Source of the DNA: an uncultured Eubacteriales bacterium
GTDB taxonomy: Bacteria > Bacillota > Clostridia > Oscillospirales > Acutalibacteraceae
Assembly: GCA_949741605.1 (NCBI GenBank)
Contig: CATJNB010000102.1
Coordinates: 1 to 34,589 of the forward strand
DNA: 34,589 nucleotides
Direction of reading: 5' to 3'
Part shown: positions 1 through 34,589 of the stretch, one piece after another
Layout of the letters: each line of letters begins with the position of its first letter
Numbering within the stretch: position 1 is the first letter of the stretch
Position numbers and translations under genes: made by a program
Notes under the pieces: generated by a model
Database searches by the model: none
Seen by the model: the letters and a program-made list of their open reading frames with translations, nothing else
Told to the model about the DNA's origin: nothing

Positions 1-41
1 AAAAAAGAACCGTGGGGATACAAAATCCCGACGGTTCTTTT
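1..41 (-). terminator. Rho-independent terminator of the GH25 lysozyme gene
   Basis: An 11-bp stem (AAAAGAACCGT pairing with ACGGTTCTTTT) is extended inward by GGGAT/ATCCC and is followed on the minus strand by a run of six T. It lies 9 bases after the stop codon of the lysozyme-like gene. The stem is symmetric enough to act from the left as well. Confidence 0.85.
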
Positions 42-49
42 GGGTTGGA

Positions 50-2023
50 TCAGGTTGTCTGAGCCCAGTAGGAAGTATTGCGTACAGCCGAGCCATACGG
101 TTTCGAGAGATCCTTTTGCACATCGACCCGTACCGAAGCATGGACGCCATTGATTTCATACAGGATATAACAGGTGCCCGGATTTTTGCCAGTTACCTGA
201 AAATTGCCATTCGGAAGCTGCTGGAGGGTGGCAATCGAACCGGTACGGGAATCGCGTACCTTCAGCTTACCCTCGCGCACCAGCTGCGAAGCATCTACCC
301 GGTTGCCGTTGGCATCACGGACATAGGCACCGATGGTATAGCGGTCGCCGGGAGCCATGGTATAACGGGCTGTATCCAACATAATCGAGCCGCCCACTGG
401 CAACACTTTGACAGACATCACAGCTGTCTGGTCCTTGTATGTGACCTTAATTTGGGTATCGCCGGCTGCCTTGGCATTCACCTGATATTTTGCCCCGCGG
501 GAATCGTTGCCGTCCTGAAGCGCGACGGTAGCAATATTCGGGTTCAGGCTTTCCACTTTCAAGTTGGCGGTATCGTTGTTGCCCCGGACAAGGAACTGGT
601 ATGCACTGACATTGCTGACCATATTGACAGAGCTGGTATCCAGACGGAGCGCAGGTGCCGGCTGGGTAACGGTGACACTCGCGGTACGGGTGCTTTGGGC
701 ACTGAGAACCCGCTGCATAACACCAAGGCAGTTATGTACGGCAACAACACTGTAACTGTATTGGCCAGTCGGTGCGGTCGTATCCGTAAAGGAAAGCTGG
801 TCAGTGGAACCGATCACCTGCCCAGTACCATTGCTGGTATAGCGGTAAATATTATAGCGGTCTGCATTGGGCACGGCATTCCAGCGCAGTTCAACCTGAC
901 TGCCCTCTTTGACTGTTTGCAGCCCGGTAATGGCTGGGGTATCCAGCGTGGTAACATTACAATCCCGTACATAAACAACATTCACATCGGTATTGCCGGC
1001 TTCCGTAGCAGTCCCGGCCATTTTCGAGCGGAAGGTGTACTGCCAAACATCCGACAAAATGCCCATGCCTTTGAGTTCCTTGCGCTGGGAAAAATCGGCG
1101 CTTTCGTTATCGGGATACGCGTACCAAATGGGATAATTGCGCGCACGCAACACATTCAAGTCCATTTTCCGGAATAACACCGTAATCGAATAAACCATGG
1201 GACGGTACCCGGCCTGCTCAATCCGTTCACAGAACGCCACGGCAATATCCGTCAGCTGCTGCTTGGAGAGGCTCTGCATTTGGGTTGTTTCCATGTCAAA
1301 AGCAATGGGCAGGGTCATTTTATCTGCATACTGCGGGATATAATCCCGGATGGCACGCAGGACATAATCCGCTTCCTTCCTTGCATCCTCAACGGTTTGG
1401 GCATAGCTGAAGTGGTACAGCCCAAACGGAATCCCCGTTTCCACAGCGCCCTTGACATTCGCGGCAAAGGTAGCGTCTACTTGATTGGGGTAATTTTCCC
1501 AGCCGTAAGACGAGCGGATAATCGCAAAATCCACGCCCTGTGCTTTGACCTTGTCCCATTCCACAGGCTTACGCATATTATTATGGGTAGAAATATCAAT
1601 GCCGACATAGAAGCCGACCGAGGCAGTACAGCGGATCGTTTCGCCGGTGTTGCTGGTAACAGTGATGTATGCCTGCCCCATGCGCTTGCCGGTAATTTTA
1701 CCGTTCGCGTCCACGGTCGCGATACTTTCATTTTGAGATTTCCATGTACCGTTTTGCACCGGGACATCCAACACAGCCTGTACGCTCTCCCCGACCTTCA
1801 TGCTGAAGTTGGTGCGGGTATTGGCGATAATGCCCCACGGAGCGGGGGCTGGCGTGGTAGGGGTGGTCGTTTCAGCGAGTACGGCAACCGGCTCGTCCGA
1901 GGCTTCGTCCTGCCACATGATGTGCGTGGCGGGGGGTTCCTCCTGCGCGAAAACCGTCATGGGGATAGCAGCAGCCACCATCAGGGCGGAAAGCAGCGCC
2001 GCGAGAACCTTTCTCTTTTTCAT
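50..2023 (-). CDS. Secreted GH25 lysozyme-like protein with Ig-like and FnIII modules
   Basis: Predicted exported muramidase of glycoside hydrolase family 25, which cleaves the MurNAc-GlcNAc bond of peptidoglycan. Residues 1-26 form a signal peptide (MKKRK, hydrophobic stretch, VFA then QEE). Residues about 65-135 resemble a bacterial Ig-like group 2 domain (SIATVDANGKITG). The GH25 domain spans about 137-365, with the YVGIDIS opening, VDFAIIRSSYG, and the acidic pair in IAFDMETT matching the family's DxE active site. A fibronectin type III-like module (about 370-460) and two further beta-rich modules follow (about 470-545 and 548-640). The start ATG has AAGGAG upstream. No sortase motif or membrane anchor is visible, so it may be released or held by the C-terminal modules. 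It could serve cell-wall turnover or attack on neighbours; there is no phage context on this side. The gene appears monocistronic, with its own promoter and terminator. Confidence 0.88.
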   Translation of the reverse strand: MKKRKVLAALLSALMVAAAIPMTVFAQEEPPATHIMWQDEASDEPVAVLAETTTPTTPAPAPWGIIANTRTNFSMKVGESVQAVLDVPVQNGTWKSQNESIATVDANGKITGKRMGQAYITVTSNTGETIRCTASVGFYVGIDISTHNNMRKPVEWDKVKAQGVDFAIIRSSYGWENYPNQVDATFAANVKGAVETGIPFGLYHFSYAQTVEDARKEADYVLRAIRDYIPQYADKMTLPIAFDMETTQMQSLSKQQLTDIAVAFCERIEQAGYRPMVYSITVLFRKMDLNVLRARNYPIWYAYPDNESADFSQRKELKGMGILSDVWQYTFRSKMAGTATEAGNTDVNVVYVRDCNVTTLDTPAITGLQTVKEGSQVELRWNAVPNADRYNIYRYTSNGTGQVIGSTDQLSFTDTTAPTGQYSYSVVAVHNCLGVMQRVLSAQSTRTASVTVTQPAPALRLDTSSVNMVSNVSAYQFLVRGNNDTANLKVESLNPNIATVALQDGNDSRGAKYQVNAKAAGDTQIKVTYKDQTAVMSVKVLPVGGSIMLDTARYTMAPGDRYTIGAYVRDANGNRVDASQLVREGKLKVRDSRTGSIATLQQLPNGNFQVTGKNPGTCYILYEINGVHASVRVDVQKDLSKPYGSAVRNTSYWAQTT

Positions 2024-2094
2024 ATGATTTCTCCTTATTGTTGAAATTCCATTGCCAGCCCTGCGTTTTTGAGATCCGGCAGGCAGGCAACAGC

Positions 2095-2127
2095 GTCACA
2101 ATTTGGCGTGACATCTTTTTTATTATA
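2095..2127 (-). promoter_or_regulatory. Promoter -10 and adjacent inverted repeat for the lysozyme gene
   Basis: Reading leftward, TATAAT lies at 2122-2127 (plus strand ATTATA). No convincing -35 hexamer is seen at 17 bases. Near the expected start site is the inverted repeat GTCAC-N8-GTGAC (2095-2099 and 2108-2112), a possible operator. The -10 is a clear match; the operator reading is inference. Confidence 0.45.
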
Positions 2128-2223
2128 GCACAGTATTCCGGAAAAAGATAGATGAAAAGGAATAAAAATCTTGTAAGATTTTGTCAGATGTCACACAAAT
2201 CAACGCTCCTGCATAGCTTGTAC

Positions 2224-2245
2224 TACAAGGACAAACCACCTTGTA
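2224..2245 (+). promoter_or_regulatory. Leader hairpin before the Cys-rich ORF
   Basis: A perfect 7-bp inverted repeat TACAAGG / CCTTGTA with an 8-base loop lies 11 bases before the ribosome-binding site AAGGAGG (2257-2263). Its right arm (CCACCTT) is also close to an anti-Shine-Dalgarno sequence, so alternative pairing with the ribosome-binding site is possible. I could not identify a sigma-A promoter upstream on the plus strand. Confidence 0.35.
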
Positions 2246-2271
2246 AACCATCCAGAAAGGAGGGAGAGAAC

Positions 2272-2517
2272 ATGTGCTGGATGACATCATGCAGAGGCTG
2301 CGGGTGCCGGGCAAACCGGTGCAACAGCTGGAACTCTTGCGGGTGTGGCTGGAACCGTACTTGCGGCTGTGGGTGCCGCTGCAATCAAAACTGCGGCAAT
2401 CTGGGCTCCTGCAACAACTCCTGCTTCAATAACACCCAAACCAACTGGGAACCTGCCTGCGGCTATGCTGACGAGATTGCCTGCGAGCCTTGCGGCTGTG
2501 GGTGTGGCAACGACTAA
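2272..2517 (+). CDS. Small cysteine-rich protein (81 aa, 19 Cys), function unknown
   Basis: I do not recognise a family. The start is the ATG 8 bases after AAGGAGG, not the longer ORF-track start at 2152, which lacks a ribosome-binding site. The product begins MCWMTSCRGCGC and holds 19 cysteines in 81 residues, mostly as C-x-C pairs in Gly/Asn/Arg context (CGCGCRC in the middle, CGCGCGND at the end). It has no signal peptide or membrane segment. Such density suggests metal binding (metallothionein-like), disulfide cross-linking (spore coat-like), or a peptide precursor. No radical-SAM or other maturase gene is next to it. The gene is flanked by its own terminator and stands alone on the plus strand between two minus-strand units. 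Translation is well supported by the ribosome-binding site and terminator; the role is open. Confidence 0.7.
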   Translation: MCWMTSCRGCGCRANRCNSWNSCGCGWNRTCGCGCRCNQNCGNLGSCNNSCFNNTQTNWEPACGYADEIACEPCGCGCGND

Positions 2518-2541
2518 CCCCTAATCCATTCAACCCCATAG

Positions 2542-2585
2542 AAAAAGCCATCCTGCCCACCCAGCAGAATGGCTTTTCGTTTTTT
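2542..2585. terminator. Bidirectional terminator between the Cys-rich gene and the lipoprotein pair
   Basis: The stem AAAAAGCCAT(TC)CTG / CAG(A)ATGGCTTTT is followed by TTTTTT on the plus strand and, in the other direction, by the T run opposite the AAAAA. It serves the convergent Cys-rich gene and the DUF4358 gene, whose stop overlaps its right edge. Confidence 0.85.
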
Positions 2586-3048
2586 AAGAAAGGGAAGCAG
2601 ACAAAATCTCGCGTGCCTGCTCCTCAAACCCCGACACGCACAAAATCACCACATCGCCATGCACCAGCACAACCGGATGGTCGAGCTTTGGGATTTCGGC
2701 GGGCTGATAGTCCTGATAGACCGTTTTTTGGGCCTGTACCCGTTCCCGTACAGCCTGTTCGATCCGTACGGCGGCCGCGCTGTCCGTGGCTTTCCAGACG
2801 GAAACCTCATCCACGGTTGCGCCTCCAGTGCCGACATAGACCGCAGCTTCCCTGACATCTTCAGGAGCAATCTCATACAAACGCATGGCAACATCGGTTT
2901 CAATGGGCGAAAGGGGATCGGAAAAAGGGATACCCTGACTGAGCTTTTGGGCGGTGTCCGCAACGGAAAAATCACTGGTTTTTGCAGCGCACCCGGCAAA
3001 CACAAGCGCCACAGCAGTCAAGAGAAAAAGGGCTGCTTTTTGTTTCAT
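2584..3048 (-). CDS. DUF4358-family lipoprotein
   Basis: A 154-residue predicted lipoprotein. The N-terminus is a short signal with lipobox (VFAGC, Cys at about residue 19), so the protein should be lipidated and anchored outside the membrane. The remainder, with features such as YEIAPEDVREAAVYVGTG and a central VSVWKATD, resembles DUF4358, a clostridial family without known enzymatic activity. It starts 16 bases after the stop of the GDSL lipoprotein and is surely cotranscribed with it. In related bacteria DUF4358 genes often sit beside GDSL hydrolases and MBOAT O-acyltransferases, which suggests envelope polymer acylation or deacylation; no MBOAT gene is present here. Family assignment is from memory of sequence character, not a search. 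Confidence 0.75.
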   Translation of the reverse strand: MKQKAALFLLTAVALVFAGCAAKTSDFSVADTAQKLSQGIPFSDPLSPIETDVAMRLYEIAPEDVREAAVYVGTGGATVDEVSVWKATDSAAAVRIEQAVRERVQAQKTVYQDYQPAEIPKLDHPVVLVHGDVVILCVSGFEEQAREILSASLS

Positions 3049-3064
3049 GGTTACACGGTACTCC

Positions 3065-4021
3065 TTACAGGTTTTGTCTTAAATAATCGAGCCACTTCAT
3101 GCAATAGTTGCGGTTTGGATGCACGCCATCGGAAGCAGCGTTATTCGGCAGGTTGCCGTTTGCATCCTGCAAAGCGGAAGCGACATCCAGATAAACCGCG
3201 CCTTTCTGTGCGGCTAACTGTTTGAGTTGATTATTATATTCCCGGATGCGGGCATTATTGACCTGATTTTCATTGCGGTCCGAAACAGCCTTTGTGACCG
3301 GGAAAATCGACTGCACATAAATCGTGGCATCCGGCTGGCGCTGGCGTACTGCGTCAATCACCTTGCCGTAATCCGTCACAAACGCGCTGCCGGCAGACCA
3401 TCCCAGTTCATTCTCACCGAACATCAAAAGGACTTTCCCATAAGACTTGCCTTTCAGCTCATCAATCACAGGTACGGAACCTTTCGCCGTTGGTTTTGTA
3501 AACACAGTGCGTACTGTAAGCCCCACACGGTAATAAAAATCAGCATTCCCTGCGCCGCCATACGTATACAAATCCTCCATCAAAGAATTTCCTACAAATA
3601 CCGCATCATCAAAGACCCGGTCGCTGGCATTAGACGGTGGTTTGGATGTGGGTTTTGAGGAAACCACTGCCGAAGAAGGTGCAGAAGACGCAGGTTGTGA
3701 CGGTACTGCGGATGCCGCGGCTGGTTTGGAAGATACAGCTGAAGAAGGGGTTTGAGAGGATGGTGGGACAGAAGGCTCTGACGGCGGCTGGGATACCAGC
3801 GCGGAAGACAGGGAATCCGACGAGAGTACCAGACTGGGTAACGGCTCAGAGGAGGATACACTCTGCGTCATATGGCTGGAACTGCCTGCCGCTGATGATG
3901 CAGGCTGGGGATCAAACTGGCAGGCACTAATCATCATGGCAAGGATGATCCCGCCGGCCATTGCAAAAGCGGCTTTAGGCACCATACGATGAAAGGTTTT
4001 CTTGTGAGGGTTTTGCTTCAT
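3065..4021 (-). CDS. SGNH/GDSL hydrolase lipoprotein with long Ser/Pro linker
   Basis: A 318-residue predicted surface esterase or acetylhydrolase. A long basic N-terminus precedes a membrane stretch and lipobox (MISAC, Cys34). Residues about 35-134 are a low-complexity Ser/Pro/Ala linker. The SGNH domain follows: block I is VFVGNSLMED with nucleophile Ser146, block III is FGENELGW with the Asn of SGNH enzymes, and block V is DGVHPN with Asp298 and His301. The catalytic set therefore looks complete. The linker is long enough to carry the enzyme into the cell wall, so O-acetylated or otherwise acylated wall polymers are plausible substrates (inference). It is the first gene of a two-gene unit with the DUF4358 lipoprotein. 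The ribosome-binding site AAGGAGT precedes the ATG. Confidence 0.85.
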   Translation of the reverse strand: MKQNPHKKTFHRMVPKAAFAMAGGIILAMMISACQFDPQPASSAAGSSSHMTQSVSSSEPLPSLVLSSDSLSSALVSQPPSEPSVPPSSQTPSSAVSSKPAAASAVPSQPASSAPSSAVVSSKPTSKPPSNASDRVFDDAVFVGNSLMEDLYTYGGAGNADFYYRVGLTVRTVFTKPTAKGSVPVIDELKGKSYGKVLLMFGENELGWSAGSAFVTDYGKVIDAVRQRQPDATIYVQSIFPVTKAVSDRNENQVNNARIREYNNQLKQLAAQKGAVYLDVASALQDANGNLPNNAASDGVHPNRNYCMKWLDYLRQNL

Positions 4022-4362
4022 TCAGACAATACTCCTTTTTCAAATATTGGAACACTCCCACAGCAAGTTTTATGGGCAGGTTCTTCTTTCCGACCGTCTG
4101 CCCTGTTGTGCAAAGACGGTACTGATTCAGTATATCACAAATCCCGGATTTTTTCACCTTACATTTCCGTGAATTTCTTCTCACCAATTTGTAATGATTT
4201 CCCGCAAATTTCACCATTTTTGTAATAACTTTTTGTATTCTTCCATCGCGTATGGGGAGGATCATGACGTGCCATCATTCGTTTGTCACATTTTCAGAAA
4301 AACAACTCCCTGCCCTCAAAAATCTTGTACGATCCTCCAGCCTGATTTTTCCTTGTAACATG
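4022..4362. other. Divergent intergenic region between the GDSL unit and the ppx operon
   Basis: About 430 AT-rich bases separate the two starts (to 4451). Leftward, TATACT (plus AGTATA at 4129-4134) is a candidate -10 for the GDSL unit with a weak -35. The rest to 4362 shows no convincing gene. A 69-codon ORF at 4252-4461 has GGGGAGG before an internal ATG but contains the ppx promoter, so I do not annotate it. Confidence 0.4.
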
Positions 4363-4391
4363 TTGTCACTTGCAGGAGGATTTGATATAAT
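4363..4391 (+). promoter_or_regulatory. Sigma-A promoter of the ppx-ppk-pfk operon
   Basis: TTGTCA (4363-4368), a 17-base spacer, then TATAAT (4386-4391): one mismatch from the vegetative consensus. The predicted transcript starts at about 4398, only about 55 bases before the start codon of the ppx-like gene. Confidence 0.85.
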
Positions 4392-4399
4392 CAATATAG

Positions 4400-4446
4400 T
4401 TTCCAAACCCTTTCTTCCCAAACTAGGGTTTGCAGTTTTGGAAAGG
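4400..4446 (+). promoter_or_regulatory. 5' leader stem-loop that can cover the ppx ribosome-binding site
   Basis: TTTCCAAACCC at 4400-4410, the very 5' end of the predicted mRNA, can pair in two blocks: AAACCC with GGGTTT (4426-4431), and TTTCC with GGAAA (4440-4444). The second block is the core of the ribosome-binding site GGAAAGG (4440-4446). CCTTTC (4409-4414) offers a competing partner for GAAAGG. This suggests control of translation through leader folding; it matches no riboswitch family I know. Confidence 0.45.
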
Positions 4447-4451
4447 CGTGT

Positions 4452-6005
4452 TTGCATGTGAATAAAACAAAAAATAATAAGGCTGCGGCGGTCATTGATA
4501 TTGGTTCGAGCCTTGTAAAAATGAGAGTGTGCCAGTGCAAAGAGGATCAGATTGCCACGCTCGATGAGCTGGAATGCCCCATCCGTATTGGCCATGAAGT
4601 CTTCCATTTTGGCGCGGTCAGCCCTGATTGCCTCAACGACCTGGTCCGTATCCTGCGCGGTTTTCAGAAGGTCATGCGGGAATATGATGTCAAGGATTAC
4701 AAGGCTGTGGCCACCACCGCCCTGCGTGAAGCGAAAAATAAAAGTTTCATCATCGACCAGATTCGTGTGCAGACCCACATGGAAGTCGAAATTTTTGAGG
4801 ACAACCAGGAAAAAACCCTGATCTATTCTGCGGTGATCCATGCACTGCGTAACGAGATGCAGTCGGCTGCCACCCTGATTTCCCATATTGGCACAGGCTC
4901 GGTCGGCTTTGGCATCTTTGACGGCCAAAACCTTTGCTTCTCCCAAAATGTTTCCATTGGTGCGCTCAAGCTGCATGACGTGTTAGGCAGCGTACAGGAG
5001 CATACCACCGATTTTTCCAGCGTGGTGGAGGAATACCTCAACGCCCTGCTCGGGCGCATCACCCTTCCGGTTGCACATAAGTCCATCGATACAATTGCCG
5101 TCACCGGTGCGGAGATCGAAACCATTGCTAGGCTCTGCAACGCCCCTTTGGAACAGGAGGTCTACCGGATCAAGCCGGAGAGCATTACCAACCTCTTTAA
5201 GAGCATCCGCGCGCTGTCGCCAGAAAAGATCAGTTCACGCCACCGCATCAGCGAAGCACAGGCTGAAATGCTCTATTCCGCTTTGGCGATTTATGTGCGG
5301 CTCTCCAAAATGACCCAGGCAAAACGCATCCTTGCCCCGCGCATTGACCTGTGGGACCCGCTTTGCCAACAGATGCTCCTGCCGGATACGAAAAAGGAAT
5401 ATCTGGATGCCGTGGAAAACCATGCCGTAGCGTGTGCAAAAACCTTTGCAGAACGCTACCATTGCGGGCTTGAACACGCACAGGCGGTATCGCAGTATGC
5501 CTGCGGGATTTTCGACTGCCTCAAAGATCTGCACGGCCTGAACCAGCGCCACCGTATGATCCTGCGCCTGGCTGCCATGCTGCATGACTGCGGCTATTTT
5601 GTGGACGCCAAGTACCATTTGGAAAGCACCTTTGGGCTGATCCAGAATATTGATATCTGCGGCGTGACCTACGAGGAAATGCTCATGACGGCTTATGTGG
5701 CGCGTTTCAATGAGCTGGAAACCCCGAACTATGATGACCTTGATTTTATTCACATCCGCGAGGAACAAAAGGTGATCTGCTCAAAACTCGCGGCCATTTT
5801 CCGCGTGGCAAACTCGCTGGATAAATCTCAAAAACAGAAAGTTCAAACCTTTGAAGTCAGGCTCGCCGAGGAAGCCTTATGGATTACGATACAAAGTGGG
5901 GAAAAATTCTGTCTGGAACAGTGGGCGTTTGAATTATGCTGCCCCTTTTTCAAAGATGTGTTCGGACTTGCGCCATGCCTGACCGTCAAAAACAACCTGC
6001 TGTAA
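4452..6005 (+). CDS. ppx: Ppx/GppA-like exopolyphosphatase with C-terminal HD domain
   Basis: A 517-residue protein with the two ASKHA-fold halves of the Ppx/GppA family (residues about 10-310) and a C-terminal HD-type helical domain (LHDCGYF, His-Asp at 378-379, then KYH). The length matches long exopolyphosphatases, which hydrolyse terminal phosphates from polyphosphate or pppGpp. Phosphate-loop motifs are VIDIGSS (15-20) and HIGTGS (145-150). The latter replaces the usual DIGGGS, and the catalytic-Glu region SGxEEA reads EDNQEK, so activity may be altered. The start is uncertain: TTG 4452 lies 5 bases from GGAAAGG, GTG 4458 lies 11 bases away. It is the first gene of an operon, with ppk 33 bases downstream, so it probably balances or senses polyphosphate made by that kinase. 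Confidence 0.82.
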   Translation: MHVNKTKNNKAAAVIDIGSSLVKMRVCQCKEDQIATLDELECPIRIGHEVFHFGAVSPDCLNDLVRILRGFQKVMREYDVKDYKAVATTALREAKNKSFIIDQIRVQTHMEVEIFEDNQEKTLIYSAVIHALRNEMQSAATLISHIGTGSVGFGIFDGQNLCFSQNVSIGALKLHDVLGSVQEHTTDFSSVVEEYLNALLGRITLPVAHKSIDTIAVTGAEIETIARLCNAPLEQEVYRIKPESITNLFKSIRALSPEKISSRHRISEAQAEMLYSALAIYVRLSKMTQAKRILAPRIDLWDPLCQQMLLPDTKKEYLDAVENHAVACAKTFAERYHCGLEHAQAVSQYACGIFDCLKDLHGLNQRHRMILRLAAMLHDCGYFVDAKYHLESTFGLIQNIDICGVTYEEMLMTAYVARFNELETPNYDDLDFIHIREEQKVICSKLAAIFRVANSLDKSQKQKVQTFEVRLAEEALWITIQSGEKFCLEQWAFELCCPFFKDVFGLAPCLTVKNNLL

Positions 6006-6038
6006 CCCTGTAAACCCGCTGTGAAAGGACTGTCGTTT

Positions 6039-8156
6039 ATGGAAAAAGCAAAATTCCCCTATATCAACCGGGAGCTTAGTTGGATTGATTTTAATGCCCG
6101 CGTACTCGAGGAGGCTTATGAAAAAGAAAACCCCTTAATGGAACGCTTCCGTTTTCTCGGGATCAGCGCCTCAAACCTCGACGAATTTTTTATGGTACGG
6201 GTCGCCGGGGTACGCGCCCAGGTCCATTCCAAATACCACCATCCTGACGCTTCCGGTATGACCCCCTCCCAGCTGTTCCCGATCCTCAAGGACAAAATCC
6301 ATGATTTTATGAACCGCCAATATACCTGTCTGTACCGTTCCATTTTACCTGCCCTGCAAAAGGAAAACATCGCTTTCCTGACACCAAACGAGATGTCCCG
6401 CGAACAAAAGCGTTTTATTAAACAGTATTTTAATGAAGTGCTGTTTCCGGTCCTCACCCCGTTAGCCGTGGATACCAGCCGCCCATTCCCGCTGCTGGCA
6501 AACAAAAGCCTGAATATCGCGGTACGGCTTGGGGACGAAAAAGGCGAATCGTGCTTTGCTGTGGTACAGGTCCCATCGATTTTATCACGCTTTTTGGAAT
6601 TGCCTGCTCCTGTGGAGGGCGGGAAAGCGTTCGTGCTGCTCGAGGATATTATCATCGACCAGATCGCGCAGCTCTTTGAACTGCATGAAATTAAAGCCTG
6701 CACCCTGTTCCGCCTGACCCGCAACTCGGATATTGACATTGATGAAGAAGCCGAGGATCTTCTGGTGGAAATGGTAAAGTCCATTAAAAAGCGCAAACGC
6801 GGGCGTCCGGTACGGGTAGAAATCTTGCAGAAAAGCGACCGGGAAACCCGCAATTTTTTAAGCGACATGCTCAAAATCAAAGAGGATGAAATTTATGAAG
6901 TCCCCGGCCCAATTGACCTGACGCTGTTCTCCAAATTTGCCAATCTCCCCGATTTCTCGCACCTATGCTTTCAGCCGATTGTACCGGTCTACCCGCCTGC
7001 TGATTTCGTCAGCTACCCCAGCCCTTTTGATGCCATCCGCGCCAAAGACCGTCTGCTGCATCACCCCTACGAAAGCTTTAAATGTGTGGTCGATTTTGTG
7101 CGCGCCGCCGCCGACGATCCCGATGTGCTTGCCATCAAGCAGACCCTCTACCGGGTCAGCGGCAATTCTCCCATTGTCGCTGCGCTGATTAAAGCTGCGG
7201 AAAACGGCAAACAGGTTACTGTACTGGTAGAACTCAAAGCGCGTTTTGACGAGGAAAACAACATCATCTGGGCCAAAAAACTCGAGCAGGCTGGCTGCCA
7301 TGTCATCTATGGGCTGACGGGCCTGAAAACCCACTGTAAAATTTTACTCGTCGTGCGCCGCGAGGAAGATGGCATCCGGCGTTATGTCCATATGGGTACG
7401 GGCAACTATAACGACTCCACAGCCAAAATTTATACGGACGTCAGTATGTTTACCTGTAAAGAACCCTACGGTATGGACGCATCCTCCCTGTTTAACGTCC
7501 TGACCGGATATTCGCGCCCGCCGGAATATTATAAATTCGTGGTTGCCCCGCATGGGATGCGCCACTTCTTTACCCACATGATCAAGCAGGAAATCCAGAA
7601 CGCCCAGCAGGGACTGCCTTGTGGGATTGTGGTCAAGGTCAACTCCCTTGTGGACCCTAAATTGATTGCCCTGCTTTATAAAGCGTCACAGGCGGGGGTG
7701 CCCATCCAGCTGATTATCCGGGGGATCTGCTGCCTGACGCCGGGAATCCCGGGGGTGAGCGACAAGATCACTGTACACAGTATTGTTGGCCAGCTGCTGG
7801 AACACAGCCGGATCTTCCGGTTTGAAAATGCCGGCAACCCCAAGGTTTACATGGGCAGCGCCGACTGGATGCCCCGCAACCTGGACCGCCGCGTCGAACT
7901 GGTATTCCCAATTGAGGAGCCAGACCTCAAGCAGCGCGCTTTCGAAATGCTTGACCTGATGCTGCGCGATACAGTCAATACCCGTGTCCTGCAAGAGGAC
8001 ACCACCTATGTGCCAATCAGCAAACGCGGAAAAACAGCGGTCGATGTGCATGAGGCGTTTGCTAAAATGGCGCAGCAGGAAGCGGACCGCCTCACAGATG
8101 AGGATTGGAGTACCGGATTCCATCCGCGCCAGAAGCCTGATCTTGATATTTCATAA
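6039..8156 (+). CDS. ppk: Polyphosphate kinase 1
   Basis: Reversibly transfers the gamma-phosphate of ATP to inorganic polyphosphate. The start chosen is ATG 6039, 9 bases after GAAAGGA; the ORF-track GTG at 6021 precedes that ribosome-binding site. The 705-residue product has the PPK1 layout: an N-terminal domain opening with NRELSWIDFNARVLEEA, a head domain, and two phospholipase-D-like catalytic domains. The segment GLTGLKTHCKI carries the histidine that becomes phosphorylated in PPK1 enzymes. LEHSRIFRFEN contains the second conserved histidine, and GTGNYND and SADWMPRN are typical family blocks. It lies between the Ppx-like gene and phosphofructokinase on one transcript. The enzyme appears intact and of normal length. 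Confidence 0.97.
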   Translation: MEKAKFPYINRELSWIDFNARVLEEAYEKENPLMERFRFLGISASNLDEFFMVRVAGVRAQVHSKYHHPDASGMTPSQLFPILKDKIHDFMNRQYTCLYRSILPALQKENIAFLTPNEMSREQKRFIKQYFNEVLFPVLTPLAVDTSRPFPLLANKSLNIAVRLGDEKGESCFAVVQVPSILSRFLELPAPVEGGKAFVLLEDIIIDQIAQLFELHEIKACTLFRLTRNSDIDIDEEAEDLLVEMVKSIKKRKRGRPVRVEILQKSDRETRNFLSDMLKIKEDEIYEVPGPIDLTLFSKFANLPDFSHLCFQPIVPVYPPADFVSYPSPFDAIRAKDRLLHHPYESFKCVVDFVRAAADDPDVLAIKQTLYRVSGNSPIVAALIKAAENGKQVTVLVELKARFDEENNIIWAKKLEQAGCHVIYGLTGLKTHCKILLVVRREEDGIRRYVHMGTGNYNDSTAKIYTDVSMFTCKEPYGMDASSLFNVLTGYSRPPEYYKFVVAPHGMRHFFTHMIKQEIQNAQQGLPCGIVVKVNSLVDPKLIALLYKASQAGVPIQLIIRGICCLTPGIPGVSDKITVHSIVGQLLEHSRIFRFENAGNPKVYMGSADWMPRNLDRRVELVFPIEEPDLKQRAFEMLDLMLRDTVNTRVLQEDTTYVPISKRGKTAVDVHEAFAKMAQQEADRLTDEDWSTGFHPRQKPDLDIS

Positions 8157-8183
8157 TGTACTATCTTTTAGGAGGTTTTTCCC

Positions 8184-9299
8184 ATGAAACGAATCGGTAT
8201 CCTGACAAGCGGAGGGGACTGCCAAGGACTCAATGCAGCCATCCGTGGTGTTGGCAAAGCCCTGTACGGCCATTTTGGCGATAATGTTGAAATTTACGGC
8301 ATCCGGGATGGCTACCGCGGGTTGATCCAGTGTGACTACTTTCCCATGTCGCCCCACGACTTTGCCGGTATCCTCACCTTAGGCGGTACGATCCTTGGCA
8401 CATCCCGCCAGCCGTTCAAGCAAATGCGTGTGATTGGCAGTGACAATGTGGACAAAGTGGCGGCTATGAAAGCAACCTACAAAAAAATGCGTCTGGACTG
8501 CCTTGTTATCCTCGGCGGGAACGGCACCCATAAAACCGCCAATCTCCTGCGGGAAGAAGGGCTCAATGTGGTAACGCTGCCCAAGACCATTGACAATGAC
8601 TTGTGGGGCACAGACATGACGTTTGGGTTCCAAAGTGCGCTGGAAATCGCCACCAATGTCCTCGACTGCATCCATACCACTGCCGACTCGCACAGCCGTA
8701 TTTTTATCGTGGAGGTCATGGGGCACAAAGTTGGCTGGCTGCCCCTGTATGCGGGCCTCGCCGGCGGTGCAGACGTCATCCTCATCCCGGAAATCCCTTA
8801 TCAGATTGATGCGCTGGTGGAAAATATCCGTGTGCGCGACTACCTGAAAAAACGCTTCTGCATCCTCGCGGTTGCCGAAGGCGCCATCTCGCAGGAGGAG
8901 GCGAAAATGTCCAAAAAACAGTTCCGGGAGAGCCGTTCGCATATGCATTTCCCTTCTATTTCCTACCGCATCGCCAAGGAGATCGGCGAACGCACTGGAC
9001 GGGAAATCCGTGTCACGGTCCCCGGCCATTTCCAGCGCGGAGGCGCGCCCTGCCCAGCTGACCGTGTGTTAGCCAGCCGCTTTGGCACCGCTGCTGCCCA
9101 GCTCATCCGCGATGGTAACTTCGGCAATATGGTCGCTTTACGCAATGACCAGATTGTCCCCGTTCCGCTGGAGGACGTTGCTGGCAAACTCAAAACCGTC
9201 CCTGCGGACCTCGATGTGATCCAGTCTGCCCGCGACCTTGGCATCCATTTTGGCGACACGAACGATACCTTGCCCCGTTCCAAAAAATCGAAATCCTAA
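8184..9299 (+). CDS. pfkA: 6-phosphofructokinase (group III type)
   Basis: Phosphorylates fructose 6-phosphate to the 1,6-bisphosphate in glycolysis. The ribosome-binding site TAGGAGG precedes ATG 8184, 27 bases after ppk. The 371-residue protein has LTSGGDCQGLNAAIR at the phosphoryl-donor loop, GGNGTH at 111-116, PKTIDND at 133-139 with the catalytic aspartates, MGHKVGW at 179-185, and GHFQRGG near the end. By family rules, Gly at the GGDG position points to ATP use, while Lys in PKTIDND is usual in PPi-type and mixed group III enzymes. Combined, the pattern resembles group III ATP-dependent enzymes. Asn113 replaces the usual Asp/Glu that helps bind magnesium. Donor choice (ATP, PPi or even polyphosphate) cannot be settled from sequence. 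It is the last gene of the operon. Confidence 0.93.
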   Translation: MKRIGILTSGGDCQGLNAAIRGVGKALYGHFGDNVEIYGIRDGYRGLIQCDYFPMSPHDFAGILTLGGTILGTSRQPFKQMRVIGSDNVDKVAAMKATYKKMRLDCLVILGGNGTHKTANLLREEGLNVVTLPKTIDNDLWGTDMTFGFQSALEIATNVLDCIHTTADSHSRIFIVEVMGHKVGWLPLYAGLAGGADVILIPEIPYQIDALVENIRVRDYLKKRFCILAVAEGAISQEEAKMSKKQFRESRSHMHFPSISYRIAKEIGERTGREIRVTVPGHFQRGGAPCPADRVLASRFGTAAAQLIRDGNFGNMVALRNDQIVPVPLEDVAGKLKTVPADLDVIQSARDLGIHFGDTNDTLPRSKKSKS

Positions 9300-9301
9300 G
9301 C

Positions 9302-9346
9302 AAAAAGCAGGAAATCCATACAAAAGATTTCCTGCTTTTTATTTTT
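9302..9346. terminator. Bidirectional terminator between pfkA and the comEA-like gene
   Basis: A perfect 15-bp stem AAAAAGCAGGAAATC / GATTTCCTGCTTTTT with a 9-base loop carries T runs on both strands. It closes the plus-strand ppx-ppk-pfk operon and the minus-strand lspA-rluD-comEA unit; the comEA stop lies inside its right edge. Confidence 0.92.
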
Positions 9347-9713
9347 CGGTATCTGTACGGCTAAGCGTAATCTGATGCCGGAATTTTTCAAAAGTTTTGT
9401 CCCCGATTCCGGTCACGTTTTTCAAATCCTCCAGACGTTCAAAACTGCCGTTTGCCTGCCGGTATTCTACAATGCGTTTTGCAAGAACTGGTCCAATCCC
9501 CTGCAATTCCTGAAGCTCCTCCTCAGACGCTTGATTGATATTCACAAGCCCCATCGTATCGGTCTGGCCAATGCCAGAGCCTCCGTCAGTGAGTATCACA
9601 ATCGGGCTTGGCTCCTGCACAAACAAAAACGGGTACGCAACGACCACAGCCCCCAGCAGACAGGCGATCCCAATGAGGATATACAGCAGATCGTTTTGCT
9701 CTTTCTCCCGCAT
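9339..9713 (-). CDS. ComEA-like membrane-anchored helix-hairpin-helix protein
   Basis: A 124-residue protein with a short cytoplasmic N-terminus, one membrane helix (about 9-31, LLYILIGIACLLGAVVVAYP), a linker, and a C-terminal tandem helix-hairpin-helix module (about 55-115: VNINQASEEELQELQGIGP and LKNVTGIGDKTFEKF). This is the ComEA layout, a DNA receptor for transformation held outside the membrane. It lacks the usual SLBB/linker region of larger ComEA proteins. No comEC or comEB is adjacent, so a role in DNA uptake is inferred from the domain only. It follows rluD by 12 bases, with GGAG 8 bases before the ATG. Confidence 0.82.
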   Translation of the reverse strand: MREKEQNDLLYILIGIACLLGAVVVAYPFLFVQEPSPIVILTDGGSGIGQTDTMGLVNINQASEEELQELQGIGPVLAKRIVEYRQANGSFERLEDLKNVTGIGDKTFEKFRHQITLSRTDTEK

Positions 9714-9725
9714 ACCATTGTCTCC

Positions 9726-10667
9726 TTACAGCAAATGCCCTAAAAAATCGGTAAAATACCGGGGAAGCTCACTGGTAATTTCGAGATACCTCCCCCCCGA
9801 CGGATGCAAAAAACCCAACACCTTTGCATGCAGGCATTGCCCCTGAAGCGACGTGATGACCTTTTTCACACCATAAACAGGGTCACCCGCCACAGGATGC
9901 CCCAGATAGGCCATATGTACCCGGATCTGATGGGTACGCCCGGTTTCCAGACGCAGCTGTACGTGGGTAAACCCCCGGTAACGCGCCAAAACCTGATAAT
10001 GCGTTACAGCCGGGCGTGAATGCTGTACAGTGACGGCCATTTTCTTGCGGTCCGACGGATGGCGGCCAATGGGTGCGTCAATGCTCCCGTGATCTTCTTT
10101 GAGGTTTCCATACACCACAGCCTCATAAATCCGGGTAAACGAATGATCCTGAATTTGTGCCGCGAGCGACTGGTGTGCGCGGTCATTTTTCGCTACCATC
10201 AAAAGGCCGCTGGTATCTTTATCAATGCGGTGGACAATCCCCGGGCGCACCACGCCGTTGATCCCGGAAAGCGTATCCCCGCAATGGTACAAAAGGGCAT
10301 TGACCAGCGTACCGCCCGGATGCCCCGGCGCCGGATGCACCACCATGCCTTTTGGCTTATTGACCACCAGAACATCTTCGTCCTCATACCGGATATCTAA
10401 GGGAATCTGTTCGGGTTCCACCGCCAAAGCGACTGGCTGCGGCACCTGAATCTCAATTTCGTCACCCGCGCAAAGCTTGGTACTTTTTGCAAGAGCTTTC
10501 CCCTGTTTGGTCACAAACCCGCACTCGATCCACTTCTGTGCTGCCGAACGGGTCGTTTCCGGCACCGCCGCGCTCACAACCCTATCCAACCGTTCCCCAG
10601 CCTGCTCCTCACTCACCTGTACTACCACGGTCTCCCGCTCGTCTGGTTCCAAAAAGCCTGCTGTCAT
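9726..10667 (-). CDS. rluD: RluD-type 23S rRNA pseudouridine synthase
   Basis: A 313-residue RluA/RluD-family enzyme that isomerises uridines in RNA, most likely in helix 69 of 23S rRNA. The N-terminal S4 domain (ERLDRVVSAA, about residues 20-75) binds RNA. The catalytic domain holds PGIVHRIDKDTSGLLMVAKND, with the active-site Asp in RIDKDTSG, and TGRTHQIRVHM, the second family signature. Its ATG overlaps the lspA stop (ATGA), and AGGAGG lies 7 bases upstream inside lspA, so the two are translationally coupled. The lspA-rluD order is widespread in Gram-positive bacteria. Confidence 0.94.
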   Translation of the reverse strand: MTAGFLEPDERETVVVQVSEEQAGERLDRVVSAAVPETTRSAAQKWIECGFVTKQGKALAKSTKLCAGDEIEIQVPQPVALAVEPEQIPLDIRYEDEDVLVVNKPKGMVVHPAPGHPGGTLVNALLYHCGDTLSGINGVVRPGIVHRIDKDTSGLLMVAKNDRAHQSLAAQIQDHSFTRIYEAVVYGNLKEDHGSIDAPIGRHPSDRKKMAVTVQHSRPAVTHYQVLARYRGFTHVQLRLETGRTHQIRVHMAYLGHPVAGDPVYGVKKVITSLQGQCLHAKVLGFLHPSGGRYLEITSELPRYFTDFLGHLL

Positions 10668-11170
10668 TTTGTTTCCTCCTGCTTTTCCTCTGGTTTGGTT
10701 CCTTTTTTCCGGGTTTTATTGGAGAAAAAAATCACGTAAACCACCATGCTGATGGTCCCAAGAGTGACTAAAATATCCGCAAAGTTAAAGACCGGCGGGA
10801 AAAATGACACATGGATATAATCCGTTACAAAATGCCCTTCATTCACAATCCGGTCGATCAGGTTGCCCACGCCCCCTGCTACGATCAGGATGGATGCTGT
10901 GTAGGACATCCAATTGTGTTTTTTATACACAAACAGCCCTGCAATCAGCACCGCACAAACCACAGACGTCGCAATCAGGAAAAACCATGTTTTCCCTGCC
11001 ATCATCCCAAAGGCTGCCCCAAAATTCTGTACATACCGAAAATCCAGCAGCCCCGGGATGACGGTCACGACCCCCGCCCCGGGCAATACGTTTGTCACCA
11101 GCACTTTAATCAGTTGATCCGCTGCCACCAGCGCCCCCATCACCAAGAGCGAAACCACTCCCATTACCAT
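10664..11170 (-). CDS. lspA: Lipoprotein signal peptidase (signal peptidase II)
   Basis: A membrane aspartyl protease that cleaves signal peptides from lipid-modified prolipoproteins. The 168-residue product has four predicted membrane helices. Conserved blocks are DQLIK near the start, NFGAAFGM, GNLIDRI with one catalytic Asp, and FNFADI with the second. The chosen start (MVMG) has GGAGG 10 bases upstream. It lies just after the ileS terminator, so it probably has its own weak promoter or depends on read-through; only 78 bases separate it from ileS. Likely local clients include the two lipoproteins encoded at 2584-4021. Confidence 0.95.
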   Translation of the reverse strand: MVMGVVSLLVMGALVAADQLIKVLVTNVLPGAGVVTVIPGLLDFRYVQNFGAAFGMMAGKTWFFLIATSVVCAVLIAGLFVYKKHNWMSYTASILIVAGGVGNLIDRIVNEGHFVTDYIHVSFFPPVFNFADILVTLGTISMVVYVIFFSNKTRKKGTKPEEKQEETK

Positions 11171-11206
11171 ATCCGACCTACCTCCAAAGTTTCATATCCA
11201 ACGATC

Positions 11207-11246
11207 AAAAAAAGGCGCAGCTAACAAAGCCCGCCTTTTTGTTTTC
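11207..11246 (-). terminator. Terminator of ileS
   Basis: On the minus strand AAAAAGGCG pairs with CGCCTTTTT across a 14-base loop and is followed by TTTTTTT. It lies 3 bases after the ileS stop, separating the division/ileS transcript from lspA. Confidence 0.8.
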
Positions 11247-11248
11247 TT

Positions 11249-14044
11249 TTAGTCCAAATTGGCCGCGCAATGGGCGCACACATCGGGATACCGGGAGTCC
11301 TGCCCAACGGTACTGCTGTACGTCCAGCAGCGCGCGCATTTTTCCCCTTCCGCACGTCCTACGGTGACCGAAACCTCCGGCATATCTTCGCTGGAAAATT
11401 CCCCTTTGCCGCCGCGGGTCACTTCAACCTGCGACACAATCATGACAGTTGCCAGCTCATTCTGCACAGATTCCACAAAATCATAGGCTTCGCCGTCGCA
11501 GAAAATCTGTACTTTCGCATCCAGAGACGCACCAATCACTTTCTGGTTGCGCGCAATCTCCAAAGCCTTTTTCACGACATCGCGCAAGGCATGGATGCGG
11601 TCCCAGCGGGCAGTAAATGCCTCATCCGCATCTACGCCAGTCAGAGACGGCATCTCGTTAAAAAGTACACAACGGGCATCTGCGGATGTATCATGTTTCA
11701 TGGTACGCCAGATTTCATCCGACGTATAGGCCAAAATCGGCGCAATCAGACGGGTCATATGATCCAGAATCAGGTACATGGCGGTCTGGGCTGCCCTACG
11801 CTGTTTGCTGTCCTCGCGTTCTACATACAGACGGTCTTTAATGACATCCAAATAGAAATTCGATAAATCCACCACACAGAAATTGTGAATAGCATGGTAC
11901 ACCTGATGGAACTCAAACGTATCATATCCACGGCGCACCTTGGTGTTCAGTTCGTCGAGCTTATGCAGCGCCCAGCGGTCAATCGGGAGAAGCTCTGCAA
12001 ACGGCAAAGAATCCGTATCCGGGTCAAAGCCATGCAGGTTCCCTAAAAGGAAACGGGCAGTATTGCGGATTTTCCGGTAAGCATCCGAAAGCTGCTTCAA
12101 AATCTCCTTGGACATGCGGATATCGGCATGGTAATCCGACGATGCAACCCACAAGCGCAGAATATCCGCGCCATTTTGCTCAACAATCTCCTGCGGCAAA
12201 ATGCCATTGCCCAGCGATTTTGACATTTTCCGGCCTTCGCCATCCACAACCCATCCATGCGTCACAACGGCCTTATAAGGCGCCTTGCCCCGGCACGCTA
12301 CGGATGTCAGAAGGGAGGACTGGAACCATCCGCGGTACTGATCCGCACCCTCCAGGTACAGGTCAGCCGGCCAGTGCAGCTCGTCCCGATGTTCGCACAC
12401 CGCTGCATGGCTAACGCCGGAATCAAACCAGACATCCATGATATCATGCTCTTTATTAAAATGGGTCCCCCCGCATTTCTCACAATGGATCCCGTCAGGC
12501 AGAATATCGTCCGCCGAACGCTCATACCACAAATCCGAGCCTTCCTTGCGGAACAACTCCGCTACTGCCAGCATAGCAGGTTTGGAAATCAAGGGTTCGC
12601 CGCAGTCCTTGCAATAGAAAATCGGGATCGGCACACCCCAACGGCGTTGCCGGGAAATACACCAGTCTTTTCGGTCAAGCACCATGGAGGTGATACGGTC
12701 TTTGCCCCATCCCGGGATCCATTCTACCGTATGGATCGCATCGACGGCTTCCTGTTTGAAGTCTTCCACCGAACAGAACCATTGCTCGGTTGCGCGGAAT
12801 AAAATCGGGTTTTTACAGCGCCAGCAGTGCGGATACTGGTGGATAATTTTCTCCATCGCAAACAGCATCCCCGTCTCCTCGAGATGCTTTGCAATGGCTT
12901 TGCTTGCCTCATTGGTGGTCAGGCCCGCAAACTGCCCGGCATCGGCAGTCATTTTCCCGTGGTTATCCACCGGCACCAGAATCGGCAATTCGGGATACGA
13001 TCCATGGCACACCTCGTAGTCCTCGACACCATGTCCGGGCGCAGTATGCACACAACCAGTACCGCTTTCCAGCGTCACGTGGTCACCCACAATCACCAAG
13101 GAATCCCGGTCAAGGAAAGGGTGTCTTGCCACCATGCGCTCCAGCTGCTCTCCTGTGAGCGTACCCAGAACCCGGTACCCGGTTTTGCCCGCAGCTTCCA
13201 TCGCCTTCTCGTACAGAGCCTGTGCCATCACATAATATTCCCCTTCGCATTCGATCAGCGAATAGGTAAATTCCGGCCCCACACAAATCGCGACATTGCC
13301 CGGCAAAGTCCAGGTGGTGGTGGTCCAAATAACAAAATAGGTTTTGGCAAGGTCTGCGCCCAAAGCGGACAGCAGGCCCTTGTCCTCCTTAACCGGGAAT
13401 TTCACATAGATCGAATAGCAGGGGTCTTCCGCATATTCGATTTCAGCTTCGGCCAATGCCGTCTCACAGTCGGCACACCAATACACCGGCTTGAGACCCT
13501 TATAAATATATCCTTTGGTTGCCATCTCAGCAAAAATTTCGATCTGGGTAGCCTCAAATTCTTTATTCAGGGTGATGTACGGATGATCCCAGTCACCGAT
13601 GCCGCCCAGCCGCCGGAACTGCTTGCGCTGGTCCTCGAGATAGCCAAGGGCAAATTCCCGGCAAATTTCACGCAGTCTGACATCAGAAATGGTCGTCGAA
13701 TTGCCAACCCCAGCTTTTTTCCGGGCTTTGAGTTCCGTCGGAAGGCCATGGGTATCCCATCCGGGCACATACGGCGCCTGAAATCCCGCCATATTTTTAT
13801 ACCGTACAATAAAATCCTTGAGCGTTTTATTCAAAGCTGTACCAAGGTGGACATCGCCATTGGCATACGGCGGACCATCATGAAGCACATACAAAGGTTT
13901 ACCCTTGTTTTTTTCCATGAGAGTTTCATAAATGTGGGCTTCTTCCCACTCCTTTAACAGGTCTGGCTCCCGTTTTGGCAGGCTGGCCTGCATAGGGAAA
14001 TCCGTTTTCGGGAGGTTGAGGGTCTTTTTATAATCTTGCGGCAT
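11249..14044 (-). CDS. ileS: Isoleucyl-tRNA synthetase
   Basis: Charges tRNA-Ile with isoleucine. The 931-residue protein is the bacterial form. The HIGH-class motif is in [28 protein letters not shown] follows, the CP1 editing domain lies at about 190-390, [10 protein letters not shown] forms the ATP loop, and a C-terminal zinc finger is CARCW...CAHC. It starts 23 bases after divIVA and is followed by a strong terminator, so it is the last gene of the division cluster. There is no room for a T-box leader before it, although many Firmicutes ileS genes have one. Expression therefore follows the upstream division genes or an internal promoter. Confidence 0.97.
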
Positions 14045-14067
14045 GGGTAGTTGCTCGCTCCTTCCAG

Positions 14068-15033
14068 TTATTTTCGGTTCCGCCGGAAAATCCCTACTGG
14101 GGATTCCGCTTCGGAATTAATATCATAATCATCGCCGAACTTCAGGACATTGTACCGCAGATCCGCCGGCAAGACTGGGTCTGTGGGTTCCTCTTTCGGT
14201 TCAGGCTCATTGTCATTTAATGTGAAGCTTTGGGTATCCGCCTCATCCACATCTGGCACCTTTACCACAGCGGGCAATTCTTCCGTTTTCACTGGCTCCA
14301 ACGCTTCCCTTGGCCCCGGCTGGATGGGTCCTGCATCGGCAGGCGGCATGGCAGCGACAACCGGGGCCGGGGACGCTTCTGGCGGGACGGTTTCCATCGC
14401 AGGCACCGCAACCGGCGGTGCAGCGTCAGGCATTGTAGCAGGAGGCATCGGCGGGGGAGTGAACACCTGCGTATCTTCCTGCTGCACAGGATCCGGAGCC
14501 TCGGCCGGGATCACAACCGGCGGGTTTGCGACCACCCCGGATTTTTTACATGGCAGTGCATTAATCAGCGTCAGATGCTCTTTATACATATCAAGCAGTT
14601 TGGAACGGAAATCCGTAACCGCCTGACGGATCTGGTCGAGTTCGGTTTTCTGTTCTAAAATTTCCGCCTCAGCCGACGACACAATCCGTTCGGCCTTGAG
14701 ATTGGCGTCTTTTAAGATGATCTCTGCTTTATGGCGGGCTTCGCGGATCGAAGCCTCGCTGAGTTTCTGGGCGCTGATGAGGGCATTTTTAATTTCATCG
14801 GCATCCGTCTGGTACTTATCGACATTCGCCTTCAAGGTTTCGTTCTCCTCCCGAAGACGCTCATTTTCGGCAGTAAGGGCATCGTTTGTTTCCTTCTGTG
14901 CGATATTTTTCTGGATCAGAAGATCATAGGAATCTTTCACCTCGTCGATAAAATCATCCACATCTTCGGAACGGTATCCGGAAAAGTTCGACTTCCGGAA
15001 ACTGACATTAATAATATCATTGAGTGTAAGCAT
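14068..15033 (-). CDS. divIVA: DivIVA-family pole/septum protein with Pro-rich C-terminal extension
   Basis: A cytoplasmic coiled-coil protein that recognises curved membrane at septa and poles. I choose ATG 15033, 8 bases after AGGAGGG; the ORF-track start is a TTG only 2 bases from it. The 321-residue product has the DivIVA N-terminal lipid-binding domain ([28 protein letters not shown]), then coiled coil to about residue 150 with heptad-rich [10 protein letters not shown] long Pro/Ala/Val-rich region (about 165-275, with repeated PPxAxP and MPPA) and an acidic tail follow. Typical Bacillus DivIVA is about 165 residues, so nearly half of this protein is extra and probably unstructured. It lies in the conserved order sepF-ylmH-divIVA-ileS. 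Confidence 0.93.
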
Positions 15034-15064
15034 CACCAAAGCCCTCCTAGTGTCGGTTTAACGG

Positions 15065-15853
15065 TTAAATATATTTTTTGATCACAAGATGGAACCTGCC
15101 TTTTTTGGTAGCCGTGCCAACCGAATCCAACAAAAAACGCCCTTTGCCGCGAATAGAAAGCTTGTCTGTGCTCTGAACCATCTGCGACGGTACTGTGACC
15201 GTCTGATGATTGAGCATCACCAAGCCTTCCCGAATCATGGCCGCTGTTTTTTCCCGGCTCAAATGGGTACATACTGCCGCCACGCAGTCCAGACGCAGGG
15301 ACGATACAACCCCCGGGATCTCGAGCATTGGCCGGGGCGGCGGCAAGGGCATCCGAACCCCTTCTTCGGCCCTGACCCCAACGCGCCCGATTTTTTCCAC
15401 CTGCCCCAGAAGGTACCCCGCAATCTCCTCTTTCACAAACGCTACGGCTCGTCCGGGCTCTATGAGGATATCCCCAATCGCGTCGCGGCGAACGCCATGG
15501 GAAAGCAAAGCACCCAAAAAATCCCGATGGTTCAGGCAATCCTGCACACGGAACGTGAAGGTAAGCGCCCGAATCGGGAACCAGTCAGCAATTGGGTCGA
15601 GGAAATCGGGGAACACACCAAACAGGTTGCGTTCAGCATCTGGATACCCGCCCCAGAGCAGTGTGTGGGAGAGCTTTTGCGAGGCGGCAAAGGACTGTGC
15701 CATACTGGTTTCCCGCTCATCGAGAAACCCAACAAAGCCGGTCTGGTTATGCGCCAAACAGAGGCCAGCTGCATCTGCCAAACGGGCATAAAGCAGGCTG
15801 TCCCCTGTCTTTTTGGATGGTGTGTAAGGTGGTTTCACGGCGTGCTGCTGCAC
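15065..15853 (-). CDS. ylmH: YlmH-type S4-domain RNA-binding protein
   Basis: A 262-residue protein of the YlmH family, known from Gram-positive division clusters and linked to ribosome function and quality control. The body (about 20-165) has the blocks FVGFLDERE, LLWGGYPDAERNLFGVFPD and HRDFLGALLSHGVRRDAIGDIL. The C-terminal S4 domain (about 180-250, SSLRLDCVAAVCTHLSR) should bind RNA. The start is unclear: GTG 15853 overlaps its own GGGAGG, GTG 15838 lies 14 bases after it, and an in-frame TGA blocks any longer start. It lies 36 bases after sepF. Confidence 0.9.
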   Translation of the reverse strand: MQQHAVKPPYTPSKKTGDSLLYARLADAAGLCLAHNQTGFVGFLDERETSMAQSFAASQKLSHTLLWGGYPDAERNLFGVFPDFLDPIADWFPIRALTFTFRVQDCLNHRDFLGALLSHGVRRDAIGDILIEPGRAVAFVKEEIAGYLLGQVEKIGRVGVRAEEGVRMPLPPPRPMLEIPGVVSSLRLDCVAAVCTHLSREKTAAMIREGLVMLNHQTVTVPSQMVQSTDKLSIRGKGRFLLDSVGTATKKGRFHLVIKKYI

Positions 15854-15889
15854 CTCCCAAACATTTCAGCACGCACACTTTCGTACGGC

Positions 15890-16369
15890 CTAGAAATACA
15901 CCCCGCTGCTCTCCAGCTCATCGAGCAGGTCGTCGCCAGTCAGGTCCACGTTGTATGGGGTAATAATAAAGGTATCGGTTGCCACTTTTTTGATTTTCCC
16001 TCCATTGGCATAGGCCACACCGCTGAGGAAATCAATGATCCGGCGCTTAACCTCCTTGGAGGTCCCCTCAAGGTTCAGTACAACCGTATGGATTTTCAAA
16101 AGCTCGTCGGCAATCGCGCGGGTATCTTCCCCAAAATGCTCTGGTTTAAAGAGTACTACCTGCAATTGTGCGGTATTATGGAAATTCACAACCTTATTGC
16201 CCCCCTGACTGCTGGCTCCCGAAGAAGCCCTGCTTGATTCTCTGTAATGGCGGTCATCATCGAGCGGTTCATCCATACCGTCCTCGGACTGTGGGGCATC
16301 CTCATAATCCTCGTACTCATCCTCCGGGGGGTTCCACATATCTTTAAATTTCCTTACAAAGCCTGACAT
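15890..16369 (-). CDS. sepF: Cell division protein SepF
   Basis: A 159-residue SepF (DUF552) protein that binds FtsZ and the membrane and helps build a regular septum. The N-terminus MSGFVRKFKDMW is a short amphipathic membrane-targeting helix. An acidic, flexible region follows (DEYEDYEDAP to about residue 65). The globular domain (about 70-155) carries VVLFKPEHFGEDTRAIADEL, VLNLEGTSKEVKRRIIDFLSG and TDTFIITPYNV. Length and order match the family. TAGGAGG lies 8 bases before the ATG. Confidence 0.95.
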   Translation of the reverse strand: MSGFVRKFKDMWNPPEDEYEDYEDAPQSEDGMDEPLDDDRHYRESSRASSGASSQGGNKVVNFHNTAQLQVVLFKPEHFGEDTRAIADELLKIHTVVLNLEGTSKEVKRRIIDFLSGVAYANGGKIKKVATDTFIITPYNVDLTGDDLLDELESSGVYF

Positions 16370-16421
16370 GATTTTTGCCTCCTATATCGTAAAATGATGT
16401 ATGAGTATCCACAGTACGATC

Positions 16422-17177
16422 TCATACGCCCATCCGAGGAGGATAGGCCCGGGCTCCGAACAGTGCGGACCCAACCCGCACAATGTTAGCGCCCGACTCG
16501 ATTGCTTCGGCATAATCGGCGGACATGCCCATGGATAAAAAATTCATATTAACATTATCTAATTTTTTAGCGCCGATGTCAATGAATTTTTTGTACATAT
16601 TTGAAAAATAAGCTTTTGTTTCAGAAAGTTCATGGGTAGCTGGTGGAATCGCCATTAAACCCTGAATATCCAGGGCAGGAAGTTGTGCGATTTGCACAAG
16701 CAAGGATTCCAGATTTTCTGGCAGGACACCAGATTTGTTTTCTTCCCTGCCAATATTTACCTCAATGAGAATGTCCATCCTCTCGCCGCGCGCCGAGAAA
16801 ACCTTCGAGATTTCCTGCGCGAGCTTCAGGCTCCCAACCGATTGGATCATTTCCACTTTGCCGGCCAGCTGGCGGACCTTATTGGTTTGCAGATGCCCGA
16901 TAAACTGGCAATGACAATCGTTAAGATGCAGCGCCTCAAACTTGCTGCAAAGCTCCTGCACGCGGTTTTCCCCGATATGCGTAATCCCCAAAGCAATGCC
17001 GTGGTTGATCACTTCCACCGGTACGGTCTTGGTCGCGGCAAGCAGCGTGATTTCCTCTGGGGTGCGTCCGGCTTTGCGTGCGGCATCCTGAATGCGCCCC
17101 CGCACCACCTCATAATGTTCCTCCAGTTCGCGGCACCGCTCCAGCAGCTCCCGATCACTTAACAATTTTTCCGTCAT
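16422..17177 (-). CDS. yggS: YggS-family PLP-binding homeostasis protein
   Basis: A small single-barrel PLP-binding protein of the YggS/YlmE/PROSC family, which controls vitamin B6 and amino-acid pools without a known enzymatic reaction. I choose ATG 17177, 8 bases after GGAGGAAG, giving 251 residues. Motifs seen are LLAATKTVP (PLP-binding Lys), HIGENRVQEL, FIGHLQTNKV, and the C-terminal SMGMSADYAEAIESG with VRVGSALFGAR. The start overlaps the end of the HlyD-like gene by 23 bases, so translation is probably coupled. It is a regular member of the sepF cluster. Confidence 0.95.
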   Translation of the reverse strand: MTEKLLSDRELLERCRELEEHYEVVRGRIQDAARKAGRTPEEITLLAATKTVPVEVINHGIALGITHIGENRVQELCSKFEALHLNDCHCQFIGHLQTNKVRQLAGKVEMIQSVGSLKLAQEISKVFSARGERMDILIEVNIGREENKSGVLPENLESLLVQIAQLPALDIQGLMAIPPATHELSETKAYFSNMYKKFIDIGAKKLDNVNMNFLSMGMSADYAEAIESGANIVRVGSALFGARAYPPRMGV

Positions 17178-18447
17178 ACAAATCGCTTCCTCCCACAACA
17201 ACCTCATCATACAGCGAAATCGTTGAATCGGTCATCAAATCTTTTTTCTCTTGTTCGTCCAATTCGGTCTTGCAAATCACATAGTTATTGCTGCTGAACA
17301 CCGGGATAATTTCCACAAATCGAATTTCGCTCCCGTGCATCACATACACCCCGCGGACTTCCCGGGTGACTTCCGTTTCCACGCCTTCTTCGTCCTTAAA
17401 AACCTTGGTCATGGTCACAAACCGTACCGCGCGCTGGCTGACCCGCACCCCTTCATAAGTATCAATATTGAGCCGCATGGGTTCCTTACGGATATTCGCT
17501 AACGCGCTGTCCATATAGTTGCAGCGCAGAATCACCGCTGCTTCCGAATTCTTGTCCGCCTGATTGACCGCTACAATGCGGGCAGGGATTTCCATCGTAG
17601 TGGCAAACGGCATCTGAACCATAATCCGGTTGCCTTCCTTTAATTTTTCGGCTGTTTGCGGGGACACGACACAGGCCAGATACCAGTCAAAATTCTCGCA
17701 TATTTTTCCGATCGCCTGTTGCGGTACATCGCTTGGCTGGATTTCTTTTTTCAAGTCTGCTACCGACAAGCTGCGTACATTCTCATACGAATACGCGGAT
17801 TCATACCCGTCGGCATTGGCAATAAAGTATCCGGCTGCGGGGGTTGTGACCGTACCGGTTTTAGTGCCGCTGCTCCCCGACAAGGTGGAGATCTGGGTGG
17901 TCAGGGACTGGATGCGCGCGTCGAAATTCTCCACCTTCCCTGTAACAATCTGCCATTGGTTGAGCAGGGATAAAATATCCTGTTTTTTCTCCTGTACGCC
18001 CATACGGCTGCCCTCAGAATGATGTTCCAGCAGGTCATACAAATCCATATGGATCTGTTGGGTCAGGCTTTCCGGGCTAATCATTTGCACATTGCCGGGT
18101 TTATTCATTTGGGTCAGCTCATCGAGCTCTTGTTTCAATAATTTAGCCTGCTGCTCGGAAGCGGCGGCTTGGGTACTCGCATACACCGATGCGACAGTCC
18201 CCCCTTTGGATACCCTGCCTCCATCTTCCACCTCGTACGCCACAACCCCAGTGCTGTTTTTCGACAGGACGGTTTCTTTGCGAATCGCAATCCCTTCTGC
18301 CTGCACCGAGTCGGCAAGAGAGGCAAATACCGCTGTTTCTGTACGCACCTGTGAATAATTCGCCTGATAAATCTGATAGCCAATATAAGACAGCAGCAAC
18401 ACGGCAATCAGCAGGGAAATCAGGCGCCTTGCAATGGTACTATTCAT
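17155..18447 (-). CDS. Membrane-anchored HlyD-like (barrel-sandwich) protein of the division cluster
   Basis: A 430-residue protein resembling HlyD/RND adaptor subunits. ATG 18447 is chosen, 8 bases after GGAGGA, over a GTG two codons upstream. Residues about 7-28 form one membrane helix (ISLLIAVLLLSYIGYQIYQ). The extracellular part starts with a biotinyl-lipoyl-like half (VQAEGIAIRKE, GGRVSKGGTVASVYAS). A long coiled-coil region follows (about 80-180), then the second lipoyl half with GYFIANADGYE, and beta-barrel segments. No ABC or RND transporter gene is adjacent. The gene lies between miaA and yggS in one run of genes, which suggests an envelope or septum task rather than export. I know of no assigned function for this subgroup. 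Confidence 0.8.
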   Translation of the reverse strand: MNSTIARRLISLLIAVLLLSYIGYQIYQANYSQVRTETAVFASLADSVQAEGIAIRKETVLSKNSTGVVAYEVEDGGRVSKGGTVASVYASTQAAASEQQAKLLKQELDELTQMNKPGNVQMISPESLTQQIHMDLYDLLEHHSEGSRMGVQEKKQDILSLLNQWQIVTGKVENFDARIQSLTTQISTLSGSSGTKTGTVTTPAAGYFIANADGYESAYSYENVRSLSVADLKKEIQPSDVPQQAIGKICENFDWYLACVVSPQTAEKLKEGNRIMVQMPFATTMEIPARIVAVNQADKNSEAAVILRCNYMDSALANIRKEPMRLNIDTYEGVRVSQRAVRFVTMTKVFKDEEGVETEVTREVRGVYVMHGSEIRFVEIIPVFSSNNYVICKTELDEQEKKDLMTDSTISLYDEVVVGGSDLYDGKIVK

Positions 18448-18468
18448 AAACACGCTCCTCCCGGCACA

Positions 18469-19404
18469 TTATCCCAGCATCTCCCAAACGATCTCCATAG
18501 CGGTGGGCAGCACATTCTCTTGCCCACATACGTCTGGATAAATCCAACGGATCGCAGGGTCACGGCGGAACCAGGTCAGCTGACGCTTTGCATATCGTCT
18601 GGTTTCCCGCTTCATCGTTTCCACCGCCTCCTCCAAAGGCACATCCCCAGCAAAATACGGCGCAAACTCTTTATAACCAATCGCCTGCCACGCCGTTTTT
18701 GCACTGGGATGCGCCAGAACCCCGCGGGCTTCCTCTAAAAGGCCGTTTTGCAGCATGTCGTCCACCCGCTGGTTAATCCGTTGATACAGGATCTGGCGGT
18801 CAGAAAAGTTCAGGCCAATCATACACACATGGTAGGGCGATGGATGTTTGCGCGAATCAGCCAGCTGCTGGGTCATGGTACGCCCGGTCACCCGGTAAAT
18901 CTCAATGGCGCGGATCAGCCGGGGAAGGTTATGCGGGTCGATCCGGGCAGCCGAATCCGGGTCAAAGCTGGACAGCTCGTCCACCAGAGCCTGTTCCCCA
19001 TGGATGCGGGCTTTTTCGGTAAGTTCCTCGCGTAATTTGGAATCGCGGTCATTTTCCGCAAAGCTGAGGTTCTCGAGCAGGGAGCGGACATACAGCCCTG
19101 TCCCGCCAACTATCACTGGGATTTTTCCTCTTTTATGGAGATCGAGAATACATGTGCGTGCCAGGCGGACATAATCGGCAACGCTAAATGTTTCCGACAA
19201 ATCCAAAAAGCCCAATAGATGATGGGGCACCCCCTGCTGTTCTTCCGGGGAGGGCCTTGCCGTACCAATCGACATCTGACGGTACACCTGCATGGAATCG
19301 GCGGAAATAATTTCGGACTGTTTCCAGCGAGCAAGTTCGACAGCCAGAGCGGTTTTCCCTGACGCAGTCGGCCCTACTACGGCAATCACCGGGATCTGCT
19401 GCAT
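18469..19404 (-). CDS. miaA: tRNA dimethylallyltransferase
   Basis: Adds the isopentenyl group to A37 of tRNAs that read codons starting with U. The 311-residue protein has the Walker A loop VVGPTASGKTALA at the N-terminus, ISADSMQVYR and GTARPS as substrate-binding blocks, VGGTGLYVRSLLE, and a C-terminal RRYAKRQLTWFRRD, all typical of MiaA. AAAGGAGG lies 7 bases before the ATG. MiaB, which acts on this product, is encoded about 5 kb upstream in the same direction. The next gene follows after 21 bases. Confidence 0.97.
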   Translation of the reverse strand: MQQIPVIAVVGPTASGKTALAVELARWKQSEIISADSMQVYRQMSIGTARPSPEEQQGVPHHLLGFLDLSETFSVADYVRLARTCILDLHKRGKIPVIVGGTGLYVRSLLENLSFAENDRDSKLREELTEKARIHGEQALVDELSSFDPDSAARIDPHNLPRLIRAIEIYRVTGRTMTQQLADSRKHPSPYHVCMIGLNFSDRQILYQRINQRVDDMLQNGLLEEARGVLAHPSAKTAWQAIGYKEFAPYFAGDVPLEEAVETMKRETRRYAKRQLTWFRRDPAIRWIYPDVCGQENVLPTAMEIVWEMLG

Positions 19405-19449
19405 GGCCCATCCTCCTTTCCCGGCACCGGATTTTTTAGATACCTGTTT

Positions 19450-19458
19450 AGTATACCA
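19450..19458 (-). promoter_or_regulatory. Extended -10 promoter before miaA
   Basis: On the minus strand TGG-TATACT forms an extended -10 in the 145-base gap between mutL and miaA. No good -35 is seen. It would drive miaA, the HlyD-like gene and the division cluster independently of mutS-mutL. Confidence 0.5.
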
Positions 19459-19549
19459 TATCTGGTTCGCAATCGTTTATCTGAAATAGAAAACTGGATA
19501 CATTTTCTCTCATCTATTAAAAAACATTCCAGAAAAGAAGAAAATATTG

Positions 19550-21499
19550 TTAGGTTCTTCCGAATTGTTTTTCCAAATCCTGTCGCTTTATCACAATCGA
19601 AACAGGACGTCCATGGGGGCAATAGCGGATTTCGGGATGTTCCTGAAGGCGTTTGGCCAAAGCCGCCAGTTCCAACGGGGCGCTGACATCGCCCGCCTTG
19701 ACCGCCGCCCGGCATGCAATGTTATGATACAGCCAGTCGATCTGTTCACAGGTCAGGTCGGTTTTCGCACTCTCCAGATATCCTGCCATTTCCATCACCG
19801 CCCCGGCAAGATCGCCTTTTTCCAAAGCCAGCGGCGCACTGCGTACCAGTACGGTGCCTGCGCCAAAATCTTCGAGTTCAAATCCCGCTTCCGCAAACAT
19901 CTCAAGGGCGTCGAGTACCGCTGCATATTCCTGTTTGCTCAGGGTAACCGTCACTGGTTCCAACAACATCTGGGCGCCTTGTGAAGACTGCTGTTCTTTG
20001 AGCTGTTCGTACAAGAGCCGTTCGTGAGCCGCATGCTTATCAATCAGCAAAAGCTCCTCGGAGTTGAGTTCCGCCAAGATATACGTACCAAACGCCTCGC
20101 CTAACAGCCGGGGTTCCTGCGTACTGGACAGGCGTACCTGCCCAGAAGGGGCCATCTCCTCTGCCCCTTCTGGCACAGGCCCATCCGAAAAAAATGCTGG
20201 CTGGGAAACGGGTGGTTTTTTAACGGAAACCGGCGTTTTTTGTCTTTCTGGGGGCTGCTTTGTAAAGGTATTTGATTTTACAGAATCGTTCAACATCGAT
20301 GGCCCATCCCGAAATTCATCAGGAGCCTTTGGAAAAAAGACCGGCGGAGAACCTTTCGGTTTTGCAGGAAGATTGGGCGAAGCAGACAACGCTTGAGAAA
20401 AAGGGCTTTTCGCGGATGGTTTGGGATGTTTCATCGGATCCTTTTGGGGTGTTTCCAGCCGGATATTTTTCTGCTGGGATTCGGCAGGGAAAACCAGAGA
20501 AGCCGGCGTATCCCCCTCATTGAGAGCGGTTTTCACCCCATGATATACGGCGTCAAATACGGGACGTTCGTTAAAAAAACGCACCTCTAATTTTGTGGGG
20601 TGTACATTGACGTCCACGGCTTGGCATGACAATTCCAAGTGCAATATACACGCTGGAAATTTCCCAACCATCAGCGAACCTTTAAACGCTTCTTCTAAGG
20701 CAGCCATGACGGTACGGGTTTTCACACAGCGGCCGTTGATAAAAAATTGCTGCATACTGCGGTTCGGACGCGCCGCGCTTGGCTTACTAATAAAGCCAAA
20801 TACCTTTACACCGTTAAGCTCATATTCCACTGGGATCAGTCCCAGCGTAAACTCCCTGCCATACACTGCGTATACCGCGGATTTCAAATTGCCGTCCCCG
20901 GGCGTGTGCAGCTCTTCTTTGCCGTCACGGAGAAACCGGATCGAAACTTCTGGGTGCGACAGTGCGATATGATCCAGCACCGCCCCTACTGCGCGGGATT
21001 CTGCGGCGTCGCTTTTCAGGAATTTCATACGTGCCGGCGTATTGTAAAACAGGTCGCGGATCACCAAGGTCGTCCCCTGCGCGCATCCGGCTTCTTCCCA
21101 TACTTCCTGCTCCCCACCCGCAATCCGGTAATGCGTACCGGCTAATTCGTCCTGCGTGCGAGTGAACATTTCCACCTGTGCCATCGCCGCCACCGATGCA
21201 AGTGCCTCTCCCCGGAACCCTAGTGTGGAAATTTGATCGAGATCGTCCTGCTTTCGCACCTTGCTGGTAGCGTGGCGCAAAAACGCTGTGGGTACTTCCT
21301 GCCGGGCAATCCCGCTGCCGTCGTCGCTCACCCGGATAAAGGTCACGCCGCCATGTTTGATCTCAACTGTGAGTGCCGTCGCCCCAGCGTCAATCGAATT
21401 TTCTACCAGCTCCTTGACCACCGATGCCGGACGGTCCACCACTTCCCCAGCGGCGATCAGCTCCGCCACTTGTTTGTCCAATACTTCGATATGCGCCAT
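19550..21499 (-). CDS. mutL: DNA mismatch repair protein MutL
   Basis: Couples mismatch recognition by MutS to strand incision. The 649-residue protein has the GHKL ATPase N-terminus (IAAGEVVDRPASVVKELVENS, DDGSGI, GFRGEALASV). A poorly conserved Pro/Ser/Lys-rich linker spans about 335-450. The C-terminal dimer domain carries LIDKHAAHERLLYE, the nuclease motif DQHA-x2-E-x4-E with Lys in place of Gln, and CPHGRP near the end. The C-terminal motifs indicate an endonuclease-type MutL, as expected in a bacterium without MutH. It starts 4 bases after the mutS stop, and its AAAGGAG lies inside the mutS 3' end. Confidence 0.97.
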   Translation of the reverse strand: MAHIEVLDKQVAELIAAGEVVDRPASVVKELVENSIDAGATALTVEIKHGGVTFIRVSDDGSGIARQEVPTAFLRHATSKVRKQDDLDQISTLGFRGEALASVAAMAQVEMFTRTQDELAGTHYRIAGGEQEVWEEAGCAQGTTLVIRDLFYNTPARMKFLKSDAAESRAVGAVLDHIALSHPEVSIRFLRDGKEELHTPGDGNLKSAVYAVYGREFTLGLIPVEYELNGVKVFGFISKPSAARPNRSMQQFFINGRCVKTRTVMAALEEAFKGSLMVGKFPACILHLELSCQAVDVNVHPTKLEVRFFNERPVFDAVYHGVKTALNEGDTPASLVFPAESQQKNIRLETPQKDPMKHPKPSAKSPFSQALSASPNLPAKPKGSPPVFFPKAPDEFRDGPSMLNDSVKSNTFTKQPPERQKTPVSVKKPPVSQPAFFSDGPVPEGAEEMAPSGQVRLSSTQEPRLLGEAFGTYILAELNSEELLLIDKHAAHERLLYEQLKEQQSSQGAQMLLEPVTVTLSKQEYAAVLDALEMFAEAGFELEDFGAGTVLVRSAPLALEKGDLAGAVMEMAGYLESAKTDLTCEQIDWLYHNIACRAAVKAGDVSAPLELAALAKRLQEHPEIRYCPHGRPVSIVIKRQDLEKQFGRT

Positions 21500-21503
21500 C
21501 CAC

Positions 21504-24137
21504 TTACTCCTTTCCCTTGGCTAACCTTGCCAGTTCAAACAGCGTATTCATACATTCAATGGGGGTGAGGGTATTGACATCCATCTTTTGCAGGCAGGTA
21601 ATCAGCTCCTGATGCTGCGGCGGGGTAAACGTCATCTGTTCCAATTGCCCCGTTTCCTGTGGGGATGCTTTCCGGTTGCCCTTTGCGGCGGATACCGGCT
21701 GTCCCTGTTCGAGTTCCCTAAGGACCTGTTTGGCACGGGCTACCACCGCGTCCGGCACTCCCGCCAGCTTTGCCACCTCAATCCCAAAGCTGTCATCTGC
21801 GCCGCCTGGGATAATCCGGCGCAAAAAGGTAATATCATCGCCATTCTTTTTGACTGCGATATTGTAATTTTTGACCCCTTCCAATAAATCCTCCAGCTCG
21901 GTCAGCTCGTGGTAATGCGTAGCAAACAGCGTCTTTGCTCCCAATGTTTTGGGATTTGCCACGTATTCCAAGACGGCCCGTGCAATGCTCATGCCATCAA
22001 AGGTGGAAGTACCGCGCCCAATCTCATCGAGGATCAGCAGGCTTTGGCTGGTGGCATGCGCTAAAATGTCAGCCACTTCGGTCATCTCGACCATAAAGGT
22101 AGACTGCCCCGCCGACAGGTCATCCGACGCGCCAACCCGGGTAAAAATGCTGTCTACAATGCCAATTTCAGCATGCTTTGCCGGCACAAAACATCCAATC
22201 TGCGCCATCAGAACCAGCAGGGCAGTCTGGCGCATATAGGTAGATTTCCCAGCCATATTCGGCCCGGTGATAATCGCGACCCGGTTCTCCTTCTGATCGA
22301 GCAGTACATCATTGGGCACAAACGGCGCCCCCTTGAGCAGCGCTTCCACCACTGGATGACGGCTGTCTTTGAGGACAATCGACCCATTGGCCGTCATGAG
22401 CGGACGGGTGTAATGGTGTTCGATGGAGGTTCTTGCAAACGATACCAGCACATCAATTTGCCCAATGGCTGCCGCTGTCTGCTGCACCCGGTCCAGCTCG
22501 TCCGCGACAATCCCGCGCACATCCTCAAACAGCTCGGTTTCCAACCGTACCGACTTGTCATGCGCCCCCAAAATGCGCGCTTCCAGATCCTTGAGTTCTG
22601 GCGTGATGTACCGCTCACAATTGGTCAGGGTCTGTTTGCGGATATAGTCCGGAGGCGCTTTCTCCTTGTATGAATTGGAAATCTCAAGGAAATATCCAAA
22701 CACCCGGTTATACCCCACCTTCAGCTTGGGGATGCCGGTGCGTTCCCGTTCCTTGGCTTCGAGTTCGGCGATCAGGGTTTTCCCATTGGTCATGTCACTT
22801 TTGAGCTGATCCAGCTCCTCGTGGTATCCTTTCCGGATCATGCCCCCCTCACGGATCGAGAACGGCGGGTCCTCCACAATCGCCCGTGCGATCAGCTCCC
22901 CAATATCCTCAAGCAGATCGATTTGTTCCATAAGGCTACGGGTCAGAGGAGCCTGCGACGACCCCAAAACCGCCTTCATCATGGGCAGCGCACGGACCGC
23001 TGCAAGCAGGCTACGCAGGTCCCGGGCATTGGCAGAGCCATACACAATCCGCGTCATGAGCCGTTCCATATCCGGGATACCGGAAAGCTGGCCGTAGATT
23101 TCATCACACAGCATGGGCTGCTTGACCCATTCCTCCACGCTGTCATGCCGCCGGTTGATTTGTGCCGGGCTGAGCAGCGGACGTTCCAGCCAAGTGCGGA
23201 TCAGGCGTTTTCCCATCGGGGTACGGGTCTTGTCCAGTACCCAGAGCAAAGAACCCTTTTTCTCTTTGTTACGCATGGTTTCGAGCAGTTCGAGATTGCG
23301 GCGCGTGTTCCAGTCGATCCGCATAAATTGGGCCGCCGTATAACAATCCATCTGGTTCATGCGCTCCATGCCAGTACGCTGGGTCTTTTTCAGATACCAC
23401 AGCAGCCCTCCCAGCGCGCACACAATTTCAGGGCGTTCCTCCAGGCCAAGGTCACACAAATCCTGCCGGAACTGTTCCACTACCCGCGTTTCCCCTTCCA
23501 CATACGAATATGCCTGTTCCTCCAAAGCCTCTAGGGAAGCGTGCAGCTTTTCCGTGATAAACCGCGCAAGCCCTGCATGCTCCATCACTTCGGGATGAAC
23601 CAGCACTTCTTTGGGAGAAAAACGCCCCAGTTCACTTTGCGCCTGACGCTCGATGTCATCCCATTCCGACGCCGCAAAACAGGTGGTATGCAGTTCCCCG
23701 GTGGAGATATCTGCAAAACACAGCCCCGCCCGGTTTTGATCCACATACAGCGATGCAATAAAATTATTGCGCGTTTCGTCGAGCATACTGGTTTCCATGA
23801 CCGTCCCAGGGGTGACGACCCGCACTACATCCCGCCTGACTAACCCTTTGGTTTCCGCAGGATTTTCCAGCTGTTCACAAATCGCCACCTTATAGCCCTT
23901 GGCCACCAGCTTTGCCAGATAGCTCTCGCAGCTGTGAAACGGCACCCCGCACATGGGCGCGCGCGTATCCTGCCCGCACTCGCGCCCGGTCAGCACCAGA
24001 TCCAGCTCCTGCGAGGCAATTTTGGCATCCTCATAAAATAGCTCGTAAAAATCCCCCAGCCGGAAAAAAACCAGGGTGTCGGGATGGTTGTTCTTGATTT
24101 CCAAATATTGTTTCATCATTGGTGACAAATCTGCCAT
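21504..24137 (-). CDS. mutS: DNA mismatch repair protein MutS
   Basis: Recognises base mismatches and small loops. ATG 24137, 6 bases after GGGGG, gives 877 residues beginning MADLSPMMKQYLEIK; the longer ORF-track start is not supported. The mismatch-reading motif is FFRLGDFYELF. The ATPase has Walker A in ITGPNMAGKSTYMRQ, with LLILDEIGRGTSTFDG and FATHYHELTELE following. A C-terminal helix-turn-helix region ends in a short tail. Length and all motifs fit MutS1. It lies downstream of ylbF and directly before mutL. Confidence 0.97.
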   Translation of the reverse strand: MADLSPMMKQYLEIKNNHPDTLVFFRLGDFYELFYEDAKIASQELDLVLTGRECGQDTRAPMCGVPFHSCESYLAKLVAKGYKVAICEQLENPAETKGLVRRDVVRVVTPGTVMETSMLDETRNNFIASLYVDQNRAGLCFADISTGELHTTCFAASEWDDIERQAQSELGRFSPKEVLVHPEVMEHAGLARFITEKLHASLEALEEQAYSYVEGETRVVEQFRQDLCDLGLEERPEIVCALGGLLWYLKKTQRTGMERMNQMDCYTAAQFMRIDWNTRRNLELLETMRNKEKKGSLLWVLDKTRTPMGKRLIRTWLERPLLSPAQINRRHDSVEEWVKQPMLCDEIYGQLSGIPDMERLMTRIVYGSANARDLRSLLAAVRALPMMKAVLGSSQAPLTRSLMEQIDLLEDIGELIARAIVEDPPFSIREGGMIRKGYHEELDQLKSDMTNGKTLIAELEAKERERTGIPKLKVGYNRVFGYFLEISNSYKEKAPPDYIRKQTLTNCERYITPELKDLEARILGAHDKSVRLETELFEDVRGIVADELDRVQQTAAAIGQIDVLVSFARTSIEHHYTRPLMTANGSIVLKDSRHPVVEALLKGAPFVPNDVLLDQKENRVAIITGPNMAGKSTYMRQTALLVLMAQIGCFVPAKHAEIGIVDSIFTRVGASDDLSAGQSTFMVEMTEVADILAHATSQSLLILDEIGRGTSTFDGMSIARAVLEYVANPKTLGAKTLFATHYHELTELEDLLEGVKNYNIAVKKNGDDITFLRRIIPGGADDSFGIEVAKLAGVPDAVVARAKQVLRELEQGQPVSAAKGNRKASPQETGQLEQMTFTPPQHQELITCLQKMDVNTLTPIECMNTLFELARLAKGKE

Positions 24138-24229
24138 GATATCCCCCATTTCACGTGTAAAACAGAAATGTGCAAACCTGCCGCAGTTGTCCGCAGCTGT
24201 TTTGCACACGTTCTTTCAAAAAATTCCAA

Positions 24230-24637
24230 TCAGTGGCAGCCCGCACAGCTCGCGCAGGACCCCCCGCAGCTTTCTTCAGTTAAATCCGCAGTTTCGGGGT
24301 CTGCCCCGTCCACACACAGCGCCACAATCGCATTTACACGCTTGAGCAAAGCATCCATGCTTTCTTTGGCATGATTATACGCAATCATGTTTGGATTTTG
24401 CATGATCTCTGTATACACCTGCCGCAGTTCTGTATTGAGCCGCTGTAACTTTTCATCATCCCGGGGGTCTTTCGTAGCCTCGTTGTTGATCGCCATGCGC
24501 TTGAGGTTAAATTCCCCAATGGCATTTTGCAGTTCGGTATCGCCATCGCTGTTCTGCCGCGCCACCTGTAACTGCAAATACCGCTCGTCCTCTTGGATCG
24601 CCTTTCCCAGCTGCCGTGCCAATGCAATGATATCCAT
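24230..24637 (-). CDS. ylbF: YlbF/YmcA-family protein with C-terminal cysteine cluster
   Basis: A 135-residue helical protein of the YlbF/YmcA family (com_ylbF domain, about residues 1-110: ALARQLGKAIQEDERY, YTEIMQNPNMIAY). In Bacillus subtilis the related RicA and RicF form a complex with RicT that carries iron-sulfur clusters and affects RNase Y-dependent mRNA maturation and development. The last 12 residues read CGGSCASCAGCH: four cysteines (124, 128, 131, 134) plus a terminal His, well suited to bind a cluster or metal. It lies 13 bases after miaB, itself an iron-sulfur enzyme, and 92 bases before mutS. GGAGG is 9 bases before the ATG. Confidence 0.88.
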   Translation of the reverse strand: MDIIALARQLGKAIQEDERYLQLQVARQNSDGDTELQNAIGEFNLKRMAINNEATKDPRDDEKLQRLNTELRQVYTEIMQNPNMIAYNHAKESMDALLKRVNAIVALCVDGADPETADLTEESCGGSCASCAGCH

Positions 24638-24650
24638 ATGGATCGTCCTC

Positions 24651-26036
24651 CTATTTGGTTAAAATCGGTTCGCCTTTGAGTACCCAATTGTGCGACTCTG
24701 TTACCCTCACGTCTACAAACGACCCAATCAGGGAAGCATCGCCGCTGAAGTCACAATTGAGGTTGCCTTCGGTCTTGCCCGCCAGCAACCCGCGTTTTTC
24801 GTTGTATTCCTCTACCAGCACCCGCTGGACTGTCCCAAGGATACCCGGGCTGTTTTTCTCGGAAGTTTCCTCCTGTGCCGCAAGCAGCTCCTGAAACCAC
24901 CGGGATTTTTCCTCGTGTGGTACGGGGTCGTCCATCGCAGCGGCGCGGGTCCCGGTACGCGGGGAATATAAAAAGGTAAACAGCGCAGTAAACCCAACCT
25001 GCCGCACCAAAGACACCGTATCCTGAAATTCTTCATACGTTTCTCCCGGGAACCCGACAATAATGTCCGATGTCAGGGTAATATCCGGCATTTTTTCCCG
25101 GGCATACTGCACCAGTTCCAGATACTTCTCCCGCGTATATCCCCGGTTCATCTCCCGTAGCACCCGGTTATTCCCGGCCTGAAACGGCAAGTGCAGGCTA
25201 TGGCAAATGTGCTTGCTTTGCGCCATCACGTCCATTAGTTCATAGGTGGCGTCTTTGGGGTGGGAGGTCATGAAACGAATCCGGTAATCGCCCGGCACCG
25301 CATCCAAACGCCGCAGCAATTCGGCAAAACTGACAGGCTGTTCTAAATTCTTGCCATAGGAATTAACATTTTGTCCCAACAGCACAATCTCCCGGTATCC
25401 CTGCGCCAATAGCTGGCGGAATTCTTCCTCCACCGCCGCTGCCTGCCGGCTGCGTTCGCGTCCGCGCACATGCGGCACAATACAGTACGAACAGAAATTG
25501 TCGCACCCATACATCACGGTCAGCCACGCGCGGATCTCGCGGTCCCGCAGCACTGGTACGCCTTCGATGACCTCTTTTGTTTCTGCGCCGCGTTCAAAGA
25601 CCCGTTTGCCCGTTGAGAGTACCCGGTACAGCATCTGCGGCAGGCGGTGAATCAGGTTCGTGCCAAATACTAAACTGACATACGGATAGCTTTTGCGGAT
25701 TTTTTCTGCCACATGCTCCTGCTCCATCATGCACCCACACACGGCAATCAACATCGCGGGATGTTCCCGCTTGAGGTTTTTGAGGTTCCCCACGTTCCCA
25801 TACACCCGGTACTCTGCATTTTCCCGCACCGCGCACGTATTAAAAATCACAAGGTCGGCTTTTGTTTCATCGTCCGTGAACGAAAATCCCATCTGTGCCA
25901 AAATCCCCCGGATTTTCTCACTATCGGAAACATTCTGCTGGCATCCATACGTACGCACCACTGCCATTGGGACTGCCCCTCGTGCCCGTACTGCCATGAG
26001 CTGTCCGGCTAGTTCGACACACTGTTCTTCCTGCAA
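24651..26036 (-). CDS. miaB: tRNA-2-methylthio-N6-isopentenyladenosine synthase MiaB
   Basis: A radical-SAM methylthiotransferase that adds the 2-methylthio group to i6A37 made by MiaA. The 461-residue protein has the UPF0004 domain (RTYGCQQNVSDSEKI, with further Cys in NTCAVRE and VCGCMM). The radical-SAM loop is GCDNFCSYCIVPHVRGRERSR (CxxxCxxC). LGQNVNSYG follows, and a TRAM domain ends at VLKGEPILTK. The start appears to be TTG 26036, about 5 bases after AGGGGGT, overlapping the end of the glycosyltransferase gene by 28 bases. An internal ATG at 25997 is possible. It is the second gene of the glycosyltransferase-miaB-ylbF-mutS-mutL run. Confidence 0.95.
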   Translation of the reverse strand: MQEEQCVELAGQLMAVRARGAVPMAVVRTYGCQQNVSDSEKIRGILAQMGFSFTDDETKADLVIFNTCAVRENAEYRVYGNVGNLKNLKREHPAMLIAVCGCMMEQEHVAEKIRKSYPYVSLVFGTNLIHRLPQMLYRVLSTGKRVFERGAETKEVIEGVPVLRDREIRAWLTVMYGCDNFCSYCIVPHVRGRERSRQAAAVEEEFRQLLAQGYREIVLLGQNVNSYGKNLEQPVSFAELLRRLDAVPGDYRIRFMTSHPKDATYELMDVMAQSKHICHSLHLPFQAGNNRVLREMNRGYTREKYLELVQYAREKMPDITLTSDIIVGFPGETYEEFQDTVSLVRQVGFTALFTFLYSPRTGTRAAAMDDPVPHEEKSRWFQELLAAQEETSEKNSPGILGTVQRVLVEEYNEKRGLLAGKTEGNLNCDFSGDASLIGSFVDVRVTESHNWVLKGEPILTK

Positions 26037-27040
26037 AGATACCCCCTGCCTTTCGTAATTGATTCATAATGTTTCTCCGGCACCCGGTACAGCCACGGCA
26101 AATGCTTCCACACCTGCATGCGCCGTTTGAGTTCCGGGGAAGTCAAACGCCGGTCTGCTTCGAGCAGCCGTTCATAGCCCCCCTGTTTCATACAATCGCG
26201 GATATACCGCTGCCCCATGCCTTCAAAAAGGAGCTGCTCGACACACTGCATCACCGTTTCGGGAAGCTTCTGGTAGCGAAACAGCCGCACCAATTCCTCG
26301 TGCCTGCATTCCAAACGCACCCAGTCATACACCCGGATCATGGTGTCTACGAAATCAAAAATCTCTTTTCCCGTAATGGTGGTGCTGGGTGCCTGTGCAG
26401 GGGGTTCGCACGTTCCGGCATGTACCGGCACCGTAGGCGACTGCAAAACGGTATCGGCACTTAACAGGCACCGGAACAGAAATTCCTCCCCCACCCCATA
26501 GTGTACCCCTTCCCGGAAATGGATTCTTTCCTTTTCCAGAAAGCTGCGCCGCAAAAGGATTGCCCCAGGGGAAAGCAACAAAGTCCCGCGGATCATCTCG
26601 CAGGCAAAGTCGGCTCCGCGCTGGCTTTTGACCGCCGTACTGTTCACCCGGCGTTCCGCAGCACGTACCCCGCTGGCATTCATACATCCAAATACCACAT
26701 CGGCCCCCTGAAGCGCGGTTTGCAAATATCCGGCTAAGTATTCCTGATACCGGTCTTTGGGCAGCAGAAATGTGACAAATTCCCCTTGTGCGCGCTGAAG
26801 CCCTGTATTCATTGCACTGGCTAAATCCGCATCACCATTGCGTACCACTCCGCCGCGGAGCTGTTTTTCCTGGTAAAGCTGGTACCCCTTTTGCAAAAGC
26901 GGCCCTTTCCAGCCCATATCCACTACAATCACTTCCGCACACATCCCCCGGGTTTCCCGGACTGCCTGCTCTAAAATCTCATCTATGTTCCCCTGTTCGT
27001 CCTGTACTGGGATAATCATGGAAACCTGTACCTGTCCCAT
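26009..27040 (-). CDS. Family 2-type glycosyltransferase
   Basis: A 343-residue protein from ATG 27040 (GGGGAGG 10 bases upstream). The opening VQVSMIIPVQDEQGNIDEIL and AEVIVVDMGWKG match the GT2 nucleotide-binding start, followed by GDADLASAMNTGLQRAQGEFVTFLLPKD. The usual DxD metal motif is not obvious; LPKDRYQEY occupies its place. GVHYGVGEEFLFRCLL resembles the acceptor-side ED motif. There is no membrane helix. The substrate is unknown; the enzyme may act on surface glycans. It precedes and overlaps miaB, an unusual partner, which may simply reflect dense packing. Confidence 0.78.
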   Translation of the reverse strand: MGQVQVSMIIPVQDEQGNIDEILEQAVRETRGMCAEVIVVDMGWKGPLLQKGYQLYQEKQLRGGVVRNGDADLASAMNTGLQRAQGEFVTFLLPKDRYQEYLAGYLQTALQGADVVFGCMNASGVRAAERRVNSTAVKSQRGADFACEMIRGTLLLSPGAILLRRSFLEKERIHFREGVHYGVGEEFLFRCLLSADTVLQSPTVPVHAGTCEPPAQAPSTTITGKEIFDFVDTMIRVYDWVRLECRHEELVRLFRYQKLPETVMQCVEQLLFEGMGQRYIRDCMKQGGYERLLEADRRLTSPELKRRMQVWKHLPWLYRVPEKHYESITKGRGYLCRKNSVSN

Positions 27041-27085
27041 ATACCCGATTCCTCCCCATTTTCTTCCCAATGATCCCTTTTCTTC

Positions 27086-27094
27086 ATTATAGCA
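27086..27094 (-). promoter_or_regulatory. Extended -10 promoter of the glycosyltransferase-miaB unit
   Basis: On the minus strand TGC-TATAAT, with TTTGGA 17 bases upstream as a weak -35. It is divergent to a matching TGC-TATAAT on the plus strand about 90 bases away. Confidence 0.6.
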
Positions 27095-27174
27095 TATTTC
27101 AGGCAAATTCCAAAAAGATTTTCGTCAAATTTTTCAAAAATTTTACATTCCCTCTTTCTTCTCCCCCTGCGCTA

Positions 27175-27183
27175 TGCTATAAT
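27175..27183 (+). promoter_or_regulatory. Extended -10 promoter of the 98-residue ORF
   Basis: TGC-TATAAT on the plus strand without a clear -35. The predicted transcript would start at about 27190, 45 bases before the ATG. Confidence 0.6.
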
Positions 27184-27234
27184 AAAAAGGATATCGCAAT
27201 CTCAATTTAGAGTACAGAAAGGAATCCCATCATC

Positions 27235-27531
27235 ATGGATAAACATTTAATTGCCCAATTATCCAGCGAAATCCAGCAGCGCGTCGAAAAACAGATGGAA
27301 GCCGGAAAACTCCAGCGGATGCAGTCGTTTGCCGATGAGGAACAGAAAATGGATACCAACCGGATCTTAGCCTTTGTACTGGCAGAATCCAAGCTGTTCA
27401 CGACCCTGTACACCACTGATTTCCTTTTGACCCTTGCGGAATATCAGGAAATGGATCAAAAATTAGAAGATGGCACGTTGGAAATGCCCACCCCATCCGA
27501 GGACCAAGCCTGCGAAGAAACTGCTGACTAA
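27235..27531 (+). CDS. Small acidic helical protein, unknown function
   Basis: A 98-residue protein that I do not recognise. The ATG follows AAAGGA at 10 bases; promoter and terminator frame it tightly, so it is a genuine single-gene unit. The sequence is predicted mostly alpha-helical (IAQLSSEIQQRVEKQMEAGKL, FLLTLAEYQEMDQKLE) with an acidic, probably disordered tail (PSEDQACEETAD). There is no signal peptide, membrane helix or metal motif. It is the only plus-strand gene in a long minus-strand region and lies opposite to queH, with which it ends tail to tail. Confidence 0.72.
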   Translation: MDKHLIAQLSSEIQQRVEKQMEAGKLQRMQSFADEEQKMDTNRILAFVLAESKLFTTLYTTDFLLTLAEYQEMDQKLEDGTLEMPTPSEDQACEETAD

Positions 27532-27539
27532 TCCCACAG

Positions 27540-27563
27540 CCTCCCAGTTACGGGAGGTTTTTT
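27540..27563 (+). terminator. Terminator of the 98-residue ORF
   Basis: CCTCCC-AGTTAC-GGGAGG followed by TTTTTT, starting 8 bases after the stop. It overlaps the 3' end of the convergent queH gene. Confidence 0.88.
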
Positions 27564-28195
27564 TCATCCCCATGGCGCTGCCGCCGGGAAAAGACACACC
27601 CGCAATAATCCTGCCGGTACAGCCCATATTCTCCCGATAAGGTAACCGAGCGCTGATATCCCCCGCATTTCTTGAAGTCCGACGGCAACTGTGCTACCCC
27701 ATATTCTTTGGCCAGACATTCTCCGATTTCATGCAGCTTCTGCGCGTTTTTATACGGGCTGATGGATAAGGTTGTGGTAAAGTAGTCAAACCCGCCTTTT
27801 TGTGCGAGTGCCGCCGCCTCACGCAGCCGCAGCTCATAACATCGGAAACACCGCTGCCCGCCTTCGGGTTCGTTTTCCAAGCCCTTGACCTGTTCGTAAA
27901 ACCGGTCAGGCTCATACATGCCCTGTATCAGCCTGACCGGATGTTTCACTGGCAACTGTTCGAGTAACATCCGCTGTTCAGAAAGCCTGCGTTCATACTC
28001 CTGCTGCGGCGCAATATTCGGATTATAGTAAAAAAGGGTAATGGCAAAAAACTGTGATAAATATTCCAGCACATAACTGCTGCATGGGGCACAGCAACTA
28101 TGCAAAAACAGCGTGGGCACGCGGTCTTTGGGCAGGTTCTCCAGCAGCCGGTTTAGCTCTTTTTGATAATTCCCCTGATTTGGTTTTCCTCCCAT
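27548..28195 (-). CDS. queH: Epoxyqueuosine reductase QueH
   Basis: Catalyses the last step of queuosine synthesis, epoxyqueuosine to queuosine in tRNA, as the non-cobalamin alternative to QueG. The 215-residue protein has the QueH (DUF208) motifs LFLHSCCAPCSSYVLEYL, FYYNPNI with the following EYERR, RCFRCYELRL and YCGCVFS. The paired cysteines CC...C, CxxC and CxC are the ligands for its iron-sulfur and metal centres. ATG 28195 has AGGAGG 5 bases upstream. No other queuosine gene lies in the window, so the precursor is made or salvaged elsewhere. Confidence 0.95.
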   Translation of the reverse strand: MGGKPNQGNYQKELNRLLENLPKDRVPTLFLHSCCAPCSSYVLEYLSQFFAITLFYYNPNIAPQQEYERRLSEQRMLLEQLPVKHPVRLIQGMYEPDRFYEQVKGLENEPEGGQRCFRCYELRLREAAALAQKGGFDYFTTTLSISPYKNAQKLHEIGECLAKEYGVAQLPSDFKKCGGYQRSVTLSGEYGLYRQDYCGCVFSRRQRHGDEKNLP

Positions 28196-28210
28196 ACGAT
28201 CCTCCTGAAT

Positions 28211-28237
28211 AAAAAAAGCCCCTGTAAAAGAGGCTTT
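28211..28237 (-). terminator. Terminator of the capD-like gene
   Basis: On the minus strand AAAGCCTC pairs with GGGGCTTT (one G-U pair) across an 8-base loop, followed by TTTT. It stands between the capD-like stop and the queH ribosome-binding site. Confidence 0.75.
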
Positions 28238-28243
28238 CGAGTC

Positions 28244-30157
28244 TTACGCACCGGGCAAAGTATCCTGACGCAGTGCGTCGTTTTCTTCGGCGTGGCCAGT
28301 ATAATTGGGCACAATCCGGTGGATGACCTGCATCATACGCACGTTATCGACCCCGGCATACTGGCGCAACTCGTCTATATCGCTGCGGAAGGTCTCCTCG
28401 CAGAACGGAATCGGCGTACCAATATAGATGAGTTCGTGGGCGGTTTTCTGTACCCCGCCTTCACTGTCCAAAAGCAGCTCCTCATAAAGCTTCTCTCCCG
28501 GACGCAAACCAGTATACTCAATCTTGATATCCACATCCGGCTCCAGCCCGGAAAGCTGGATCAAATTGCGCGCAAGATCTACAATCTTTACGGGCTGCCC
28601 CATATCCAGCACAAAAATCTCCCCGCCTTTTGCCATGCCTCCCGCTTGGATCACAAGCCTTGCGGCTTCCGGGATGGTCATGAAAAAGCGCGTGATATCC
28701 GGGTGCGTGACCGTTACAGGACCACCCGCCTCAATCTGGCGTTTAAACAGCGGGATCACACTGCCGTTGCTCCCCAGCACATTGCCAAAACGTACTGCAA
28801 CAAATTCGGTGGTACTGCTATGCCGGCTGTAATATTGGATAATCAGCTCACAAATCCGTTTGGTAGCCCCCATAACATTCGTGGGGTTCACTGCCTTGTC
28901 GGTAGAAATCAGAACCATCTGGTTTGCACCAAATTTATGCGCCGCTTCCGCCACATTCATGGTGCCGAACACATTGTTTTTCACAGCTTCCCCGGGGCTT
29001 AACTCCATCAGCGGGACATGCTTATGCGCCGCCGCATGGAACACAACATGGGGCCGGCAAACCTCAAACATCGCCTCCAGCCGCGCCTTATCACGCACCG
29101 AGCCAATGAGTACCTCCAGATTGAGGTCCGGGAACTTCCGCAGCAATTCATTTTGCAGGTCGTAAGCGTTATTTTCGTAAATGTCAAACACGATCAGCTT
29201 TTTCGGTTCATACCGCGCAATCTGCCGGCACAGCTCCGAGCCAATCGACCCGCCGCCGCCTGTCACCAGCACGACCTTGTTTTTCAGATACCCGCTGATC
29301 GCTTCTACATTGAGCGTAATTTCATCGCGCCCCAAAAGGTCGACAATATCGACATTCCGAACCGGGACTGCCTCGTCCTGATGTTCGAGCATCTCCTGAA
29401 TCGACGGTACTGTTTTCAGCTGACATCCGGTTTTCGAACAGATATTGACAATTTCCTGCCGTTCCTGCCGGCTGCTTGCCGGAATCGCCATAACAATCTG
29501 ATCTACATTATACCGCGATGCAATTTTCGGGATGCTGTCCCGGCCGCCGGCCACCTTCACCCCATGGATACGGGTGCCGCGTTTGCCACGGTTATCGTCC
29601 ACCCCCACCACTGGGATACCGCGGCTTGCAGGGGATGCTTTCATGGTCTTAATGACCATGGAGCCAATCTCCCCGGCCCCGATAATCATAACCCGGTGGA
29701 AATCAGCCGGGTCGCGGGGCTTTGCAAAATTCTTGCCGCGCAGTCTGCGCAGAAACCGGAACCCAAACCGGATGACCCCTACAAATAAGAGCGTGAACAC
29801 CCAGCCGATAATATACACCGAGTACGGAAACCGGATGACCCCATACACCGGTGTCGCCAGCAGACAGCCAAAAACGGTAATCGCTCCACACGCGATCGTG
29901 GTGCCAATCACAATCTGGATCAATTCGTCAAAGCTCGCAAACTGCCACATGGTCGTATAAAACTTAAACAAAGCGAACACTAACAGGCAAATCACCGCAG
30001 CCTGCGGCATGAGCAGCCAATAGGAAGTCATATCAAACCGGGCAATTGCGCCATCGAACCGCAAGAAAAGCGCCACAAGATACGCAAGGTACACACATCC
30101 CACATCCAGAACCGCCTGGAATATCGAATACATTATACTAAAACGTTTACTATTCAT
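28244..30157 (-). CDS. CapD/FlaA1-type membrane nucleotide-sugar dehydratase
   Basis: A 637-residue polysaccharide-biosynthesis protein of the type that converts UDP-GlcNAc to a 4-keto-6-deoxy sugar (4,6-dehydratase), as in PglF, WbpM and CapD. Four membrane helices lie at about 12-34, 45-66, 79-101 and 112-136. Then come a first Rossmann-like domain (VMIIGAGEIGSMVI, about 150-270) and the catalytic SDR domain from about 290, with VTGGGGSIGSEL, STDKAVNPTNVMGATKR, and VAVRFGNVLGSNGSVIPLF. The usual YxxxK is replaced by MxxxK, as in this subfamily. It is monocistronic here, so the sugar feeds glycan genes encoded elsewhere. GGGAG lies 9 bases before the ATG. Confidence 0.92.
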   Translation of the reverse strand: MNSKRFSIMYSIFQAVLDVGCVYLAYLVALFLRFDGAIARFDMTSYWLLMPQAAVICLLVFALFKFYTTMWQFASFDELIQIVIGTTIACGAITVFGCLLATPVYGVIRFPYSVYIIGWVFTLLFVGVIRFGFRFLRRLRGKNFAKPRDPADFHRVMIIGAGEIGSMVIKTMKASPASRGIPVVGVDDNRGKRGTRIHGVKVAGGRDSIPKIASRYNVDQIVMAIPASSRQERQEIVNICSKTGCQLKTVPSIQEMLEHQDEAVPVRNVDIVDLLGRDEITLNVEAISGYLKNKVVLVTGGGGSIGSELCRQIARYEPKKLIVFDIYENNAYDLQNELLRKFPDLNLEVLIGSVRDKARLEAMFEVCRPHVVFHAAAHKHVPLMELSPGEAVKNNVFGTMNVAEAAHKFGANQMVLISTDKAVNPTNVMGATKRICELIIQYYSRHSSTTEFVAVRFGNVLGSNGSVIPLFKRQIEAGGPVTVTHPDITRFFMTIPEAARLVIQAGGMAKGGEIFVLDMGQPVKIVDLARNLIQLSGLEPDVDIKIEYTGLRPGEKLYEELLLDSEGGVQKTAHELIYIGTPIPFCEETFRSDIDELRQYAGVDNVRMMQVIHRIVPNYTGHAEENDALRQDTLPGA

Positions 30158-30210
30158 GAAGTATTACTCCCATATTTTCCTTTTCTTCTATCCCATGCAG
30201 AAAAGCCCAT
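30154..30210 (-). CDS. Possible 18-codon upstream ORF (leader peptide) of the capD-like gene
   Basis: An ATG with GGAGG 8 bases upstream opens an 18-codon ORF (MGFSAWDRRKGKYGSNTS) whose TGA overlaps the capD-like ATG (ATGA). It is too short for the ORF track, which shows the frame only as part of a longer 105-codon run without a usable start. The basic peptide contains one Trp. Its position as the first readable ORF after the predicted promoter suggests translational coupling or leader control. Alternatively GGAGG may be a chance purine run. Confidence 0.42.
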   Translation of the reverse strand: MGFSAWDRRKGKYGSNTS

Positions 30211-30247
30211 TCCGGAATCCTCCAGACGCTTGTCTGCTAACTTATTG

Positions 30248-30256
30248 AGTATACCA
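30248..30256 (-). promoter_or_regulatory. Extended -10 promoter of the capD-like gene
   Basis: On the minus strand TGG-TATACT, the same extended -10 as before miaA, with no clear -35. The transcript would start at about 30241, 84 bases before the capD-like ATG and 31 before the upstream ORF. Confidence 0.5.
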
Positions 30257-30405
30257 TAAATCATCCACAAAAGAAATACATAATTCGTTAAAATTAAAAT
30301 TTTTTTCCAAATATGCCGCCTGGTTTCGTCATTTCCCCCAAAACCATTGGGACTCCTTTTGGATATCTTTTGCAAATTTTCCCTTCTTATCCCTGCATCA
30401 ACAGA
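30257..30405. other. AT-rich intergenic segment without recognised gene
   Basis: The rest of the 310-base gap between the capD-like gene and the CD1247-like gene. Apart from the capD promoter, upstream ORF and the terminator on either side I see nothing. A 105-codon frame spans it, but its upstream half is terminator read-through and it has no ribosome-binding site. Confidence 0.5.
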
Positions 30406-30407
30406 AA

Positions 30408-30444
30408 AAGCTGCTGGCTTGTCCGCAAAACAACCCAGCAGCTT
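30408..30444 (-). terminator. Terminator of the efp/CD1247-like unit
   Basis: On the minus strand AAGCTGCTGG pairs perfectly with CCAGCAGCTT across a 17-base loop, followed by a TTTTT stretch. It lies just downstream of the CD1247-like gene. Confidence 0.85.
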
Positions 30445-30467
30445 CCCTGTTTTTTGACCGTCAAGGA

Positions 30468-30923
30468 TCAATCTTTTTGCGTATCCTCATCGGGATGGTC
30501 ATGATGGCTGTGGGAGTGGTCATGGCCGCACCCGCACGAAAACTCATCAATGACATCATTGATATCAAATTCCAGGCTTTCGCCGCAGTTCGGACAGTCA
30601 ATCTGTCCATTTTCAATGACATCCTCCGACAGGCAAATGGTTTCCTGACACGACGGGCATGTCACTTCATAGTAACATTCTTCTTCGTCCTCGTCGTCAT
30701 CCTCCCCATAGAATTCATCCTCCAGCGCACCCAGATCCTCATCCACGGCATCGAGCTGATCGGCCATATCGTGGTATGCGTGCTCCACATCGGAAATCGA
30801 AAGCGCCATATCCTCGAGCAGCGTGACCATCGCCTGAATCACCTTGACTTCTTTTTTCTCAGCATCCAATTCCAAGCCCTCCATCAGGCCGCGGATATAA
30901 GCTACTCTTTCTAAATTCGTCAT
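30468..30923 (-). CDS. CD1247-like protein with zinc ribbon and His-rich tail
   Basis: ATG 30923 with AAAGGAGG 7 bases upstream gives 151 residues; the ORF-track start lies before that site. The N-terminal helical part (MTNLERVAYIRGLMEGLELD to about residue 75) matches the clostridial CD1247 N-terminal domain. An acidic hinge (EDDDEDEEE) and a two-knuckle zinc ribbon (CPSC...CPNC, about 88-115) follow. The tail ends SCGCGHDHSHSHHDHPDED, a likely metal-binding segment. Such proteins are encoded next to efp in clostridia; the function is not established. The metal motifs suggest zinc binding. It lies 65 bases after efp and before a strong terminator. Confidence 0.82.
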   Translation of the reverse strand: MTNLERVAYIRGLMEGLELDAEKKEVKVIQAMVTLLEDMALSISDVEHAYHDMADQLDAVDEDLGALEDEFYGEDDDEDEEECYYEVTCPSCQETICLSEDVIENGQIDCPNCGESLEFDINDVIDEFSCGCGHDHSHSHHDHPDEDTQKD

Positions 30924-30988
30924 AGAAATACCTCCTTTTTTTGACCATCCTGCCAAACCAAAACCCGGCTTTTCCCAATTATTGTTGG

Positions 30989-31546
30989 TTAAGCGCGCTC
31001 CATATATTCACCAGTGCGGGTATCAATGCGGATCATTTCGCCCTCATCAATAAACAGCGGCACCTTTACCTCTGCGCCAGTTTCCAGCACGGCTGGCTTT
31101 GTGACATTGGTTGCCGTATCGCCCTTAAAGCCGGGATCGGTCTGGGTGACCTGCAGCTCGACAAAGTTTGGCGGCTCTACCCCAAACACATTGCCTTTGT
31201 AGGAAAGCACTTTACAGGTCATATTCTCCTTAACAAACTTAAAGTTATCCCCAAGCACATCCGCATTGATCGGCATTTGCTCATAGGTTTCACAATCCAT
31301 GAAATAATAGAGATCGCCGTCTGCATACAGATATTCCATATCCTTACGCTCTACAAACGCCGTGGGGAATTTCTCGGTGGGGCTAAACGTACGCTCTGTG
31401 ACACTGCCAGTAATCACGTTCTTGATTTTGGTGCGTACAAAAGCAGCGCCTTTGCCGGGTTTGACGTGCTGGAACTCCACAATGGACACTACGTTGCCAT
31501 CGAGTTCAAAGGTCATACCATTTCTAAAATCGCCTGCTGATATCAT
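30989..31546 (-). CDS. efp: Translation elongation factor P
   Basis: Binds between the P and E sites and relieves stalling at polyproline. The 185-residue protein has three beta domains: KOW-like N-terminus ([17 protein letters not shown]), with [10 protein letters not shown] whose loop lysine (about residue 32) is the usual modification site, then [13 protein letters not shown] and the C-terminal [31 protein letters not shown] precedes the ATG at 9 bases. No lysine-modifying enzyme (EpmA/EpmB or YmfI) is nearby. The Pro-rich DivIVA and GDSL products in this window are the sort of clients it would serve. Confidence 0.97.
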
Positions 31547-31580
31547 AAAATCGTTCCTCCAAAAATTATCTTACCTGATA

Positions 31581-31609
31581 ATTGTATAATATTTCCCAGA
31601 ATTTTTCAA
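31581..31609 (-). promoter_or_regulatory. Promoter of efp
   Basis: On the minus strand TTGAAA, a 17-base spacer, then TACAAT, in the 82-base gap between the peptidase gene and efp. This lets efp and the CD1247-like gene be transcribed separately from yqeG-pepP. Confidence 0.72.
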
Positions 31610-31628
31610 GCAATTTTGGAAATTTTCC

Positions 31629-32708
31629 TTATACAACGATCAATTCTTTCGGGGAATGGGTCAGGTTTTGGCAGCCATCGTCGGTCACCACCACCATATC
31701 CTCAATCCGCACCCCGAATTTGCCTTCCAAATAAATTCCGGGTTCTACGGTCAGCACCATGCCCGGCAGGAGCAGCTGTTCACAAGACGGGGAAAAATAC
31801 GGCCATTCATGGATTTCCAGACCCACCGCATGGCCGGTCGTATGCCCAAAGGTTTTGGGGTATTTCTCGTCAATGACAGCGCGCGCCGCCCGGTCCACAA
31901 TATGGCAATGCACCCCAGCCCGCACCGTACGCAAAGCCGCTTGCTGCGCCCGCGCAACCGTTTCATACACCTTACGCTGTTCACGGCTGGCGCTGCCAAT
32001 CGCCACGGTGCGGGTCATATCGGAATGGTAGCCATACCGTTTCGCACCAATGTCCATGGTGACAAAATCCCCATGTTGGAGCCTTCGTTCGCCGGGCACG
32101 CCATGGCATTGTGAACCATTCTCCCCAGACACCACAATCAGGTCAAACGCCACCCCATCGGCACCGTTTTGACGCATATAAAATTCCAGTTCTAAGGCAA
32201 TTTCGCGCTCCGTGCGCCCCTGTTGCAGACGCGGCAGGATATACGTAAAAGCCGCATCCGTGATCGCCTGTGCTGCCCGGATGTTTTCCAGCTCCTGCGG
32301 CGTTTTTACCGCACGCACCTGCCGGATCGCATCGTCTAACGTCTTGTCCCAGACTGCTTTGGCCCCTGCTTTCTGGAACAGCCCATCAAACCACTCCATC
32401 TGTGCGAGGGTGGTTGCAGAACGTTCCATGAGGATGGTTTTACACGCGTGGCGGCGCAAAAGTTCCTCTAAGCTTTTTTCTAATTTTTCATAGGTCATGA
32501 CGATGCAGTCCTGACAATGCTTGCGGGCGGCTTCGCCATACCGGAAATCCGTGAGGAAATACGTTTCCTCTTTCGTGAGAAGCACCGTATGTGCGGACGA
32601 AGAAAATCCGCTGACATACCGGCAGTTTGCACCGCTGTGAAACAGCATGGCATCCGCTTTAACGGTTTGCGGCAGGGTTTGCCACAGCCGTTGTGAAACC
32701 GTTTGCAT
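31629..32708 (-). CDS. pepP: Xaa-Pro aminopeptidase (M24 family)
   Basis: A 359-residue peptidase that removes an N-terminal residue followed by proline. The N-terminal creatinase-like domain (about 1-130: NCRYVSGFSSSAHTVLLT) is followed by the pita-bread domain. Metal ligands are Asp in TMDIGAKRYGYHSDMTRT (two), His in TTGHAVGLEIHE, and two Glu in TVEPGIYLEG and VRIEDMVVV. It follows yqeG by 15 bases, with AAAGGAG before the ATG. The pepP-efp pairing is common and joins two proteins concerned with proline-containing peptides. Confidence 0.93.
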   Translation of the reverse strand: MQTVSQRLWQTLPQTVKADAMLFHSGANCRYVSGFSSSAHTVLLTKEETYFLTDFRYGEAARKHCQDCIVMTYEKLEKSLEELLRRHACKTILMERSATTLAQMEWFDGLFQKAGAKAVWDKTLDDAIRQVRAVKTPQELENIRAAQAITDAAFTYILPRLQQGRTEREIALELEFYMRQNGADGVAFDLIVVSGENGSQCHGVPGERRLQHGDFVTMDIGAKRYGYHSDMTRTVAIGSASREQRKVYETVARAQQAALRTVRAGVHCHIVDRAARAVIDEKYPKTFGHTTGHAVGLEIHEWPYFSPSCEQLLLPGMVLTVEPGIYLEGKFGVRIEDMVVVTDDGCQNLTHSPKELIVV

Positions 32709-32723
32709 CTGTTTTCTCTCCTT

Positions 32724-33254
32724 TCAGCCGTTGCGCTGTGCCAGACGGGCCGGCAAATGGATTCCTCTGCGGCAAAGCGAACGCCGGATCGGTTTTTCCA
32801 GCCGGCGCCGGACCCGGAACGACAGAGAAGCCTCCGGGGTGACCGGCATGAGCAAAATCGACTTCATCCCCGACAGGTTCGCCCCCAGCACATCCGTAAA
32901 CACCTGGTCGCCTACCACGACGGTTGTGCGGTGTTTGGCGCGCATGATACTGGCTGCACGATGGTATCCCGACGGCAGGGGCTTGAATGCCCGGCACAAA
33001 AATGGCAAGTCATACTGCCGGGCAAACGGTGCGACCCGGTGGGCATAGTTGTTGGACACAATGATGATTTGGATCCCGGCGTTGCGCATATTGTGGGTCC
33101 ATGCCACGCTCCCGGGGAACGGCTCCGGGCTGCCATGCGCCGCAAGGGTATTGTCAACATCTAACAAAAGGGTATCCGCCCCCATCGCGCGCACCAGCTC
33201 GGGGGTGATATCGGTGACCCGCTCTACGGATACGGTTGGTCGGAATAATCCCAT
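32724..33254 (-). CDS. yqeG: YqeG-family HAD phosphatase
   Basis: A 176-residue HAD superfamily IIIA phosphatase of the YqeG group. Motif I is LLLDVDNTLAAHGS, motif II IIVSNNYAHRV, motif III lies in RAFKPLPSG, and motif IV is VVVGDQVFTDVLGAN. All catalytic positions look intact. The substrate is not established; distant relatives hydrolyse phosphatidylglycerophosphate. The C-terminus is unusually basic (RVRRRLEKPIRRSLCRRG). GGAAGGAG lies 5 bases before the ATG. It starts a short unit with pepP. Confidence 0.92.
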   Translation of the reverse strand: MGLFRPTVSVERVTDITPELVRAMGADTLLLDVDNTLAAHGSPEPFPGSVAWTHNMRNAGIQIIIVSNNYAHRVAPFARQYDLPFLCRAFKPLPSGYHRAASIMRAKHRTTVVVGDQVFTDVLGANLSGMKSILLMPVTPEASLSFRVRRRLEKPIRRSLCRRGIHLPARLAQRNG

Positions 33255-33272
33255 AACTGCTCCTTCCTATAC

Positions 33273-33306
33273 GAAAAAAAGCAGGCATAGCTGCCCGCTT
33301 TTCTTT
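33273..33306 (-). terminator. Terminator of rpsU
   Basis: On the minus strand AAAAGCGGGCA pairs with TGCCTGCTTTT (one G-U pair) across a 4-base loop, followed by TTTTTT. It separates rpsU from yqeG. Confidence 0.85.
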
Positions 33307-33335
33307 TTTGGTACCGCTTGGCTCCCAAATACAGC

Positions 33336-33512
33336 TTATTTAAACTTACGTTTCCGAGCTGCTTCAGACTTTTTCTTCCGTTTTACAGAAGGCTTTTCAT
33401 AAGCTTCTCTCTTACGGACCTCAGCGATTACACCAGCTCTGGCACATTGCTTTTTGAAACGCCGCAAAGCACTGTCCAAAGACTCATTGTCTTTAATTCT
33501 GATTTCTGCCAT
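33336..33512 (-). CDS. rpsU: Ribosomal protein bS21
   Basis: 58 residues, so missing from the ORF track. Translation of the minus strand gives [22 protein letters not shown] followed by [20 protein letters not shown] and a Lys/Arg-rich tail ending in KRKFK. This is the bS21 sequence of the small ribosomal subunit, near the anti-Shine-Dalgarno end of 16S rRNA. GGAGGG lies 9 bases before the ATG. It has its own consensus promoter and terminator. Confidence 0.97.
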
Positions 33513-33555
33513 TTATTCTATCCCTCCCATCCGCACCACGGCAGGGGTTCTTTCA

Positions 33556-33573
33556 TGTATCGAATTCAATACA
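33556..33573 (-). promoter_or_regulatory. Near-perfect 18-bp palindrome in the rpsU leader
   Basis: TGTATYGAATTCRATACA: 18 bases, symmetric except for one pair that would be G-U in RNA. It lies at about +7 to +24 of the predicted rpsU transcript. It could be an operator (DNA) or a short leader hairpin (RNA). Confidence 0.4.
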
Positions 33574-33586
33574 GAATACAAAAGTT

Positions 33587-33615
33587 ATTATACCCATTTT
33601 CCCCCCTTCTGTCAA
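33587..33615 (-). promoter_or_regulatory. Consensus promoter of rpsU
   Basis: On the minus strand TTGACA, a 17-base spacer, then TATAAT: a perfect vegetative promoter, fitting a highly expressed ribosomal protein gene. Confidence 0.93.
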
Positions 33616-33705
33616 GACCTATCTTACAAATCTTTTTGGTTTTATCCTGATTTTTTCCCTCTTCGCCTTTTTTTACCATTTCCCAAACTTTTCCCAAATT
33701 CCCTC

Positions 33706-33734
33706 TTGACTTCTCCCCATTTTTATGGTATCCT
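33706..33734 (+). promoter_or_regulatory. Promoter of tRNA-Trp
   Basis: TTGACT, a 17-base spacer, then TATCCT on the plus strand, ending 18 bases before the tRNA. It is divergent to the rpsU promoter, from which a pyrimidine-rich stretch of about 90 bases separates it. Confidence 0.75.
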
Positions 33735-33752
33735 AAAAAACGTTGAATATAT

Positions 33753-33828
33753 AGGGGTATAGCTCAGTTGGTAGAGCAGTGGTCTCCAAAACCACGTGCC
33801 GAGGGTTCAAGTCCTTCTGCCCCTGCCA
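33753..33828 (+). tRNA. tRNA-Trp (anticodon CCA), 3' CCA encoded
   Basis: A 76-base cloverleaf. The acceptor arm AGGGGTA pairs with TGCCCCT (one G-U), the D-arm starts AGCTC with TTGGTAGA, and the anticodon stem GTGGT/ACCAC holds loop CTCCAAA with CCA. The T-arm has GGTTCAAGTCC, the discriminator is G, and the encoded CCA ends at 33828. The gene appears complete. Its 3' half is the likely integration site of the element encoded to the right. Confidence 0.97.
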
Positions 33829-33837
33829 GATTTTGAA

Positions 33838-33876
33838 AGCCTCAAACCTAGCAGATACGCGGGTTTGAGGCTTTTT
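33838..33876 (+). terminator. Terminator after tRNA-Trp
   Basis: AGCCTCAAACC pairs with GGGTTTGAGGCT across a 12-base loop, followed by TTTTT, 10 bases after the tRNA. It lies between the tRNA and the tail of the recombinase gene. Confidence 0.88.
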
Positions 33877-33884
33877 CTTGTTTT

Positions 33885-34589
33885 TTACGCACTGTTTGAC
33901 CCTTTAATTGACCCTTTACAGTTTTTAATAAACGCTTCCATACGGGCCGCACTTTCCGTTTTCATCTTTTCCGTAACATGGCCGTATACGTCAAGAGTAA
34001 ATGCTGCCGTAGCATGCCCCAAATTTTCCTGTACGGTTTTGATGTCGTCGCCCTCCTGCAATGACGTAACGGCGTAAGTGTGTCTTAGGTCGTGGAAACG
34101 GGCTTCCGGTATTCCGATCTCGCAAGCGATCCGCTTAAAATGCTTTATAATCGTACGGGGGACTAGGTTCTTACCGATCTCATCTGTAAACACAAGATTG
34201 GGGGGATTGTTCCAAACGCTCCCGGCTTTCAAACGGTTTGCAGTCTGCTTGTGCTTTTCGTTTTGGAGCACCTTCATGACAAATGGTGCCGGTACAATTA
34301 CCCGTTTCTTTCCGCTCTTCGGACTGATGAAATAATAGTCCCCGTTCTTCTCCTTTTGAAGTTGCTGGCTGACGGTAACAGTGCCTTGCTCAAAATCCAC
34401 ACAACCCCAAGTAAGCCCAAGGATTTCCCCCTCCCTCATTCCGGTGAATAACGTCACCAAAAACAAATTTTGAAACCGTTTCTTTTCCAAAGCCCCCAGA
34501 AAATCAGCGATTGTTGATTCTTCTAGGGGCTTTATTTCTTTGCGTTCCATACGGGGAAGCGTACAGGCAGCAGACGGGTTAAATGGAAT
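33885..34589 (-). CDS. Tyrosine recombinase/integrase, C-terminal part (runs off the window)
   Basis: The frame stays open to the right edge: the 13 codons before the ORF-track Met read IPFNPSAACTLPR without stop, so the N-terminus lies outside and the Met at 34550 is internal. The visible ~234 residues are the catalytic domain of a phage/ICE-type integrase. TLFTGMREGEILGL contains the first catalytic Arg, RFHDLRHTYA gives HxxR, LGHATAAFTLDVYGHV gives the second His and the Tyr nucleophile. The preceding NPSAACTLPR matches the end of the usual core-binding domain. The gene points toward the tRNA-Trp 3' end, with its stop 57 bases beyond. It probably catalyses insertion and excision of an element that continues to the right. 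Confidence 0.93.
   Translation of the reverse strand: MPFNPSAACTLPRMERKEIKPLEESTIADFLGALEKKRFQNLFLVTLFTGMREGEILGLTWGCVDFEQGTVTVSQQLQKEKNGDYYFISPKSGKKRVIVPAPFVMKVLQNEKHKQTANRLKAGSVWNNPPNLVFTDEIGKNLVPRTIIKHFKRIACEIGIPEARFHDLRHTYAVTSLQEGDDIKTVQENLGHATAAFTLDVYGHVTEKMKTESAARMEAFIKNCKGSIKGSNSA

Follow-up and report, generated by a model that had tools for sequence, protein, structure and literature searches.

A short reading frame on the forward strand of a contig from an uncultured Eubacteriales bacterium (positions 2272–2517 of the window, the 34,589-nt stretch of DNA analyzed here) encodes an 81-residue protein with 19 cysteines. We favor, with modest confidence, reading it as a Cys-rich product of late mother-cell expression that cross-links the spore coat or exosporium; on this reading as a whole, the frame is a real, single-gene transcription unit. 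The protein is a new orphan of a known functional kind, and we claim no membership of a named family for it.

An isolated Cys-rich reading frame

The ORF runs from an ATG at 2272 to a TAA ending at 2517 and translates to MCWMTSCRGCGCRANRCNSWNSCGCGWNRTCGCGCRCNQNCGNLGSCNNSCFNNTQTNWEPACGYADEIACEPCGCGCGND, confirming the original prediction of an 81-residue product made up of nearly a quarter cysteine (19/81, 23.5%). The protein also contains 13 Asn, 12 Gly, and 4 Trp, as well as Phe and Tyr, has a pI of ∼6, and lacks His, Lys, Val, and any CC pair. Its seven CxC motifs take in 11 of the 19 cysteines, so that the earlier description of these residues as mostly CxC barely holds. Neither a hydrophobic segment (19-residue hydropathy peaks at 0.31) nor a signal peptide is evident, the latter as had been predicted, and a single-sequence AlphaFold2 model offers no confident structure (mean pLDDT 38), which says little for an orphan.

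A Shine-Dalgarno (SD) sequence, AGGAGG (2258–2263, forward strand), lies 8 nt 5′ of the ATG. The frame stays open further upstream, where an alternative ATG at 2152 would give 121 residues; the start at 2272 is preferred because of the SD position and a promoter-like −10 box at 2212–2220. Downstream, a terminator hairpin (about 2541–2586), with a T tail on the forward strand and a T run on the reverse strand, is common to the ORF and the convergent DUF4358 gene, and the 86-nt stretch containing it (2515–2600) folds at −20.7 kcal/mol (z = −3.8). The strong ribosome-binding site and terminator of the original prediction both stand.

The ORF is alone between a divergent gene for a secreted GH25 lysozyme with Big_2 domains (50–2023, reverse strand; Pfam PF01183, E = 2.1e-24) and the convergent gene for a DUF4358 lipoprotein-like protein (2584–3048, reverse strand; Pfam PF14270, E = 3.7e-23), with a GDSL hydrolase and ppx/ppk as further neighbors. 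No sporulation gene and no metal-transport or metal-sensor gene adjoins it, and its neighbors include neither a maturase (radical-SAM or otherwise) nor a protease or exporter, in line with the earlier remark that no maturation gene lies alongside. Elsewhere in the window, positions 30468–30956 encode a zinc-ribbon protein with a CD1247 N-terminal domain and a CGCGHDHSHSHHDH tail; similar, possibly metal-binding CGCGC/His tails occur in relatives. At the window end (33885–34550), a phage-type tyrosine integrase is represented by its C-terminal part, so an integrated element may begin there.

Length by itself does not set the ORF apart: open stretches of at least 82 codons occur in 79% of dinucleotide shuffles of the intergenic region (2024–2583), and this frequency, together with the lack of homologues in every collection searched, is what speaks for a chance open frame that is no protein-coding gene. 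We consider that explanation very improbable. At least 19 cysteines within an 81-codon open stretch were seen in none of 2000 shuffles, which peaked at 13. Elsewhere in the six frames of the window, 81-codon open stretches have at most 11. Synonymous codon choice is closer to that of the window's other genes than in 99.3% of recodings at background composition (p = 0.007), the SD is ideally spaced, and a promoter-like site and the terminator bracket the frame.

A sigma-K-type promoter-like site and two Cys-rich families

Upstream of the ORF, positions 2190–2220 of the forward strand hold a sigma-K-type promoter-like site composed of GTCACAC (2190–2196), a 15-nt spacer, and CATAGCTTG (2212–2220). 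It resembles the motif found before two other Cys-rich families, GT[AC]ACAC, 14–15 nt, [CA]ATA..AT[AG]. Using a weight matrix built from 18 promoters of these families, with the window's own site excluded, the site ranks first of 69,122 window positions; it scores 10.7 bits, compared with 18.7–25.7 for the training set, and its −10 box retains CATA but not the A that comes later in the family motif. Of ∼945,000 positions scanned in other loci, 43 (training sites included) reach this score, so the chance of an equally good site within ∼150 nt of the correct strand is <1%.

Pattern searches gave a similar picture. A relaxed pattern, GTMACAN{14,17}CATANNNTR, written after the site at 2190 had been seen, has six matches genome-wide, two of which precede Cys-rich genes equipped with an SD: one encoding a ∼273-residue protein (43–46 nt downstream) and the ORF (51 nt). 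With a stricter pattern, nine of 19 matches in six genomes of the genus lie 30–46 nt 5′ of a member of the Cys-rich families (five peptides and four 273-residue proteins), and one other gene, DnaJ-like, is equally placed; the total is modestly enriched (19 vs 12 for a reversed control).

In C. difficile, sigma-K promoters carry AC at −35, and their −10 element resembles that of sigma-E promoters, which have ATA at −35 (PMC3789822). Given AC at −35 and CATA or AATA at −10, the sites described here look sigma-K-like. The promoter-like site of the ORF looks like the sigma-K type by sequence, and late mother-cell expression is the likeliest fate of the gene; the forespore alternative offered originally gains no support. 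Around the presumed transcription start, just past the presumed −10 box, lies a perfect palindrome, CTTGTA-C-TACAAG (2217–2229), a possible regulator site; copies of CTTGTA also occur at about 2170, 2240, and 4323.

Both Cys-rich families surfaced from a search of relatives for the CGCGC codon pattern, and neither matches Pfam or NCBIfam (two peptides and one 273-residue protein were run as representatives). The peptides (41–66 residues, MCN..GGGCSWIIIILILLCC..CGCGC) have good SDs and a single membrane segment; one is encoded in the window's own genome, and their distribution is wide (nine further loci). In the genus, their genes adjoin thiD or asparaginase and ctsR-mcsA-mcsB-like genes. The larger family, marked by KEAVCIDAMRVYDSCSDKDCLEDLRVYF, likewise has good SDs and a copy in the window's own genome; its consensus, KEAVCIDAxRVYDSCSDKDCLEDLRVYF, recurs at six further loci, several copies end in CGCGCGC, a sigma-K-type promoter is often present, and no PDB match was found. 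It is a candidate spore-surface protein, and for both families we infer a spore role from the promoter.

The ORF shares features with each family and is alignable to neither. Like the YjcZ-like CxC peptides of the same bacterial family, including the own-genome copy, it has an MC start, a C/G/N-rich composition, CGCGC near the C terminus, the promoter motif, and a stand-alone setting, but its product has no counterpart of the peptides' hydrophobic membrane segment (CSWIIIILILLCC), and the alignment is compositional only. At the hydropathy given above, the ORF product does not show the YjcZ-like layout, in which a single hydrophobic helix comes after a short N-terminal Cys segment. The 273-residue protein (KEAVCIDA.RVYDSCSDKDCLEDLRVYF) is also Cys-rich and is the best match by common promoter; it is, however, conserved, globular-looking, and more than three times the length of the ORF product, with no alignable similarity. 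In one further genome (G040), an 82-residue protein, MCCNNNWNGN...GGCGCRCRNWSRCCGCGCDCDCR, is encoded downstream of thiD (locus L142, start at ∼3296); it is close to the ORF product in size and has a Cys-rich C-terminal tail, and the two are not alignable.

The window's own genome encodes SpoIVA (E = 6.5e-119), as do all six genomes of the genus, and sigK scores above the curated cut-off in two genus-mates (G002 and G004); the marker YabG was not found in the genus. The own genome contains sigK in pieces: the sigK contig begins with exactly 99 nt that also form the end of a contig carrying a recombinase, so a skin-like element probably interrupts the gene. This overlap falls inside sigK at about residue 65, and the recombinase at the contig end is a 555-residue serine recombinase. 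The element is probably different from that of genus-mate G001, in which sigK is also split (contig C63, 11500–22000): its two parts, covering model positions 5–115 and 108–226, are separated by ∼8.6 kb on the same strand; a 572-residue serine recombinase adjoins the C-terminal half, and the skin-like insert includes OpuC-like transporter genes.

Orphan status of the Cys-rich protein

The product has no Pfam, NCBIfam, PHROG, or PADLOC profile match at E ≤ 1, in agreement with the original view that its family is not recognizable. The 97 relatives, 398 family genomes, and 394 order genomes searched (overlapping samples) yielded no credible relative, and neither did GTDB r220, IMG/VR, or phage and plasmid records. 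A PPX search of GTDB r220, an Rfam scan, and a sigma-70 scan gave no match, and solved structures gave composition-type matches only, at E > 0.1.

Weak matches (E 1e-4 to 1e-2) did appear among the 97 relatives and 398 family genomes; most of these were translated, and all of those translated were wrong-frame or unrelated. Two more came from the order search. Of the CGCGC-pattern matches in relatives, none aligns with the ORF beyond composition: they sort into the membrane-segment peptides, the 273-residue family, CD1247-type zinc-ribbon proteins, and wrong-frame noise.

The GDSL–DUF4358 pair is retained in genus-mates G001 and G003, and the Cys-rich ORF is missing at both loci, where DUF4358 is followed by a response regulator/GGDEF gene or a sigma-factor gene. 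According to the original prediction, the lack of a homologous ORF in close relatives would count against the gene; formally none was found, but this result has little power because the only available genus-mates are distant, with neighboring GDSL and DUF4358 proteins 30–48% identical to those of the window. The sequence comparisons suggest that the ORF arose recently or changes too quickly to be followed, and they do not separate the two.

A proposed spore-surface role and its rivals

Across Bacillus and Clostridium, disulfide-linked spore lattices are built by Cys-rich proteins dissimilar in sequence (PMC7333573; PMC4942563), and this spore-surface class is explicitly described as sequence-diverse (PMC7333573). 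Like CsxA/B/C of Clostridium sporogenes, CdeC/CdeM of C. difficile, and CotY/ExsY of Bacillus cereus, the ORF product is Cys-rich without a signal peptide (19/81), and its gene shares with theirs a sporulation-competent genome, as judged from SpoIVA and sigK pieces, and a sigma-K-type promoter, in this case a promoter-like site. The product is far smaller, at 81 residues, than CsxA (299 residues, 25 Cys; PMC4942563), CsxB (151 residues, 10 Cys), and the likewise much larger CdeC, and no collagen-like gene lies beside it. Size excludes full-length homology to CsxA; we regard the protein as analogous to CsxA, CdeC, and CotY/ExsY and claim no homology.

Under the spore-surface reading, the mother cell would transcribe the ORF late in sporulation from the sigma-K-type promoter, and the small, probably unstructured Cys/Gly/Asn-rich product would settle in the spore coat or exosporium. 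There its 19 thiols would form intermolecular disulfides, hardening the layer jointly with the group's other Cys-rich proteins. Sigma-K dependence, spore localization, and disulfide cross-linking are each inferred, and the cross-linking step in particular is presumed by analogy for a disordered protein with 19 cysteines. The CxC/CGCGC composition and MC start, which resemble those of the co-regulated peptides, speak for the same reading. Among the three options originally offered, the spore-coat cross-linker has gained support from the promoter common to the Cys-rich families and from the SpoIVA and sigK-like genes; metallothionein and peptide precursor are weaker readings.

A metallothionein-like cytosolic metal sponge, with CxC thiolates binding Cu(I), Zn(II), or Cd(II), would account for the small size, the Cys content, the seven CxC motifs, the lack of a signal peptide, and the prediction that the protein alone is unstructured, and both bacterial and eukaryotic metallothioneins are small and CxC-dense like the ORF product. 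We nevertheless consider this function unlikely: the absence of His and Lys, the four Trp with Phe and Tyr, and the many Asn are not typical of metallothioneins, no gene for metal transport or sensing adjoins the ORF, and the promoter-like site is of a sporulation type instead. The Pfam search, in which metallothionein models were included, also gave no match at E ≤ 1, although models of short Cys-rich proteins are insensitive. Combining the promoter evidence with the metallothionein-like CxC density, a sigma-K-controlled coat protein whose CxC clusters load metal at the spore surface can be envisaged; such a dual role, with its putative metal binding, appears improbable. As for a Cys-modified or disulfide-rich secreted peptide, a small, Cys-rich orphan ORF is what its precursor might look like, but the gene lacks an adjacent maturase, protease, or exporter, the product has neither a leader/core boundary nor a signal sequence, and neither the NCBIfam precursor models nor the features of Cys-rich RiPPs (e.g. 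SCIFF) fit it, making this the kind of product to which we give the least credence.

In a variant of the spore-surface reading, the ORF would encode a lineage-restricted sporulation protein of recent origin, controlled by a sigma-K promoter. Disordered, it would serve as a disulfide cement between the Cys-rich lattice proteins of a gut spore, possibly also as a metal store. We hold this variant to be distinctly unlikely; if true, it would mean that spore-surface proteins originate de novo or turn over very fast.

To our knowledge, the spore surfaces of gut Clostridia are barely characterized beyond C. difficile, and their structural proteins elude homology searches. If the favored reading of the ORF as a mother-cell spore-surface protein is true, a promoter shared with two widespread Cys-rich families would provide a promoter-based handle for finding spore-surface proteins, orphans included, and a concrete short list of candidates for spore proteomes.
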